From: Sphingomonas hengshuiensis
GTDB lineage: Bacteria > Pseudomonadota > Alphaproteobacteria > Sphingomonadales > Sphingomonadaceae
Assembly: GCF_000935025.1 (NCBI RefSeq)
Contig: NZ_CP010836.1
Location: forward strand, 1,984,001 to 2,048,000
Direction: 5' to 3'
Length of the DNA: 64,000 bases
Shown here in pieces: positions 1 to 64,000 of this stretch; the first letter of the stretch is position 1, and every line of letters starts with the position of its first letter. The position numbers and the translations under genes are program-made. The notes beneath the pieces were generated by a model. It worked only from the letters and a program-made list of their open reading frames with translations, did not search any database and was not told the DNA's origin.

Positions 1-879
1 GTTGACGGTTTCGAACCGCGACAGCCCGATCAGCACCACGCCGACGCACGCGCCCTCGCCCAGCCGTCGATCGATCCAGCGGCGCGCGCTCGGCCCGTCG
101 CGCGCACCGGTCAGCGCGTCGCGCACCGCGGCGCTCGCATCGGGCGCCACGCCCAATACCTCGACCAGCGCATGCAGCCCGCCGGTCTGCGCGTCATATT
201 GCAGATGCTGGACGACGCGCCCCACCCCGGCCAGGTCATGCGCGAACGCCGTCGATCCGGGCGCGCCGGCCAGCCGGCGGAGCGCGGCATGGGCCAGCTT
301 GCGGTCGCCGGGATCGAGCCGGCGGAGCAACGCGCGCACCCCCGGCGCCTCGACCAGTCCGAGCAGCTTGGCGAGCCCCGGGGTGAGCTGGAGCGAGCCA
401 AGCTCGGGGTCATAGCGCCATCCCATCGGCTCGGAGGGGCCGGCGGACTGGCCATTCCACGCGGTCAGCCGCTCGACATGGCGCAACGCGAAGCGGATCG
501 CATGCGCCATCGCCGCCGACGACATCGGGCTGCCCAGGAAATGCGTCGCGCCGGCGTCGTAGAAATGGCGCATATGGACGGTGTCGCTCTGCGAGACGAG
601 GATCAGCATCGCCGCCCCGTGCGCCGCGATCGTCGGCCCCAATGCCTTGGCCGCGGCCAGCCCGTCGCTCATCGCGCCGCGCGCGTCGATCACTGCAACC
701 GAGGCGCCGCTTGCAAGGAATCGTTGCTCGACGCCTTCGGGCCGCCGCGCCGCGACGACGCGCCACCCGCCTCCCGCCGCCGCCGCCGCGACCTCGTCGC
801 GCTGGCGAAAGGAAAGCACGAACACGGGCGCGTCGGGCGCATTCGCAGTCGCATCGATTACCGAGAAATCTTCGTCCAT
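1..879 (-). CDS. GGDEF-type signalling protein, N-terminal part (runs off the window)
   Basis: The reverse strand is open from an ATG at 879 to the window edge (293 codons, no stop). The first ~120 residues look like a degenerate receiver-like domain: a hydrophobic strand VFVLSF, then AVIDARGAMS, MLILVSQSD and GATHFLGSP. Next comes a PAS-like region containing WRYDPELGSLQLTPGLAKLLGL. The reading ends in VVLIGLSRFETVN, which resembles the first strand of a GGDEF diguanylate cyclase domain (LxxFxxxN). The catalytic GG(D/E)EF loop and any EAL domain lie outside the window, so cyclase activity cannot be judged. The gene is divergent from moaA. The upstream frame stays open past 879, so the start is a best guess. 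Confidence 0.72.
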   Translation of the reverse strand, partial: MDEDFSVIDATANAPDAPVFVLSFRQRDEVAAAAAGGGWRVVAARRPEGVEQRFLASGASVAVIDARGAMSDGLAAAKALGPTIAAHGAAMLILVSQSDTVHMRHFYDAGATHFLGSPMSSAAMAHAIRFALRHVERLTAWNGQSAGPSEPMGWRYDPELGSLQLTPGLAKLLGLVEAPGVRALLRRLDPGDRKLAHAALRRLAGAPGSTAFAHDLAGVGRVVQHLQYDAQTGGLHALVEVLGVAPDASAAVRDALTGARDGPSARRWIDRRLGEGACVGVVLIGLSRFETVN

Positions 880-959
880 CCATCCTGCGATAGCCGCAAC
901 CGCGCCGCACCGCCATCGCAAGGGTTGTTTGGGGACTGCGGAGTGCTTACCCCAGTAAC

Positions 960-1973
960 ATGGCCAGTATTTCCGATGCCCGACCCGATACTCTGGTGGA
1001 CCGGCATGGCCGTGCGATCACCTATTTGCGGATTTCCGTCACCGATCGCTGCGACCTGCGCTGTCGCTATTGCATGTCGGAAAAGATGGCGTTCCTCCCC
1101 CGATCGGCGCTGCTGACGCTCGAGGAGATCGCGCTGATCGCCGATCGCTTCATCGCGCGCGGGGTGCGCAAGATCCGGCTGACCGGCGGCGAGCCGCTGG
1201 TGCGCCGCGACGTGATGGACCTCACGCGGCGACTGGGTCGGCATATCGGCACCGGGCTCGACGAACTGACGCTTACCACCAACGGTGTGCGGCTCGCCGA
1301 CCATGCCGAGGCACTGGCCGATGCCGGAGTGCGGCGTATCAATGTCAGCCTCGACAGCCTCGACGCCGATCGTTTCCGCCACATCACCCGCCAGGGCGAC
1401 CTGTCAAAGGTGCTGGGCGGGATCAGGGCCGCGCAGGCAGCAGGGCTCGCCGTCAAGATCAACATGGTCGCGCTCAAGGGGCTGAACGACGACGAGATCG
1501 CGCCGATGCTCGGCTGGTGCGTCGAACAGGGGCTGGACCTCACCCTGATCGAGACGATGCCGCTGGGCGTCGTCGACGAGGACCGCGCCGACCGCTTCCT
1601 GCCGCTGACCGATGTGCTGGCCGATCTCAAGACGCGATTCGCGCTGGTCGGCGACGGGCACCGCAGCGGCGGCCCGGCGCGCTATTGGCGCGTCGAGGGG
1701 ACGGATACGCGGCTGGGCCTCATCTCGCCGCTCACGGCCAATTTCTGCGACGGGTGTAATCGCGTCCGGCTGACCACCGAGGGCAAGCTGTACATGTGCC
1801 TGGGCCATGACGACCAGGTCGACCTGAAGACCGCCTTTCGCGAAGGCGGGCTGGCGGCGGTCGACACCGCGATCGGCGAGGCGCTGGCGCTCAAGCCCGC
1901 GCGGCATGATTTCAGCGTCGCGCGCGGCGCCGCGCCTGCCGTGGGTCGCCATATGAGCGTCACCGGCGGATGA
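960..1973 (+). CDS. moaA: GTP 3',8-cyclase (molybdenum cofactor biosynthesis protein A)
   Basis: This is a radical-SAM enzyme that turns GTP into (8S)-3',8-cyclo-GTP, the first step of molybdopterin synthesis. The 337-residue length is usual for MoaA. The N-terminal SAM-cluster motif is C31-x3-C35-x2-C38 (CDLRCRYC). The second, GTP-binding 4Fe-4S cluster motif is C263-x2-C266-x13-C280 near the C-terminus. The protein ends in Gly-Gly, as MoaA proteins do; that tail is needed for activity in the family. TGGEPLVRRD, typical of the SAM-binding region, follows the first cluster. The stop overlaps the start of nadK (ATGA), so the two are probably cotranscribed. Confidence 0.97.
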   Translation: MASISDARPDTLVDRHGRAITYLRISVTDRCDLRCRYCMSEKMAFLPRSALLTLEEIALIADRFIARGVRKIRLTGGEPLVRRDVMDLTRRLGRHIGTGLDELTLTTNGVRLADHAEALADAGVRRINVSLDSLDADRFRHITRQGDLSKVLGGIRAAQAAGLAVKINMVALKGLNDDEIAPMLGWCVEQGLDLTLIETMPLGVVDEDRADRFLPLTDVLADLKTRFALVGDGHRSGGPARYWRVEGTDTRLGLISPLTANFCDGCNRVRLTTEGKLYMCLGHDDQVDLKTAFREGGLAAVDTAIGEALALKPARHDFSVARGAAPAVGRHMSVTGG

Positions 1974-2737
1974 CGCTGCGCGCGCTGGTTGCATCGCCGA
2001 CTCCGCCCGCACAGGCCGCCGCGGAGGAACTGCGCGCCGCCTATGACTGGGTGCCGCTGGCAGAGGCCGAGCAGGTCGTCGCGCTGGGCGGCGACGGCTT
2101 CATGCTCCAGACGCTCCATGCGATGCTGGAGACCCGGCGGATGGTGCCGGTGTTCGGGATGAACCTGGGCACGATCGGGTTCCTGATGAACGATTGGCGA
2201 CTCGAGGGGCTCGACGCCCGGCTGGCGCGCGCCAAGCCGTTCCGCGTGTCGCCGCTGACGATGACTGCGACGACGGTCGACGGCGAACATTGCGTGCTGC
2301 CCGCGATCAACGAAGTCTCGCTGCTGCGCGAGACCCGCCAGACCGCCAAGCTGGAAGTGATGATCAACGACCGAATCGTCCTGCCCGAGCTGGTCGCGGA
2401 CGGGATGCTGGTGGCAACCCCGGCGGGGTCGACGGCGTATAACCTCTCCGCCAACGGCCCGATCCTGCCGCTGGGTTCCGCGCTGCTCGCGCTCACCCCG
2501 ATCAGCCCCTTCCGCCCCCGCCGCTGGCGCGGCGCGATTCTCCCCGAAAAGACTCGCATAGCGATTCGCGTCCTCGAAGCCGACAAACGCCCGGTAAGCG
2601 CGGTCGCCGATCAGCGCGAGGTTCGAGAAGTTGCGCAGGTCGAGGTGGCGATCGACCATGTCCGCGACCTGACTTTGCTCTTCGATCCGGAGCACGCGCT
2701 GGACGATCGCATAACGATGGAACAGTTCATTGCGTGA
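1970..2737 (+). CDS. nadK: NAD kinase
   Basis: Phosphorylates NAD+ to NADP+ in the cytoplasm. The 255-residue protein is compact, as is common in alphaproteobacteria. The signature GGDG is at residues 40-43 (GGDGFMLQTLH), followed by the substrate-site motifs INEVSLLRE and ATPAGSTAYNLSANGPILP. Its ATG overlaps the moaA TGA by four bases, which implies translational coupling. MoaA consumes GTP and SAM rather than NADP, so the pairing is probably one of genome organisation, not of pathway. Confidence 0.95.
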   Translation: MTLRALVASPTPPAQAAAEELRAAYDWVPLAEAEQVVALGGDGFMLQTLHAMLETRRMVPVFGMNLGTIGFLMNDWRLEGLDARLARAKPFRVSPLTMTATTVDGEHCVLPAINEVSLLRETRQTAKLEVMINDRIVLPELVADGMLVATPAGSTAYNLSANGPILPLGSALLALTPISPFRPRRWRGAILPEKTRIAIRVLEADKRPVSAVADQREVREVAQVEVAIDHVRDLTLLFDPEHALDDRITMEQFIA

Positions 2738-2742
2738 CCCCC

Positions 2743-2771
2743 TTGCCATGTCCGAAAACCCGCTGCTATAG
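2743..2771 (+). promoter_or_regulatory. candidate sigma-70 promoter for tRNA-Asn
   Basis: TTGCCA (2743-2748) and CTATAG (2766-2771) are separated by 17 bases. They lie about 40 bases upstream of the tRNA, right after nadK. Spacing and position suit a housekeeping promoter. The match is by eye only. Confidence 0.45.
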
Positions 2772-2812
2772 GCGCGCCTCCCGCAGCGGCCTCGGTCGCT
2801 AGAAGACGGCAT

Positions 2813-2887
2813 TCCCCGGTAGCTCAGCGGTAGAGCGTTCGACTGTTAATCGAATGGTCGCCTGTTCGAATCAGGCCCGGGGAGCCA
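2813..2887 (+). tRNA. tRNA-Asn (GTT)
   Basis: A full cloverleaf can be drawn. The acceptor stem TCCCCGG pairs with CCGGGGA, the D-arm holds AGCTCAGCGGTAGAGC, the anticodon GTT is at 2845-2847 in the loop CTGTTAA, and the T-loop is GTTCGAATC. CCA is encoded at 2885-2887. The GTT anticodon reads AAC and AAT, giving asparagine. Confidence 0.97.
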
Positions 2888-2925
2888 CTTCTTTTTGAGT
2901 GAGAGTTGGGCCGAGCGCACTGCCG

Positions 2926-3720
2926 ATGGTGGACGAAGCCCGTACCGACTTTCCGCTACACGACAGCGCGGCATCGATCGCCGACGGGTGTCTGGGCGTC
3001 GTAGGCAACCTGCTCGTCCGACCACGCCGCGATTGCCCGCGGGTGCTCGTACTGTTCAACGGCGCGATCAACGAGCACAAGATCCTGCCCATGAATTTCC
3101 AGCGTTGGACATGGGCGGAGGATTTCGACGCAACGATCGTGTCGGCGTCCGATACTCTGGTCTCGCCCGAGACCGGGCTGTCGCTCGGCTGGTATCACGG
3201 CGGCGCACAGGATTTCGCGACCACGACGCTGCGCCCGATCGCCGATGCGCTCGATGCGCTCGGGCTGGGCGATGCACAGCGGATATGCTTCGGGTCGTCG
3301 GCGGGGGGATTCGCTGCGGTGATGGCGTCGATTCTCGGCTGGTCCGACCTTTCGATCGCGATCAACCCACAGACCGATATCACGCGCTACCACGATGCCG
3401 GCCGCCTGCCCTTCCTCGCGCAGATCGGTGTCGATCCCGAGGCGGTTTCGCCCGAGGCGGCGAAGCGGCTGTCGCTTTGTGCGGCGCTGGAGGGAAACAC
3501 GGCGGGCGGCAAGGTCGTGATCTTCCAGAACCGCTTCGACAATCACCATTTCACGCGGCATTTCCTGCCGCTGGTCGACGCCGTCGCCGACCTGCCCGAA
3601 GCGCGGCGCCGCGATTTTTCGCTGCGTCTGACCGCCGATCGCGAGGCCGGACATTCGCCACCCAACCGTGCCGCGACGCTGGCGATGATCCGAGAGGCGG
3701 CACCCGAGCTGCTGGCGTAG
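2926..3720 (+). CDS. alpha/beta-hydrolase-like protein of unknown function
   Basis: The protein has about 264 residues. Its central motif GSSAGGFAAVMAS looks like the nucleophile elbow of alpha/beta hydrolases (G-x-S-x-G form), preceded by the strand ADALGLGDAQRICF. Proteins of this kind are often found with capsule or glycan genes, but no such genes sit here. A late His (in REAGHSPPN) could complete a catalytic triad. An in-frame GTG at 2899 would add nine residues. Neither start has a strong ribosome binding site, and ATG 2926 was chosen as the more usual codon. The gene begins about 40 bases after tRNA-Asn. I cannot name a substrate. Confidence 0.72.
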   Translation: MVDEARTDFPLHDSAASIADGCLGVVGNLLVRPRRDCPRVLVLFNGAINEHKILPMNFQRWTWAEDFDATIVSASDTLVSPETGLSLGWYHGGAQDFATTTLRPIADALDALGLGDAQRICFGSSAGGFAAVMASILGWSDLSIAINPQTDITRYHDAGRLPFLAQIGVDPEAVSPEAAKRLSLCAALEGNTAGGKVVIFQNRFDNHHFTRHFLPLVDAVADLPEARRRDFSLRLTADREAGHSPPNRAATLAMIREAAPELLA

Positions 3721-3725
3721 CGCGG

Positions 3726-3920
3726 CTACCCCTCGACAAAGGCGTAGCGGTCGCGGATGCGGCGGTTGAAGTAGATACCCTTGGACGGCGCCTCGGCGAG
3801 CCCCTGTGCGACTTCGGGCGGCACCTCCCGATAGCGATAGCGCCGGCCGCTGACGAACCGCATGTCGAGCGTCCGTGTCGTCGCGTCATAGTGCCAGCCG
3901 CGGATCACGCTCGAGGGCAT
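3726..3920 (-). CDS. KTSC domain protein
   Basis: A 64-residue protein matching the whole KTSC domain, first known as an extension of some lysyl-tRNA synthetases and common as a stand-alone small protein. Visible hallmarks are SSVIRGWHYDATTRTLDMRF, then the strand RRYRYREVPPEV and the C-terminal IYFNRRIRDRYAF. It converges on the hydrolase-like gene (6-base gap) and is divergent from the deaminase gene. Its cellular role is unknown. The start is the ATG at 3920; the frame stays open upstream, but the domain begins here. Confidence 0.82.
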   Translation of the reverse strand: MPSSVIRGWHYDATTRTLDMRFVSGRRYRYREVPPEVAQGLAEAPSKGIYFNRRIRDRYAFVEG

Positions 3921-3992
3921 GGCGCCCCAACGCACGACCACGCGCACCGCTCCGCCTTGCAACGCTAGGCCGGCCCTGCGATGCTCCGGTAG

Positions 3993-5018
3993 ATGACCGA
4001 TACCGACACCTTCATCACCGGGCTGCCCAAGGCCGAGCTGCATCTGCATATCGAAGGCAGCCTGGAGCCCGAGCAGATGTTCGAATTCGCCCGGCGCAAC
4101 CGTGTCTCGATCCCCTTCGCGACGGTCGAGGACGTGCGCGCCGCGTATCAATTCTCGAACCTCCAGGACTTTCTCGACATTTATTATGCCGGTGCCGACG
4201 TGCTGCGCACCGAGGAGGATTTTCGCGACCTGGCGATCGCCTATTTCGATCGCGCCGCGGCCGATGGCGTGGTGCATGCCGAAATCTTCTTCGACCCGCA
4301 GACGCACACGCATCGCGGCGTGCCGTTCGGAGTCGTCGCCAACGGGCTGCTCGCGGGCATGGCGGATGCCGAGGCGCGGCACGGGCTGACGTCGAAGCTC
4401 ATCCTCTCGTTCCTGCGCCACCTGGACGAAGAGGACGCGTTCAAGACGCTGACCCAGGCGCAGCCCTGGCTCGACCGGATCGAGGCCGTGGGGCTCGATT
4501 CGTCCGAGCTGGGGCATCCGCCGTCGAAATTCGCCCGCGTCTTCGCCGCCGCCGCTGCAATGGGGCTGAAACGCGTCGCCCATGCCGGCGAAGAGGGGCC
4601 GCCCGCTTATGTCCATGAGGCGCTCGACCTGCTCGGCATCGACCGGCTCGATCACGGCAATCGCAGCCTGGAGGACCCAGCGCTGGTCGCGCGGCTGGCG
4701 CGCAGCGGGATGACGCTGACGGTGTGCCCCCTCTCGAACGTCAAACTGTGCAACGTCGCCTCGATCGACCTCCATCCGATCGACACGATGCTGCGCAAGG
4801 GGCTGCGCGCAACGATCAATTCGGACGATCCTGCCTATTTCGGAGGCTATGTCGCCGATAATTTCCGCGCGGTCGCAGGCGGGCGCGGGCTGCGCCGCGA
4901 CGATCTGGTGACGCTGGCGCGCAACAGCTTCCTGGGTGCGTTCCTGCCCGATGCAGCGATCGAGGCGCATCTGGAGCGGCTGGACGTCTATGTCGACGCC
5001 GATAAAGGGGCGATATGA
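3993..5018 (+). CDS. add: adenosine/adenine deaminase family protein, probably adenine deaminase
   Basis: A metal-dependent purine deaminase of 341 residues. Zinc-ligand motif HLHIEGS is near residue 18, HAGEEGPP near 198, the catalytic DRLDHGNR near 219 and the ligand segment INSDDPAYFG near 276. The segments HAGEEGPPAYV and TVCPLSNVKLC are the form I associate with the adenine-specific branch (fungal Aah1-like and Pseudomonas adenine deaminase) rather than true adenosine deaminases. The next gene, overlapping by ATGA, is a phosphoribosyltransferase. This suggests a salvage route of adenine to hypoxanthine to IMP. The family call is secure; adenine versus adenosine is inference. Confidence 0.88.
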   Translation: MTDTDTFITGLPKAELHLHIEGSLEPEQMFEFARRNRVSIPFATVEDVRAAYQFSNLQDFLDIYYAGADVLRTEEDFRDLAIAYFDRAAADGVVHAEIFFDPQTHTHRGVPFGVVANGLLAGMADAEARHGLTSKLILSFLRHLDEEDAFKTLTQAQPWLDRIEAVGLDSSELGHPPSKFARVFAAAAAMGLKRVAHAGEEGPPAYVHEALDLLGIDRLDHGNRSLEDPALVARLARSGMTLTVCPLSNVKLCNVASIDLHPIDTMLRKGLRATINSDDPAYFGGYVADNFRAVAGGRGLRRDDLVTLARNSFLGAFLPDAAIEAHLERLDVYVDADKGAI

Positions 5019-5527
5019 GCATTACCTTCACGCCCTTTACCCATGACGCGATGGTCGCCGGGATCCATGCCATCGCCGAAGCCGCTGCGGACTGGGGCCC
5101 TTCGCTGCTCGTGGGCGTCGGTCGCGGCGGGCTGACCCCTGCTGTGTTCCTGTCGCATCGCATGGGCGTGCCGCTGGTCTCGATCGACCATTCGACTCGC
5201 ATCGCGCAGTTTGGCGAGGAACTGGTCGCCGTGCTCGCCCAGCGCACCCGCGACGGCGACCGGCTGTTGTTCGTCGAGGATATCAACGACAGCGGTCGCA
5301 CGATTGGCGAGATTCGTACCGCACTCCAAGCCGAGGGCGCGGTGGCCGCGAACATCCGCTTCGCCGTGCTGCTTGACAATATTCGCTCGGCGCAACGCAT
5401 CGATTACGCCGCGCGGACGATCGACCGCAGCGTCGACAAGGACTGGTTCGTCTTCCCCTGGGAAGCGATGGCGCCGCGCGCGACGATCGAGGAAGATGCG
5501 ATGGAGGTGCCCGATCGGATCGCCTGA
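5015..5527 (+). CDS. purine-type phosphoribosyltransferase
   Basis: A 170-residue type I PRTase. The PRPP-binding motif LLFVEDINDSGRT lies near residues 88-100. The N-terminal VGVGRGGLTPA is the loop that in this fold contacts pyrophosphate. The ATG overlaps the deaminase stop, so the two are translationally coupled. If the deaminase makes hypoxanthine, this enzyme would be the partner that converts it to IMP. Xanthine or guanine are alternative bases that sequence alone cannot exclude. Confidence 0.85.
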   Translation: MSITFTPFTHDAMVAGIHAIAEAAADWGPSLLVGVGRGGLTPAVFLSHRMGVPLVSIDHSTRIAQFGEELVAVLAQRTRDGDRLLFVEDINDSGRTIGEIRTALQAEGAVAANIRFAVLLDNIRSAQRIDYAARTIDRSVDKDWFVFPWEAMAPRATIEEDAMEVPDRIA

Positions 5528-5659
5528 ACCGCGATCCGTTCAGGCGCCGTCAATCGCGCCTGCTGCACTGTTGGCCGCACTTCGGCCCGGAGCCAAACCG
5601 TCCCGGCGCGCGTTCGTTTGCGACAGGCATCCCGCCTTCGCATAACTATCGGAGGAATA

Positions 5660-6262
5660 ATGATTAAAGGCACCCTGATGCGCCCCGCCCTGGCGGCGCT
5701 GGTTGCCGCGACGGCCCTTAGCGGCTGTATGACGGCAACGCCCTATCAGCCCGCCACGGGCGCCGGCCAATCGCGCACCGGCTATTCGGACGAGCAGATC
5801 GAAAGCAACCGGTTCCGCGTGAGCTTCGCGGGCAACAGCCTGACCGCGCGCGAGACGGTCGAGCGCTACCTTCTGTACCGGGCAGCGGAACTGACGCTCC
5901 AGCAGGGCTTCGACCATTTCGTGCTGGTGACGCGCGATACCGAGAAGCGCACCGATACCGTTCGCACCGGCGGCGCCTGGGCGGGCGGCGGCGCCTGGGG
6001 TCCGGGCGGCGGTTTCGGCTATTGGAGCCCCTATTGGCGCTATTATCGCCCGCAATGGGGCTGGCGCAGCTGGGACCCGTTCTTCGACGATCCCTTCTGG
6101 AACGACCGCGGCTTCGATTATCGCACGATCAATCGCTATGAGGCGATGGCCGAGATCGTGATGGGCAAGGGCCCGAAGCCCGCCGACAATGTCCGCGCCT
6201 TCGACGCGCACGAAGTCGTCGACCGGCTGGGCAAGGCGATCCAGATGCCGCAGCCGCGCTGA
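5660..6262 (+). CDS. CC0125/CC1285-type lipoprotein
   Basis: A 200-residue exported lipoprotein. A Lys/Arg N-terminus and the hydrophobic stretch LAALVAATALSGC end in the lipobox L-S-G-C, with Cys at about residue 23. The conserved part has the segments YSDEQIESNRFRVSF, NSLTARETVERYLLYRAAELT and GFDHFVLVTRD, typical of this alphaproteobacterial family. The second half is rich in Gly, Trp and Tyr (WGPGGGFGYWSPYW). The start is set by GGAGG at 5651-5655, four bases before ATG 5660. Function is unknown. The gene is followed by a strong terminator. Confidence 0.88.
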   Translation: MIKGTLMRPALAALVAATALSGCMTATPYQPATGAGQSRTGYSDEQIESNRFRVSFAGNSLTARETVERYLLYRAAELTLQQGFDHFVLVTRDTEKRTDTVRTGGAWAGGGAWGPGGGFGYWSPYWRYYRPQWGWRSWDPFFDDPFWNDRGFDYRTINRYEAMAEIVMGKGPKPADNVRAFDAHEVVDRLGKAIQMPQPR

Positions 6263-6293
6263 GGCCCGCCCGGCCTCCAAGCCCTCGCCTATG

Positions 6294-6331
6294 AAAAGGG
6301 GCAGCTACCAGGATGGTAGCTGCCCCTTTTT
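6294..6331 (+). terminator. bidirectional rho-independent terminator
   Basis: A perfect 13-bp stem, 6298-6310 (GGGGCAGCTACCA) with 6314-6326, has a 3-base loop. It is flanked by AAAA on the left and TTTTT on the right, so it can work in both directions. It lies between the convergent lipoprotein and secA genes. Confidence 0.95.
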
Positions 6332-6353
6332 CATGCGCCTTCTGGGCCTGCGT

Positions 6354-9098
<2,745 letters not shown>

Positions 9099-9213
9099 GG
9101 GGAATTCCTGTCGTATCTTGAATGGGTTTCGGGCAGGCGCGCCTTCACGGCCGGCGCCCGCAGCGTGCGGTATGCGAAGAAGGGCGCGACCGGAGTTCAG
9201 GCCGCGCGGGGGC

Positions 9214-9474
9214 TCACTCGAGCCGACGCTCGAACGGCAGGCGCTGCGCGACCAGCGCCGCGAAATCGCGTACCAGCGGGAGGTTTGCATCGGGCCGGAA
9301 CGCCGCAGCCGCGATCGCCGCAGGCAGCGCGCGGCGCGCGGGCAACACCGCCGCCTGCGCCCGTTCCGCCGCACGGACCACCGCCACGCCCTGAACCTGA
9401 CGCACCCCGCCCTCGCCCGCACCGACACCGGTGAGGCTGGCGAAAAACGCAGTCAGGAGGAGCAGCAGTTCCAA
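9214..9474 (-). CDS. small secreted or periplasmic protein, hypothetical
   Basis: An 86-residue protein starting [23 protein letters not shown], a plausible cleavable signal peptide or membrane anchor. An Ala/Arg-rich part with a [22 protein letters not shown] end follows. It lies upstream of secA on the same strand, 115 bases away, and codon use is like its neighbours. I do not recognise a family. The antisense frames are also open, as is usual at this GC content, so its reality is likely but not certain. Confidence 0.55.
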
Positions 9475-9592
9475 TTCAGTCCCTAAGCGACGTCACACCC
9501 CGGGCGCCGACAAAGCGCGCGGAAACTGCGACATAGGGATTGCGGGGCGTTTCGTCGACTCAGAAAGCGGCAATCGAGGCGCCTACAACCCG

Positions 9593-10456
9593 TCACGACC
9601 GGCGCGACATCGCGATCACCAACCTGCCGCCGCTGCGTCGGCGTTCCCCACCTTCGGTGACCGGGGGGGCGAATTTGTCGGTGAGCATGCCGCACGGGCT
9701 CGGCAGCCCTGCCAGATTGCCCTCCGCGCCCGTGACCACGGGCTTGCAATTCTCTACCTCTCCGCTCTCCGAAATCTCGAACGCGGCATCGAGGCGGCCA
9801 ATCGCGATCTGCCCCGGCGCGGCCAGCGCCAGCGCAGGGACCGGACGGCCTTCCATTGCGAACACCACTTCCATGGTCAGCGTCTGCGGCTTGCCCTGCT
9901 GCCCGATCCGATCCAGCAATTGCTGCGACACGCCCGCTGCCATCGAATCGCACGGATCGCCAGCAAAGGGCGGCGCCTGCCCGGTAGAGCGATCTTCGCA
10001 ACCCGCTACTTCGCCCTGCGCATCAAGTTTCACGACCGCGATTCCATGCCAATCGTCGATCGCAGCACGCGGAACGTCCGGCAATTTCCACTTCACGCGG
10101 GTCTTATAAAGCGAAGCGATTGGCTTGCCCGCCGCGTTCTTCGCGGGCTCGAACTTCGCCCTCTCGCGCACCAGCGCGCAGGTCGCTTCGTCCAGCTCGT
10201 CGCTCCCCGAAGGTTCGGTCACGTTGCAGTCGTAAATCATCCCATCGGCAGTCATCAGCAGCTCGAAGCCGACGGTGCCTTCAGCCCCGGCGCGAATCGC
10301 CGCCGGCGGATAATCGTCCGAGCCGATCCACTCGCGCATGTTCAGCGGCTTGGCGGGCACGGCGACCTTTTCCTGCGCCAGCGCGGCTGCCGGGAACATG
10401 GCGATCATCGCCCACAGCGCACCGATCGCACCCACGCCCCGCACGCAATGTCGCAT
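9593..10456 (-). CDS. TonB C-terminal domain protein (periplasmic, energy-transducer-like)
   Basis: 287 residues. It starts MRHCVRGVGAIGALWAMIAMFPAAALAQEK, a clear Sec signal peptide cleaved after ALA. Next comes a TonB-C-like domain: DYPPAAIRAGAEGTVGFELLMTADG, then CNVTEPSGSDELDEATCALVRERAKFEPAKNAAGKPI. The second half (from about residue 150) has Cys pairs (ENCKPVV, SPCGM) and no named domain. TonB-C modules normally touch the TonB box of outer-membrane receptors, but this protein has no N-terminal membrane anchor or Pro-rich spacer. It is probably a periplasmic relative, not a true TonB. Confidence 0.8.
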   Translation of the reverse strand: MRHCVRGVGAIGALWAMIAMFPAAALAQEKVAVPAKPLNMREWIGSDDYPPAAIRAGAEGTVGFELLMTADGMIYDCNVTEPSGSDELDEATCALVRERAKFEPAKNAAGKPIASLYKTRVKWKLPDVPRAAIDDWHGIAVVKLDAQGEVAGCEDRSTGQAPPFAGDPCDSMAAGVSQQLLDRIGQQGKPQTLTMEVVFAMEGRPVPALALAAPGQIAIGRLDAAFEISESGEVENCKPVVTGAEGNLAGLPSPCGMLTDKFAPPVTEGGERRRSGGRLVIAMSRRS

Positions 10457-10515
10457 ACCCGCTCCCCCAAGCGAGCGCCGACACTGCCGCGCTACCGCCC
10501 GCCTGTCGAGGGGCC

Positions 10516-10917
10516 TCAGTGGCGAAAGCGCTGGACGATCCACGTCGCCCCGCCGGCGGCAAGGCTGATCCCGAAGATCAGCATCGCTGGATTCCGCAGC
10601 CCCCACACCGGCGCGGCCAGCATCACCAGCACCGTGGCGAACAGGCTGGTAAAGCCCATCGCCGCCGCGGCATGGATCGCGCGGCGGCGTTCCAGTTCGT
10701 CGGTCTGGCGCCACAGCACCAGTCCGCCGATGAGGATCGCCACGGCATAGCCGAGCGAGAGCAGGAATTTGACCAGCGCGGCGTCCGGCCCCGGCGGCAC
10801 CAGCCGGGGTGCAAACACCCCAAAACCGATCGCGCCCACCACCATCGCGGCGCGGATCGCCCGCCGCCGCCGGTCGCGCGCGCTCAGCCGGCGCTCGCCC
10901 CAATTCGCGTCATCCAT
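10516..10917 (-). CDS. small integral membrane protein paired with an Xre regulator
   Basis: 133 residues, starting MDDANWGERRLSARDRRRRAIRAA. Four hydrophobic segments follow: MVVGAIGFGVFAP, FLLSLGYAVAILIGGLVL, AAAMGFTSLFATVLVMLAAPVWGL and AMLIFGISLAAGGATWIV. The ATG at 10917 overlaps the end of the upstream helix-turn-helix gene by 8 bases, implying coupled translation. Such two-gene pairs (short HTH plus four-helix membrane protein) recur in bacteria, with the membrane protein often of DUF2178 type. The assignment to that family is by resemblance only. Confidence 0.78.
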   Translation of the reverse strand: MDDANWGERRLSARDRRRRAIRAAMVVGAIGFGVFAPRLVPPGPDAALVKFLLSLGYAVAILIGGLVLWRQTDELERRRAIHAAAAMGFTSLFATVLVMLAAPVWGLRNPAMLIFGISLAAGGATWIVQRFRH

Positions 10918-11113
10918 TCTGGTGCTCGTCATCGAAAATCTCCTCGATCGGCAGCGCGAAGAGTCGCGCGATACGGAACGCCAGCGGCAGCGACGGATCG
11001 AACTTCCCCGTCTCGACCGCATTGATCGCCTGGCGCGAGACGTCGAGCCGGCCCGCCAGTTCGGCCTGGCTCCAGTTATGCTCGGCACGCAGGACCTTGA
11101 GCCGATTCTTCAT
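10910..11113 (-). CDS. Xre-family transcriptional regulator, 67 aa
   Basis: A single helix-turn-helix domain fills the protein. It runs MKNRLKVLRAEHNWSQAELA, then RLDVSRQAINAVETGKFDPSLPLAFRIARLF and ends EEIFDDEH. This is the short YgzD-like group. The recognition helix is SRQAINAVE. It precedes and overlaps the membrane protein gene. A perfect 13-bp inverted repeat sits 20 bases upstream of the start (11133-11173), so it probably controls its own transcription. Confidence 0.92.
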   Translation of the reverse strand: MKNRLKVLRAEHNWSQAELAGRLDVSRQAINAVETGKFDPSLPLAFRIARLFALPIEEIFDDEHQNG

Positions 11114-11132
11114 CGCGAAAGTCGCTCCACAC

Positions 11133-11173
11133 TGGTCAGGTAAACGCGACTCGATGTCATGTTTACCTGACCA
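11133..11173. promoter_or_regulatory. 13-bp inverted-repeat operator upstream of the Xre gene
   Basis: TGGTCAGGTAAAC (11133-11145) and its exact reverse complement (11161-11173) flank a 15-base spacer. A third partial half-site, ACCTGACA, is at 11206-11213. On the reverse strand TTGACA (11201-11196) is a good -35, which puts the right-hand arm over the -10/start region. The regulator binding here would block its own promoter. argJ starts 109 bases to the right on the other strand. Confidence 0.72.
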
Positions 11174-11281
11174 ACATGCCGATCCTGGCACAGGCTGTCA
11201 ATAACACCTGACAAAAGGTCATGCAGACCTGTCTGCCGCACCCCCTTCCCCCCGGCGTCGTGCGCGCCTATTCGGGCGGCC

Positions 11282-12508
11282 ATGTCGACCGATCGCTCCC
11301 CGCTCGCCCTTCCTTTCCCCGCGCTGCCCGCCATTGCCGGCGTCACGCCGCATGTCGCGCGCGCGCACTACAAGAGCTGGGACCGCTGCGACCTGACCTT
11401 CATCACGCTCGATCCCGGCACCGCCGTCGCGGGCGTGCTGACCCAGAGCAAATGCCCGTCGCCCGAAGTCGAATGGTGCCGCAAGGCGCTGGTGCTGGGG
11501 CAGGCGCGCGCGCTGGTGGTGAATGCGGGCAACAGCAACGCCTTTACCGGCAACCGGGGCCGCGCCGCCGTCGAGGCCATCGCCGCGCGCATCGCCGGGA
11601 GGATCGGCTGTTCGCCATCGGACGTGTTCGTCGCCTCGACCGGGGTGATCGGCGTGCCGCTGCCGATCGACAAGGCCGAGGCCGGGCTCGACGCCGCCTT
11701 CGCCGCCGCGCCGTGCAGGTGGGAAGACGCCGCCGCGACGATCATGACCACCGACACCTTTGCCAAGGGTGCAACGACGCAGGCGGTGGTCGGCGGGCGC
11801 ACGGTCAACCTGGTCGGGATCATCAAGGGTTCGGGGATGATCGCGCCCGACATGGCGACGATGCTGGGCTTCATCTTCACCGACGCGGCGGTGGACTCCG
11901 CGTTCCTCCAGAGCGCGCTGGCGCATGCGAACAACCGCAGCTTCTCGTGCATCACCGTCGATGGCGACACGTCGACCAGCGACACGGTGCTGGCGTTCGC
12001 GACCGGCGCTGCGGGCAATGCCCCGATCGTCAGCGCCGAGGACGACGGTGCCGACGCCTTCTTCGCGGCGCTGGCGGATCTGTGCCGCCAGCTCGCGCTG
12101 CTGGTCGTGCGCGACGGCGAGGGCGCGCAGAAGCTGATCGAAATCACCGTCGAGGGCGCGACAAGCGACCGCAGCGCCCACCGCATCGCAATGTCGATCG
12201 CCAATTCGCCGCTGGTCAAGACCGCCATCGCGGGCGAGGACGCCAATTGGGGCCGCGTCGTGATGGCGGTGGGCAAGGCCGGCGAACCCGCCGAGCGCGA
12301 TCAGCTAGCGATCCGCTTCGGCACGACGCAGGTCGCGCGCGACGGGCTGGCGGTGGAAGGCTATGACGAAGCGCCGGTGGCGGCGCATCTCAAGGGCCAC
12401 GAGATCGAGATCGGCGTCGAACTGGGGCTGGGCGAGGGCCGCGCGACGGTGTGGACGTGCGATCTGACGCACGGCTATATCTCGATCAACGCGGATTATC
12501 GGAGCTAA
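11282..12508 (+). CDS. argJ: bifunctional glutamate N-acetyltransferase / ornithine acetyltransferase
   Basis: Recycles the acetyl group in arginine synthesis (N-acetylornithine + glutamate to ornithine + N-acetylglutamate). 408 residues, normal for ArgJ. The self-cleavage site is GSGMIAPDMATML, with the nucleophile Thr at residue 193, which becomes the N-terminus of the beta chain. VVNAGNSNAFTG near residue 80 and VDGDTSTSDTV near 230 are family hallmarks. The end YISINADYRS is typical. Other arg genes are not adjacent. Whether the extra glutamate synthase activity is present cannot be told by eye. Confidence 0.96.
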   Translation: MSTDRSPLALPFPALPAIAGVTPHVARAHYKSWDRCDLTFITLDPGTAVAGVLTQSKCPSPEVEWCRKALVLGQARALVVNAGNSNAFTGNRGRAAVEAIAARIAGRIGCSPSDVFVASTGVIGVPLPIDKAEAGLDAAFAAAPCRWEDAAATIMTTDTFAKGATTQAVVGGRTVNLVGIIKGSGMIAPDMATMLGFIFTDAAVDSAFLQSALAHANNRSFSCITVDGDTSTSDTVLAFATGAAGNAPIVSAEDDGADAFFAALADLCRQLALLVVRDGEGAQKLIEITVEGATSDRSAHRIAMSIANSPLVKTAIAGEDANWGRVVMAVGKAGEPAERDQLAIRFGTTQVARDGLAVEGYDEAPVAAHLKGHEIEIGVELGLGEGRATVWTCDLTHGYISINADYRS

Positions 12509-12630
12509 GGGTATCGCTAGCCGGCACGGAAACTGCCGGTCAGCCCAGCCCACAAAGATGCTTGAACTCCGCCCGTTTCATGGCAGATACGCGCACCGCC
12601 TGTATTGGGCGGCAACTAAAGGAGGCTCAC
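12509..12630 (+). other. argJ to SEC-C gene intergenic region with two hairpins
   Basis: CCGGCA (12521-12526) pairs with TGCCGG (12534-12539) and may help end argJ transcripts, but no T-run follows. CCGCC (12596-12600) pairs with GGCGG (12608-12612) just before the Shine-Dalgarno sequence AGGAGG at 12620-12625. I see no clear promoter by eye. Confidence 0.35.
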
Positions 12631-12879
12631 ATGGCTAACCTTACGCATCGCGACGACCTCCCCTGCTTTCGAGACGACAAGTAAGCGTCGTAGGGGATAC
12701 CCCTCTGAAACCAGAGTAAAGCGCGGCCTGCGCTTCGTGCATGGCGACGTGGAGCTGGTGGAAAAACTCGGTCGCAATGACCCGTGTCCGTGCGGGTCAG
12801 GAAAGAGCTTTCAAGCGCTGCTGCCTAAAATCCGGCCGGTTTCGACGGGCGGGAGCGGCATGACTATTGGCGCGAATAA
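12631..12879 (+). CDS. small SEC-C zinc-binding protein needing three +1 ribosomal frameshifts
   Basis: ATG 12631 has a perfect AGGAGG five bases upstream. The initial frame gives [13 protein letters not shown] and then stops at 12682-12684. Skipping one base after a TTT codon at three places restores a single 81-residue protein. The skipped bases are C12670, C12812 and C12843. The segments are 13 aa, then [42 protein letters not shown] (47 aa), [10 protein letters not shown] (10 aa) and [11 protein letters not shown] (11 aa), stop TAA 12877-12879. The product has a full SEC-C metal site, C-x-C-x8-C-C, like the SecA tail. All shift sites read TTT-C (TGC TTT CGA, AGC TTT CAA, CGG TTT CGA). The fourth Phe codon is TTC and stays in frame. 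Family function is unknown. It may be a pseudogene, but three identical shifts argue for programmed recoding. Confidence 0.8.
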
Positions 12880-12886
12880 TGGACAA

Positions 12887-12915
12887 ACCGGCCCGGACAT
12901 GTTGCCCGGGCCGGT
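12887..12915. terminator. hairpin terminator between convergent genes
   Basis: A 10-bp GC-rich stem, ACCGGCCCGG (12887-12896) with CCGGGCCGGT (12906-12915), has a 9-base loop. It lies between the SEC-C gene and trxA, which face each other. T-runs are weak on both sides. Confidence 0.6.
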
Positions 12916-12924
12916 CAAACCGCA

Positions 12925-13245
12925 TCAAAGCTCGCGTTCGATCCACTGCTTGATCGCGTTCTTCGGCATCGCGCCGACCTGGGTCGCCGCCTGCTGGCCG
13001 TTCTTGAACAGGATCATCGTCGGAATGCCGCGCACGCCATAGCGCGTCGGCGCATCGGGGTTCGCGTCAATGTCGAGCTTCACGATCTGGATCTTGTCGC
13101 CAAGCTCTTCGGCGATTTCTTCCAGCGCAGGCGCGATCATCCGGCACGGGCCGCACCATTCGGCCCAGAAGTCGACCAGAACGGGGGTGTTCGCCTGGAG
13201 GACGTCGGTTTCGAAGCTGGCATCGGTGGTCGCCTGGGTGGCCAT
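12925..13245 (-). CDS. trxA: thioredoxin
   Basis: A cytoplasmic dithiol reductant of 106 residues. The active site WCGPC has Cys31 and Cys34. The cis-proline loop [13 protein letters not shown] and the buried Asp region [10 protein letters not shown] are present, all as in classical thioredoxin 1. It lies 55 bases downstream of addA on the same strand and may share its transcript. It converges on the SEC-C gene. Confidence 0.97.
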
Positions 13246-13300
13246 GCAATTTCTCCTGAGAAGGTCTTGGGCTCTTATCTATGTGCGCAGCGCGCCCGGC

Positions 13301-16300
13301 TCAAGCGCGCAGGGCCAAGCTTTGCTCCGAAGGGGCCAAGCCGGGCTTGTGCGCCGCCAGCAGCGCCGGCGGCAGGATGTGGAGCACCGGCCCCGCGCTG
13401 TAGAGCAACGCTGCCTCCACCACCCGCCCCGGAAAGATCACCTCCAGCGCGGCGGCATAGGCCGCCATCTGGCGCAGATGATAGGCTGGGATCGCCTCGG
13501 GGCTCGCGGGGGCGCGGCGGCCGGTCTTGAAATCGACCACGCGCACCCGGTCCGCCTCGACCACCAGCCGGTCGACCGTTCCCGCCACCACCAGCCCGCC
13601 GACCACCGCTGCGATCGGTGCCTCGGCCAGCGACTCCGGCCCGAACAGCGCGGCGAAGCGCGCATCCTCGGTCACCGCCAGCGCCGCCGCGACCAGCGCG
13701 GCGCGCGCGCCCGCATCCGCCACGCCCGCCGATCCAGCGAGCCAGCGCTCCGCCGCCGCCGCGCGCTCCGCTGGCGCCACGGCGGGCAGCCGCTCGAACA
13801 GCCCGTGGAGCAGCCGCCCCCGCTCCGCCGCCGCGCGCATCGCCGGGTTGGGCGGCGGATCGGCGACGCTGTCGTCACCCAGCGACGACGGCGCGAGCGG
13901 ACGCGGCGGGCGGGCCTCGAGCGGGGCGGGTCGGCGCGCCCAATCGGGCAGCGCGGCAACCGGCGCCGCCGCCTTCGCATCGCGCGCCTTCGCCGCGACC
14001 GGGGCCAGCATCATGCTGCCCCGAAACTCCCGCGCGCCTTCCTCCTGCGGCACGCCCAACGCATCGAGCGCCCGCGCGCAGGCGGCGTACCAGCTCTTCT
14101 CCGGCGGCACGCCCTTGGCCATCGGCCCCAGCGCACCCGCGACCACCAGCCGCTCCTCGGCGCGCGTGGCGGCGACGTAGAAGAGCCGCCAATGTTCCTG
14201 CAATTCGCGCGCGTCGACCGCCTCGACCACCGGATCGAGCGCCCCGCCCCGCTCGCTGGCGCGCGGGCGGAAGATCGGGAAGGCCGGGCCGTCATGCCCC
14301 GCGGGCGCCCAGAGCAGGAAATCGCGCGGGCTCCGCGTCGGGTCCACGGTCGCATCGGCAAGGATCACCAGCGGCGCCTGCAGCCCCTTCGCCCCATGCG
14401 CGGTCATCACCCGCACCGCGCCCTGCGGCTGCGCGGCGTCGCGCACGATCTCCACATCGCCGCGATCGAACCAGTCGAGAAAGCGCTGGAGCGACGGCGT
14501 CGCGACGCTTTCGAAATTGAGCGCGGCGTTGACCAGTTCCTCGATCGGGTCGCGCGCCTCTTCGCCCAGCCGGTGGAGCAGCTTGCGCCGCCCCTGCATC
14601 GGCCCCGACAGGATTTCCTCGAGGAAACGATGCGGCGTCGCGACATCCGCCCGGCGGAGCAGCTCGTACAGTGGCGCCAGCCGTTCCTCAGGCTGGGTCG
14701 CGCGCAGATGCCGCCACAACCCGCCGCGATCGCGCACCGCCGCCGCCATCAATTCGTCCTGGCTCCACCCGATCAGCGGCGATACCAGCAGCGACGCGAG
14801 CGACAGATCATCCTCGGGTTGCAACGCAAAGCGCATCGCCGCCAGCAGATCCTGCACCGCCAGCGGCGCGTTGAGCCGCAGCCGGTCGACCCCCGCCACC
14901 GGCACCCCCTCGGCATAGAGCCGCGCGACGATCAGCGAGGCCAGTTCGCCGCGCCGCTTGACGAGGATCATCACATCCTCGGGCGCGAGCGGGCGGCCCT
15001 TGCTCTCGAGCATCAGCCCCTGGTCGAGCCAGCCACGGATCGCGCGGGCAATGTCGCCCGCCAGCTTCCGCGTGGCGTCGCCGACCCATTCCTCTTCCTC
15101 GGCCTCGCTCCCGCCCTCGACCGTGACCGGCCACAGCGTGACGCTCCCCGGTCCCGGCACTTCGCTGGCGTGCGGCTCGAGGTCGGTCAGCGCGCCCATG
15201 CCGGGATCGGGCAGCGCCCCCAGCGCGGCGTCGACGAATTCGAGCACGGGCCGAGTCGAGCGGAAACTATGCGTGAGCGACAGCGGCTCCAGTTCGCCCA
15301 TCTCGACATCGAACTCGGGCCGGATGCGCGACTTGGCGAGGAACCGCTCGAACGCCGCGCGGAAATAGATCGGGTCGGTGCCCTGGAAGCCGAAGATCGC
15401 CTGTTTGTAATCGCCCACGGTGAACAGCGTGCGGACCCGGTCGCCGCGTGCGCCCTGCCCGGCGAAGAATTCGTCGGCGATGGCGCTGACGATCGCCCAT
15501 TGCTGGGGGTTGGTATCCTGCGCCTCGTCGATCAGGACATGCTCGGTCACCTGGTCGAGCTTGAAGCGCACCCATTCGCCCATGCCGGGCTGGCCGAGCA
15601 ATTCGACGGTGCGGCGAATCAGGTCGTTGAAATCGACGGCGCCCACCCGCCTCTTGGCCTGGGCATAGGTCCGCGCATAGGTCCGCCCCGCCTCCAGCCC
15701 ACGCGCCAGCAGGTCCGCGAACGCCGCCTGCACGCGCAGATTGACCAGCGCGGCGCAGTGCCCGTGGAGCCGCATCGCCAGCTCGGCATAATCGGGGTCC
15801 TTCGGCGCCTGCCCCTTGCCGAACGAGCGGGGTTCGCCCTTGGCGGTGGACCATACGCTGTGCAGTTCGCCCAGACGAAGCGCACGCTTCGCGGGCGACA
15901 GCGTCAGCCACATCGCGATTTCCTCGGCGCGCGCCAGCCCCGATTTGGTCCCCCAATCGGCGTTCATCCGCGCAATCTGTCGCAGCGTTGCGATGTCAAA
16001 CGCATCGTCGCAGCACGCCGCCTCGACGGCCTCGCCAATGTCGCCGCTGGGCAGCCCCATTTCGCGGCGCAGGAACGGCTGGATGCCGATCGGCAGCGCA
16101 TCCATCGCCTCCGCCGCGTGCGCGCAGGCCTTCAGGAACGCCTCCGCCTTGCCCTCGCCCAGCCTCAGGCTCAGCGCGCCGACCGCATCGATCAGCCCGC
16201 TGCGCCCCTCGCGCTCGGCATCGACCAGCATCTCGGCCAGCGCCTCGCGCGCCAGCACCGCCTCTTCGCGCTGGTCGAGCGGGCGGAAGCCGGGCACCAG

Positions 16301-16732
16301 CCCCGCCTCGACCGGGAAGGCGGCGAGCAGCGACTGGCAGAAGCTGTGGATCGTCTGGATACGGATGCCGCCGCCGGGCGCGTCGAGCACCTTGGCGAAC
16401 AAGGTCCGCGCCCGCGACCGGCCCTCGGGCGAAATGCTTTCCCCCAGCGCGGTGAGGTCGGCGACCAGTTCGGCGTCGCTCGCACGCACCCAGCGCGCCA
16501 GCCGCCCGGTAATCCGCTCGGACATTTCCGCCGCGCCCGCCTTGGTAAAGGTCAGGCACAGGATCGCGCCGGGATCGGTCCCCGCGAGCAACAGCCGCCA
16601 TACCCGCGCGGCCAGCACCTGCGTCTTGCCCGTCCCCGCCGATGCGGAGAGCCAGACATGGCGCGTGGGATCGCTGGCGCGCTTCTGGTTGCCCTTCAGC
16701 GCATGGAGCGCGCGGACTTCAGTCACGGCCAT
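13301..16732 (-). CDS. addA: double-strand break repair helicase-nuclease AddA
   Basis: The UvrD-like 3'-5' helicase and nuclease subunit of AddAB, which resects DNA ends for RecA. 1143 residues. Walker A SAGTGKT is at residues 31-37. Helicase motif II, VLIDEAQDTNPQQW, is near 385-400 and TVGDYKQAIFGFQG follows. The C-terminal PD-(D/E)xK nuclease has VRVVDFKTGRRAP near residue 1065, and YHLRQMAAYAAALEV near the end. It overlaps the 3' end of addB by 14 bases, so the subunits are made together. Confidence 0.96.
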   Translation of the reverse strand: MAVTEVRALHALKGNQKRASDPTRHVWLSASAGTGKTQVLAARVWRLLLAGTDPGAILCLTFTKAGAAEMSERITGRLARWVRASDAELVADLTALGESISPEGRSRARTLFAKVLDAPGGGIRIQTIHSFCQSLLAAFPVEAGLVPGFRPLDQREEAVLAREALAEMLVDAEREGRSGLIDAVGALSLRLGEGKAEAFLKACAHAAEAMDALPIGIQPFLRREMGLPSGDIGEAVEAACCDDAFDIATLRQIARMNADWGTKSGLARAEEIAMWLTLSPAKRALRLGELHSVWSTAKGEPRSFGKGQAPKDPDYAELAMRLHGHCAALVNLRVQAAFADLLARGLEAGRTYARTYAQAKRRVGAVDFNDLIRRTVELLGQPGMGEWVRFKLDQVTEHVLIDEAQDTNPQQWAIVSAIADEFFAGQGARGDRVRTLFTVGDYKQAIFGFQGTDPIYFRAAFERFLAKSRIRPEFDVEMGELEPLSLTHSFRSTRPVLEFVDAALGALPDPGMGALTDLEPHASEVPGPGSVTLWPVTVEGGSEAEEEEWVGDATRKLAGDIARAIRGWLDQGLMLESKGRPLAPEDVMILVKRRGELASLIVARLYAEGVPVAGVDRLRLNAPLAVQDLLAAMRFALQPEDDLSLASLLVSPLIGWSQDELMAAAVRDRGGLWRHLRATQPEERLAPLYELLRRADVATPHRFLEEILSGPMQGRRKLLHRLGEEARDPIEELVNAALNFESVATPSLQRFLDWFDRGDVEIVRDAAQPQGAVRVMTAHGAKGLQAPLVILADATVDPTRSPRDFLLWAPAGHDGPAFPIFRPRASERGGALDPVVEAVDARELQEHWRLFYVAATRAEERLVVAGALGPMAKGVPPEKSWYAACARALDALGVPQEEGAREFRGSMMLAPVAAKARDAKAAAPVAALPDWARRPAPLEARPPRPLAPSSLGDDSVADPPPNPAMRAAAERGRLLHGLFERLPAVAPAERAAAAERWLAGSAGVADAGARAALVAAALAVTEDARFAALFGPESLAEAPIAAVVGGLVVAGTVDRLVVEADRVRVVDFKTGRRAPASPEAIPAYHLRQMAAYAAALEVIFPGRVVEAALLYSAGPVLHILPPALLAAHKPGLAPSEQSLALRA

Positions 16733-19655
16733 ACCATTCGTCGCGGCGCATCAGCTGGTCATACTCGGCATAGGGCGCATAATCGGGGTGGAGCTTGGCG
16801 GTGAAGGGTTCGTCCCCCGTCAGCCACATCCGCGCCGCACCCTCGAACTGCGCGACCGCCGCATCGACGAAATCGTCGGCGGGCAGGTAATCGCGCCGCC
16901 GCGTGTCGCACGGACTCTCGACATAGCCAAATCCGCCGCGCGGGTTGCGCGACAGCGACCAATATTCGAACGCGCTCGCCCGCCCTTCGACCCCCTCGAA
17001 CCCGCCGCGCTCGGCGATCAGCCCGAGCAGCCCGAGCTGGAGGCTGAACCCCTCGCGCACCGCTGCCAGGCTCGGCGGCTTGCCGGTCTTGTAGTCGACG
17101 ATCGCCAGGCTGCCGTCCGCCAGCCGGTCGATACGGTCGAACGTCCCGCTCAGCTCGACCCCTGCAAACGGGATCACCCCGCGCGTCTCGACCGCAATAA
17201 CCTTGCGCGAAGGATCGGCGGCGATCTGCGCGGCGATCCAGTCGATCGCCTCCATCAATCGCGGCTGCCACAGCGCGCGCATCATCGGGTGGGTGGGCTC
17301 ATCGACCAGCATCGCCTCGGCACGGGCACGCAGCTTTTCGGGCGCGCAGCCGTCCAGCTCGAACCAGCGCTGGAGCACCGCATGGACCGCCGTCCCGCGC
17401 CACGCCGCGCTGGGATCGGCGTCCACGGGGTCGAGCGGCATCAGCCGCAGCATCCGGCGGGCGTAAAAGGCGTAAGGATCGGCCTTGAGCCGGTCGACCT
17501 CTGTCACCGACAGCGCCTTGGGCCGCGCCGCCACCGGGGGCGCGGGCGCGGGGCGCGGGGCAGGTTCAGCGACGCCGCCATCGTCGATCGCGCGCAGCCA
17601 TGCGGCCAGTTCGCCCGCGCGCTCCAGCCCCCCCGACAATGCCTCCAGCCGCAGCCAGAAGCGCGAGGCAATCGTCGGCGCGCTCGCGTCGCGTCGGGCG
17701 CGGGTCAGCAGCACCTGCTTCGCACCCAGCGCACTCGCCAGATCATGCGCCGAAAGCCCGATCCGCCGCTCCAGCCCCGGCAGCCCCAGTTCGGCGCGGA
17801 TGCGCGGCGCGAGCCACGGATCGGGCGCGGGCAGCCCCGGCCATACGCCTTCGTTGAGCCCGCCCAGGATCATCAGGTCGGCGGTCTGCAACCGCGCCTC
17901 GAGCAGCCCCAATATCGCCAGCCGGGGGTGCCCCCCCTGTGGCGGGCGCACCGCCGTCTCGGCCATCAGCGTGCGCAGCAGCGGCGCCAGCGCCTCGGGC
18001 TCGGCCAGCGCCGGGCCATGCACCGCCTCGCGCTCCAGCGCGTCGAGCAGGTCCGCCGCCGCGCGGCCATCGGCCCGGCTCCACAGCGCATCGCCGCCCA
18101 ATGCCTGCGCCGCCTCGCGCAGCGCCGCCACCAGCGCGGGCAGCGGTGCGGGCCCACCCGCGAACAGCGCCTCCAGCGGCGCCAGCAGCGCGCGCGCGGT
18201 CGGCCACCAGCGCTCGGCGGCGGCGCGCAAATGCCCCTCGCGCCCGTCCTGCTCGGCCAGATGACGGTCGACTCCGGCCAACCCCGGCGCGGGGCGCGGC
18301 CCACGCAGCGCGCGGTCGAGCGTGCGCGCACCCTCCAGCCACGCGAGCCGAGCGTCGGGCATCACCAGCGGATGCTTGAGCAACGTCAGCAGCGGCAGCG
18401 GCGCAAAGCCCTGCGCGGCGGCATCGGCGATGGCGAGCAGCAGCGTGCCCGGCGGCAGCATCGATAGCGGCTGCCCCGCCGAATCGTCGATCACCAGCCC
18501 CCAGCGCGCGCAATGCGCCGCCACCCGCCGCGCGAGCACGCGGTCTGGAGTCACCAGCGCCGCAGTCCGCCCCGGCGTCTCCAGCGCCTCGCGCAGCGCC
18601 AGCGCAATCGCCTGCGCCTCCTCCGCCGGGGTCGCGACTTCGAGCGCGCGCACCCCGTCCAGCCGCCGCTCGGCGGCGGGCAGCGCGGTCCAGCCATGCG
18701 TCAGCTCGGGCGGCGCCATCGCGGAGGCAATCGCCTTGCTGCGCGCAGGCGGGGCGTCATGGTCGCTGGCGACGCGCCACGGGTCGAACTCGCTGCGGTG
18801 GACGCCCATCCGCTCCAGCAGCAGCTTGAGGTGGAATTGCGGATGGCTCTCGATATTGCGCCGCCGCCGACCGCTGACCGGATCGGGGGCGTGCGGGCCG
18901 AGCAAATCCCATTCGGCATCGCTGATCGCGGTCGACAGCCCGGGGAGCACGACCATCCCCTGCGGCAGCTCCGCCACCGCGCGCAGCAGCCGCGCAATCG
19001 CGGGCGCCGATCCGGTGACCCCCGCCGCGCAGACGAACCCGCCAGGTGGGGTGGCGCGCCAGCGTCGCTCGAGCCGGTCGATCAGGCGGATACGCCGCTC
19101 GACCATGTCGATCCGCCCCAGCCGCTCCAGCTCGGCGGGCCATGCGTCGAGCACCGCATCGAACAGCGCCAGCGACCGCTCCCAATGCGCGGATAATTCT
19201 TGTGCAATTTCAATGGTATGAAGGGTGTGCGGGGCAACCTCCTCGACCAGCAACTGGTCGAACGTCGTCGCCAGTTCGCCCGCCAGCCGCACCGCCTCCG
19301 CCGCATCCACCGGCGCCCCCGCCGCCTGGATCAGCCGCGCGAGGATCATCCGTCGCTGGAGCGGATCGATCGCGGGCGGCACCGGCGCCTCGCTCGCGGC
19401 ATCGAACACCGCCTCGTCCAATTCGGGATCGCCCACCGCGACCAGCCGGGGCAGTAACAGCCCGCCGCCGCTGGCCCGCACGAACGCCTCCTGAATCGCC
19501 CGCTTGGCGCGATTATTGGGCACCAGCACCAACCCGCGCGCCAGCTTCAGCGGATCGCCCCCGAACCGCCGGATCAACCCGATCGCCAGCGCGTCGGCAA
19601 AGGCGCGATGCGGGGGGATGGTGTAGAGGTGGAGCGACCTGGGCACTATCGACAT
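16719..19655 (-). CDS. addB: double-strand break repair protein AddB
   Basis: The second subunit of AddAB, 978 residues. The N-terminal segment LVLVPNNRAKRAIQEAF replaces a consensus Walker A, as in other alphaproteobacterial AddB, so this subunit probably has no helicase activity. The C-terminal nuclease motif is SLAIVDYKTGKPPS, with the upstream strand GVELSGTFDRIDRLADG. The first residues (MSIVPRSLHLYTIPPHRAFADALA) look like a normal family start. The order addB-addA is the usual one in these bacteria. Confidence 0.95.
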   Translation of the reverse strand: MSIVPRSLHLYTIPPHRAFADALAIGLIRRFGGDPLKLARGLVLVPNNRAKRAIQEAFVRASGGGLLLPRLVAVGDPELDEAVFDAASEAPVPPAIDPLQRRMILARLIQAAGAPVDAAEAVRLAGELATTFDQLLVEEVAPHTLHTIEIAQELSAHWERSLALFDAVLDAWPAELERLGRIDMVERRIRLIDRLERRWRATPPGGFVCAAGVTGSAPAIARLLRAVAELPQGMVVLPGLSTAISDAEWDLLGPHAPDPVSGRRRRNIESHPQFHLKLLLERMGVHRSEFDPWRVASDHDAPPARSKAIASAMAPPELTHGWTALPAAERRLDGVRALEVATPAEEAQAIALALREALETPGRTAALVTPDRVLARRVAAHCARWGLVIDDSAGQPLSMLPPGTLLLAIADAAAQGFAPLPLLTLLKHPLVMPDARLAWLEGARTLDRALRGPRPAPGLAGVDRHLAEQDGREGHLRAAAERWWPTARALLAPLEALFAGGPAPLPALVAALREAAQALGGDALWSRADGRAAADLLDALEREAVHGPALAEPEALAPLLRTLMAETAVRPPQGGHPRLAILGLLEARLQTADLMILGGLNEGVWPGLPAPDPWLAPRIRAELGLPGLERRIGLSAHDLASALGAKQVLLTRARRDASAPTIASRFWLRLEALSGGLERAGELAAWLRAIDDGGVAEPAPRPAPAPPVAARPKALSVTEVDRLKADPYAFYARRMLRLMPLDPVDADPSAAWRGTAVHAVLQRWFELDGCAPEKLRARAEAMLVDEPTHPMMRALWQPRLMEAIDWIAAQIAADPSRKVIAVETRGVIPFAGVELSGTFDRIDRLADGSLAIVDYKTGKPPSLAAVREGFSLQLGLLGLIAERGGFEGVEGRASAFEYWSLSRNPRGGFGYVESPCDTRRRDYLPADDFVDAAVAQFEGAARMWLTGDEPFTAKLHPDYAPYAEYDQLMRRDEWYGRD

Positions 19656-19906
19656 GCCCTGGCGAGCAGGCGTTCATAGTCCTGCACCGCCACTGCCAGT
19701 TCTCCGCGACGGCGGCGTAGGGCAGAAGCCAGGAACTCGTTCCGCAGCAGCAAAAGTGCGGCCAGGGCTCCAAGGATCAGGGACTGGCGCGCGCGATCTC
19801 CACTGTCACTGGTCGTGATCATGAAGCAGCCGATGAAGAACAGGGTCGCCGTCACCCGGGTGGTCCAAATCTCGAGCGAGAGGTTTCTCCAACTGTCGGG
19901 AGCCAT
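19646..19906 (-). CDS. small membrane protein of unknown function
   Basis: 86 residues starting MAPDSWRNLSLEIW, with hydrophobic segments VTATLFFIGCFMITTS and LILGALAALLLLRNEFLASAL and a charged C-terminal helix. Its stop overlaps the addB start by 10 bases, which suggests coupled translation. I do not recognise the family. The frame stays open further upstream (to 19993), and ATG 19906 was picked because the hydrophobic part follows it directly. The 290 bases between here and the glycosyltransferase hold no gene that I can support. Confidence 0.5.
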   Translation of the reverse strand: MAPDSWRNLSLEIWTTRVTATLFFIGCFMITTSDSGDRARQSLILGALAALLLLRNEFLASALRRRRGELAVAVQDYERLLARACR

Positions 19907-20199
19907 TGGCTTTCCGCTCCGGGGATCGTGGGTATGGGGCGGGGGGAGGCCGAACACGTGACGAGCTTGCCACACTAGCGACGCGGCAAGCAACCGCCCC
20001 TGGCACCTCGGTCAGCATCGGGCGGGGCATTTAGCCGGCCTCGACTCTCTCTGCGTTTGGGAGAAGGCGTTGGGTAAGCGGCATCGTAAATAATCCTCAC
20101 CCGCCAGGGAGGGGGGAAACCCATCGCCCGGCGGGCGCTTCCGCCCCCTTGTGCCCACATCGCCCGCGCGGCATCACGCCCGCGATGATGGGGGAAATC

Positions 20200-21585
20200 A
20201 TGGAGCGTCGCCGCTGGTGGCTGTGGCTCGGCGTGATCGCCGCGGTCGGGTTCGGGTTGCGGCTGGCGGGGGCGCTGGGCGGGCTGTGGCTGGACGAGGC
20301 CGCATCGGCGATCCAGGCGCGCGACGCCGGGACCGCAATGGGCGTGTTCCTTCAGATCAACCACGACAATAACCATCACCTGAACTCGCTCTGGATGCAG
20401 GCAGTCGGCTTTGGCGCTGCCCCGCCGCTCGCGCGTGCGCTCTCGATCGCCACCGGTACCGCGATGATCCTCGTCGCCGGAGTGCTTGGCGCCCGGCGCG
20501 CGCCGCTGCTGGGCCTGATCACTGCGATTGCCTTCGCCCTCTCGCCGATCCTCGTCACGCTGGGCAGCGAGGCGCGCGGCTATGCGCCGATGGCGTTCGC
20601 AATGCTGGTCGCGATCCTCCTTACCGATCGCTGGCTTGCAGGCGATGCCGAACGCAGCCCCGCGACGGCGCTGGCGCTGTGCTTCTTCCTCGGCGCCTTC
20701 TCGCAACTCATCATGGTCTTCGGCTTCTGCGCGCTGGCGGGTTGGGTGTTCCTGGCACTTTGGCAACGCAAGGGACTGCGCGGCGCGCTCGCGGGATCGG
20801 CAAAGCTGCTCGCGCCCAGCGTCGTCGCCCTCCTGCTGGTCGCCGCGATTATCTGGGGCGCGGCGATGGGCACCCCCAGGGGGTTTACCTTCGGCGCCTG
20901 GTCCCCCTTCACCTGGACCCAGTATCTGCAAGGGTTGTCGGACATGGCGGGCTACACGCTCGGCGTTCCGGCTCTCGGAATCGCCTGGCTCGCCATCGTC
21001 CCGGCGCTGGTGATCGTGGCGCGGTGCATGGGTGCCTCGCGCTTTTGGTTCTCGGCGCTCGCGATCCTCGCCTTCCCCGCCGCGATCGCGCTGCTCCATC
21101 CGGGCAATGTCGTCTTTGCCCGCTATTATCTGCTCGTATCGCTGGCGCTGCTGCTGCTCGTACCCGAAATCGCGTGGATCGGGCTCATCGCGGGCGGATG
21201 GAAGCGCTGGGCGGCGGCATCTGGGCTGGCGGCCTTCGCCGTCGGCAGCCTCGCGTGCGACATCGACCTGATCCGCAACCAGCGCGGCGATCCCGGCGCG
21301 GCGATCCGCGCGCTGCAGGCGCGGGCACCCGCAGGCGCACGGGTGTTCATCGAACGCGAACAGGGGTTGCCGATCCTCGTCTATGCGGCGGCGGCGGCGC
21401 GGTTCCCGCTGGCCATCGCCAAGGCGGACTGCCCCGCGCCGCGCTTCCTGTTCATCGATCGCTTCGAGGGCCAAGACTTTCCCGCGACCCCCGTGCGCTG
21501 CGGCAGCCGCTATGTCCCGATCGCCCAGGCCCGCGCACGCGGCCTCTCCGGCAGCCACTGGACGCTGTATGAGGTACGGCCCTAG
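20200..21585 (+). CDS. GT39/ArnT-like membrane glycosyltransferase
   Basis: About 461 residues with 10-12 hydrophobic helices. The first extracytoplasmic loop has the acidic motif GLWLDEAAS, the place of the catalytic Asp-Glu in PMT/ArnT-type (GT-C fold) enzymes that use polyprenyl-phosphate sugars. HDNNHHLNSLWMQ follows, also typical of the group. ATG 20200 is preceded by GGGGGA; the in-frame ATGs at 20185 and 20188 are alternatives. The sugar and acceptor cannot be read from sequence. The next gene, in the same direction, is 9 bases away. Confidence 0.82.
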   Translation: MERRRWWLWLGVIAAVGFGLRLAGALGGLWLDEAASAIQARDAGTAMGVFLQINHDNNHHLNSLWMQAVGFGAAPPLARALSIATGTAMILVAGVLGARRAPLLGLITAIAFALSPILVTLGSEARGYAPMAFAMLVAILLTDRWLAGDAERSPATALALCFFLGAFSQLIMVFGFCALAGWVFLALWQRKGLRGALAGSAKLLAPSVVALLLVAAIIWGAAMGTPRGFTFGAWSPFTWTQYLQGLSDMAGYTLGVPALGIAWLAIVPALVIVARCMGASRFWFSALAILAFPAAIALLHPGNVVFARYYLLVSLALLLLVPEIAWIGLIAGGWKRWAAASGLAAFAVGSLACDIDLIRNQRGDPGAAIRALQARAPAGARVFIEREQGLPILVYAAAAARFPLAIAKADCPAPRFLFIDRFEGQDFPATPVRCGSRYVPIAQARARGLSGSHWTLYEVRP

Positions 21586-21594
21586 ACTGGCGCG

Positions 21595-22773
21595 ATGTTC
21601 CTGTCCTTCATCGACGCGCTTCGCGCCGCCGGCATCCCCGCCAGCCTGAAGGAGCATCTCGTCCTGCTCGAAGCGCTCGACCGCGACGTGATCGAGCGCA
21701 CGCCCGAGGCATTCTACTACCTCGCCCGCGCGACCTTCGTGAAGGACGAAGGGCTGCTCGACCGCTTCGACCAGGTGTTCGCCAAGGTATTTCGCGGCGT
21801 CGCGACCAGCTATGGCACCGCCCCCGCCGACATCCCCGAGGACTGGCTGAAGGCGGTGGCAGAGAAATTCCTGACCCCCGAGGAAATGGCGCGGATCGAA
21901 TCGCTGGGGTCGTGGGATGAGATCATGGCGACTCTCAAGCAGCGGCTGGAGGAGCAGCACGCCCGGCATGAGGGCGGCAGCAAATGGATCGGCACCGGCG
22001 GCACCTCCCCCTTCGGCAATGGCGGCTATAACCCTGAGGGCGTCCGGATCGGCGGCGAAGGCAAGCACGGCCGCGCGCTGAAAGTGTGGGAAGGCCGCGA
22101 GTTCCGCAACCTCGACAACAGCCGCGAACTCGGCACCCGCAACATCAAGGTCGCGCTACGCCGCCTGCGCCGCTTCGCGCGCGAAGGCGCGGCGGACGAG
22201 CTCGACATCGACGCCACGATCGCCGGCACCGCGCGCCAGGGCTGGCTCGACGTCCAGATGCGTCCCGAGCGCCACAACGCCGTCAAGCTGCTGCTCTTCC
22301 TCGACGTTGGCGGGTCGATGGACCCCTTCGTCAAGCTGTGCGAGGAGCTGTTCTCCGCGGCGACGGCAGAGTTCAAGAACCTGGAGTTCTTCTACTTCCA
22401 CAACTGCGTCTACGAAGGCGTGTGGAAGGATAATCGCCGGCGCCATGCCGAACTCACCCCGACCTGGGACATCCTCCACAAATATGGCCATGACTATAAG
22501 CTGATCTTCGTCGGCGATGCGTCGATGAGCGCCTATGAGATCAGCCACCCCGGCGGATCGGTCGAGCATTTCAACGACGAGCCCGGCGCGGCGTGGATGC
22601 AGCGGCTGGTGAACACCTATCCCGCCGCCGTCTGGCTCAACGTGCTGCCCGAGGCGCATTGGAGCTATACCCAGTCGGTCCGGCTGATCCGCGAACTGAT
22701 GCAGGACCGGATGTACCCGCTGACGCTGGCCGGGCTGGACGCGGCGATGCGCGAGCTTAGCCGGAAGCGTTAA
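21595..22773 (+). CDS. CoxE-like VWA domain protein
   Basis: 392 residues. The N-terminal helical part (LSFIDALRAAGIPASLKEHLVLLEAL) and a C-terminal von Willebrand A domain are as in CoxE-family proteins. These act with MoxR-type AAA ATPases in metal-centre or complex maturation. The MIDAS motif is DVGGS instead of the usual DxSxS, a change common in this family. No MoxR gene lies in the window. The gene follows the glycosyltransferase by 9 bases and may be on the same transcript. Confidence 0.88.
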   Translation: MFLSFIDALRAAGIPASLKEHLVLLEALDRDVIERTPEAFYYLARATFVKDEGLLDRFDQVFAKVFRGVATSYGTAPADIPEDWLKAVAEKFLTPEEMARIESLGSWDEIMATLKQRLEEQHARHEGGSKWIGTGGTSPFGNGGYNPEGVRIGGEGKHGRALKVWEGREFRNLDNSRELGTRNIKVALRRLRRFAREGAADELDIDATIAGTARQGWLDVQMRPERHNAVKLLLFLDVGGSMDPFVKLCEELFSAATAEFKNLEFFYFHNCVYEGVWKDNRRRHAELTPTWDILHKYGHDYKLIFVGDASMSAYEISHPGGSVEHFNDEPGAAWMQRLVNTYPAAVWLNVLPEAHWSYTQSVRLIRELMQDRMYPLTLAGLDAAMRELSRKR

Positions 22774-22796
22774 TTGTCGGCCAGCAGGACCGGCGC

Positions 22797-23090
22797 TTAC
22801 AGCCTCTCGAAAGCGCGGTGCAATCGTCGCAAGACGGCGCTGTCATGCGGCTGCCCGGTCGCCGCCTCCGACGCCGCCGACATCAGCCGGATCGCGCCGA
22901 AGCTCGCCGCGAGGCCTTTCAGCCGAAGCGCGGACGTCGTCCAGGCATCGGCGTTGTCCGCAGACTTCATCGTTTCGAGACAGCGCCGCACGCCGTCCAG
23001 AAACGCCTCGCGCAACTCCGCGATCAGCGCAGGCTCGTCGCCGACTGCCGCGGCCAGTGTCGCATCGATAGCACCGGGATCATAAGCCAT
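22797..23090 (-). CDS. HPt-like protein lacking the phosphoacceptor histidine
   Basis: A 97-residue all-helical protein that matches the shape of stand-alone histidine phosphotransfer domains. The helix AWTTSALRLKGLAASFGAIRLMSAASE corresponds to the HPt signature (AHxLKGxAxxFGAxxL). Residue 55, where His should be, is Leu, coded CTT; one base change would give CAT. Without His it cannot relay phosphate, so it may be a decoy or a decayed gene. It converges on the VWA gene (23-base gap). Confidence 0.75.
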   Translation of the reverse strand: MAYDPGAIDATLAAAVGDEPALIAELREAFLDGVRRCLETMKSADNADAWTTSALRLKGLAASFGAIRLMSAASEAATGQPHDSAVLRRLHRAFERL

Positions 23091-23170
23091 GCGACTCGGA
23101 TAGCCGATTAGCCTTAATCCTTCGTTTCCATCGAGCGCCCCCCTGTTGGTGCGGCTGCAAACTGTGGTAA

Positions 23171-25474
23171 ATGCATCCCATGATTGGGGGACAACCGGCG
23201 ATATCCATTCGCGAAGCCACGCACGACGACGTGCCGCAGCTCCTTTCGGAGGCGGAAGCCTTTGGCGGCGCAGAGCCGTTGGATTTCACCTTCGACGAAG
23301 CGGAAGCGACTGCGGGCACGCTGCGCTGGATATTCCCGGCCCTCGCGTTGCTGGTCGCGATCGCGTGCATCGGCGGGATGCTCGCACTGGCCTGGCCCTC
23401 GCTCCAGGCGGGGCTTCCCCCCGTGGCGACGGTGCAACTGATCGGCGCGCTCTGCGTCCCGCCTGCGCTGATCGCGCTGCTCTACCTGATCGCGCTCCGA
23501 ACCAGCCGCGCCGAAGCCCGCCGCTTCGGCGCCAGCGCCCGCGCGATGCGCGAAGAGGCGGCGATGCTCGAGCGCGTCGTCGGCACGCTGGCGCGCCGCA
23601 TCGACGCAAACCGCGCGGCGCTGTCCGAACAGACCAACATCCTGATCGCAATGGGCGATCGTGCTGCCGAGCGGATCGAGGCGGTAACGCACAGCATCAG
23701 CGCGCAGTCGCGGGCCATCGACGCAAGCACCCGGGCGCTGGGCGACGCCACGACCGACGCCGAACGCCGCGTGGACGTCGTGCTGTCGTCGCTGCCCAAA
23801 GCGCAGGACGAGATGCGCGGGCTGGCCGAGCGCGTCGATACCGCCGGGCTGCTCGCCAGCCAGCACGCCTCGGCGCTCGACGCGCAATTGACGGCGCTGG
23901 CCGAGCGCGGGCGCGAGGCCGATGCAGTCGCTGGCGGCGCTGCCGAGCGGCTGGCCGCGCACATCGCGCGCATGGAAGCGACCAGCGAGACCGCGAGCGC
24001 GCGGCTGGAGCGCGTGACCGAGCAAATGTCCGCCGAGGTGGATATCGTGCTGGATCGCGCCGCCCATGCCGTCGACGAGGCGCGGCGGGGCATCGCCGCG
24101 CAGGGCGAGGCGATCCTGGCGATGCTCGGCGCCAACCAGGCCGCGCTCGATCGCGCGGGGCGCGACACCGCCGATGCGCTGGCCGAGCGGCTGCGCACGA
24201 TCGAGGACGCGATCGGTCGCGTCGGCACCCGCCTCGCCGAGGAGCAGGGCCGCGGCGATACGCTGTTCGCCGGTCTGTCCTCGGGCGTCGACCGCCTCGA
24301 CCGCGAGCTTCAGGCGCTCCACACTGCGGGCACGGGCCGCACCCGGGACCTTGCCGCCTCGATCAGCGCGCTCCACGGCTCGGTCGACGCCATGTCCGAA
24401 GCGATGGTGACGGGCGACACCCTGGCGCGGCAGGTGATCGGCACCGCCGACCATCTGCTGACCGCGCTCGACGCATCGGCGCGCGAGATCGACGAAACCC
24501 TGCCCGAGGCGCTGGCCCGGCTCGACGACCGGATCGCGGCGAGCCGCAAGGTGGTGGCGGGCGCCAAGCCCGAACTGCTCGCGCTCGTCACCGCCGCCGA
24601 GAGCACGCATGACGCGATCGAGGCGATTGCCGATGTCGTCGCCCAGCAACGCGATACCCTCGCCAAGACCCAGGCTTCGCTGCTCGATACGCTCGCGACC
24701 GGCGGCGAGCAGGCCGAGATGCTGGGCCAGATCGTCGACGAGACGATCGCGACGACGCGCAGCTTCGCCGACACTGCGGCACCGCAACTGGCGGAGGCGC
24801 TGCTCCGCGTGCGCGAGACCGCAACCGCCGCCGCCGAACATAGCCGACAGGCGTTGGTGGGCATCGTCCCCGGCGTCGCGCGCGCATTGGAAGAGGCGAG
24901 CGGGACCGCGCTCCAGCGCGCGATCGACAATTCGATCCGCCGCCAGCTCACCGAACTGGCCGACACGACCGAGGCAGCCGTCCACGCCGCCGCGCGCGCC
25001 TCCGAAAAGCTGGCCCAGCAGATGCGGTCGCTCGCCGAATCGACCGCGCAGGTCGAGGCGCAGATCGCAGCGGGGCGCGCCGAACGCGAAGCCGCCGACA
25101 GCGACCAGTTCGCGCGGCGCGTATCGCTGTTGATCGAAGCGATGAACTCGGCGTCGATCGACATCGCCAAGGCATTCTCGGTCGACGTCACCGACAGCGC
25201 CTGGTCGGCCTATCTCAAGGGCGATCGCGGCGTCTTCACCCGCCGCGCGGTGCGCCTGCTTGACCCCGGCGACACGCGCGAGATCGTCCGGCTATATGAC
25301 GAGGACAGCGATTTCCGCGACAACGTCAATCGCTACATCCACGATTTCGAAGCGATGCTGCGCCAGATACTGACGCTGCGCGACGGCTCGCCGCTCGGCG
25401 TCACGTTGCTGTCGTCCGACATGGGCAAGCTCTATGTCGCGCTGGCCCAGGCGATCGAGCGGCTGCGGGGATAG
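23171..25474 (+). CDS. large coiled-coil inner-membrane protein, unknown function
   Basis: 767 residues. The cytoplasmic-looking N-terminus is followed by two hydrophobic segments, IFPALALLVAIACIGGMLALAW and LIGALCVPPALIALLYLIA (residues ~55-115). About 500 residues of Ala/Arg/Glu-rich helix then form a probable long coiled coil, ending in a compact domain (~640-767) with SVDVTDSAWSAYLKGDRG and LLSSDMGKLYVALAQAIERL. The coil looks superficially like chemoreceptor or apolipoprotein repeats, but there is no HAMP or signalling hairpin. I believe it belongs to a conserved sphingomonad family without a known role. ATG 23180 is an alternative start. Confidence 0.82.
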   Translation: MHPMIGGQPAISIREATHDDVPQLLSEAEAFGGAEPLDFTFDEAEATAGTLRWIFPALALLVAIACIGGMLALAWPSLQAGLPPVATVQLIGALCVPPALIALLYLIALRTSRAEARRFGASARAMREEAAMLERVVGTLARRIDANRAALSEQTNILIAMGDRAAERIEAVTHSISAQSRAIDASTRALGDATTDAERRVDVVLSSLPKAQDEMRGLAERVDTAGLLASQHASALDAQLTALAERGREADAVAGGAAERLAAHIARMEATSETASARLERVTEQMSAEVDIVLDRAAHAVDEARRGIAAQGEAILAMLGANQAALDRAGRDTADALAERLRTIEDAIGRVGTRLAEEQGRGDTLFAGLSSGVDRLDRELQALHTAGTGRTRDLAASISALHGSVDAMSEAMVTGDTLARQVIGTADHLLTALDASAREIDETLPEALARLDDRIAASRKVVAGAKPELLALVTAAESTHDAIEAIADVVAQQRDTLAKTQASLLDTLATGGEQAEMLGQIVDETIATTRSFADTAAPQLAEALLRVRETATAAAEHSRQALVGIVPGVARALEEASGTALQRAIDNSIRRQLTELADTTEAAVHAAARASEKLAQQMRSLAESTAQVEAQIAAGRAEREAADSDQFARRVSLLIEAMNSASIDIAKAFSVDVTDSAWSAYLKGDRGVFTRRAVRLLDPGDTREIVRLYDEDSDFRDNVNRYIHDFEAMLRQILTLRDGSPLGVTLLSSDMGKLYVALAQAIERLRG

Positions 25475-25505
25475 GTCACGGCAGGGCCGTATCGCAGAAG
25501 AAGGA

Positions 25506-25593
25506 GTCTTTCGACGATGATCCAGCGGCACCGCTGAGGCGGAATCGGTAAACGCAGCCAACGGGTCGCGCCCCCGCACATCCTCTGAAAGAC
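25506..25593 (+). promoter_or_regulatory. structured leader upstream of the SDR gene
   Basis: GTCTTTC (25506-25512) pairs exactly with GAAAGAC (25587-25593), and GATG (25516-25519) with CATC (25579-25582). Inside are a short hairpin AGCG-GCAC-CGCT and a stretch GGCGGAATCGGTAAACGC that looks like a tRNA-Leu D-arm. The closing arm covers the GAAAG that is the only purine-rich stretch before ATG 25598, so folding would hide the ribosome binding site. It could also be a tRNA remnant. No known riboswitch class matches by eye. Confidence 0.4.
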
Positions 25594-25597
25594 CAAC

Positions 25598-26380
25598 ATG
25601 CAAAGACTACAAGACAAGACCTGCGTCGTCACCGGCGCAGCGCGCGGCATCGGCCACGCCATCGCCGCCCGCTTCCATGCCGAAGGCGCGGAGGTGATCC
25701 TCACCGATAGGGACCAAGAAACCGGACACGCTGCCGCCGCGGCGATCGGCTGCTGCTTCGTCGCGCTCGACGTTGCCGAGGAACGCGACTGGGAGCAACT
25801 CGCCCGCCTCGTCCCCACTGCCGACGTCGTGGTGAACAATGCCGGGATCACCGGCTTCGAGGACGGCCCGGTGCCGCACGATCCCGAACATGCCTCGCTC
25901 GAACAGTGGCGCGCGGTGCATCGCGTCAACCTGGATGGCACCTTCCTGGGCTGCCGCTATGCGATCGGCGCGATGAAGGCCCGGCGGGCGGGCTCGATCA
26001 TCAACATCTCGTCGCGCTCGGGGCTCGTCGGGATACCGATGGCCGCAGCCTATGCCGCGTCGAAGGCGGCGGTGCGCAACCACAGCAAGAGCGTCGCGCT
26101 CTATTGCGCGCAGCAGCGATGGCAGATTCGCTGCAACTCGATCCACCCCGCCGCGATCCTGACGCCGATGTGGGAGCCGATGCTGGGCACCGGGCCGGAC
26201 CGCGAAGCGCGCATGGCGGCGCTGGTGGCCGATACGCCCTTGCGCCGCTTCGGACTGCCCGAAGAGGTGGCCGCGGTCGCCGCAATGCTGGCTGCGGACG
26301 AGTCCGCCTATGTCACCGGCGCCGAATTCACCATCGATGGCGGCCTGCTGGCGGGGTCGAGCGCGACGCCCGGCGGGTGA
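25598..26380 (+). CDS. short-chain dehydrogenase/reductase (SDR)
   Basis: A classical NAD(P)-dependent SDR of 260 residues. The cofactor motif TGAARGIG is at 12-19, NNAG near 77, the catalytic Ser in [10 protein letters not shown] near 137 and YAASK (Tyr-x3-Lys) near 152-156. The C-terminal [12 protein letters not shown] is the usual end. An Asp at the end of the second strand (ILTDRD) suggests NAD rather than NADP. The substrate is unknown. The neighbouring structured leader may regulate it. Confidence 0.93.
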
Positions 26381-26440
26381 GGCAACGCCCTGGGCTGCGC
26401 GGAAGCGGAACCGCATATGGCGTTGGGCAACCCATAGACG

Positions 26441-26538
26441 CCGTCATCCCAGCGAAGGCTGGGATCCATTCAGCCGCTCCGCTCCTTGAAAAAGCGCAGA
26501 CGGAGCCCCGAATGGATCCTGACTTTCGTCAGGATGAC
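26441..26538. repeat. REP-like palindromic element
   Basis: Two hairpins, ATCCCAGC-GAAG-GCTGGGAT and TCCTGAC-TTTC-GTCAGGA, are held by an outer CATTC/GAATG pairing and bounded by GTCATCC / GGATGAC. Related elements with CCCGTCATCCCGGCG cores occur at 36182 and 37846. It fills most of the SDR to DUF1467 gap and could also end both transcripts. Confidence 0.7.
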
Positions 26539-26594
26539 AATCTGTTCTCCCTATGCGATTGCCCCGCCCCTACGCGGCGAGGCGCACCCTATCC

Positions 26595-26855
26595 TCAATG
26601 CACCCAGTCGAGCATGTCCGCCGTCACCCAGCCAAACACATAATTGCAGTAGAAGATCAGGAACAGCACCGTCGCGACGATCGTGGTGCGCAGAAAAATC
26701 TTGCGCGCATTGAAACTGACCGGCGCGCTTTCGGCCTGGCCGGGGACCAGATCGGCCCCCGCTTCCTGCGCGGTGCGAACGCCGAACGGCAGCACCAGGA
26801 ACACCGAAAACGCCCAGAACAGGATATAGATCGCCAGGATCGACTGCCACCGCAC
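26595..26855 (-). CDS. DUF1467 family membrane protein
   Basis: 86 residues with two membrane helices: the N-terminal SILAIYILFWAFSVFLVLPFGV and the C-terminal TTIVATVLFLIFYCNYVFGW. Between them is the family segment RTAQEAGADLVPGQAESAPV. It starts with GTG at 26855, with GGAGG about 10 bases upstream lying inside the last codons of rnj. It is the last gene of the long nuo-birA-coaX-rnj run. Its function is unknown; co-occurrence with rnj is common in alphaproteobacteria. Confidence 0.88.
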   Translation of the reverse strand: MRWQSILAIYILFWAFSVFLVLPFGVRTAQEAGADLVPGQAESAPVSFNARKIFLRTTIVATVLFLIFYCNYVFGWVTADMLDWVH

Positions 26856-26857
26856 GC

Positions 26858-28492
26858 TTACACCTCCACGATCAGCACATCGACCACCGGCTTCTTGCCC
26901 GTATAGCGCGTGGCGACCCGGCGCACCGCGAGCCGCAACGTCTCGCGCAGCTTCTCGATGCTCTTGCCGTCCTTCGCCACGGCTTCTGCGGCAGCGCGCG
27001 CGGCTTCTTCGAGAAAGACTTCGCGATCCTCCTCGACCGGCACGCCCTGCACCCGCACCTGCGGCCGCCCGGCCAGCTTGCCGTTCCGAACCGCCACTGC
27101 GACCGAAAGCTGGCCATACAGCGCCAGCTTGCGCCGCTCGTTGATCGTCGAACCGTCGGCGGGCAGGATCACGTCGCCATCGAGGACAAGCCGGCCCACG
27201 GTCGCGTCGCCCAGCTTTTTGGGCTTGCCGGGGGCGAGGCGATAGATTTCGCCGTTCACCTGCGTAATCGCCTGCGGCACGCCCTGCGACAGCGCGAACC
27301 GCGCCTGTTCGTGCATGTGACGGATCTCGCCATGCACCGGCAGGATGATCTCGGGCCGGATCCATTTGTACATCTCGGCCAGCTCCGGGCGACCCGGATG
27401 CCCGGAGACATGGACGAACGCCTGGCGATCGGTGATCAGGATCACGCCCTTGTCGGCCAGCGTGTTCATGATCTTGCCGATCGCGATCTCGTTGCCGGGA
27501 ATCTGGCGCGACGAGAAGACGACGGTATCGCCCTCATGCACCTTCAGGACATGGCTGCCCTCGGCAATGCGGTTCAGCGCGGCGCGCGGCTCGCCCTGCC
27601 CGCCCGTCGCGACGATCAGCACGCGCGACGGCGGCAGCCGCATCGCGGTGTCGAAATCGACCGTCTCGGGGAAATCGCGCAGATAGCCGGTCGCCTTGGC
27701 CACGCGGATGATCCGGTCGAGCGAGCGCCCGGCGACGCACAGCTCGCGCCCGGTATCGCGCGCGACGTCGCCCAGCGTCTGGAGCCGCGCCGCGTTCGAC
27801 GCGAAGGTCGTGACCAGCACCCGCCCGGTGGCGGCGCCGATCACTTCGTCCAGCCCGACGCGCACGTCCGCCTCCGACCCCGAAGCCTCGGGATTGAACA
27901 CGTTGGTCGAATCGCACACCAGCGCCAGCACGCCCTTGTCACCGATCGCGGTCAGTTCCGCCGCGGTCGATGCGCCGCCCAGCGACGGCGCCTCGTCCAG
28001 CTTCCAGTCGCCGGTGTGGAACACACGGCCATAGGGCGTGTCGATCACCAGCGCATTGCCCTCGGGAATCGAATGCGCGAGCGGGGCATAGGTGATCGTG
28101 AACGGCCCGATCTTGAACGGCCCTTCCTCGTCGACGACGTTCAGCGTGATGCGGTCGTCATTGCCCTCTTCCTCGAGCTTCCCCCGGATCAGCCCGGCGG
28201 TGAACGGCGTGGCATAGAGCGGCACGCCCAAATCGGCGGCGAGATAGGGCAGCGCGCCGATATGATCCTCATGCCCGTGCGTCAGCACGATGCCGAGCAG
28301 GTCGTCGAGCCGATCCTCGATGAACTGGAGGTCGGGCAGGATCACGTCGATGCCGGGATAGTTCGAGTCGCCGAAGGTGATCCCGCAATCGACCATCAGC
28401 CATTTGCCCTGGGTGCCATAGAGATTGACGTTCATGCCGATCTCGCCCGAGCCGCCAAGCGCGAGGAAAAGAAGTTCTTTTGCCGGAGTCAC
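26858..28492 (-). CDS. rnj: ribonuclease J
   Basis: A metallo-beta-lactamase/beta-CASP ribonuclease of 544 residues, acting in mRNA decay and rRNA maturation (5'-3' exo and endo). The zinc motif HGHEDH is at 72-77. Further metal-site segments are LALVCDSTNVF, HTGDWKLDEAP and FVHVSGHPGRPE, and PVHGEIRHMHEQA is in the second half. The beta-CASP region is followed by a C-terminal domain. The gap to coaX upstream is 115 bases. Confidence 0.96.
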   Translation of the reverse strand: MTPAKELLFLALGGSGEIGMNVNLYGTQGKWLMVDCGITFGDSNYPGIDVILPDLQFIEDRLDDLLGIVLTHGHEDHIGALPYLAADLGVPLYATPFTAGLIRGKLEEEGNDDRITLNVVDEEGPFKIGPFTITYAPLAHSIPEGNALVIDTPYGRVFHTGDWKLDEAPSLGGASTAAELTAIGDKGVLALVCDSTNVFNPEASGSEADVRVGLDEVIGAATGRVLVTTFASNAARLQTLGDVARDTGRELCVAGRSLDRIIRVAKATGYLRDFPETVDFDTAMRLPPSRVLIVATGGQGEPRAALNRIAEGSHVLKVHEGDTVVFSSRQIPGNEIAIGKIMNTLADKGVILITDRQAFVHVSGHPGRPELAEMYKWIRPEIILPVHGEIRHMHEQARFALSQGVPQAITQVNGEIYRLAPGKPKKLGDATVGRLVLDGDVILPADGSTINERRKLALYGQLSVAVAVRNGKLAGRPQVRVQGVPVEEDREVFLEEAARAAAEAVAKDGKSIEKLRETLRLAVRRVATRYTGKKPVVDVLIVEV

Positions 28493-28607
28493 TGCATTCC
28501 AATCTTTGTTTCGCTTCCCCGTTCGAGCGGGGTCTCATCGCATCGCCGCCGCACGGATTGCGGGTAGGCGGTCAGTCCCCACTCGGGGGGTAATCTCGTG
28601 GTGGGCG

Positions 28608-29405
28608 TCAATTGCCGATTTGGGTCCGTTCCCACAGCATCGCCAACCCCTGAATCGTCAAGTCCGGTTCGATCACATCGAACGTATCGGTATGCTTCTC
28701 GAACAACACCGCAAGCCCGCCGGTCGCGATCACTTTCGATGGCCGTCCCACTTCGGCCTTCATCCGCGCGACCAATCCCTCGATCATCGCGACATAGCCC
28801 CAATAGATGCCGATATGCATCTGGTCGACGGTGTTGCGCCCGATGACGCTGGTACTGTCCGGCGCGGTGATCGCGATGCGCGGAAGCTTCGCCGCCGCGG
28901 TGACCAGCGCATCGAGCGACAAATTGATCCCCGGCGCGATGATCCCGCCCTTATAGGCGCCGCGATAATCGATCACGTCGAACGTCGCGGCGGTGCCGAA
29001 ATCGACGATGATCAGGTCACCGGGATGCCGCGCATGCCCGGCGATCGCATTGAGCGCGCGGTCCGCGCCCAGATTGCCCGGCTCCTCGACATCGAGCGCA
29101 AAGCCCCATTCGGCGCCCTCCTGCCCCGCGATCACCGCCTCGGTACCGAAATATTTGCTGCTCAGCACCTGGAGGTTGTGCAGCGCGCGCGGGACGACGG
29201 TCCCAACGATCACTGCGCTGACGTCCGATCTGGAAAACCCTTCCAACACAAGGAGTTGGTTGAGCCACACCGCATATTCGTCGGCCGTCCGGCGCGGATC
29301 GGTGGCGATGCGCCAGCGCGCACGGATCTTCCCCCCCGCGGCGCCGCCGGTCTCGACCAGCGCAAAGACGATATTGGTGTTGCCGGCATCGATCGCGAGC
29401 AGCAT
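28608..29405 (-). CDS. coaX: type III pantothenate kinase
   Basis: Phosphorylates pantothenate in the first step of CoA synthesis. 265 residues of the acetate kinase/Hsp70-type fold. The phosphate-1 motif is [11 protein letters not shown] (2-12), the substrate motif [11 protein letters not shown] lies near residue 105, and [13 protein letters not shown] (phosphate-2) is near 124. It lies 11 bases after birA, so it is in the same operon. Type III enzymes do not show CoA feedback inhibition and need a monovalent cation; this is family knowledge. Confidence 0.96.
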
Positions 29406-29416
29406 GTGCGGACCCT

Positions 29417-30127
29417 TCAGAGCAGGAACACGTCGGCCGCGTGAATGACACGCTGCGCGCCATCGGCCAAGCGCAGGATGAGCGCGCCGCTCGCGTCGAG
29501 CCCGTGGAAAAGCCCGTCAATGGCCTCGCCATCGGCCAACCGGGCAGTCAGCGCAGTGCCGCGCGGATGGGCGCGGGCGAGCCAGCGATCGCGGACCGGA
29601 GCGATCCCCTCACCCCGCCACCGCCCCAGCCAGCGGTCAAAGCATTCGGCCAGCGTCTGGGCAACGATCGCCACGTTCGGCGCCGGAGCATGCGCGCCGA
29701 CGCTGGTCGCGGGGCGCTCGAGGGACTCGGGATGATGCGCCAGATTGACTCCGAACCCGATCACCACGGCATCGCCGCTGCGTTCGAGCAGGATGCCGGA
29801 GAGCTTGGCGCCCTCCACCAACAGGTCATTGGGCCATTTGATCGTCACGCCCGCGCCGGGCAGGAACACCGCCACCGCCTCCTCCAGCGCGACCGCCGCG
29901 ACCAGCGCCAGCGTGGCGGCGGGCGGGTCGCTGGGCCGCAGCCGGACGAGGGTGCTGATGAACAGATTGCCCGGCGGCGAGACCCATTCGCGCCCCTGCC
30001 GCCCGCGCCCGCCGGTCTGGCGATCGGCCCGCAGCCACAGCCCCTCGCCCGCGCCGTTCAGCGCGAGCGCGGCCATGTCCGCGTTGGTCGACCCTGTCTC
30101 GGCAACTGTACGGATCGTCGGCGTCAG
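29417..30127 (-). CDS. birA: biotin--[acetyl-CoA-carboxylase] ligase
   Basis: Attaches biotin to carboxylase carrier proteins. The ligase core has [29 protein letters not shown] and VIGFGVNL. The biotin-site motif GSTN lies upstream of the first ATG (30076), in [14 protein letters not shown], so that ATG cannot be the start. The only sensible codon before it is CTG at 30127, which overlaps the nuoN stop (CTGA) and has GAAGG seven bases upstream. A CTG start is inferred. There is no N-terminal DNA-binding domain, so it is a simple (group I) ligase without repressor function. Confidence 0.9.
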
Positions 30128-31569
30128 AACAGCGCCTTCGCCGCGAGCATCGCCCAGCCGCCCAGGAACGGGATCAGCAAATAGCCGAGCGGCGACACAA
30201 ACACCGCCGCCGCCGCGATCAGCCCGCCCTCGACCGCATCGGTACGCCCTTCGAACGCCGCTGCCGGCTCGTCAAAGTACATGGTCTTGACGATCCGCAG
30301 GTAATAATAGGCGCCGATCGTCGATGCCGCGATACCGACGACGGCGAGCGGGAACAGCCCGGCCTCGACCGCCGCTTCGAACACCGCGAACTTGGCATAG
30401 AAGCCGAACAGCGGCGGGATGCCCGCGAGGCTGAACATGAACATCGCCAGCGCCAGCGCCAGCAACGGCCGCGTCCGCGACATGCCCGCCAGGCTCGCGA
30501 TGCTCTCGACCGGCTGGCCATCGGCACCGCGCATCTGGAGCACCACCAGGAAGCTGCCGAGCGTCATCACGACATAGATCGCGAGGTAGACCAGCACGCC
30601 CGCCACGCCCTGCGCCGTGCCGGCGGCGAGGCCGACCAGCGCGAAGCCGACATTGTTGATCGACGAATAGGCGAGCAGCCGCTTGACGTTCGACTGGCCG
30701 ATCGCCGCGACCGCACCGAGCAGGATCGACGCGAGCGCCGCGAAGATCACGATCTGGCGCCAGTCGTGGATCGCCGGGCCCATCGCCTCGACCGCGGCGC
30801 GCACCGCGAGCGCAAGCGCCGCAACCTTGGGCGCCGATGCGAAGAAGGTGGTCACCGGAGTCGGCGCGCCTTCGTACACGTCGGGCGTCCACATATGGAA
30901 CGGCACCGCGCTGATCTTGAACGCGATCCCGGCGAACACGAACACCAGCCCGACGAGCAACCCGATCGAGCGCGGCCCCGCATAGGCCTCGGCAATGCCG
31001 CCGAACAGCGTCGTGCCGCTGAACCCGTAGACCAGGCTGATGCCGTACAGCAGGATGCCCGAGGCGAGCGCGCCGAGGACGAAATATTTGAGACCCGCCT
31101 CCGCCGAGCGCGTGTCGCGGCGCATGAAGCTGGCGAGGACATAGGCCGCGAGGCTCTGGAGCTCGAGCCCGACATAGAGCGACATCATGTCGCCCGCCGA
31201 CACCATCATCCCCATGCCCGTCGCGGACAGAAGGATCAGCACCGGATATTCGGGCCGCAGATCATCGCCCGAAGTGCGCTGGAAGAAGCGCGGTGCAATC
31301 AGGATCGCCACTGCCGAGGCGCCGAAGATCAGCACCTTGGCGAATGCGGCAAACATATCCGCGCGGTACAGCCCGTCAAACGCGGTGCCCCCCGCCGATG
31401 CCGGCCCGGCCAGCGCGATTCCCGCGCCCAGCAGCACCGCGACCGCAGCCCAGCTCACCAGCTTGGTCGATGCCTGCCCGCCCCATGCGGAGACGAGCAT
31501 CAGGACGATGGCTCCCGCTGCGAGCACCAGCTCGGGCAGCGCCATCAGCAATTGCGTCGAATAATCCAT
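30124..31569 (-). CDS. nuoN: NADH-quinone oxidoreductase subunit N
   Basis: An antiporter-like, proton-pumping membrane subunit of complex I. 481 residues with about 14 hydrophobic helices. The quinone-oxidoreductase M/N/L signature region has LLAYSSINNVGFALVGL and FKISAVPFHMWTPDVYEGAPTPVT. Lys and Glu residues inside helices form the usual charged channel. It overlaps nuoM by one base at the start and birA at its end. Confidence 0.97.
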   Translation of the reverse strand: MDYSTQLLMALPELVLAAGAIVLMLVSAWGGQASTKLVSWAAVAVLLGAGIALAGPASAGGTAFDGLYRADMFAAFAKVLIFGASAVAILIAPRFFQRTSGDDLRPEYPVLILLSATGMGMMVSAGDMMSLYVGLELQSLAAYVLASFMRRDTRSAEAGLKYFVLGALASGILLYGISLVYGFSGTTLFGGIAEAYAGPRSIGLLVGLVFVFAGIAFKISAVPFHMWTPDVYEGAPTPVTTFFASAPKVAALALAVRAAVEAMGPAIHDWRQIVIFAALASILLGAVAAIGQSNVKRLLAYSSINNVGFALVGLAAGTAQGVAGVLVYLAIYVVMTLGSFLVVLQMRGADGQPVESIASLAGMSRTRPLLALALAMFMFSLAGIPPLFGFYAKFAVFEAAVEAGLFPLAVVGIAASTIGAYYYLRIVKTMYFDEPAAAFEGRTDAVEGGLIAAAAVFVSPLGYLLIPFLGGWAMLAAKALF

Positions 31570-33143
31570 CAGTGCGCCCCCTCGTGCGCGACAGGCGCTT
31601 CCCCATGGCCTTCGCCGTGCGCGGGCGCAGCCGGGTGGCCCGGGGTCGGTTGTGAATCGCCGGTCGGTGCGGCGCGCTCAAGGCGCTCGACCAGCCGGAC
31701 GACGTCGGACCGCATCGGTGCCATGAAGCTTTCCGGGTAAACCCCCATCCACAGCGTGACTGCGGCGATCGGCGCGAGCAGCCACAGCTCGCGCGCCGAC
31801 AGATCCGGCATCGCGCGGACATCGTCCTTGGTCAGCTCGCCGAACACCACGCGACGGTACAGGTACAGCATATACGCGGCGCCGAGGATGATGCCCGTGG
31901 TGCCGATCAGCGCCGTGACCGTCGAAATCCGGTAGACGCCCGCCAGCCCCAGGAACTCACCGATGAAGTTGCTCGTGCCCGGCAGGCCGATCGACGCCAT
32001 CGTGAAGAACAGGAACAGCAGCGCATAGCGCGGCATGTTGATCGCCAGTCCGCCGTAACGGTCGATCTCGCGGGTATGCAGGCGATCATAGATCACGCCG
32101 ACGCAGAGGAACAGCGCGCCGGACACCAGGCCATGGCCCAGCATGACCATCATCGCGCCTTCGATACCCTGCTGGTTGAACGCGAACAGCGCCATCGTGA
32201 CGATCGCCATATGCGCGACCGACGAATAGGCGATCAGCTTCTTCATATCGCTCTGCACCAGCGCGACGAGGCTGGTGTACACCACCGCGACGCAGGACAG
32301 CGCCATGATCAGCCACATGAACTGCGCCGACGCTTCCGGGAACATCGGCAGCGAGAAGCGCAGGAAGCCATAGCCGCCGAGCTTCAGCAGCACGCCCGCC
32401 AGAATGACCGAACCCGCGGTCGGCGCCTGCACGTGCGCATCGGGAAGCCAGGTGTGGAACGGCCACATCGGCATCTTGACCGCGAACGACGCGAAGAACG
32501 CCAGCCACAGCCAGGTCTGCACCTGCGGCGGGAAGTCGTGCGCCATCAGCACCGGGATGCTCGACGTGCCCGCATCGACCACCATGTACAGCATCGCGAT
32601 GAGCATCACGAGGCTGCCCAGCAGCGTGTACAGGAAGAACTTATACGACGCGTAGATGCGGTTCACCCCGCCCCAGATCCCGATGATCAGGAACATCGGG
32701 ATCAGCCCGGCTTCGAAGAACATGTAGAACAGGAACAAATCCTGTGCCGCGAAGGTGCCGATCATCAGCACTTCGGTCGCCAGGAACGCGGCCATATACT
32801 CCGGCACGCGCTTCTCGATCGCGCGCCAGCTGGCGCCGATGCAGATCGGCATCAGGAAGACCGAAAGCAGGATCAGCAACAGCGCAAACCCGTCGATGCC
32901 CAGCGCCCAGGCAAAGCTGACGCCGTCGGGCTTGCCGAAGAGCGGTGCGAACTCAGTGAACTGCCATTGCGGGGCGGCGGGGCCGGACTGGAACTTCGTC
33001 CAGAGCAGGATGCCCAGCGCAAAATCGACCAGCGTCGCCGCCAGCGCGATCCAGCGCGCGCCCTGCGCCTTGGCGAAGAGGCAGGCCACTGCGGCGATCG
33101 CGGGGACCGCCAGCATGATCGAAAGGATCGGGAAACCGTTCAT
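31569..33143 (-). CDS. nuoM: NADH-quinone oxidoreductase subunit M
   Basis: A proton-pumping antiporter-like subunit of complex I. 524 residues; signature KMPMWPFHTWLPDAHVQAPTAGS and LIAYSSVAHMAIVTM. The start is ATG 33143 with GAGG nearby; an in-frame TTG at 33161 would add six residues and overlap nuoL. The last ~35 residues are an unusual cytoplasm-facing or periplasmic tail rich in Pro, Ala and His (about six His), not part of the core fold. Confidence 0.97.
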   Translation of the reverse strand: MNGFPILSIMLAVPAIAAVACLFAKAQGARWIALAATLVDFALGILLWTKFQSGPAAPQWQFTEFAPLFGKPDGVSFAWALGIDGFALLLILLSVFLMPICIGASWRAIEKRVPEYMAAFLATEVLMIGTFAAQDLFLFYMFFEAGLIPMFLIIGIWGGVNRIYASYKFFLYTLLGSLVMLIAMLYMVVDAGTSSIPVLMAHDFPPQVQTWLWLAFFASFAVKMPMWPFHTWLPDAHVQAPTAGSVILAGVLLKLGGYGFLRFSLPMFPEASAQFMWLIMALSCVAVVYTSLVALVQSDMKKLIAYSSVAHMAIVTMALFAFNQQGIEGAMMVMLGHGLVSGALFLCVGVIYDRLHTREIDRYGGLAINMPRYALLFLFFTMASIGLPGTSNFIGEFLGLAGVYRISTVTALIGTTGIILGAAYMLYLYRRVVFGELTKDDVRAMPDLSARELWLLAPIAAVTLWMGVYPESFMAPMRSDVVRLVERLERAAPTGDSQPTPGHPAAPAHGEGHGEAPVAHEGAH

Positions 33144-33150
33144 CGCGCCA

Positions 33151-35262
33151 TTACCTCGCAATGATCCAGGTGAGCGCGGCGGTGAGCCCGATCAGCATGA
33201 TGAAGGCATAGGTGTATAGATACCCGGATTGGAGCTTGCCGGCAGCGACGCTGCCCAGCCGGACCACCGCTGCCGAGCCATTCGGCCCGAAGCGATCGAT
33301 AAGCCTCTCGTCGCCCGCCTTCCAGAACAGTCGGCCGATCGCGAATGCCGGCTTGACGAACAGGAAGTTGTAGAGCTCGTCGAAATACCATTTGTTGAGC
33401 AGGAACACGTAGATGACGTGGAACTGCGCGGCGAACTTGGCCGGGAATTCCGGCGCCTTGATATAGGCCAGCCAACCGATCGCCAGCCCGCTGAGCATCG
33501 CGATCGTGGCGCTCAGCTTCACCCACACCGGCACTTCATGCATCGCGTGCATCAGATGCTCGTTGAAGGCGACCGCGCCATGCCAGTAATGCTCGCCCGC
33601 TTCCGGCTCGATGAACGCACCGTGGAAGACGAAGCCCGCGAAGATCGCGCCCAGCGTCAGCAGGACCAGCGGGATCAGCATCACGACCGGGCTTTCATGC
33701 GGGTGATAGCCCGCCGTGCCTTCATGGACATCGTCGTGCCCTGCAGTGTGCGACGAGGGCTCGTGCCCGGCATGTTCCTGCGCGGGTGCATTCTCTTCCG
33801 CATGGCCGTGGCCGTGGGTGTCGTGTGCGTCATGGCCATGGCCGTGCGCGTCGTGCACCGCGTGCTGGATATGCTCGGAGCCCGCCCAGCGCGGCTTGCC
33901 GTAGAAGGTCAGGAACACCAGCCGCCACGAATAGAAGCTCGTCAGCAGCGCGACGAACACCCCGACCCAGAACGCGCTCGGCACGCCCGCGGCCCAGCTC
34001 GCCTCGATGATCGCATCCTTCGAGTGGAAGCCCGCGAAACCGAATGCCGTGTTGCCGAAAATGCCGGGGATACCGACGCCGGTGATCGCCAGCGTACCCG
34101 CCATCATCGTCCAGAAGGTCACCGGGATACGCTTACGCAGGCCGCCATAATAGCGCATGTCCTGCTCATGGTGCATTGCATGGATCACCGAGCCCGCACC
34201 CAGGAACAGCAGCGCCTTGAAGAAGGCGTGCGTGAACAGGTGGAACATCGCCGCGCCATAGGCGCCGACGCCCGCCGCGAAGAACATATAGCCGAGCTGC
34301 GAACAGGTCGAATAGGCGATCACGCGCTTGATGTCGGTCTGCACGGTGCCGACCGTCGCCGCGAACAGACAGGTTGCCGCCCCGACAAAGGTGATGACGC
34401 CCAGCGCGACCTGGCTCGTTTCGAACATCGGCGACAGGCGGCACACCATGAACACGCCCGCCGTGACCATCGTCGCCGCATGGATCAGCGCGGAGACCGG
34501 GGTCGGCCCCTCCATCGCGTCGGGCAACCAGGTGTGGAGCCCGAGCTGCGCCGACTTGCCCATCGCGCCGACGAACAGCAGCAGGCACAGCACGGTCATC
34601 GTATCGAAGCGCGCGCCGAGGAAGCCGATCGTCGACCCTGCCATGTTCGGCGCCGCGGCCAGGATCTCGGGGATCGAGACCGTGCCGAATACCAGGAAGG
34701 TGCCGAAAATGCCGAGCATGAAGCCGAGATCGCCGACGCGGTTGACGACGAACGCCTTGATCGCCGCAGCATTGGCGCTCGGCTTGCGGAACCAGAAGCC
34801 GATCAGGAGGTACGAGGCGAGCCCCACGCCTTCCCAACCGAAGAACATCTGCACCAGATTGTCCGCGGTCACGAGCATCAGCATCGCGAAGGTGAACAGC
34901 GAGAGATAGGCGAAGAAGCGCGGCTGATCCGGCTCCTCGCTCATATAGCCCCAGCTATAGAGGTGGACGAGGAACGACACGCTGGTGACCACGACCAGCA
35001 TCACCGCCGTCAGCGAATCGACCCGCAGCGCCCATTCGACGTGCAGGTCGCCGCTGGTCATCCAGTTGAGCACCGGCACCACGGTCGCCTCGGCGCCGCC
35101 GCTGAGATAGCTCAGGAAGATCGGCCAGGACAGCGCGCACGCAGCGAACAGCGCGCCCGTGGTCACGACCTTGGGCAGCGTGCTTCCGAACGACTTGTTC
35201 GCAAAGCCGGCGATCACCGCCGCGAGCAGCGGCAGGAATACGATGAGGAGAATGGACGACAT
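33151..35262 (-). CDS. nuoL: NADH-quinone oxidoreductase subunit L
   Basis: The distal antiporter-like subunit with the long lateral helix. 703 residues, longer than many homologues (about 610-660). The signature [31 protein letters not shown] is present in the usual place. A His-rich insertion of roughly 60 residues (about residue 465-525; repeats of [15 protein letters not shown]) lies between late helices, before [17 protein letters not shown]. The insertion accounts for the extra length and may bind metal. It ends one base into the nuoK stop region. Confidence 0.97.
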
Positions 35263-35567
35263 CAGCCCTTCATCCGATTGACGTCGTCGACCGAGATCGT
35301 GCCGCGACCGCGGAAATAGATGACGAGGATCGCGAGTCCGATCGCACTCTCGCCGGCGGCTACCGTCAGCACGATCATCGCGAACACCTGGCCCACAAGG
35401 TCACCCAGCGCCGCCGAGAAGGCGACGAGGTTGAGGTTCACCGCGAGCAGGATCAGCTCGATCGCCATCAGGATGACGATCAGGTTCTTCCGGTTCATGA
35501 AGATGCCGAGCACCCCCAGCGTGAACAGGATCGCGGAGACGACGAGATAATGGGCGATGCCGATCAC
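35262..35567 (-). CDS. nuoK: NADH-quinone oxidoreductase subunit K
   Basis: A small three-helix membrane subunit of 101 residues ([44 protein letters not shown]...). The Glu in [15 protein letters not shown] is the conserved proton-path residue, with a second Glu in [11 protein letters not shown]. It overlaps nuoJ by four bases and touches nuoL. Length is normal for the family. Confidence 0.97.
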
Positions 35568-36175
35568 AGCTCGACCCCCTGCCCGACTGGCGGATTCATG
35601 TTGCGCGTCGCGTCCTTCGAACGGCGGTTGATCTGGCGGCTGATATTCTGCGGACGAACCCCGCTGCGTTCGCGGTGCGTCAGGACGATCGCGCCGATCA
35701 TCGCGACCAACAGCACCAGTCCGGCGGCTTCGAACACGAACAGGTAGCGCGTGTAAAGCAGCTCCCCGACCGCCTCGATATTGGGCACGGCCGGGTCGAC
35801 CGGCGCGATGCGGCGACCGAGCTGGAGCCCGCCCGCGCTGTAGGCGCCGACCGCGATGATGATTTCCGCCGCCAGCGCCACGGCCAGCGCCAGCCCGACG
35901 GCGGCATAGCGCATCACCCCGGCGCGCAGCTCGGCGAAGTCGATGTTGAGCATCATCACGACGAACAGGAACAGCACCGCGACGGCACCGACATAGACGA
36001 TCACGAGCAGCATCGCGATGAACTCGGCGCCGACGATCACCATCAGCCCCGCCGCGTTGAAGAACGCGAGGATGAGCCAGAGCACCGAATGCACCGGATT
36101 ACGCGAGAGGATCGTCAGCGCACCGGAGGCGAGGACGACGATCGCGAACAGATAAAAGGCGAGAAGCTGGATCAT
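35564..36175 (-). CDS. nuoJ: NADH-quinone oxidoreductase subunit J
   Basis: A membrane subunit of five helices, 203 residues, with the conserved stretch [51 protein letters not shown], here split across helices 2-3 (the pi-bulge region). The tail is cytoplasmic and rich in Arg and Asn. The ATG at 36175 is preferred over the GTG three bases before because GGGGAA is then better spaced. A REP-like repeat lies between it and nuoI. Confidence 0.95.
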
Positions 36176-36181
36176 CACTTC

Positions 36182-36262
36182 CCCGTCACCCCGGCGCGAG
36201 CCGGAGCCTCAGGCGATGGAGCCGCGCGCTTGCGGCACGAGATCCCGGCGCGCGCCGGGATG
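36182..36262. repeat. REP-like palindromic element inside the nuo operon
   Basis: The core CCCCGTCACCCCGGCGCGAGCCGG on the left is matched by GATCCCGGCGCGCGCCGGGATGGCGG on the right. The left half resembles the elements at 26441 and 37846, all with a CGTCA(C/T)CCCGGCG-type core. It sits between nuoJ and nuoI (132-base gap) and so is transcribed within the operon. Confidence 0.65.
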
Positions 36263-36307
36263 GCGGAGTAGCTGTGAATCATCATGCGTCCCACTGTTGG
36301 CGCGCGC

Positions 36308-36793
36308 TTAACGGTACGGTGCATCGGCGGCAAGGTTCGCGGCGATTGCGCGTTCCCAGCGATCGCCGTTCGCGAGCAGCTTTTCCTTCTGGTAGATCAG
36401 CTCTTCGCGCGTTTCGGTCGAAAATTCGAAATTCGGCCCCTCGACGATCGCATCGACGGGGCACGCCTCCTGGCAAAGCCCGCAATAGATGCACTTGGTC
36501 ATGTCGATGTCATAGCGCGTCGTACGGCGGCTGCCGTCCTCGCGCGGCTCGGCCTCGATCGTGATCGCCAGCGCCGGGCACACCGCTTCGCACAGCTTGC
36601 ACGCGATGCAGCGCTCTTCGCCATTGGCATAGCGACGCAGCGCGTGCTCACCGCGGAAGCGGGGCGAGATCGGGTTCTTCTCATACGGGTAGTTGATCGT
36701 CGCCTTGGGCTTGAAGAAATACTGCAAGGTCAGCCAATGCGCCTTGAGGAATTCCCACAAGGTGTAGGAGCGGATGATCTGGGCGACGCTCAT
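36308..36793 (-). CDS. nuoI: NADH-quinone oxidoreductase subunit I
   Basis: A peripheral-arm subunit carrying two 4Fe-4S clusters. 161 residues. Two ferredoxin motifs are visible: [12 protein letters not shown] and [12 protein letters not shown] (CxxCxxCxxxCP each). The N-terminal amphipathic helix with [12 protein letters not shown] is as in other NuoI. It overlaps nuoH by four bases. Confidence 0.97.
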
Positions 36794-37836
36794 GCGGGAA
36801 CTCCAACGCGGGTCAGCATCAGGAACCCGGAGACGAGGAAGACGAAGACCAGCGACAACGGCAGGAAAATCTTCCAGCCCAGCCGCATCAGCTGGTCATA
36901 GCGGTAGCGCGGGACCGTCGCCTTCACCCAGCTGAACAGGAAGAAGAAGAACAGGATCTTGGCGAACAGCCACAGGATGCCGGGGACCATGTACAGCGGC
37001 GCCCAGTCGAACGGCGGCAGATACCCGCCCCAGAACAAGGTGGCGTTGAGCGTGCACATCAGCAGGACGTTGGCATATTCGCCGAGCCAGTAGAGCGCGA
37101 AGGCCATCGACGAATATTCGGTCTGGTAGCCCGCGACCAGCTCGCTCTCGGCCTCGGTCAAGTCGAACGGGGCGCGCTGCGTTTCGGCGAGCGACGAGAT
37201 GAAGAACACCACCGCCATCGGGAAGAGCAGCGGGTTGAAGCCATAGCCGTTGATGAAGCCGTAAAGCCCCTTTTGCCCCTCGACGATGCCGCCCAGATTG
37301 AAGGTGCCGGCCCACAGCACGACCGAGATCAGCACGAAGCCGATCGACACTTCATAACTCACCATCTGCGCCGCCGCGCGGATCGCCGAGTAGAACGGGT
37401 ATTTCGAGTTCGACGCCCAGCCCGCCAGGATGATCCCGTACACGCCCAGCGACGATGCCGCGAGCACGTAGAGCAGCCCGACATTGATGTTCGCCAGCGT
37501 CACCCCCGCCTGGAACGGCACCACCGCCCATACGATCAGCGCCACCGTGAAGGTGATGATCGGCGCGAGCAGGAACAGCACCTTGTTCGCGCCAGAGGGA
37601 ATGATCGTCTCTTGCAGGAAGACCTTCAGACCGTCGGCGAACGACTGGAGCAGCCCCAGCGGCCCGACCACGTTCGGCCCGCGCCGCAGCGCCATCGCCG
37701 CCCAGATCTTGCGGTCGGCATAGATGATCATCGCCACCGCGAGCATCAGCGGCAGCGCGATGACGAGGATGTCAATCAGCGTCGCGACGAACCACGCAAA
37801 GCCATAGGGCAGGAAACCAGTGAACCAGGAGGTCAT
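36790..37836 (-). CDS. nuoH: NADH-quinone oxidoreductase subunit H
   Basis: The membrane subunit at the quinone site, linking the peripheral and membrane arms. 348 residues, eight helices. The conserved loop [33 protein letters not shown] is near residues 42-75, and [17 protein letters not shown] is near 215. The start is ATG 37836 ([10 protein letters not shown]). A longer frame reaches into the upstream repeat element and is not real. Confidence 0.97.
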
Positions 37837-37845
37837 GCGGCCATT

Positions 37846-37927
37846 CCCGTCATCCCGGCGAAAGCCGGGATCTCGCAATTGTTGAGCGTGCCCTCGCGGC
37901 ACGAGATCCCGGCTTTCGACGGGAGGA
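37846..37927. repeat. REP-like palindromic element between nuoG and nuoH
   Basis: CCCGTCATCCCGGCGAAAGCCGGGATCTCG at the left is an ATCCCGGC-GAAA-GCCGGGAT hairpin. A second part, CGAGATCCCGGCTTTCGACGGG, pairs with the left part over a longer range. The core sequence matches those at 26441 and 36182. Confidence 0.75.
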
Positions 37928-37939
37928 CGACCTTATCCA

Positions 37940-39952
37940 TCATTCCGCCGCCTCCGCGAAATCCTCGCCATGGACCAGTTCGGCCGAACAGCGCTGCATC
38001 GTCGGCGATGCGCGGCAGATGGCGTTGGTGAGATAGAAGTCAGCGATCGGATAGGTCACCCCGCCCGATGCCGCGCTATCCAGGCTGGGCGGTGCCCAGT
38101 CGTAGCGGACCAGCCCTTCCTCGCCCAACGCCGGAACGTCGCTCGCCATCGCGGCGCGCAGTTCGTCGAAACTGTCGAACGGCAGCGTCGCACCCAGCGT
38201 GTCGGACAGCGCGCGCAGGATCGTCCAGTCCTCACGCGCGTCGCCGGGGGCGAACACCGCGCGCTCGGCCCGCTGCACGCGGCCCTCCAGATTGACATAG
38301 GTCCCGTGCTTCTCGGCATAGGTCGCGGCGGGCAGGATCACATCGGCATGATGCGCGCCCTTGTCGCCGTGATGGCCGATGAACACCTTGAAGCTGCCTG
38401 CGAACGCCGAGAAATCGACTTCGTCGGCGCCGAGGAAGAATGCCAGCTTCGGCGATGCCGCGACGATATCGGCGATCCCGCCGGGCTGCGCGAAGCCGAG
38501 CATCAGCGCGCCCATCCGGGCTGCGGCGGTGTGGACGACATTGAAGCCGTTCCACGTCGGCGCATCTTCGGTCGCGGCGCGCAGGAAGCTGCCCGCAACC
38601 GCCAGCGCCGCGCCATGGCCGCCCTTGAGCGCGCCTGGTCCGAGGATGAGCAGCGGCTTCTTCGCCGCCTCGATCGTCTCTGCGACCTCGCCGGGCAGCT
38701 TGCCCAGCAGGCCAAGATCGTCGCCCAGCCACTGGACCTTGTAGGTCAGGTCGGTCTCGGGCCCGATCGCATAGACCTTGGCGCCCTTCTTGATCGCCTT
38801 GCGGATGCGCGTGTTGATCAGCGGCGCTTCCCAGCGCAGGTTCGTGCCCACCAGCAGGATCGCGTCGGCATCCTCGACCGCGGCAATCGTGCTGTTGAAC
38901 GCGACGGCGCCCAGATTGGTCACGTCATAGGCCATGCCGGTCTGGCGGCTTTCGATCAGCGACGATCCCAGCCCCGCGAGCAGCGCCTTGGCCGCATACA
39001 TCGTCTCGCAATCGAGCAGGTCACCCGCGATCGCCGCGACGCTCGATCCGGCGTTGACCGCTGCGATCGCGGCGAAAGCCTCGTCCCAGCTCGCCTCGAC
39101 CAGCTTGCCGTCCTTGCGGACGAACGGGCGGTCGAGCCGGCGGCGGACCAGCGCGTCGACATGGTAGCGCGTCTTGTCGTGCGCCCATTCCTCGTTGACG
39201 TCCTCGTTGATCCGCGGAAGCACGCGCATCACCTGACGACCCCGGCTGTCGAGGCGGATGTTGGTGCCCACGGCATCCATCACGTCGATCGACAGGTTCC
39301 GCTTCAGCTCCCAGGGGCGGTATTCGAACGCTACCGGCTTGTGCGTCAACGCGCCGACCGGGCAGAGATCGACGACATTCCCCGACAATTCGCTGTGGAA
39401 CGCCTTTTCCAGATAGGTCGTGATCTGCATGTTCTCGCCGCGATAAATCGCGCCGATGTCCTCGACGCCCGCCACTTCCTCGCCGAAGCGGACGCAGCGG
39501 GTGCACTGGATGCAGCGAGTCATCACCGTCTTGACGATGGGACCCATATATTTCTCGGTCACCGCGCGCTTGTGCTCGGTGTAGCGGCTATGGCCCTTGC
39601 CATAGGCGACCGACTGGTCCTGCAGGTCGCACTCGCCGCCCTGATCGCAGATCGGGCAGTCGAGCGGATGGTTGATCAGCAGGAACTCCATCACGCCCTC
39701 GCGCGCGGCCTTCACCATCGCGCTGTCGGTGCGGATCTCCTGCCCCTCGGCAGCCGGAAGCGCGCACGACGCCTGTGGCTTGGGCGGCCCCGGCTTCACT
39801 TCGACCAGGCACATGCGACAATTGCCCGCGATGCTCAGCCGTTCGTGGTAGCAGAAACGCGGAATTTCCTTGCCCGCGGCCTCACAGGCCTGGAGCACAG
39901 TGGCGCCCTGCGGCACCTCCACTTCGATTCCGTCTACTTTGACCTTGGGCAT
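37940..39952 (-). CDS. nuoG: NADH-quinone oxidoreductase subunit G
   Basis: The largest peripheral subunit of complex I, 670 residues. The N-terminal ferredoxin-like 2Fe-2S site is CYHERLSIAGNCRMCLVEV with later C. A His-containing 4Fe-4S site (HPLDCPICDQGGECDLQD) and a further 4Fe-4S motif (CIQCTRCVRF) follow. The rest is a molybdopterin-oxidoreductase-like fold without a cofactor. The start [16 protein letters not shown] at 39952 shares its first bases with the nuoF stop (TAATG). Confidence 0.97.
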   Translation of the reverse strand: MPKVKVDGIEVEVPQGATVLQACEAAGKEIPRFCYHERLSIAGNCRMCLVEVKPGPPKPQASCALPAAEGQEIRTDSAMVKAAREGVMEFLLINHPLDCPICDQGGECDLQDQSVAYGKGHSRYTEHKRAVTEKYMGPIVKTVMTRCIQCTRCVRFGEEVAGVEDIGAIYRGENMQITTYLEKAFHSELSGNVVDLCPVGALTHKPVAFEYRPWELKRNLSIDVMDAVGTNIRLDSRGRQVMRVLPRINEDVNEEWAHDKTRYHVDALVRRRLDRPFVRKDGKLVEASWDEAFAAIAAVNAGSSVAAIAGDLLDCETMYAAKALLAGLGSSLIESRQTGMAYDVTNLGAVAFNSTIAAVEDADAILLVGTNLRWEAPLINTRIRKAIKKGAKVYAIGPETDLTYKVQWLGDDLGLLGKLPGEVAETIEAAKKPLLILGPGALKGGHGAALAVAGSFLRAATEDAPTWNGFNVVHTAAARMGALMLGFAQPGGIADIVAASPKLAFFLGADEVDFSAFAGSFKVFIGHHGDKGAHHADVILPAATYAEKHGTYVNLEGRVQRAERAVFAPGDAREDWTILRALSDTLGATLPFDSFDELRAAMASDVPALGEEGLVRYDWAPPSLDSAASGGVTYPIADFYLTNAICRASPTMQRCSAELVHGEDFAEAAE

Positions 39953-41250
39953 TACTCTGCCGCCTCTTGCATCGGTGCGTTGCCGCCGCGTTCGTTGATC
40001 CGCCGCTCCATCTCGGGGCGGAAATGCTTGATCAGGCCCTGGATCGGCCATGCCGCCGCGTCGCCGAGCGCGCAGATCGTGTGGCCTTCGACCTGCTTGG
40101 TGACCTGATACAGCGTGTCGATCTCGGAAATGTCGGCGTCGCCGGTGCGCATCCGCTCCATCACGCGCCACATCCAGCCGGTGCCCTCGCGGCACGGGGT
40201 GCACTGGCCGCAGCTCTCATGCTTGTAGAAGTACGAAAGCCGCGAAATCGCGCGCACGATGTCGGTGGACTTGTCCATCACGATCACCGCCGCGGTGCCG
40301 AGACCCGAGCCGAGCGCCTTGAGCCCGTCGAAGTCCATCGGCGCGTCCATGATCTCCTTGGCGGGGACCAGAGGCACCGAGGAACCGCCGGGGATTACCG
40401 CAAGCAGATTGTCCCACCCGCCGCGAATGCCGCCGCAATGCTTTTCGATCAGTTCGCGGAACGGGATGCTCATCGCTTCCTCGACCACGCAGGGCCGGTT
40501 CACATGGCCGCTGATCTGGAATAGCTTGGTGCCCTTGTTGTTCTCGCGCCCGAAGCTGGCGAACCATTCGGGGCTGCGGCGCAGGATCGTCGGGGCGACT
40601 GCGATCGACTCGACGTTGTTCACCGTCGTCGGGCAGCCATAGAGGCCCGCACCCGCCGGGAATGGCGGCTTGAGCCGGGGCTGGCCCTTCTTGCCCTCCA
40701 GGCTCTCCAGCATCGCGGTTTCTTCGCCGCAGATATAGGCGCCGGCGCCACGATGGACGAACACGTCGAAATCATAACCCGACCCGCAGGCATTCCTGCC
40801 CACCAGCCCGGCGGCATAGGCTTCCGCCACCGCCGCGAACAAAGTCTCGGCCTCACGGATATATTCGCCGCGAATATAGATATAGGCCGCCCGCGCGCGC
40901 ATCGCGAAGCCCGCGACCAGCGCGCCTTCGATCAGCAGATGCGGGTCGTGGCGGATGATCTCGCGGTCCTTGCACGAGCCAGGCTCGGACTCGTCGGCGT
41001 TGATGACCAGGAAGTTCGGGCGGTCCGCGCGCGGCTCCTTGGGCATGAAGCTCCACTTCATGCCGGTGGGGAACCCTGCCCCGCCGCGACCCCGCAGGCC
41101 CGATGCCTTGATGCGATCGATGATCGTGTCCTGGCCGAGCGCCAGCAGCGCCTTGGTATTGTCCCACGCGCCGCGCGCCTGCGCCGCCGCCAGGTTCCAT
41201 GGCTGGTAGCCATAGACGTTGGTGAAGATGCGATCCTTGTCGTCGAGCAT
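39952..41250 (-). CDS. nuoF: NADH-quinone oxidoreductase subunit F
   Basis: The NADH- and FMN-binding subunit, 432 residues. [16 protein letters not shown] is the NADH-binding motif, [14 protein letters not shown] follows, and the FMN segment is [17 protein letters not shown]. The C-terminal 4Fe-4S (N3) site is [12 protein letters not shown]. The start MLDDKDRIF at 41250 lies one base after the stop of a 57-codon frame, so translation of the two is close-coupled. Confidence 0.97.
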
Positions 41251-41251
41251 C

Positions 41252-41425
41252 TTAGCGGCCCTGCTCCACAAGCTTCTTGATAACCAGATAGCCGCCGACC
41301 GCGATCGCCAGCACGATGAACAGCCCGATCAGCTTGAATGCGATCTTCAGCACCCAGCCCAGCACGACGAACCCGCCGACCACCGCGAGGATGATGAAGA
41401 GCAGGTTCTTGGTATCGGCGTTCAT
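41252..41425 (-). CDS. 57-residue membrane peptide between nuoE and nuoF
   Basis: The frame starts at an ATG overlapping the nuoE stop (ATGA, 41422-41425) and ends at TAA 41252-41254, one base before the nuoF ATG. The product begins [19 protein letters not shown], continues in one very hydrophobic stretch ([30 protein letters not shown]) and ends KKLVEQGR. It would span the membrane one to two times with positive ends. Fitting the gap exactly, with overlaps at both sides, supports a real gene. I know no standard complex I subunit of this type. It could be an assembly or accessory subunit. Confidence 0.82.
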
Positions 41426-42093
41426 GCCCATTCCCCGCGATAATCGTGGTTCTCGGCCTTCATCGCCGCGAGGTTGGTCGGTTCGCCGACCGGCTCGACG
41501 GTGTGGCGACCGGGCTCCTGCGTGCCCGCCTTGGGGCTCTCGCCCTTGGCCAGCGCGTCGAGGATCGCGACGGTGCGATCATAGGTCAGGTCTTCGAAAT
41601 TATCGTCGTTGATCTGCACCATCGGCGCCGACGCGCAACTGCCCAAGCATTCCACCTCGGTGAGCGTGAACAGCCCGTCCGCGGTGGTGTGGCCCTTCTT
41701 CAGGCCACGGCTCTTGCACGCCGCCAGCACGTCGTCGGACCCGCGCAGCATGCACGGCGTCGTGCCGCAGACCTGCACATGGTAACGGCCGACCGGCACC
41801 AGATTGAACATCGTGTAGAAAGTCGCGACTTCGAACACGCGGATATAGGGCATGGCCAGTTCGCGCGCGATGAACTCGATCACCGGAACCGGCAGCCAGC
41901 CTTGGGTGTTGGTCTCCGCGCCCACCTGGCGCTGCGCCAGGTCGAGGAAGGGGATGGTGCACGACATCTGCCGGCCCGCCGGATAGCGGCCCATAATCTC
42001 GCGCGCCTTTTCGGCATTTGCCTCGGTCCAGGCGAAATTGCCCCAGCGTACGCGGGTTTCGGTGTCGTCTGGGAGTTGGGGTGCGTCAGCCAT
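41422..42093 (-). CDS. nuoE: NADH-quinone oxidoreductase subunit E
   Basis: The peripheral subunit with the 2Fe-2S cluster N1a, 223 residues. The thioredoxin-like fold carries the four cysteines in VCGTTPCMLRG and VECLGSCASAPMVQIND (C-x4-C and C-x3-C). A C-terminal extension of about 45 residues (RHTVEPVGEPTNLAAMKAE) is common in alphaproteobacteria. Its ATG overlaps the stop of the NTF2-like gene by one base, and its stop overlaps the start of the next short frame. Confidence 0.96.
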   Translation of the reverse strand: MADAPQLPDDTETRVRWGNFAWTEANAEKAREIMGRYPAGRQMSCTIPFLDLAQRQVGAETNTQGWLPVPVIEFIARELAMPYIRVFEVATFYTMFNLVPVGRYHVQVCGTTPCMLRGSDDVLAACKSRGLKKGHTTADGLFTLTEVECLGSCASAPMVQINDDNFEDLTYDRTVAILDALAKGESPKAGTQEPGRHTVEPVGEPTNLAAMKAENHDYRGEWA

Positions 42094-42431
42094 CAGCGGA
42101 TAAACTCCACCCGATCGACCTTGTCGTCGGAGAACGTATAAATGGACATCACTTCAAAAGGCTCGGCGTCGGGCGAGCGCGAGACCTTCTCGTGGAGCAC
42201 GACCGTCTCGCCCAGCGCATAGCTGGTCAGGATGTCGGCGCGATTTTCGGGAAACTCGGCGAACATCGCCTTAAGCCCCGAACGCACGCCTTCGCGCCCC
42301 TCGCGCAGCACGGCGCCGCGATAGGTCGCCTCGCACGCGCCCTCGGTCATCAGTTCAACATAAGCATCGGCATCCTGCGCGTTGTAGCGCGCGATCATTT
42401 CGTGCGTCGTGGCAATCCGATCGGCGCTCAC
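42093..42431 (-). CDS. NTF2/SnoaL-like protein encoded inside the nuo operon
   Basis: 112 residues. The N-terminal helix [32 protein letters not shown] is followed by curved-sheet strands [19 protein letters not shown] and [19 protein letters not shown]. That is the nuclear-transport-factor-2 (SnoaL) cone fold. Enzymes and simple binding proteins share this fold, and there is no clear catalytic set. It overlaps nuoD by four bases and nuoE by one, so it is translated with complex I. A link to complex I assembly is inference; it may also be a chance passenger. Confidence 0.88.
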
Positions 42432-43663
42432 CGGTCACACTCCCCGAACACGATGTCCATCGCACCCAAGATAGCGGTGATGTCCGCCAGCATGTGCCCG
42501 CGCGTCATGAAATCCATTGCCTGAAGATGGCTGAACGCCGTCGGGCGGACCTTGCAGCGATACGGCTTGTTGGTGCCGTCGGCGACCAGATACACGCCGA
42601 ACTCGCCCTTGGGGCTCTCGGTCGCCACGTACACTTCGCCGGCAGGCACGTGATAGCCTTCGGTGAACAGCTTGAAGTGATGGATCAGCGCTTCCATCGA
42701 ATGCTTCATCTCGCCGCGCTTCGGCGGCGCGACCTTGCGGTCGAGCGTCAACACCGGGCCTTCGGGCATTTCGTTGAGGCACTGCTTCATGATCCGCGCC
42801 GACTGGCGGACCTCCTCGACGCGCACCATGAACCGGTCATAGCAATCGCCGCGCGTGCCCACCGGAATGTCGAATTCCATGCGGTCATACACGTCATAGG
42901 GCTGCGACCGGCGCAGGTCCCATGGGATGCCGGCAGCGCGGATCATCGGGCCGGAAAAGCCCCATTTGATCGCGTCGTCGCGGCTGACCACGGCGATGTC
43001 GACGTTGCGCTGCTTGAAGATGCGGTTCTCGGCCACCAGGCTGATCGCATCCTCGAACAGGCGCGGGAGCCGCGTGTCGAGCCAGTCTGCAATGTCGGTC
43101 AGCAGCTTGAGCGGCACATCCTGCCGCACGCCACCGACGCGGAAATAATTGGAGTGCATCCGCGCACCCGAGGCGCGCTCGAAGAAATTGAGGCAATCCT
43201 CGCGGATTTCGAACAGCCACAGGTTCGGCGTCATCGCGCCGACGTCCATCACGTGCGAACCCAGGTTCAGCATGTGATTGCAGATGCGCGTCAGCTCGGC
43301 GAAGAACACGCGCAGATACTGGCCCCGCAGCGGCACTTCGAGGTCGAGCAGCTTTTCGACCGCGAGCACATAGCTGTGCTCCATCGCCAGCGGCGAGCAA
43401 TAATCGAAGCGATCGAAATAGGGCAGCGCCTGGGTATAGGTCTTGTATTCGATCAGCTTTTCGGTGCCGCGATGGAGCAGGCCGACATGCGGATCGATCC
43501 GCTCGACGATCTCGCCGTCGAGTTCGGTGACGAGACGCAGCACGCCGTGCGCCGCAGGATGCTGCGGGCCGAAATTGATCGTGTAGTTCGCGATCTGGGT
43601 ATCGCCCGACTCCAGCTTGTCGCCGTCGGTGCGCCCCGCGATCTCGTCGAGATACTCGCTCAT
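42428..43663 (-). CDS. nuoD: NADH-quinone oxidoreductase subunit D
   Basis: The 49-kDa-type subunit next to the quinone site, 411 residues. [18 protein letters not shown] (near residue 34) holds the conserved His of the quinone pocket. Other markers are [38 protein letters not shown] and the C-terminal DIVFGECDR. It overlaps nuoC by four bases. Confidence 0.97.
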
Positions 43664-44469
43664 TGGTTCTGCCCCTTGCCCGGGCCGACATCGGGGTCGG
43701 CGGGCTTTTCATCGGCCTTGTTGCCGGGGTGCGGCTGGCCGGAGCCGGTGGTCGCGGTGCTTTCGCTGGTCTTGGGGACGTCGGCCTTCGGCTCTACCTT
43801 CTGCGCGGGCGCAGGGGCTGCGGGCGCCGGCGTCGGAGCGCCAGCCGCTTGCGGCGCGGCCTTTTCGTCGCCGGGGAGCACATATTGCGCGCCCTCCCAC
43901 GGGCTCATGAAGTCGAAGGTACGGAAGTCCTGCGCCAGGCTGACCGGCTCATAGACCACGCGCTTGGCTTCTTCGGAATAGCGCAGCTCGACATAGCCGG
44001 TCTGCGGGAAGTCCTTGCGCAGCGGATGCCCCTGGAACCCGTAATCGGTCAGGATGCGGCGCAGGTCGGTGTTGCCGTCGAAAAGCACGCCGTACATGTC
44101 GTAGACTTCGCGCTCCAGCCAGCCTGCGACCGGCCAGATGCCCGTCACCGACGGCACCGGCTTTTCCTCATCGGTGGTCACGCGCACGCGGATGCGATGG
44201 TTCCGGGTGAACGACAGGAGCTGGTACACGACGTCGAACCGCTCGGCCCGCTCGGGATAATCGGCGCCAGCAATCTCGCTGAGCTGCTGATATTCGAGGC
44301 CGGGCGTATCGCGCAGCGCGATCATCGCGGCGACCAGCGAGTCGCGCGAAACCGTCAGCGAAACCTCGCCCACGGCGTCCTTGCTCTCGATCAGCAGATC
44401 GCCGAGCGCGGCCTGCGCCGCCTCGATCACGCCGTCGTTCAGCGCATAACGGGGAGCAGGCGCCCTCAC
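43660..44469 (-). CDS. nuoC: NADH-quinone oxidoreductase subunit C with a long Ala/Pro/Lys tail
   Basis: The 30-kDa-type peripheral subunit, 269 residues. It starts with GTG 44469 in a GTGA overlap with nuoB. The family core is [44 protein letters not shown]. After residue ~200 follows a disordered tail of about 65 residues rich in Ala, Pro, Lys, Glu and Gly ([31 protein letters not shown]). This is longer than in standard NuoC (about 200-220 residues). The tail is likely a linker or binding arm, but no function is known. Confidence 0.96.
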
Positions 44470-45002
44470 CGTTCCATCGTCCCGATGCGGCGGATCTTCC
44501 GCTGGAGCTGCATCACGCCATAGAGCAGAGCCTCGGCAGTTGGCGGGCAGCCGGGGACATAGATGTCCACGGGCACGATCCGGTCGCAACCGCGCACGAC
44601 GCTGTAGCTATAGTGATAATAGCCGCCGCCATTGGCGCAGCTGCCCATCGAAATCACGTATTTCGGCTCGGACATCTGGTCGTACACGCGGCGGAGCGCC
44701 GGTGCCATCTTGTTGCACAGCGTACCCGCCACGATCATCACGTCCGACTGGCGCGGAGAGGCGCGCGGCGCGGCGCCGAAACGCTCCATGTCATAGCGCG
44801 GCATGTTGACGTGGATCATCTCGACCGCGCAGCACGCCAGGCCGAAGGTCATCCACCACAGCGAGCCGGTGCGTGCCCACTGGAACAGCTCCTCGGTCGA
44901 GGTGACCAGGAAACCCTTGTCCCCCAGCTCGGCATTGATGTCGTCGAGGAACGCAACGTTTGGCAGCGTTCCCGGAGGCGGAGGACTCAGCTCTACTCCC
45001 AC
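44466..45002 (-). CDS. nuoB: NADH-quinone oxidoreductase subunit B
   Basis: The subunit with the last cluster, N2, next to quinone. 178 residues. [10 protein letters not shown] holds the tandem Cys pair, and later Cys are in [16 protein letters not shown] and [15 protein letters not shown]. The start is GTG 45002, overlapping nuoA by 10 bases. The longer open frame upstream lacks a family look. Confidence 0.97.
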
Positions 45003-45367
45003 TCCAGCGCACCTTTCTTCCATGCGTAAACCAGACCGAGCGCAAGCTCGGCAATGAAGATCATCATCGAGAACCAGGCGGTCCAGCCGAGTTTGAACAC
45101 CGACACCGCCCAGGGAAACAGGAAGGCAGCTTCGAGATCGAAGATGATGAACAGGATCGCGACCAGGTAGAAGCGAACGTCGAACTGGCTGCGCGAATCC
45201 TCGAACGCGGGGAAGCCGCATTCATATTCGGACAGTTTCTCCGGAGTCGGCTGGTGCGTACCGGTCAGGCGCCCGACGGCCATCGGCAGGAACACGAAGG
45301 CGCTCGAGAGCACCAGCGCGACGCCGAGGAACAGCAGGATCGCCAGATATTGGGAAAGATCGATCAA
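44993..45367 (-). CDS. nuoA: NADH-quinone oxidoreductase subunit A
   Basis: A three-helix membrane subunit of 124 residues. It starts with TTG 45367 ([24 protein letters not shown]), with AGAAGG five bases upstream. The conserved segment [42 protein letters not shown] carries the family Cys and acidic residues. It is the first gene of the nuo run, so its promoter should lie at 45370-45580. Confidence 0.97.
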
Positions 45368-45442
45368 GATGCCTTCTCGCAGATGCGGAATCTGAGGCGG
45401 CTTCTAGGACTATGCCCCCTGTGCGGCAAGGCCCGGAGGCTG

Positions 45443-45457
45443 TGAGAATCACTCGCA
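45443..45457. promoter_or_regulatory. weak Fur-box-like palindrome upstream of nuoA
   Basis: TGAGAATCACTCGCA resembles the 7-1-7 palindrome TGAGAATnATTCTCA with mismatches at two positions in the right-hand arm. It is 76 bases upstream of nuoA. Complex I is rich in Fe-S clusters, so iron control would make sense, but the match is imperfect. The rest of the 217-base gap holds no feature that I can support. Confidence 0.3.
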
Positions 45458-45584
45458 ATAAGTGGGTCGTTCTTTGGCCAAGGCGCGGGCCCACAGCGCG
45501 ACAGGGAGCTACGCCCCGCGAGCAAGAAAAAATCACCTTTCTCGACCGCGGGAACGGGCCACCGCTCCCCTGGCGTGCTGCCGA

Positions 45585-46400
45585 TCAGCGCAGCGCGTTG
45601 GCGACGAGCTTGTGCAGCTTCGAGTGGATCGAATCGTTCGCCGCGAGGAACTGGTTGCGCTCGCGCGCCATGTCCTGCCCGCGGAAATCGGTGACATAGC
45701 CACCGGCTTCCTTGACCAGCAACAGCCCCGCCGCGACGTCCCACGGCTTCAGGTGCGATTCCCAATAGCCATCGAACCGCCCCGCCGCGACCCAGGCGAG
45801 ATCGAGCGCCGCCGCGCCCAGCCGGCGGATGCCCGCAACCTCGGGCGCGACTGCGCCGAAGATGCGGCTCCATTCGACAAAATCGCCATGCCCCATGAAG
45901 GGTATGCCCGTGGCGATGAGCGACTCGAACAGATCGCGCCGCGCCGACACGCGCAGGCGCTGGTCCTGCAACCAGGCACCCCGACCCTTTTCGGCCCAGA
46001 AGCTCTCATCGGTCAGCGGCTGATAGACCAGCCCGCTGGTGATCTCCGTCCGCCCGCCCGCGCCCATCGGCTCCTCGACAGCGATCGAGATCGCGAAATG
46101 CGGGATACCGTGCAGGAAGTTGCTGGTGCCGTCGAGCGGATCGATGATCCAGCGCGGCTTGTTCGGATCGCCCGCAATCTCGCCGCCCTCTTCGAGCAGG
46201 AAGCCCCAGTCGGGCCGCGCCTTGCGCAGTTCCTCGACCAGGGTGTCCTCGGCGCGCTTGTCGGCCATCGAGACGAAGTCCGCCGGCCCCTTGCGGCTGA
46301 CCTGGAGGTGCTGGACTTCGTTGAAGTCACGCCGGAGCCGCGGCGCGGCCTTGCGCGCGGCGCGGTCCATGACGGTGAGAAGGCCGGAGTGGGAAACCAT
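45585..46400 (-). CDS. suhB: inositol monophosphatase family protein (SuhB-like)
   Basis: A Mg2+/Li+-sensitive sugar phosphatase of 271 residues. The metal motif WIIDPLDGTSNFLHGIPHF is near residues 85-103. The acidic LLEEGGE precedes it, and a C-terminal LDLAWVAAGRFDGYWE contains the third Asp. As in E. coli SuhB the product may also act in rRNA transcript stability, which is not testable here. It overlaps the cupin gene by one base. Confidence 0.92.
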   Translation of the reverse strand: MVSHSGLLTVMDRAARKAAPRLRRDFNEVQHLQVSRKGPADFVSMADKRAEDTLVEELRKARPDWGFLLEEGGEIAGDPNKPRWIIDPLDGTSNFLHGIPHFAISIAVEEPMGAGGRTEITSGLVYQPLTDESFWAEKGRGAWLQDQRLRVSARRDLFESLIATGIPFMGHGDFVEWSRIFGAVAPEVAGIRRLGAAALDLAWVAAGRFDGYWESHLKPWDVAAGLLLVKEAGGYVTDFRGQDMARERNQFLAANDSIHSKLHKLVANALR

Positions 46401-46717
46401 TATACAGAGCCTTTGCGCTCGAAAACCAGGATGCGGGCTTCGCCCACGGGGTGTGCGACATGCGCGTCGCCGACATCGGCCACGAAGATGTCGCTGGGAC
46501 GCAACCGAACGACATGCTCTGCGTCGCCGATGCGATACCGCATATCGACTTCGCCATCGAGCACGCAGAACAGCTCGGCGCCGTCGTTGACGTGCCAGCG
46601 ATAGGGCTGGTCGGTCCAGTGCAGCCGCGCAGTCGCGCCCTCGATCTCAACCAGGTCGCGCGCGCCCCATGCCGCATCGGCGCGGAAGCTGCGCACGTCC
46701 TGGACGATACGCGCCAT
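46400..46717 (-). CDS. small cupin-domain protein
   Basis: 105 residues with one double-stranded beta-helix. WHVNDGAELFCVLDGEVDMRY and the second motif RLRPSDIFVADVGDAHVAHP give His and Glu positions of a cupin metal site. The first motif lacks the usual GxxxxHxH pair, having only one His. It sits between efp and the phosphatase gene with end-to-end overlaps, so it is in one operon with both. The ligand is unknown. Confidence 0.85.
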   Translation of the reverse strand: MARIVQDVRSFRADAAWGARDLVEIEGATARLHWTDQPYRWHVNDGAELFCVLDGEVDMRYRIGDAEHVVRLRPSDIFVADVGDAHVAHPVGEARILVFERKGSV

Positions 46718-47280
46718 CAGTCGGCGCGCTTGACGTAGGTCTGTTCGTAGACGTCCACCACGATCCGCGTGCCGGCGGCGATATGCGGCGGGACCATGAT
46801 GCGCACGCCATTGTCGAGCACGGCGGGCTTGTAGCTGGACGAAGCGGTCTGGCCCTTCACCACGGCATCGGCCTCGACGATCGTCGCTTCGATCGTATCG
46901 GGCAGCTGGACGCTGATCGGACGCTCGTCATACAGTTCCATCACCACGTCCATGCCGTCCTGAAGGAACGCCGCGGCGTCGCCCAGGATGCCCGCGTCGA
47001 GCGTGATCTGGTCGTAGGTCACCTTGTCCATGAAGGTCAGCGCATCGCCGTCGCGGAACAGGAACTGGAAATCGGTGGTGTCGAGGCGAACGCGCTCGAC
47101 CGTTTCCGCCGAGCGGAAGCGGACGTTGTTCTTGCGGCCGTCGATGAGGTTCTTCATCTCGACCTGCATGTACGCGCCGCCCTTGCCGGGCTGGGTGTGC
47201 TGAATCTTGACGGCTTTCCAGATGCCGCCTTCATATTCGATGATGTTGCCGGGACGAATGTCCACGCCGCTGATCTTCAT
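46717..47280 (-). CDS. efp: elongation factor P
   Basis: A translation factor that rescues ribosomes stalled at polyproline. 187 residues with three beta-barrel domains. The tip loop is QPGKGGAYM with Lys33 at the position modified by (R)-beta-lysine in EpmA/EpmB bacteria, neither of which is in the window. The C-terminal [27 protein letters not shown] is typical. The start [11 protein letters not shown] at 47280 is exact; the longer frame upstream overlaps the M23 gene and is spurious. Confidence 0.97.
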
Positions 47281-47323
47281 GGATCGAGACCTGTTTGCCT
47301 GAGAAAGAGCGAAGGCAGCGCCT

Positions 47324-47920
47324 TTAGCTGCGGTCGCCGATCCTAGCAAGCAGCGGATAGGGGTTAACGTTGACGCCCTGCCACCAGCGTTCGCCGGGCT
47401 GCATCGTCTTGATCTCGAAATGGAGGTGCGGCGCGCCGCCCGATGCGCTGCCGGTGCTGCCCACGGTGGCGATCCGGTCGCCCGCACGCACCGCCTGCCC
47501 TTCGTTCACGCCATAGGTGGCCAGATGCGCATAATAGTGCACCGTGCGACCGTCGCCGGTGCGGATATAAAACGTGTTCCCGCCCGCCTCGCTCTCAAAC
47601 CGCTTCTCCACAATGCCCGCTGCGGCGGCCCGTACCGGCGTGCCTTCCGGAGCGAGAATGTCGATCGCGCGGTGCGATCGCATCCCCCCGCCCCGTTCGT
47701 CGCCCCAGCTGTCCGCCAGTTGCGACGCGCGCACGCCCTCGACCGGTATGATGAGCGGGCCCGAGGGCGAGCGTGCGCCGACGGTCTCCGCCCGATCAAC
47801 GGGCGCCGCTGGTTGCGGCGCCGGATCATTGAAGGTGATCCGCACCATCGAAGCAAACGCCACCGCGAGCAGCACCAGCAACGCCGCCACTCCCCAGCCG
47901 AGACGCTTCACCCACAGCAT
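47324..47920 (-). CDS. M23 family metallopeptidase (LytM-type)
   Basis: A membrane-anchored peptidoglycan endopeptidase of 198 residues. The signal anchor [21 protein letters not shown] is at 6-26. The zinc site has [16 protein letters not shown] (H-x3-D) and the C-terminal HLHFEI (HxH). [12 protein letters not shown] holds the other catalytic His. It lies 3 bases downstream of the L,D-transpeptidase gene, so both are probably made together for wall remodelling. Confidence 0.92.
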
Positions 47921-47923
47921 CGC

Positions 47924-48922
47924 CTATTCCTGGAACACGGCCTTGGTGCCGGGCTTGACCATCAGCGCCAGCCGCGCGGCGTCCCAGTTGGTCAGCCGGA
48001 TACAGCCATGGCTCTCGCTGCGCCCGATCGTCTGCGGCTCGGGCGTGCCGTGGATGCCGTAATGCTCCTTGGACAGGTCGAGCCACACCACGCCCACCGG
48101 CCCGTTCGGCCCCGGCGGCAGCATCGCCTTTTCGTCACCCGGCTTGGCATCCCAGAACAGGTCCGGGTTGAAATGAAATTTGGGGTTGGTGTCCGCCCCG
48201 TTGATCTTCCAGGTGCCGATCGGCAGCGGGTCGTGCTGGCTTCCCATCGTCGCGCTGAACTGCGCGACCAATTTGTCGTTCTTGTCGAGGACGCGCAGCA
48301 CCTTGTCCGACTTGTCCACGACGATATGGTCCGCCTCGGGCTGCGTCGCGTCGACATTGAGTTCGGCCAGGGTCTTGCGCCATTCAGGCTTCAGGTCGGC
48401 GGCATAATCGCGCGACACCGGAATGGCGTTCGGGAAGACGAACTCGGCGCCCGAGGCGATCGCCGCGCCGCCGGGATTGAGTTCGACCAACACCTCGGGA
48501 GTCGTGTGGAACATCTCGGCCAGCTTCTCGAGCGGGCGGGTATAGCCCAGCGTCGACAGCTTTGCCTGTTCGGCGGGGTCCTTGGGCATCGGGTTGATGA
48601 AGGGCCCCTCCAGCGCCTCGAGCGGGACCGCCATCCGCTTCACCGGGCGCCAGTCGCGATACTGGCGCAGCGCACTCAGTGTCGGCGCGTCGAGCGTCCC
48701 GGAACGCTTCAACCCGCGCGCCTCCTGAAACCCTTTCAGCGCGGCGACGAGCGACTGGCCCTCGCGCCCATCGAGGATGCCGGGCGAAAAGCCGAGATGG
48801 TCCAGAATGACCTGCGCGTGGAGGATCGAGAAATCGATCGGCGGCTTTGCGTCCACGCGCGGTTGAGCCTGCGAAATACCCGCGCCAAGCATAAGAAAAC
48901 AGGCTGCAATTCCGGTACGCAT
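47924..48922 (-). CDS. L,D-transpeptidase
   Basis: An exported enzyme of 332 residues that makes 3-3 peptidoglycan cross-links or anchors lipoproteins. The N-terminal signal peptide is MRTGIAACFLMLGAGISQA. A peptidoglycan-binding-like helical part (AQVILDHLGFSPGILDG) and a LysM-like region follow. The YkuD domain has the active site SHGCIRLTNWDAARL (HGCxR) and HYGIHGTPEPQTIGR. GAGAAG lies just before ATG 48922. Confidence 0.94.
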   Translation of the reverse strand: MRTGIAACFLMLGAGISQAQPRVDAKPPIDFSILHAQVILDHLGFSPGILDGREGQSLVAALKGFQEARGLKRSGTLDAPTLSALRQYRDWRPVKRMAVPLEALEGPFINPMPKDPAEQAKLSTLGYTRPLEKLAEMFHTTPEVLVELNPGGAAIASGAEFVFPNAIPVSRDYAADLKPEWRKTLAELNVDATQPEADHIVVDKSDKVLRVLDKNDKLVAQFSATMGSQHDPLPIGTWKINGADTNPKFHFNPDLFWDAKPGDEKAMLPPGPNGPVGVVWLDLSKEHYGIHGTPEPQTIGRSESHGCIRLTNWDAARLALMVKPGTKAVFQE

Positions 48923-49026
48923 AAGCTCTTCTCCGTCCACTCCGCCAGATAACGAGCCGCGCCGGGATTGTTTCCTTACGGAAACGATATGGACAGGTGC
49001 CGCGCCGCGCTGCACCATCCGCGGCC

Positions 49027-50109
49027 ATGCGGGGGATGTTCGGAAACTCGGATGGGGTGCTGGGGTCGCCGACGCGCAACCTCGTGTCGATCCTGCTGTT
49101 CGTCGGCGCGGTCATCCTGGGCGCGACGACCGCCTATATGGCGGCGGGCTGGAGCCTGATCGACGCATCGTACATGGTTGTCCTCACGGTGTTTTCGGTC
49201 GGCTATGGCGAGGTCCATCCGATCGATACGACCTATCTCCACACGGTCACGATGCTCACGATGGTGCTCGGCTGCACGGGCATGATCCTGTTCACCGGCG
49301 CGCTCGTCCAGTTCCTAACGGTCATGCAGATTCGCCAGATTTTCGGAGCCACGCGCATGCACAGTCGGATCGAGAAGCTGTCCAACCACGTCATCGTCTG
49401 CGGCTATGGGCGGATCGGGGTGATGCTGGCGGAGGAACTGGGCCGCGCCGGCGTGCCGCTGGTCGTGCTGGACCGCAACCCCGCGCGGTTGGCGGAGGCC
49501 GAGGCCATGGGCTATCTGTGCGAGCCCGGCGACGCGACCGAGGAAGAGGCGCTGGTCAACGCCGGGATCGCGCGGGCGCGGGTGCTGGCCACGGTGCTGC
49601 CCAACGACGCGGCGAATGTTTTCATCACGCTATCCGCCCGCAACCTCAACGCCGGGCTGGAGATCATCGCGCGCGGCGAGGCGCCCGCAACCGAGCGCAA
49701 GCTGCGCCAGGCGGGCGCCAACCATGTCGTGCTGCCAACCCATATCGGCGCGGAGCGGATCGCGCGGATGATCCTGTTCCCGGCCAGCGCCGACCTGATC
49801 GACGATGCGCGGATGACCCGCGCGCGCGGCGAACTGAGCGAACTGGGACTCGATCTGGAGAAGATCGCGGTGCTCAAGGGGGCGGCGATGTGCGGGATCA
49901 CCGTTGCGGATGCCGAGCGCCGCGCGGCGGGGGCGCTGCTGATCGTCCAGATCAACCGCGGCCAGGACGGCCGCATGGTCCGCCCCGCCCCCGACGAACG
50001 GATCGAAGCCGGCGACGAAGTGGTGGTCGTGCTGCGCGACACCTCGCGCGCGGCAAAGGCATTGTTCACCGCCCGCGAGGAAATCCGCGCGGGACGGAAC
50101 CGGTTTTAG
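49027..50109 (+). CDS. potassium channel with TrkA-N (RCK) domain
   Basis: 360 residues. Two membrane helices (SILLFVGAVILGATTAYMA and TVTMLTMVLGCTGMILFTGA) flank a pore loop TVFSVGYGEVHP, in which the selectivity filter VGYG is intact (canonical TVGYGD). A Rossmann-type RCK domain with VIVCGYGRIGVMLAEEL and a C-terminal TrkA-C part (EAGDEVVVVLRD) follow. This is a ligand-gated K+ channel of the Kch/MthK type. ATG 49027 was taken; ATG 49036 and a start at 48997 are alternatives. It is divergent from the transpeptidase gene. Confidence 0.92.
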   Translation: MRGMFGNSDGVLGSPTRNLVSILLFVGAVILGATTAYMAAGWSLIDASYMVVLTVFSVGYGEVHPIDTTYLHTVTMLTMVLGCTGMILFTGALVQFLTVMQIRQIFGATRMHSRIEKLSNHVIVCGYGRIGVMLAEELGRAGVPLVVLDRNPARLAEAEAMGYLCEPGDATEEEALVNAGIARARVLATVLPNDAANVFITLSARNLNAGLEIIARGEAPATERKLRQAGANHVVLPTHIGAERIARMILFPASADLIDDARMTRARGELSELGLDLEKIAVLKGAAMCGITVADAERRAAGALLIVQINRGQDGRMVRPAPDERIEAGDEVVVVLRDTSRAAKALFTAREEIRAGRNRF

Positions 50110-50795
50110 CGCGCCATCAGCGCATTGAAGGCCCGCACCGCCGCCACTTCGTCGCCGCCCCACACCCCGTTGCTCACCGCGAGAAAATCGGCGCCCGCAG
50201 CGATCAGCGGTGCCGCATTGTCCGGCGTAATCCCGCCGATCGCGACGCACGGAATCTCGAACAGCGCGCTCCACCAGCTCAACAGCACCGGCTCGGGGCG
50301 ATGTTCGGTCGCCTTGGTCGTGGTCGGATAAAAGGCGCCGAATGCGACATAATCCGCTCCCGCCTCACCCGCTTCCATCGCGAGATGGCGGCTGGCGTGG
50401 CAGGTCACGCCGATCTGGGTCGTCGGGCCGAGCGCGGCGCGGGCATCGCGGGCATCGCCATCGTCCTGCCCCAGATGGACGCCATCGGCGCCGAGCCGCT
50501 TGGCCAGCCCGACGCTGTCGTTGACGATAAACGCGACATCGGCATCGGCGCAGATGCGCTGAAGCGGTTCGGCGAGGCGCGCGGCCTCATGCTGATCGAC
50601 GTCCTTGACGCGAAACTGGAACGCCGCGACCGGCCCAGCATCAAGCGCGCTGCGCAGCCGATCGGCGAATCCGCCGGTCACGTCGAGCGGCGACACGAGG
50701 TAGAGCTGGCACGGCGGCCGGCGGTCATCGCGGCGGAACTGCTCGGCGAAATTGGGGTCGAGCGGCGGCAGGCCGTCATCTTCGAGTTCGATCAT
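50106..50795 (-). CDS. thiE: thiamine phosphate synthase
   Basis: Joins hydroxymethylpyrimidine-PP and thiazole-P to thiamine phosphate. 229 residues, TIM barrel. AAFQFRVKDVD is the usual QxR/K segment with Phe in place of Leu. Other markers are IVNDSVGLAKRLGADGVHLGQDDGD, TCHASRH and the phosphate-binding IGGITPDNAAPLIAAGADFLAVSNGV. The N-terminal 25 residues are extra compared with E. coli ThiE. Its stop overlaps the 3' end of the convergent channel gene by four bases. Confidence 0.93.
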   Translation of the reverse strand: MIELEDDGLPPLDPNFAEQFRRDDRRPPCQLYLVSPLDVTGGFADRLRSALDAGPVAAFQFRVKDVDQHEAARLAEPLQRICADADVAFIVNDSVGLAKRLGADGVHLGQDDGDARDARAALGPTTQIGVTCHASRHLAMEAGEAGADYVAFGAFYPTTTKATEHRPEPVLLSWWSALFEIPCVAIGGITPDNAAPLIAAGADFLAVSNGVWGGDEVAAVRAFNALMAR

Positions 50796-50945
50796 ACCTG
50801 GCCTTTAGCGAAAGCGTCTAGCATTCACCACCATCCGCAGTCGGGTAGTGTCGCAGTTTCAGTTTCCCGGCGATTAGGAATTCAAATCCCCGGTGGTTTC
50901 GCGGCTCTCCTCCCTATATGATTGGTGGAAAGCATGAGGGCCGAC

Positions 50946-51107
50946 ATGTCCAAGCGACCAACCAAGAAGGAAGACCTCGCTCTAATTCGTGCCGCGCTCC
51001 AAAAGGAAACGGCGGCGGGCGCATCACCGGAACAGGCGTTTGCGAAGGTTTGGGAAGACCTTCCTGACGTCGCCGGACGCGTAACCAAGGGCAGAAGGAA
51101 TGCCTAG
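50946..51107 (+). CDS. small basic protein, hypothetical
   Basis: 53 residues: MSKRPTKKEDLALIRAALQK, then ETAAGASPEQAFAKVWEDLPDVAGRVTKGRRNA. It is one amphipathic helix with charged ends. The in-frame ATG at 50934 would add four residues. Codon use has more A+T than its neighbours (gaagacctcgctctaattcg). No family is recognised. It sits alone between thiE and the monooxygenase gene. Confidence 0.5.
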   Translation: MSKRPTKKEDLALIRAALQKETAAGASPEQAFAKVWEDLPDVAGRVTKGRRNA

Positions 51108-51197
51108 GAGCCCTTAGCATCTGGCAGAATTCCAGCCTCATCGTGGGAAGCACCGCATTGCGCAAGGCTCCGGCGAGCCAGCCTGATCAGGCGCCTA

Positions 51198-51611
51198 TCA
51201 TGCGCCGAGCCTCGTGCGATCACCGACGAAGCTCGCGCCCGCCACGGGCCGGGTCTCGGCGCTGAGTTCGAACCCGGCGATCATCGGGCGGCCCTTGGCG
51301 ATCGCCGCGCGCACCGCGGGCAGCGCGAGCGACGCGGCGTGGCTTGCCTGAGTGTCCCAGATTTCGGTGATCCAGATCGCGTCGGCATCCTTGGCATCCT
51401 CGGCGATCAGATAGGCCAGGCACCCCGGCATCGCGCCAGTGCCCTCGCCCAGTATTGCGATCAGCTCGGCGCGCTTTCCCGGCTGCGCCTTGATCTTGCC
51501 GATCATCCCGAAGGACGCAGCCGCATCGTCCCCTGCCGAGCGCGTGGCAAAAGCCGGGCCGCCCAGCATCGCGAGCGCAAGACCCGCGAGTGCCGGGCGG
51601 CGCGCGATCAT
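51198..51611 (-). CDS. ABM-domain (antibiotic biosynthesis monooxygenase-like) exported protein
   Basis: 137 residues. It starts MIARRPALAGLALAMLGGPAFATRS, a twin-Arg-less Sec signal peptide. A ferredoxin-like ABM domain follows: FGMIGKIKAQPGKRAELIAILGEGTGAMPGCLAYLIAEDAKDADAIWITEIWDTQASHAAS. This is the YgiN-like quinol monooxygenase fold, here in the periplasm. The ATG overlaps the fda stop (ATGA), so both are made together. The substrate is unknown. Confidence 0.85.
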   Translation of the reverse strand: MIARRPALAGLALAMLGGPAFATRSAGDDAAASFGMIGKIKAQPGKRAELIAILGEGTGAMPGCLAYLIAEDAKDADAIWITEIWDTQASHAASLALPAVRAAIAKGRPMIAGFELSAETRPVAGASFVGDRTRLGA

Positions 51612-52525
51612 GCTTCTTCGCCCTTGTAGATGGCGACGATCTTGTCGAGCATCGCGAGCGCTTCGGCGCGGGGACGCTGGAAGGTGTTGCGGCCGATGAT
51701 CGAGCCGTTGCCGCCGCCGTCGCGGATGTCGCGCGCGTCCTGATAGACCGCGTCCGCCCCCTTGGCCGCGCCGCCCGAGAACACCACGATGCGGCGCCCG
51801 TTGAAGCAGCTCTTCACGACGTGCCCGACTCGCGTCGACTGCGCCGACCAATCGGTGCCCTCATAGGCCTTTACTGCGTCCTTCTGCTCGATATGCGCGG
51901 TCGGGAGCTTCACCTTGATGATGTGCGCGCCGAGCAGCGCCGCCATGTGCGCGGCATAGGCACCAACGTCGAGCGCCAGTTCGCCTTCCTTGGTCAGCAA
52001 CCCGCCGCGCGGATAGGACCAGAGCACAGTCGCGATGCCGACGGCCTTGGCCTCGGCGGACAGTTCCTTGATCTCCTCCATCATGTCGAACACGTCATCG
52101 GCGCCCGGATAGATGGTGAAGCCGATCGCCGAGCAGCCGAGCCGCAGCGCGTCGTCGACGCCGCCGGTCACGGCCTGGTTGATGCCGGTCGCCCAGCTGT
52201 TCGAGCTGTTGACCTTCAGGATCGTCGGAATCTGGCCGGCAAAAGTGTCTGCCCCGGCCTCGATCATGCCCAGCGGCGCGGCATAGGCGCTGAGCCCCGC
52301 GTCGATCGCGAGCTGATAGTGATAATGGGGATCATACGCATCGGGATTGACTGCGAAGCTGCGCGCCGGGCCATGTTCGAAGCCCTGGTCGACCGGCAGG
52401 ATCACGAGCTTGCCGGTGCCGCCCAGGCGGCCCTGCATCAGGATACGGGCAAGATTGGCCTTCACGCCCGGGTTATCGGACTCATAGTTCGCAAGAATAG
52501 CCTTGACGGCGGGCGTGATGCTCAT
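51608..52525 (-). CDS. fda: class I fructose-bisphosphate aldolase
   Basis: A Schiff-base aldolase of the DeoC/FbaB type that splits fructose-1,6-bisphosphate. 305 residues. LVILPVDQGFEHGP is near residue 45, and the catalytic Lys is in HIIKVKLPTAH. FSGGAAKGADAVYQDAR and the phosphate-binding GSIIGRNTFQRPRAEAL are near the C-terminus. The start is ATG 52525 (MSITPAVKAIL). Its position in a block with pgk, gap and tkt is the usual alphaproteobacterial arrangement of central carbon genes. Confidence 0.95.
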   Translation of the reverse strand: MSITPAVKAILANYESDNPGVKANLARILMQGRLGGTGKLVILPVDQGFEHGPARSFAVNPDAYDPHYHYQLAIDAGLSAYAAPLGMIEAGADTFAGQIPTILKVNSSNSWATGINQAVTGGVDDALRLGCSAIGFTIYPGADDVFDMMEEIKELSAEAKAVGIATVLWSYPRGGLLTKEGELALDVGAYAAHMAALLGAHIIKVKLPTAHIEQKDAVKAYEGTDWSAQSTRVGHVVKSCFNGRRIVVFSGGAAKGADAVYQDARDIRDGGGNGSIIGRNTFQRPRAEALAMLDKIVAIYKGEEA

Positions 52526-52680
52526 GGTGTCCCCTGATTCGATGGCTGCTTCGAGGCCTCTACCGCAGCGCGGCAAGGGTAGAAACCGCTGACAACGCTT
52601 ACCGGGTGCAAAGCTGCTTCTGCTTGCGCTTGACCCCGGAACGTCATTGGCACACCCTCGGTGCAGGGGGGAATATTTGC

Positions 52681-53202
52681 ATGGCCAGCAGGATCGCGCG
52701 AATTATCCGCATCGCGTTACTCGCGCTCTTGCCGATGGTCCTTCTCGGCGCGGCTCCCGGCAAGAAGCCTGTTATCGGGCAACCCGCGCCACCCGCCGAA
52801 CTGACGCTGCTGGACGGAACCAAAATCTCGCTCGATCAGCTTCGCGGCGAAGTCGTGGTGCTCAATTTCTGGGCGACCTGGTGCGGGCCCTGCCGCACCG
52901 AAATGCCGCTGCTCGACACCTATTACCGCATCCAGAAGCGCGCGGGTCTTCGCGTATTCGCCATAGCCACCGAAGATTCGGTGCCGATCTCCAAGCTCAG
53001 GCCGTTTCTGGACAAGCTGGCGATCGACTCGGCGCGGCGGATCAAAGGCCCCTATGGTCCGATCGAGCGCGCCGTTCCCACGTCGTTCATCATCGATCGG
53101 GCAGGAACGCTGCGCTATGCCAAGGCGAGCGCGCTCGACCTTGACGACCTGAACCGCGAGCTTGTTCCGCTGTTGCGCGAGCCGAGGCCGACGCTGCCCT
53201 AA
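52681..53202 (+). CDS. TlpA-like thiol-disulfide oxidoreductase
   Basis: 173 residues with signal peptide RIIRIALLALLPMVLLGAAP and a thioredoxin-like domain. The redox motif WATWCGPCRTEMPLLD is near residue 66, and IKGPYGPIERAVPTSFIIDRAG has the cis-Pro. It is periplasmic or membrane anchored, of the type that helps cytochrome or copper protein maturation. It stands alone, read toward the convergent chemoreceptor gene (36-base gap), inside the glycolytic block. Confidence 0.9.
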   Translation: MASRIARIIRIALLALLPMVLLGAAPGKKPVIGQPAPPAELTLLDGTKISLDQLRGEVVVLNFWATWCGPCRTEMPLLDTYYRIQKRAGLRVFAIATEDSVPISKLRPFLDKLAIDSARRIKGPYGPIERAVPTSFIIDRAGTLRYAKASALDLDDLNRELVPLLREPRPTLP

Positions 53203-53238
53203 CGCGGCAACGCCTGCGCTTTCTCGACAGGGATGGGC

Positions 53239-55011
53239 TCAGTGCAACGTCACGCCGGCGCTCTGCCGCGCCGGCACGCCGCCCACGCTACCCTCCAGCC
53301 GGAACCGCGCGGCTTGACCGGCCAGCACCTCCACTTCGGTATTGAGCGCGCGCGCGGCGGCCGACGTCTCCTCGACCATCGCGGCATTCTGCTGGGTCGC
53401 CTGGTCCATCACGCCGATTGCCTGGCTCACCTGGCTGACTGCCATCGCCTGCGCGCCATTTTCCTGGGCAATATCGCCGATCAGGCCATGAACCTGCTCC
53501 ACCCCGCCGCGGATCGAGGCGAGAGCGCCGTCCACCTTCTGCACGGCGCCTACCGCGACGCTGATGTCGGCCTGCGTTGCGCTCAACTGGTCACGCGCGC
53601 GCTTCGCCTCTTCCTCGGCGCGCATCGCCAGCGCGGAGACGAGGTCGGCGACGACGGCGAAGCCCCGCCCCGCCTCACCGGCGCGCCCTGCCTCGACCGC
53701 CGCGTTCATTGCCAGCACGCGCGTCTGGAACGCGATCTTGTCGAGCCCCTCGATGACGCCGTCGATGCCCTTGGCGCTTTCCGCGACCCGGCACATGGCC
53801 TGGACCGCGTCGTCGGTGATCGTACGCCCGTCCCGCACGACTTCGATCGCGTCGTCGGCGCTGCCCGAAGTGGTGACGGCGGTCTGCGCGGTGGCGCGGA
53901 CCCTTTGGTCGATCTGCGTGATGGCCGCGGTCGTTTCCTCGAGACTGGCGGCGTTGCTCTGCGTGCGTAGCGCAAGCGTTTCGGATGCGGAGGCGATCTC
54001 TGCCGATCCGCTGCGAATCGTTTCCGCGCTGTCGCGCACGGCGCCGATGAGCATGCGGAGCCGGTCGATCGCGTCGTTGAAGTTCTGGCGGATGCGCGCA
54101 TAGCTTCCGGGAAAGTCCGGCCCGATTTCGGTGGTGAGGTCGCCTTCGGCCAGCGCGCCCAATCCCGCGGCAAGCGTATCCACAACCTGCGCCTGTTCGG
54201 CATCGGACTGCGCCTTGGCGCGATCGGCGGCCTCCTTGGCGACGGCGGTATCGCGAAACACGATCACCGCCCGCGCCATATCGCCGATTTCGTCCCCGCG
54301 CTCGGCATCGGGCACCTCGATCCGGTTCTCCCCGCTCGCCAGCCGCCGCATCAGCGCAGTAATCGCGACGATCGGGCGCGCCAGCAACTGCCGCAACGCC
54401 GCCCAGAGCAGCAGCGAGACGATTGCGATCACGACGCCGCCCGCCACCACCGCAAACTCCTGCTCGTGCGCGGCCAAATCGATCGCCTCGAGGTTTCGTT
54501 CGACTTGCTCATGCTTGCTGATCCGAAGCTGCTCGGCGCCTTCCTGCAGGAGGAGGAGGTCATCGCCCGCATTGGTCGACTCGGCGAGCGCGCGGGCGCG
54601 CTCGCGATCGTTGGCGGACATGCCGGCAAGGACCGGATCGACCGTGCGCCGGCGCCAGTCGCGGAAGCGCACCAGCGTCGACTCCAGTTCGGCCTTGTCC
54701 TCCGGCGAGTCGAGCATTGGGCGCAATTTGGCCACGGCGGCATCGAACCGGTCGATATTGCGCGTGAAGGCCGCCATATCGGTGGGCGCATCGCTGACCG
54801 TCTGCCCGCGCACTGCCGCGACTGCTGCGAGCAGTGCATTCTCAAGCTCGGCAGCCAGCGCCTGCTCGGTATCCGCGATTTCGTTGATTTCACTCATTCG
54901 CGAAACCTCGACGGACTCGTAATAGACGAAGCCCATCGTCAGCGTCGCCACCAGCATCACGATCCCGAAAGACCCCGCGAGCTTTCGAGAGATCGTTATC
55001 GACTTGAGCAT
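53239..55011 (-). CDS. methyl-accepting chemotaxis protein
   Basis: 590 residues. The first membrane helix [17 protein letters not shown] is at ~15-31. A periplasmic 4-helix-bundle sensor (~32-190) follows, then a second helix [19 protein letters not shown] near 200. HAMP ([20 protein letters not shown]) and a second HAMP-like part ([14 protein letters not shown]) come next. The signalling tip is [39 protein letters not shown], with Asp/Arg instead of the usual QTNILALNA at one position. It ends in LH without the CheR-tethering pentapeptide. No che genes are near. Confidence 0.95.
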
Positions 55012-55164
55012 GGTGCGCGGGTGCTCCTGAACAGGTAGGCACCGTTCCGGGCGCTACCTGTTCTTTATAGAGCCACTACGGGCGGACCATGCATGCGGGT
55101 GTGCGGTTTTTCGGAACAGAGGCAAGCATTAACGACGATCACGGCGCCCCTGCGGCACGAGCAA

Positions 55165-56355
55165 TCAGCGGGTCAGCGCGGCGACCCCCGGCAGTTCCTT
55201 GCCTTCCATCCACTCCAGGAAGGCGCCGCCCGCGGTCGAGACGAAGCTGAAGTCGTCCGCCACGCCCGCCTGATTGAGCGCGGCCACCGTGTCACCGCCG
55301 CCGGCGACCGACACGAGCGAGCCTTCCTTGGTCAGCGCCGCCGCGGTGCGCGCCAGCGATACCGTCGCCACGTCGAACGGCGGAGTCTCGAACGCGCCCA
55401 TCGGCCCGTTCCAGACCAGCGTGCGGCACGTCTTGAGCACATCGGCCAGCGCCTCGGTCGCGGCGGGGCCGACGTCGAGGATCATTTCGTCCGCCGCGAC
55501 TTCGTGGACGTTGACAGTGCGGGTGTCCGTGTTCGGCTTGAATTCCTTCGCGACCACCACGTCATAGGGCAGATGGACGGTGCAGTTGGCGCGATCGGCG
55601 GCGTCGAGGATTTCCTCGGCGGTGCCGGTCAGGTCATGCTCGCACAGCGACTTGCCGACATCGACTCCGCGCGCGGCGAGGAAGGTGTTGGCCATGCCGC
55701 CGCCGATGATCAGGTGATCGACCTTCTCGACCAGGTGGCGCAGCACGTCGAGCTTCGACGACACCTTTGCGCCGCCGACCACGGCAGCCACCGGATGCTC
55801 GGGATTGCCCAGCGCCTTGTCGAGCGCGTCGAGCTCCGCCTCCATCTGCCGCCCGGCAAAGGCGGGGAGCCGGTGGGCCAGCCCCTCGGTGCTGGCATGG
55901 GCGCGGTGCGCCGCCGAGAAGGCGTCGTTGACGTAGAGATCGCCGAGCGACGCGAAGCGCTCGATCGTCTCGGGCGCGTTCTTTTCCTCGCCCGGATCGA
56001 AGCGGGTATTCTCCAGGATGCCGATTTCGCCGTTCGCCATCTGGGCAATGGCATCAACGGCCTGGCTATCGTCGATGAAACGCACGGGGCGACCGATCAC
56101 CAGTTCGAACGGCTTGGTAACGAGCGCGAGGCTCATTTCGGGGTTACGCTGCCCCTTGGGGCGCCCGAAATGCGCGAGGATGACAACCTTGGCGCCGCGA
56201 TCGGACAGCTCAGCGACGGTGTCCACGGCGGCGCGCAGCCGGGTGTCGTCGGTGACGGCGCCATCGGCCATCGGCACGTTGAGGTCCTCGCGGACCAGCA
56301 CGCGCTTGCCCGCGATATCGCCCATGTCGTCGAGTGTCTTGAAATTGCGCGCCAT
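55165..56355 (-). CDS. pgk: phosphoglycerate kinase
   Basis: Makes ATP from 1,3-bisphosphoglycerate in glycolysis. 396 residues. [25 protein letters not shown] is the substrate-binding N-domain, with AHFGRPKG near 64. The nucleotide-binding C-domain has [17 protein letters not shown] and MGAFETPPF, and the hinge [12 protein letters not shown] is near the end. It is separated from gap by a 240-base hairpin-rich gap. Confidence 0.97.
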
Positions 56356-56399
56356 CCGGTCCTCGCTCGAAAATATGTCCGTCGCTAGCGACGTGCGCT

Positions 56400-56591
56400 C
56401 CCCTCCCGCTTGCGGGAGGGGTCGGGGGAGGGCCTGCTCGTGCGCAAAAACGCACCGCGGCCAACTCCCCTCCCAGTATCAGGTCGGCCATGCCCCCGGC
56501 ATGGCCTGAACAGCGCGGGGCGCTGTTCACCTGCTACTCCCCTCCCGCAAGCGGGAGGGGAATTTAGCTGGGCTCCTGCTTTCGCAGGAGC
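56400..56591. repeat. five-hairpin intergenic element between gap and pgk
   Basis: Perfect stems occur at 56400-56421 (10 bp, TT loop), 56486-56506 (9 bp, CCC loop), 56510-56526 (7 bp, GGG loop), 56539-56560 (10 bp, AA loop) and 56572-56591 (8 bp, TTTC loop). The first and fourth have the same stem, CCCCTCCCGC/GCGGGAGGGG, with only the loop changed. This looks like REP/BIME units, probably acting as an mRNA processing or stabilising site between the two genes. Confidence 0.78.
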
Positions 56592-56599
56592 ACAACAGA

Positions 56600-57607
56600 T
56601 CAGCCGAACTTCGCCATCACGCCGGCGGTGTCGACCATGCGGTTCGAGAAGCCCCATTCATTGTCGTACCAGCTCACGACGCGCACCAGCTTGCCGTCGA
56701 GCACTGCCGTCTCCAGGCTGTCGACGGTCGACGAGGCCGGGGTATGGACGATGTCGATCGAGACCAGCGGCTCGTCCGAATAATAGAGCACGCCCTTGAG
56801 CGGGCCTTCTTCCGACGCGGCCTTGAGGATCGCATTCACTTCGTCGCGCGTCGTGTCGCGCTTCGGGGTGAAGGTCAGGTCGACCAGGCTGCCGTCGGGC
56901 ACGGGGACGCGGATCGCCGAGCCGTCGAGCTTGCCCTTCAGTTCGGGAAGCACCTCGCCCACGGCGCGCGCGGCGCCGGTGGTGGTGGGGATGATCGACA
57001 TCGCGGCGGCGCGGGCGCGGCGCAGATCCGGGTGGATCTGGTCGAGGATCTTCTGGTCGTTGGTATAGGCGTGGACCGTGGTCATCAGCCCGCGTTCGAT
57101 CCCGATCGAATCGTTCAGCACCTTGGCGACCGGCGCCAGGCAGTTGGTGGTGCACGATGCGTTCGAAACGATCGTGTGCCCGGCTTCCAGCTTGTCGTGG
57201 TTGACGCCGTACACGACGGTCAGGTCGACATTCTTGCCCGGCGCCGAGATCAGCACCTTCTTCGCGCCGGCATCGATATGCTTTTGCGCGCTGGCGCGGT
57301 CGGTGAAGAAGCCGGTGCATTCGAGCACCAATTCCACGCCGTTCTCGGCATGCGGCAGGTTCGCCGGATCACGCTCAGCGGTCACTTTGATGCGCTTGCC
57401 GTCGATGACGAGGTCATTGCCCTCGGCAGTGACGGTGCCGGGATATTTGCCGTGGACGCTGTCGCGCGAAAAGAGCCAGGCGTTGGACTTGGCGTCGGCG
57501 AGATCGTTGATCGTCACCAGTTCGAGCCCGCTGTCCGGACGCTCGAGAATCGCGCGCGCCACCAGACGACCGATGCGCCCGAATCCGTTGATCGCAACCT
57601 TCGTCAT
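56600..57607 (-). CDS. gap: glyceraldehyde-3-phosphate dehydrogenase
   Basis: 335 residues, NAD type. The Rossmann start is [13 protein letters not shown], with Asp35 after INDLAD setting NAD preference. The catalytic Cys152 is in [22 protein letters not shown] follows, and the phosphate site is [13 protein letters not shown]. The start [10 protein letters not shown] at 57607 is exact. It follows tkt by 19 bases. Confidence 0.97.
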
Positions 57608-57626
57608 ATGCCTGGTTCTCCTGTCG

Positions 57627-59576
57627 TTACTTGAGCTTTTCAAGGATTTGCGGGGCAATCGCCGCAGCGGTCAGCCCGAACTGATCGTACAGCCCCAGAT
57701 AGGGGCCCGACGCGCCGAATACATCGACGCCGAAGTTCAATCCGTCGCCGGTATAGCGCTCCCAGCCGGTCGTCACGCCCGCCTCGATCGAGACGCGCAG
57801 CGCATCCTTGGGCAGCAGCTCGGCCTTGTACGCGGCAGGCTGCGCATCGAAGCGCGACCAGCACGGCATCGACACGACATCGGCGCCGATCCCCTGTTCC
57901 TCGAGCGCGGCGCGGACCGCGACGGCGACTTCGACTTCGGAGCCGCTGGCGAGCAGCACGACCTTGCGCGGCGCCTCTGCCGAGGCGAGGCGATAGCCGC
58001 CCTTGGCCGCGCCACCGGGGCTGAGCTGCGGCAGGTTCTGGCGCGAGAGCGCGAGCAGCGCCGGGCCGTCCTTGCGCGCGACGGCAGCGCCCCAGGCCTC
58101 GGCGGTCTCTACCGCGTCGCACGGGCGCCAGACTTCGAGATTGGGGATCAGCCGCAGCGACATGACATGCTCGATCGGCTGGTGCGTCGGGCCGTCCTCG
58201 CCCAGCCCGATCGAATCATGCGTCATCACATAGACGACGCGCGCGCGCTGGAGCGCCGAGAGACGAATTGCTGGCCGCGCATAGTCGGAAAAGACCAGGA
58301 AGGTGCCGCCATAGGGCAGCACGCCGCCGTGCAGCGCCATGCCGTTCATCGCCGCCGCCATGCCGAATTCGCGGATGCCGTAGCGGATATAGCGGCCACC
58401 GTAATTGTCGGCGGTCAGGTCTTCCAGACCTTTGGTCAGCGTGTTGTTCGAGGGCGTGAGGTCGGCGGAACCGCCCACCGTCTCGGGCAGGCCGGCGTTG
58501 ATCGCGACCAGCGCCATTTCGGAGGCCTTGCGCGTCGCGACCTTTTGCGGCGCGGCAAGCAGATCGGCGATGTGTGCGTCGAGCGAGAAGCCCTCGGGCA
58601 GGTCGCCCGCCATGCGGCGTGCCAGCTCGGCGCCCTGCGGCGCGGCGGCGAGCCGTTCCTTCCACGCAGCGTGCGGGGCGGCGCCGCGCGTACCGGCCTT
58701 CAGCCATGCCTCGCGAATGCCCTCGGGCACTTCGAACGGGGGATAGTGCCAACCCAGCGTCTCGCGCGCGGCGGCGACTTCGGCGGCGCCCAGCGGCGAG
58801 CCGTGGGTCTTGGACGTGCCCTGAAAATTGGGTGCGCCCTTGCCGATGATCGTGCGGCAGCGGACCAGTGAGGGGCGCTCGTCGGCAATCGCGGCATCGA
58901 GCGCGGCAGCGATGCTGGCGGGATCATGCCCGTCGCATTCGACGACATGCCAGCCGGTCGCGGCATAGCGCGCGGGGATGTCCTCGCTCGACGACAGCGA
59001 CACCGCGCCGTCGATCGTGATCCTGTTGTCATCCCACAGCACGACCAGCCGCCCGAGCTTTAGATGCCCGGCGATCCCGATCGCCTCATGGTTGATGCCC
59101 TCCATCAGGCAGCCGTCGCCGGCAATGGCCCAGGTGCGGTGATCGACCAGCGCGTCGCCGAATTCGGCGTTCAGGTGACGCTCGGCAAGCGCCATGCCCA
59201 CCGCCATCGCAACGCCCTGCCCCAGCGGGCCAGTGGTCGCCTCGACTCCGGGGAGCTCGAAATTCTCGGGGTGGCCGGCGCAGGGGCTGCCGACCTGGCG
59301 AAACGCCTTGATGTCGTCGAGCGTCGGACGGGCATAGCCGGTAAGGTGGAGCAGGCCATAGAGCAGCATCGAGCCATGGCCGGCGGACAGGACGAAACGG
59401 TCGCGATCGGCCCAATAGGGTGCCGCGGGGTCGAACTTCAGATAGTCCTGAAAGAGCACCGTCGCGACATCGGCCATGCCCATCGGCATGCCGGGATGGC
59501 CCGAATTGGCGGCCTCCACTGCGTCCATGGCCAGCGCGCGGATCGCATTGGCGCAGTCGGTGAAGGTTACGGTCAC
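57627..59576 (-). CDS. tkt: transketolase
   Basis: A thiamine-diphosphate enzyme of the pentose phosphate pathway. 649 residues. It starts with GTG 59576 ([19 protein letters not shown]), with GGGGA seven bases before. Markers are [10 protein letters not shown], the ThDP motif [13 protein letters not shown] (GDG type: [10 protein letters not shown]) and [19 protein letters not shown] in the pyrimidine domain. The C-domain has [10 protein letters not shown]. The order tkt-gap-pgk suggests one transcript. Confidence 0.96.
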
Positions 59577-59732
59577 TGGTAGTCCCCTGTGCGGTGCGGC
59601 CTGCCCCTCGGCATGACCGGTTCGTGCGGGCACGCCTTTGGGGCGCATGCGCCCGCACGTCAACCGGCTCACCGCAACCGGCACTGTACGGGGTTGCCGC
59701 CCGCTGCATCGAGTCCTATCCGAACTGTCACA

Positions 59733-59924
59733 ATGTCAGACACATCGGCAGACCGTATCGAACGGGCGCTGGCGCGGATCGAAGCCGCGGCGGCGGCGCG
59801 TGCCTTCAGCACCGAGCGACTCGCGCGGCGCCATGCCACGCTGCGCGCACGGATCGAGGACGCAGTGACCACTCTGGACGCGCTGATCGCGCGCGAGCGC
59901 GCTGCGGCAGAGGAGGAAGATTGA
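59733..59924 (+). CDS. small coiled-coil protein upstream of zapA
   Basis: 63 residues beginning MSDTSADRIERALARIEA, almost all charged helix (AFSTERLARRHATLRARIEDAVTTLDALIARERAAAEEED). Its TGA overlaps the zapA ATG (TGATG), so both are translated together. I do not know a named family, but a coiled coil paired with zapA suggests a division-ring or ZapA-partner role. This is inference from position only. Confidence 0.72.
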   Translation: MSDTSADRIERALARIEAAAAARAFSTERLARRHATLRARIEDAVTTLDALIARERAAAEEED

Positions 59925-60226
59925 TGGCGGAGATCACGCTCACGATCGCCGGCCGCAGCTATTCGATCGCCGCGCGCGAGGGCGACGAGCCGCATCTGCG
60001 CCACCTGGAAGCGATGATCGCCCGCCATGCCGAAGCGGCGCACCGCGCGTCGGGCGGGCTCAATGCGGAGCGGACCTTGGTCTATCTGCTGCTGATTCTC
60101 GCCGACATGCTGGACGAGAGCGAACGCAATCCGCCTGCCGGGGTTTCCCCGGTGCTGCTCGACCGAATCGCCGATCGTCTCGAAGCCGTCGCCGCAGCCC
60201 TTGAGGAAGACGCCGCGAGCGCCTAG
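59924..60226 (+). CDS. zapA: cell division protein ZapA
   Basis: An FtsZ-ring-associated protein of 100 residues. N-terminal ITLTIAGRSYSIAAREGDEPHLRHLEAMIARHA is the globular ZapA head; a coiled-coil tail follows (LVYLLLILADMLDESERN, then DRIADRLEAVAAALEEDA). GAGGAGG precedes ATG 59924 within the end of the upstream gene. It is directly followed by 6S RNA, the classical gene order. Confidence 0.94.
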   Translation: MAEITLTIAGRSYSIAAREGDEPHLRHLEAMIARHAEAAHRASGGLNAERTLVYLLLILADMLDESERNPPAGVSPVLLDRIADRLEAVAAALEEDAASA

Positions 60227-60231
60227 ATAGG

Positions 60232-60396
60232 GGGTGGCGGGCACTGCCCGGTACGCGCTCTCAGATATCCCTGAGGCTATTCATCATCCAAGGGAGCTGT
60301 CCCTGTGCAGATCTTGGTCTGTCGCACATGGTTCCCACCTGACGTACCGCGCGTCAGAGGATATTCGAGCCAACGGCCATGGCGGTCCCGCCACCC
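60232..60396 (+). ncRNA. ssrS: 6S RNA
   Basis: About 165 bases between zapA and FTHF cyclo-ligase, the standard place for 6S RNA. The closing stem GGTGGCGGG (60233-60241) pairs with CCCGCCACC (60387-60395). Inside are GTACGCGCTC, TCAGATATCCCTGAGGC and the 3' half GTACCGCGCGTCAGAGGATATTCGAGCC, giving the rod with a central bubble. It binds RNA polymerase sigma-70 holoenzyme in stationary phase. Confidence 0.9.
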
Positions 60397-60408
60397 CGCC
60401 CCCATCCG

Positions 60409-60963
60409 ATGACCCAGGAAAAGCACGCGCTGCGCGCACGGCTTCGAGCCGACCGCGACAAATTCGCCGCCGAAGCGAGCGCCGCGATCTGCGCGCCCGA
60501 CGCATTGCTGGCGAAGTTTCATCCCGGACGGGTGGTCACCAGCTACATGCCGGTCGGCAGCGAGGCCGATCCGTCGCTTCTGGCCGCCGCTGCGCTGGAG
60601 CGCGGGTGCAGGATCGCGTTGCCGCATGTCGTCGACCGCGCGACGCCGATGCGGTTCCTGGCGTGGCAACCGGGCGATGTGCTGGTGGCCGGCGCCTTCG
60701 GATTGCTCCAGCCGGACGCCGCGATGCCCGATTGCATTCCCGACATCATCCTCACCCCATTGCTGGGCTTCGATCGCCGACTCAACCGAATCGGTCAGGG
60801 CGCGGGCTTTTACGACCGCGCCTTTGCCCGATTCGAAAACGCGCTGCGCATCGGCGTGGCATGGTCGGTGCAGGAGGCGCCCGCTATCCCCGCCGACATC
60901 TGGGACGTGCCGCTGCACGCCGTCATCACCGAAAGGGGCATGATTTGCCACGAGGAACCGTGA
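60409..60963 (+). CDS. 5-formyltetrahydrofolate cyclo-ligase
   Basis: Converts 5-formyl-THF with ATP to 5,10-methenyl-THF. 184 residues. The family pieces are EKHALRARLRADRD at the start, TSYMPVGSEADPS, RIALPHVVD, and the ATP/Mg segment TPLLGFDRRLNRIGQGAGFYDRAFAR. It starts at ATG 60409; a start at 60379 would lie inside 6S RNA. It overlaps the DUF2842 gene by four bases (GTGA). Also called ygfA/fau. Confidence 0.94.
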   Translation: MTQEKHALRARLRADRDKFAAEASAAICAPDALLAKFHPGRVVTSYMPVGSEADPSLLAAAALERGCRIALPHVVDRATPMRFLAWQPGDVLVAGAFGLLQPDAAMPDCIPDIILTPLLGFDRRLNRIGQGAGFYDRAFARFENALRIGVAWSVQEAPAIPADIWDVPLHAVITERGMICHEEP

Positions 60964-61169
60964 ACGCATCGTGGCGCAAGCCCGTGGGGATGCTGGCCAT
61001 CCTGGCGCTGATCCTGGTGTGGGTCGTCATCGTGGCGAGTTTTTCGGCGTGGATCGCCGCGCTGCCCGGCGTGGTCCAGTTGCTGCTGTACGTGGTCCTG
61101 GGCGTGGTGTGGATCGCGCCGCTCAAGCCGATGCTACGCTGGATGGAAACGGGCGTCTGGCGCGACTGA
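60960..61169 (+). CDS. DUF2842 family membrane protein
   Basis: 69 residues with two helices: MLAILALILVWVVIVASFSAWIAAL and VVQLLLYVVLGVVWIAPLKPML. It starts with GTG in a GTGA overlap with the previous stop. The end LRWMETGVWRD is typical of this small alphaproteobacterial family. Function is unknown. Confidence 0.92.
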   Translation: MNASWRKPVGMLAILALILVWVVIVASFSAWIAALPGVVQLLLYVVLGVVWIAPLKPMLRWMETGVWRD

Positions 61170-61304
61170 GCGCGCCTGTACCGCTATGCCGGGGTGCGCA
61201 CTAGCGCCCTCGGCCCCATCCCTGTTCATCGCGGAAACCCCGCTTCGGTGGCGTATCGCCACCTTCCTGATCCCACCACGCAACCCCTTCAAAATAGGGG
61301 CGCG

Positions 61305-61381
<77 letters not shown>

Positions 61382-61426
61382 TTGCTCAAGCGAGGAGGCG
61401 GGCACTAGCCGCACGATTCCGGGGTG

Positions 61427-62665
61427 TCAACCGGATTGATCGCGACTTTCTCGCCGATGCGATCTTGCCTCGCCGGGATCGGCGACGAGGGTGCCGTGTT
61501 CGAACAGGAAACCGGCGATGTCGGGCTTGCCGGCAGCGTTCACGACGGTCTGGATGATGATCAGCAGCGGCACGGCCAGCAGCGCCCCCGTGGTGCCCCA
61601 CACCCATCCCCAGAAGCTGAGCGAGATGAGAATCAGGATCGGGCTGATCGTCAGCCGGTGCCCGACCACCAGCGGCGTCACCACATTCGCCTCGATCAGA
61701 TGCGCGCCGATCATCAGCGCGGCGGGCACCATCGCCCAGCCGATCTCTGCAAAGCTCATCAGCCCGCCGATCGCGAGCAGGAACGCCGCCAGCACGGGGC
61801 CGATATACGGAATGTAGTTGAGCAGCGCGACGATGCCGCCCCACATCAGCGGCGTGGGCATCCCGATCGCGTACAGCGCGCCTGCGACGATCAGGCCCAG
61901 CGTCATGTTGATCAGCGTGATCGTGCCCAGATAGGCCGAGGTGTCGTCGACCACGTCCTGGATCACGCGCGCGGTGGCCATCGCGCCGCCGAAGCTGGAG
62001 CGCGAGGTGATCGCCCGGCGCCGCAGCCGGGTCCAGCCCGAGAGGAAGAAATAGATGACGAGGATCGCGAAGAACATCTCGATCAGCGCCGATGGCGCCG
62101 ACGTGGTGAACAGATCGAGCAGCGAGCGCGGCGGCGCCGCAGCGATCGTCGTGGGCTGGCGCACTGGTGCGGAGGCAAAGTTGAGCAGCGTCTTGTCGAC
62201 GAACTGCTCCAGATTCGCGTAAAATTGAATCAGCGGCTCCAGATTGTGCTGGATCTGCGGCACGCTGTCCGGAAGCCGCTGTACCCATTGCCAGGCCGGG
62301 ACCACGATCGAGGCGAGCGCGACGTTCGCCGCGACGAGGAACAGCAGTACGCAGATCAGCGCCGCGATCGGCGCCGGCACGCGGTGCCGCTCCAGCCATT
62401 CGAGCAACGGCACGAGCGCGATCGCGATCACCAACGCGGCGGTGAGCGGAAGGAAAAACTGCGAGCCCGCCTGTAGCGCGAACGGCACTGCCAGCAGCAG
62501 GCCGATACCCGCGATCAGCGTGAACGCCGCCAGCAACCGATCGCGCTTCTGCGATTCCGCGGGCGTCTCGTCTGGATGGGGCGCAAATCCTGCGCCGGAC
62601 GCGGCAAAGGGCAGCCCACCCTCTTCCGCTGCCCCGCCGCCACTCACTCCCGAATGCTCGCTCAC
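61427..62665 (-). CDS. AI-2E family transporter
   Basis: An inner-membrane permease of 412 residues with about eight helices, in two clusters at ~50-110 and ~190-380. Typical segments are FFLPLTAALVIAIALVPLLEWLERHRVP, IPYIGPVLAAFLLAIGGLMSF and the loop SFWGWVWGTTGALLAVPLLIII. Named for autoinducer export in YdgG/TqsA, but many members transport other solutes, so the substrate is open. It follows tRNA-Asp on the same strand side. Confidence 0.93.
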   Translation of the reverse strand: MSEHSGVSGGGAAEEGGLPFAASGAGFAPHPDETPAESQKRDRLLAAFTLIAGIGLLLAVPFALQAGSQFFLPLTAALVIAIALVPLLEWLERHRVPAPIAALICVLLFLVAANVALASIVVPAWQWVQRLPDSVPQIQHNLEPLIQFYANLEQFVDKTLLNFASAPVRQPTTIAAAPPRSLLDLFTTSAPSALIEMFFAILVIYFFLSGWTRLRRRAITSRSSFGGAMATARVIQDVVDDTSAYLGTITLINMTLGLIVAGALYAIGMPTPLMWGGIVALLNYIPYIGPVLAAFLLAIGGLMSFAEIGWAMVPAALMIGAHLIEANVVTPLVVGHRLTISPILILISLSFWGWVWGTTGALLAVPLLIIIQTVVNAAGKPDIAGFLFEHGTLVADPGEARSHRRESRDQSG

Positions 62666-62841
62666 CCGCTGTCCCCTTATGCGCAGACACTAGCGCGCTT
62701 CGCGCTCCGTTGTAATACCGAGTGGACCGGTGCCGAGCCGCTTGTCATCACCTGTTGACTAGCATCGCCGGGAGCGCGAATGTTTCGGACACGGACCGCC
62801 AACCGGGGCACCAACGCCCGGCACGACAGGAGAATTGCACG

Positions 62842-63195
62842 ATGGATCCAAGCGAACGCGAACTGGCGCTGCGGCGTCACGAGAGCCTGGAATATATCGG
62901 CCTCCGCGCCCAGGCGACCGTGGTCGGACTCTCGCAGCTGTGCACCGAGTTGGTAGCCGCGGGCGTGCTCAACGACGCGGCGATCGGGCGGATCAAGAAG
63001 GCGATCCAGCAGGACATTTCGGTATCGCGCCCGCGCACGCGCAACTATCTCGAGTTCGAACGGGCGATGCAGGCCCGGCTCGACGCGATCTTCCCCCAGG
63101 CGCGCGATCCCGAACGCACCGCGCCGATCGGAACCACCACCGACATGGAAGACCAGATCGGCACCCCGCCCGAGGACATCGACGCGGGTTCCTGA
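62842..63195 (+). CDS. small protein, hypothetical
   Basis: 117 residues: MDPSERELALRRHESLEYIG, then RAQATVVGLSQLCTELVAAGVLNDAAIGRIKKAIQQDI and an acidic Gly/Pro-rich tail (TTTDMEDQIGTPPEDIDAGS). It is mostly helical and soluble, with no domain that I know. ATG 62842 has CAGGAGA nine bases before. It converges with the acyl-CoA ligase gene (3-base gap). Confidence 0.72.
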   Translation: MDPSERELALRRHESLEYIGLRAQATVVGLSQLCTELVAAGVLNDAAIGRIKKAIQQDISVSRPRTRNYLEFERAMQARLDAIFPQARDPERTAPIGTTTDMEDQIGTPPEDIDAGS

Positions 63196-63198
63196 CGC

Positions 63199-64000
63199 TC
63201 AGGCGGCGCCGCGTTCCTCAAACAGCGCGCGTAGTTCGGTCTTCAATATCTTGCCGTTGGCGTTGCGGGGAAGCACGGTCGGCGAGAAGTGCACGCGCAC
63301 CGGCACCTTGAACCCCGCGAGCCGCTCGCGCACCCATGCCTGGATCTCGGCCTCGGTCGCCGCGCTGCCGGGAGCGAGATGGACCACCGCCGCCGGCTCC
63401 TCGCCAAGCGTCTTGTGCGGGATGCCGACCAGCGCGGCGTCGGTTACCGCAGGGTGCGCATAGAGGACGTCCTCGACTTCGATCGAATAGATATTCTCGC
63501 CGCCGCGGATGATGATATCCTTGGCCCGGTCGACGATATACAGGAAGCCCTCCTCATCGAGCCGCGCCAGGTCGCCGGTGCGCACCCATCCGTCGACGAA
63601 GGTTTCCGCCGTCGCTTCGGGCTTGTTCCAATAGCCTTTGACGATCATCGGGCCGCGCGCCCAGAGTTCGCCGACTTCGCCCAGCGGCAGTTCGCGGTCG
63701 CCCTCGATGCTCATGATCCTGAGGTCGGCGGTCGCGACCGGCGGGCCGGCGCTGTTCGGCCGGTTGAGATAATCCTCGCCCGAATGGGTGGTCACCGTCG
63801 CCGTGGTCTCGGTCATGCCCCAGCCATTGCCGGGCAGCGCGCCGAACTCCTCATAGATGCGGCGAACCAGTTCGGGCGCCGACGGGGCGCCGCCATAGGC
63901 GATGGCCTCCAGGCTCGACAGGTCATAGTCCTTGCGCGCGGGGTGTTCGAGCAATTGCCACGCGATCGTCGGCACGCCGCCGGTTCCCTGCACCTTTTCG
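63199..64000 (-). CDS. AMP-binding acyl-CoA ligase, C-terminal part (5' end outside window)
   Basis: The last ~267 residues of an ANL-superfamily adenylate-forming enzyme. Visible parts are GMTETTATV (A5), ELWARGPMIVKGYWNKPEATAETFVDGWVRTGDLARLDEEGFLYIVDRAKDIIIRGGENIYS (A7-A8, TGD and the hinge DRxKD) and PRNANGKILKTEL (A10 with the catalytic Lys). This suggests fatty- or aryl-acid CoA ligase activity; the specificity pocket lies beyond the edge. The frame stays open at the window end. Confidence 0.93.
   Translation of the reverse strand, partial: EKVQGTGGVPTIAWQLLEHPARKDYDLSSLEAIAYGGAPSAPELVRRIYEEFGALPGNGWGMTETTATVTTHSGEDYLNRPNSAGPPVATADLRIMSIEGDRELPLGEVGELWARGPMIVKGYWNKPEATAETFVDGWVRTGDLARLDEEGFLYIVDRAKDIIIRGGENIYSIEVEDVLYAHPAVTDAALVGIPHKTLGEEPAAVVHLAPGSAATEAEIQAWVRERLAGFKVPVRVHFSPTVLPRNANGKILKTELRALFEERGAA

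Follow-up and report, generated by a model that had tools for sequence, protein, structure and literature searches.

The SEC-C gene and its surroundings

The window, which is the whole 64,000-nucleotide stretch of Sphingomonas hengshuiensis DNA analysed here, harbours a short gene at 12631-12879. According to a DNA search, this gene is single-copy in the 5.2-Mb genome. The following features were found at the locus.

12619..12625, plus strand: Shine-Dalgarno sequence AAGGAGG, 5 nt ahead of the ATG at 12631
12631..12669, plus strand: segment A, zero frame, 13 codons, start ATG at 12631
12667..12670, plus strand: +1 shift site 1, UUU-C then GAG, zero-frame A-site codon CGA
12671..12811, plus strand: segment B, residues 14-60, with the first two metal-site Cys codons at 12785-12787 and 12791-12793
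12682..12684, plus strand: zero-frame stop TAA, reached without a shift at site 1, 17 codons after the start
12809..12812, plus strand: +1 shift site 2, UUU-C then AAG, zero-frame A-site codon CAA
12813..12842, plus strand: segment C, residues 61-70, with the last two metal-site Cys codons at 12819-12824
12840..12843, plus strand: +1 shift site 3, UUU-C then GAC, zero-frame A-site codon CGA
12844..12876, plus strand: segment D, residues 71-81
12877..12879, plus strand: stop TAA of the joined product
12887..12915, no strand: 13-nt inverted repeat between the gene and a facing thioredoxin-like ORF, arms 92% complementary

When TTTC is read as Phe and one base is skipped at three places, 12631-12879 encodes 81 amino acids without an inner stop codon, and the joined product matches Pfam SEC-C (PF02810) with 38.7 bits (cut-off 20.4). 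The sequence-only reading of this DNA had described an AGGAGG five bases ahead of an ATG, a frame ending after 17 codons, and three TTT-C skips leading to an 81-aa SEC-C protein. This description is confirmed by the AAGGAGG, the ATG, the early TAA and the single open frame up to the final TAA. The claim that the second shift splits the metal site also held when the Cys codons were checked, as site 2 separates the first two Cys, in segment B, from the last two, in segment C. Likewise, TTT had been described as marking the shift sites and as rare elsewhere, and TTT-Y accounts for 3 of the 4 Phe codons in the gene versus 6 of 111 in five intact long ORFs of the window (Fisher P = 0.0013).

One flank of the gene contains an ORF that we take to be argJ-like, and the facing ORF on the other flank is presumably thioredoxin-like (trxA). 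In the relative L030 (L numbers designate loci), Pfam confirmed that a neighbour is a thioredoxin. The inverted repeat at 12887-12915 is perhaps a terminator shared by the gene and the thioredoxin-like ORF; a terminator scan did not flag it. A sigma-70 promoter scan found no promoter, in an organism that is probably outside the scope of the scan. About 3 kb from the gene, on the minus strand at 6354-9428, lies an ORF that we take to be SecA-like, with a SEC-C tail of its own. In the whole window TTTC occurs 310 times, with 267.8 expected, and 0 of 100 shuffles reached 310.

Structure prediction of the 81-aa product resulted in a mean pLDDT of 72.7 and a pTM of 0.46, with the best order around the SEC-C part. 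The best Foldseek match in the PDB was chain C of 9l6b (YchJ, E 0.074), which suggested no new function. PDB sequence matches were confined to the motif part (residues ~40-66), and the KRR-PSET-VKRG region had no PDB sequence match with E < 0.01.

Conservation and selection within the genus

The genus search (E < 1e-20) revealed the gene in 29 of 295 same-genus genomes, a count that includes the window's own, as do the two that follow. The TTTY rule, reading TTTY as Phe and advancing four bases, results in a clean full protein in all 29 loci. All three sites with equal spacing are present in 26 of the 29.

The selection test used 26 of the 29 loci, leaving out L035, L054 and L055, and was based on the synonymous fraction, that is, the share of single-base codon differences that are synonymous in a given frame. 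This fraction was 0.87 in the shifted frame of segment B versus 0.09 and 0.06 in the other frames, 0.86 versus 0.14 and 0.21 in segment C, and 0.92 (first 8 codons) versus 0.04 and 0.24 in segment D. Segment A, with 0.48 (last 8 codons) versus 0.11 and 0.35, was weaker than the later segments. Judging from these codon differences, segments B to D are under purifying selection in the shifted frame in the 26 loci.

The sites themselves also differ from control ORFs, which, like the neighbour ORFs used below, were called mechanically. The Pro codon at site 1 is CCC or CCT in 26 of 26 loci and CCG in none, versus CCG in 128 of 227 cases in control ORFs (P = 3e-9), and AGA precedes site 2 in 11 of 26 same-genus loci versus 0 of 319 Arg codons in control ORFs. 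A constraint at the nucleotide level, beyond that on the protein, evidently exists at the shift sites. RNAalifold could not detect conserved RNA structure around the sites in the 26 same-genus sequences (z -1.6 to +1.0). An RNA-structure stimulator is not known to be a requirement of every +1 site.

Relatives in other phyla

A scan of named genomes provided further relatives, of which the best 80 of 576 were taken, giving a sample ranked by likeness to the query. Viral contigs provided more, as did searches of the class and the phylum, with the gene in 3 of 289 and 6 of 398 genomes, respectively; both figures count the window genome itself. L056 and L101 (no core located), L018-L026 (short SEC-C matches) and L140-L146 (short SEC-C pieces of other proteins, scores 112-135) were left out. 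The relatives were aligned with a frameshift-aware script. In a frame-neutral test, the start codon with the best Shine-Dalgarno (SD) match 33-80 nt upstream of the core was taken in any frame and the sequence was decoded from there.

An SD start was present for 111 of the 119 distinct cores, own included, and absent for 8. Ordinary decoding from these starts led to a full product in 0 of 111 loci and the rule "UUU-Y is Phe, advance four" in 94; the most that any of the other 121 single-codon rules achieved was 7. Related rules resulted in full products in 44 (TTTC alone), 25 (TTTT alone), 80 (TTTN) and 0 (TTCN) of the 111. The rule products with known lineage belong to seven phyla, and three have no lineage on record. 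The sequence-only reading had proposed a search for relatives that are split at TTT-C as well, and such relatives were found, with all three sites at equal spacing in the 26 same-genus loci mentioned above and TTT-Y sites in these 94 of 111.

Three shifts are present in 71 of the 94 products, two in 17 and four in 6. Site 1 is used in 94 of 94, always within the first 20 residues, while site 2 is used in 44, site 3 in 78 and site 4 in 47. On the tree, gain and loss of sites require at least 10 state changes for site 2, at least 7 for site 3 and at least 13 for site 4. The product gains only some two residues from site 4, whose presence may be accidental in a share of the loci. In the 94 products the shifts number 271, all at UUU-Y (151 TTTC, 120 TTTT), as the rule itself dictates. 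The aligner, considering Phe codons before residue 78 in 110 distinct loci, placed 178 shifts after TTT-pyrimidine, none after the 208 TTC codons and none after the 38 TTT-purine codons.

Based on comparison of sequences, the window gene is very probably functional and belongs to a widespread family of SEC-C proteins, small and basic, that obligately depend on serial +1 programmed frameshifting. Comparison lends strong support to recoding, through the conserved need for shifts, purifying selection that is specific to the frame, and one common rule, UUU-Y. Beyond what the first reading had noticed, the whole family shares the feature, as many as four sites occur in relatives, and some relatives are linked to RNA repair and tRNA arrays.

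The family is represented in mobile and viral DNA. Matches were present in 7 phage and 76 plasmid records, with most of the query covered in only 1 and 2 of them, respectively, and one of each was examined. The plasmid relative L167 is decayed, with an inner stop codon, a lost Cys and a broken rule. It lies on a Candidatus Manganitrophus plasmid (L167:4745-12049, CP114562.1), where an integrase gene is found on one side and SIR2, ATP-binding, NYN and N-6 methylase genes on the other, with the look of a defence island. L138, on a 532,729-base IMG/VR contig, and L137 are family members on viral-classed contigs, with 5 and 12 tRNA genes nearby, respectively. In L138, one shift would have to occur at residue 23, which is unusual.

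A pseudogene, or base-calling errors in TT runs with TTC as the true sequence at each site, would also lead to a broken frame: one extra T in a GC-rich TTC codon could make each site, and a truly decayed relative, L167, does exist. However, every one of the 29 same-genus loci and 94 of 111 testable loci, from seven phyla, have the gene split between frames. In segments B-D, codons that differ by a single base are synonymous in the shifted frame in 86-92% of cases, and many of the shifts are TTT-TGA, in which the extra base forms a stop codon. Since the split frame is common to the 29 same-genus loci and selection is frame-specific, a pseudogene or a general assembly error is excluded. We regard this explanation, which retains hardly any probability, as already refuted by the conservation and selection tests.

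The segments may instead be separate short peptides made by reinitiation or from internal starts, with no fused protein. Consistent with this, 9 of the 112 loci with TTT-Y at site 1 have a core-frame start codon whose SD match reaches 4 nt or more, and in many planctomycete relatives an ATG follows soon after site 1 (FExM). Nevertheless, 100 of these 112 loci have a zero-frame start that passes the same SD threshold, segments C and D have just 10 and 11 codons, and in the window gene site 2 divides the metal ligands between B and C. Moreover, the CTT-TGA that three loci have at site 3 is easier to reconcile with shifting than with reinitiation. We consider separate peptides very improbable, and a fused, frameshifted product remains the preferred reading.

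Among the best 120 of 1452 relatives in the protein database, 65 proteins stop exactly at the third site and 30 enter the wrong frame after the second. As its database proteins are cut short or out of frame, the family is hidden by ordinary annotation.

Exceptions to the UUU-Y rule

The strict TTTY rule fails in 17 of the 111 testable loci, among which we found CTT or ATT at a site, an inner stop codon, or absence of the product end. CTT-TGA, a site of the RF2 type, is present at site 3 in L063, L077 and L114, and all three fail the strict rule. ATT-C is present at site 1 in L077, L123 and L150, and in the acidobacterial loci L106, L112 and L125 the aligner places a shift at CTT-Y near the metal site. 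L132 and L136 also break the rule. In L073, L088 and L090, TTT-C stays in frame at residue 22-23, therefore a UUU-Y does not always lead to a shift.

After non-TTT codons the aligner placed 33 shifts, one of which, in L100, follows TTC at residue 78. Many of the 33 are probably misplacements beside a TTT-Y. Conversely, 17 TTT-Y were tabulated as unshifted, including 11 at residue 12, one at residue 69, two misplacements (L129, L133) and three real cases at residue 23. The 12 at residues 12 and 69 are in T runs, with the shift placed elsewhere by the aligner or two shifts back to back. In T7-C runs, one -1 shift leads to the same frame as two +1 shifts, so that such loci are ambiguous. Two shifts inside the first 22 residues, as in T runs, are present in 7 of the rule products. 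Of 61 loci, 6 use TTT for the in-frame Phe-23, three of these shifted, versus 358 of 779 Phe codons before a pyrimidine in neighbouring ORFs (P = 5e-9); to judge from this comparison, TTT is avoided at the in-frame Phe-23. The 6 TTT-Y codons of the five ordinary window ORFs are in frame, and TTTY reading is therefore not a genome-wide code.

Instead of slippage of tRNA-Phe, the cause could be a special tRNA that reads UUUY as a quadruplet, or an mRNA that has lost a base. The strict four-base rule succeeds in 94 of 111 loci, and two shifts inside the first 22 residues, as in 7 products, would agree with it. However, ARAGORN could not detect a UUUY-reading anticodon beside the gene in the window and 120 scanned loci (the single four-base anticodon that it named, gctg in L104, cannot read UUUY), and the ordinary window ORFs have their TTT-Y codons in frame. 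The CTT and ATT sites and the in-frame TTT-CC exceptions likewise oppose a strict four-base code, and we consider this explanation very improbable in comparison with slippage of tRNA-Phe.

Probable mechanism of the shift

At each site, tRNA-Phe, whose anticodon is GAA, would occupy UUU in the P site, with the A site usually presenting one of the slow codons CGA, CAA, UGA or UAG. With the A site slow, tRNA-Phe would re-pair one base forward, from UUU to UUC or UUU, and reading would continue in the +1 frame. The window gene would need three such shifts, and its relatives two to four.

The zero-frame A-site codon at site 1 is CGA in 55 and TGA in 15 of 101 shifts, with 22 more TTT in T runs. At site 2 it is CAA in 41 of 44, at site 3 TGA in 39 and CGA in 38 of 78, and at site 4 TAG in 29 of 48. 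In the five control ORFs of the window, CGA accounts for 9 of 319 Arg codons and CAA for 7 of 105 Gln codons; CGA and CAA are probably slow at the A site, judged by this rarity. Slow CGA or CAA codons in the A site had been suggested from the sequence alone. The part concerning the codons stands, as they are mostly CGA, UGA and CAA, and the slowness is deduced from their rarity.

The slippage of tRNA-Phe from UUU to UUY, proposed in the same reading, agrees with two reports. UUU_Ynn is called there especially prone to +1 shifting in bacteria (PMC5009743), and peptidyl-tRNA-Phe is reported to have shifted at UUU-CAA when Gln-tRNA was low (PMC3617221). That shifting takes place on the ribosome rather than at the level of RNA is our inference, as is any statement on how often it occurs. 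Synthesis of the tRNA modification ms2i6A37 depends on Fe-S clusters, according to passages of PMC3980101, and this iron-responsive modification is a less likely trigger. The CTT and ATT sites make a signal acting through Phe only less likely.

RNA-repair genes and tRNA arrays near the relatives

Iterative profile search revealed RNA-repair-type ORFs in the flanks of 20 of 88 loci, or 15 of 88 when only RtcB, PrfH, RlaP, Thg1 or RNA ligase are considered, both counts having no matched control set. An RtcB-family gene and prfH adjoin the relatives in L061, L102 and L152 (NCBIfam), the RtcB piece of L152 being partial and under the cut-off. Other RtcB-like neighbours were found in L057, L058, L127, L064 and L078, which brings RtcB to 8 loci overall (tblastn). 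Further neighbours include RlaP, Thg1, RNA ligase, AAA_33 kinase, NIF-type phosphatase and beta-CASP nucleases. Among these, RlaP, Thg1 with AAA_33 kinase, and RNA ligase with NIF-type phosphatase are recurring sets, present in L064, L082, L085, L088, L096, L073, L093, L107, L109, L086, L114 and L131. In two Massilia loci (L057:2062-2934 and L058:1953-2900), a protein of 290-315 aa with no Pfam match, 57% alike between the two, is encoded between the RtcB-like gene and the recoded gene.

At least three tRNA genes were present in 13 of 82 loci and a tRNA within 400 nt in 18 of 82, again with no matched control set. tRNA genes in arrays of up to 26 adjoin the gene in L062, L066, L074, L076, L077, L087, L095, L113 and L132, nearly all of them planctomycete. 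In L062, L066, L087, L095, L113 and L132, the nearest tRNA before the gene is tRNA-Arg(gcg) and the nearest after it tRNA-Cys(gca). At L104:670-742, where sister loci have tRNA-Cys, ARAGORN predicted a tRNA with the four-base anticodon gctg. L062 (3666-5228) and L066 share a 520-aa protein near the gene with no Pfam or NCBIfam match, whose C-terminus is perhaps von Willebrand A-like.

Within the genus, RtcB is present in 17 of 29 genomes with the gene versus 68 of 266 without it (P = 4e-4, kinship ignored). No RtcB match was found in the window's own genome, and no RtcB or PrfH seed match at the same-genus loci. tRNA genes were found in 0 of the 29 same-genus loci (flanks up to ~1.5 kb), and within the window tRNAs occur only at distances of 9.7 kb and 48 kb from the gene. 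The window gene itself has no RNA-repair neighbour or tRNA array, and the linkage is present only in a minority of the relatives.

As described in PMC9223846, from which the name RtcB2 is taken, RtcB2-PrfH protects against a toxin cutting 16S rRNA in the decoding centre. According to PMC7790460, an RNA-repair operon is switched on by broken tRNAs, and PMC6514570 places zinc-ribbon and charged proteins of unknown function near prfH. Based on the first two reports and the repair and tRNA contexts of the relatives, gating on A-site failure is therefore proposed. The serial sites would act as a multiplicative gate, so that the protein is made only when many ribosomes stall with an A site that is empty or damaged, and it would help the damage response. 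The gate could be triggered by cleavage of tRNA, by cuts in the decoding centre, or by the loss of Arg tRNA, Gln tRNA or a release factor. Once made, the SEC-C protein would work with RNA repair or backup tRNA sets. We propose this tentatively, giving it rather less than an even chance.

The serial +1 frameshifting may also be real but constitutive, with no sensing and with sites accumulating neutrally in a tolerant gene. Sites 2-4 come and go on the tree, the window gene is without repair and tRNA context, and neutral frameshift sites have been argued for Euplotes (PMC10235951). On the other hand, site 1 is present in 94 of 94 products, the in-frame Phe-23 avoids TTT, and the repair and tRNA-array contexts of the relatives suggest a damage theme. 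Constitutive shifting is a serious possibility, only a little short of an even chance.

Comparison with known systems

To our knowledge, known bacterial programmed frameshift genes use one site, and YecA, YchJ and SecA are read without frameshifts. prfB, encoding RF2, possesses one shift site (CUU-UGA), near its start. Similar to the SEC-C family, prfB depends on a +1 slip of the P-site tRNA while the A site contains a stop codon or a slowly read one. The slip is needed for the full product and conserved across phyla, and the prfB site type CTT-TGA recurs at site 3 of L063, L077 and L114. Unlike prfB, the SEC-C family has 2-4 sites in ~80 codons, mostly UUU-Y, in an unrelated protein.

Bacterial frameshifting at UUU-pyrimidine, as presented in PMC5009743 and PMC3617221, involves the same tetranucleotide and P-site tRNA-Phe, and UUU-CAA is identical to site 2 of the window gene. 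However, these precedents are mostly an error or a mutant phenotype, whereas the sites of the SEC-C gene are conserved and required. The influenza PA-X site UCC_UUU_CGU (PMC3498833) is similar in its +1 shift at UUU-C with the Arg codon CGN in the A site, but belongs to a virus, uses the eukaryotic ribosome and a single site, and leads to an extra product. Frequent +1 frameshifting in cellular genes is shared with Euplotes (PMC5011710, PMC10235951). Nonetheless, Euplotes is a ciliate in which it is genome-wide, while here it concerns one bacterial gene family, at sites with or without a stop codon.

The Cys motif of YecA, YchJ and the SecA tail (PMC8076867) is the same as in the window SEC-C protein. 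Relatives in L061, L102 and L152 adjoin an RtcB-family gene and prfH, as in the ribosome-repair operon RtcB2-PrfH (PMC9223846, PMC6514570), whereas the window genome is without an RtcB match. Neither SEC-C nor frameshift occurs in the main texts of these two papers, and SEC-C has 0 occurrences in the main text of the GeneTack survey (PMC3711429). In the open-licence literature, no report of frameshifting in a SEC-C gene was found; what came up instead was a method for aligning coding sequences and work on Euplotes.

Present in seven phyla and needing 2-4 shifts in ~80 codons, this would be the most recoding-dense bacterial gene family known to us. Its serial sites would be a natural design for testing P-site slippage. 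The links to RNA repair and tRNA arrays raise the testable question of whether starvation-type frameshifting may serve as a signal of translation damage.
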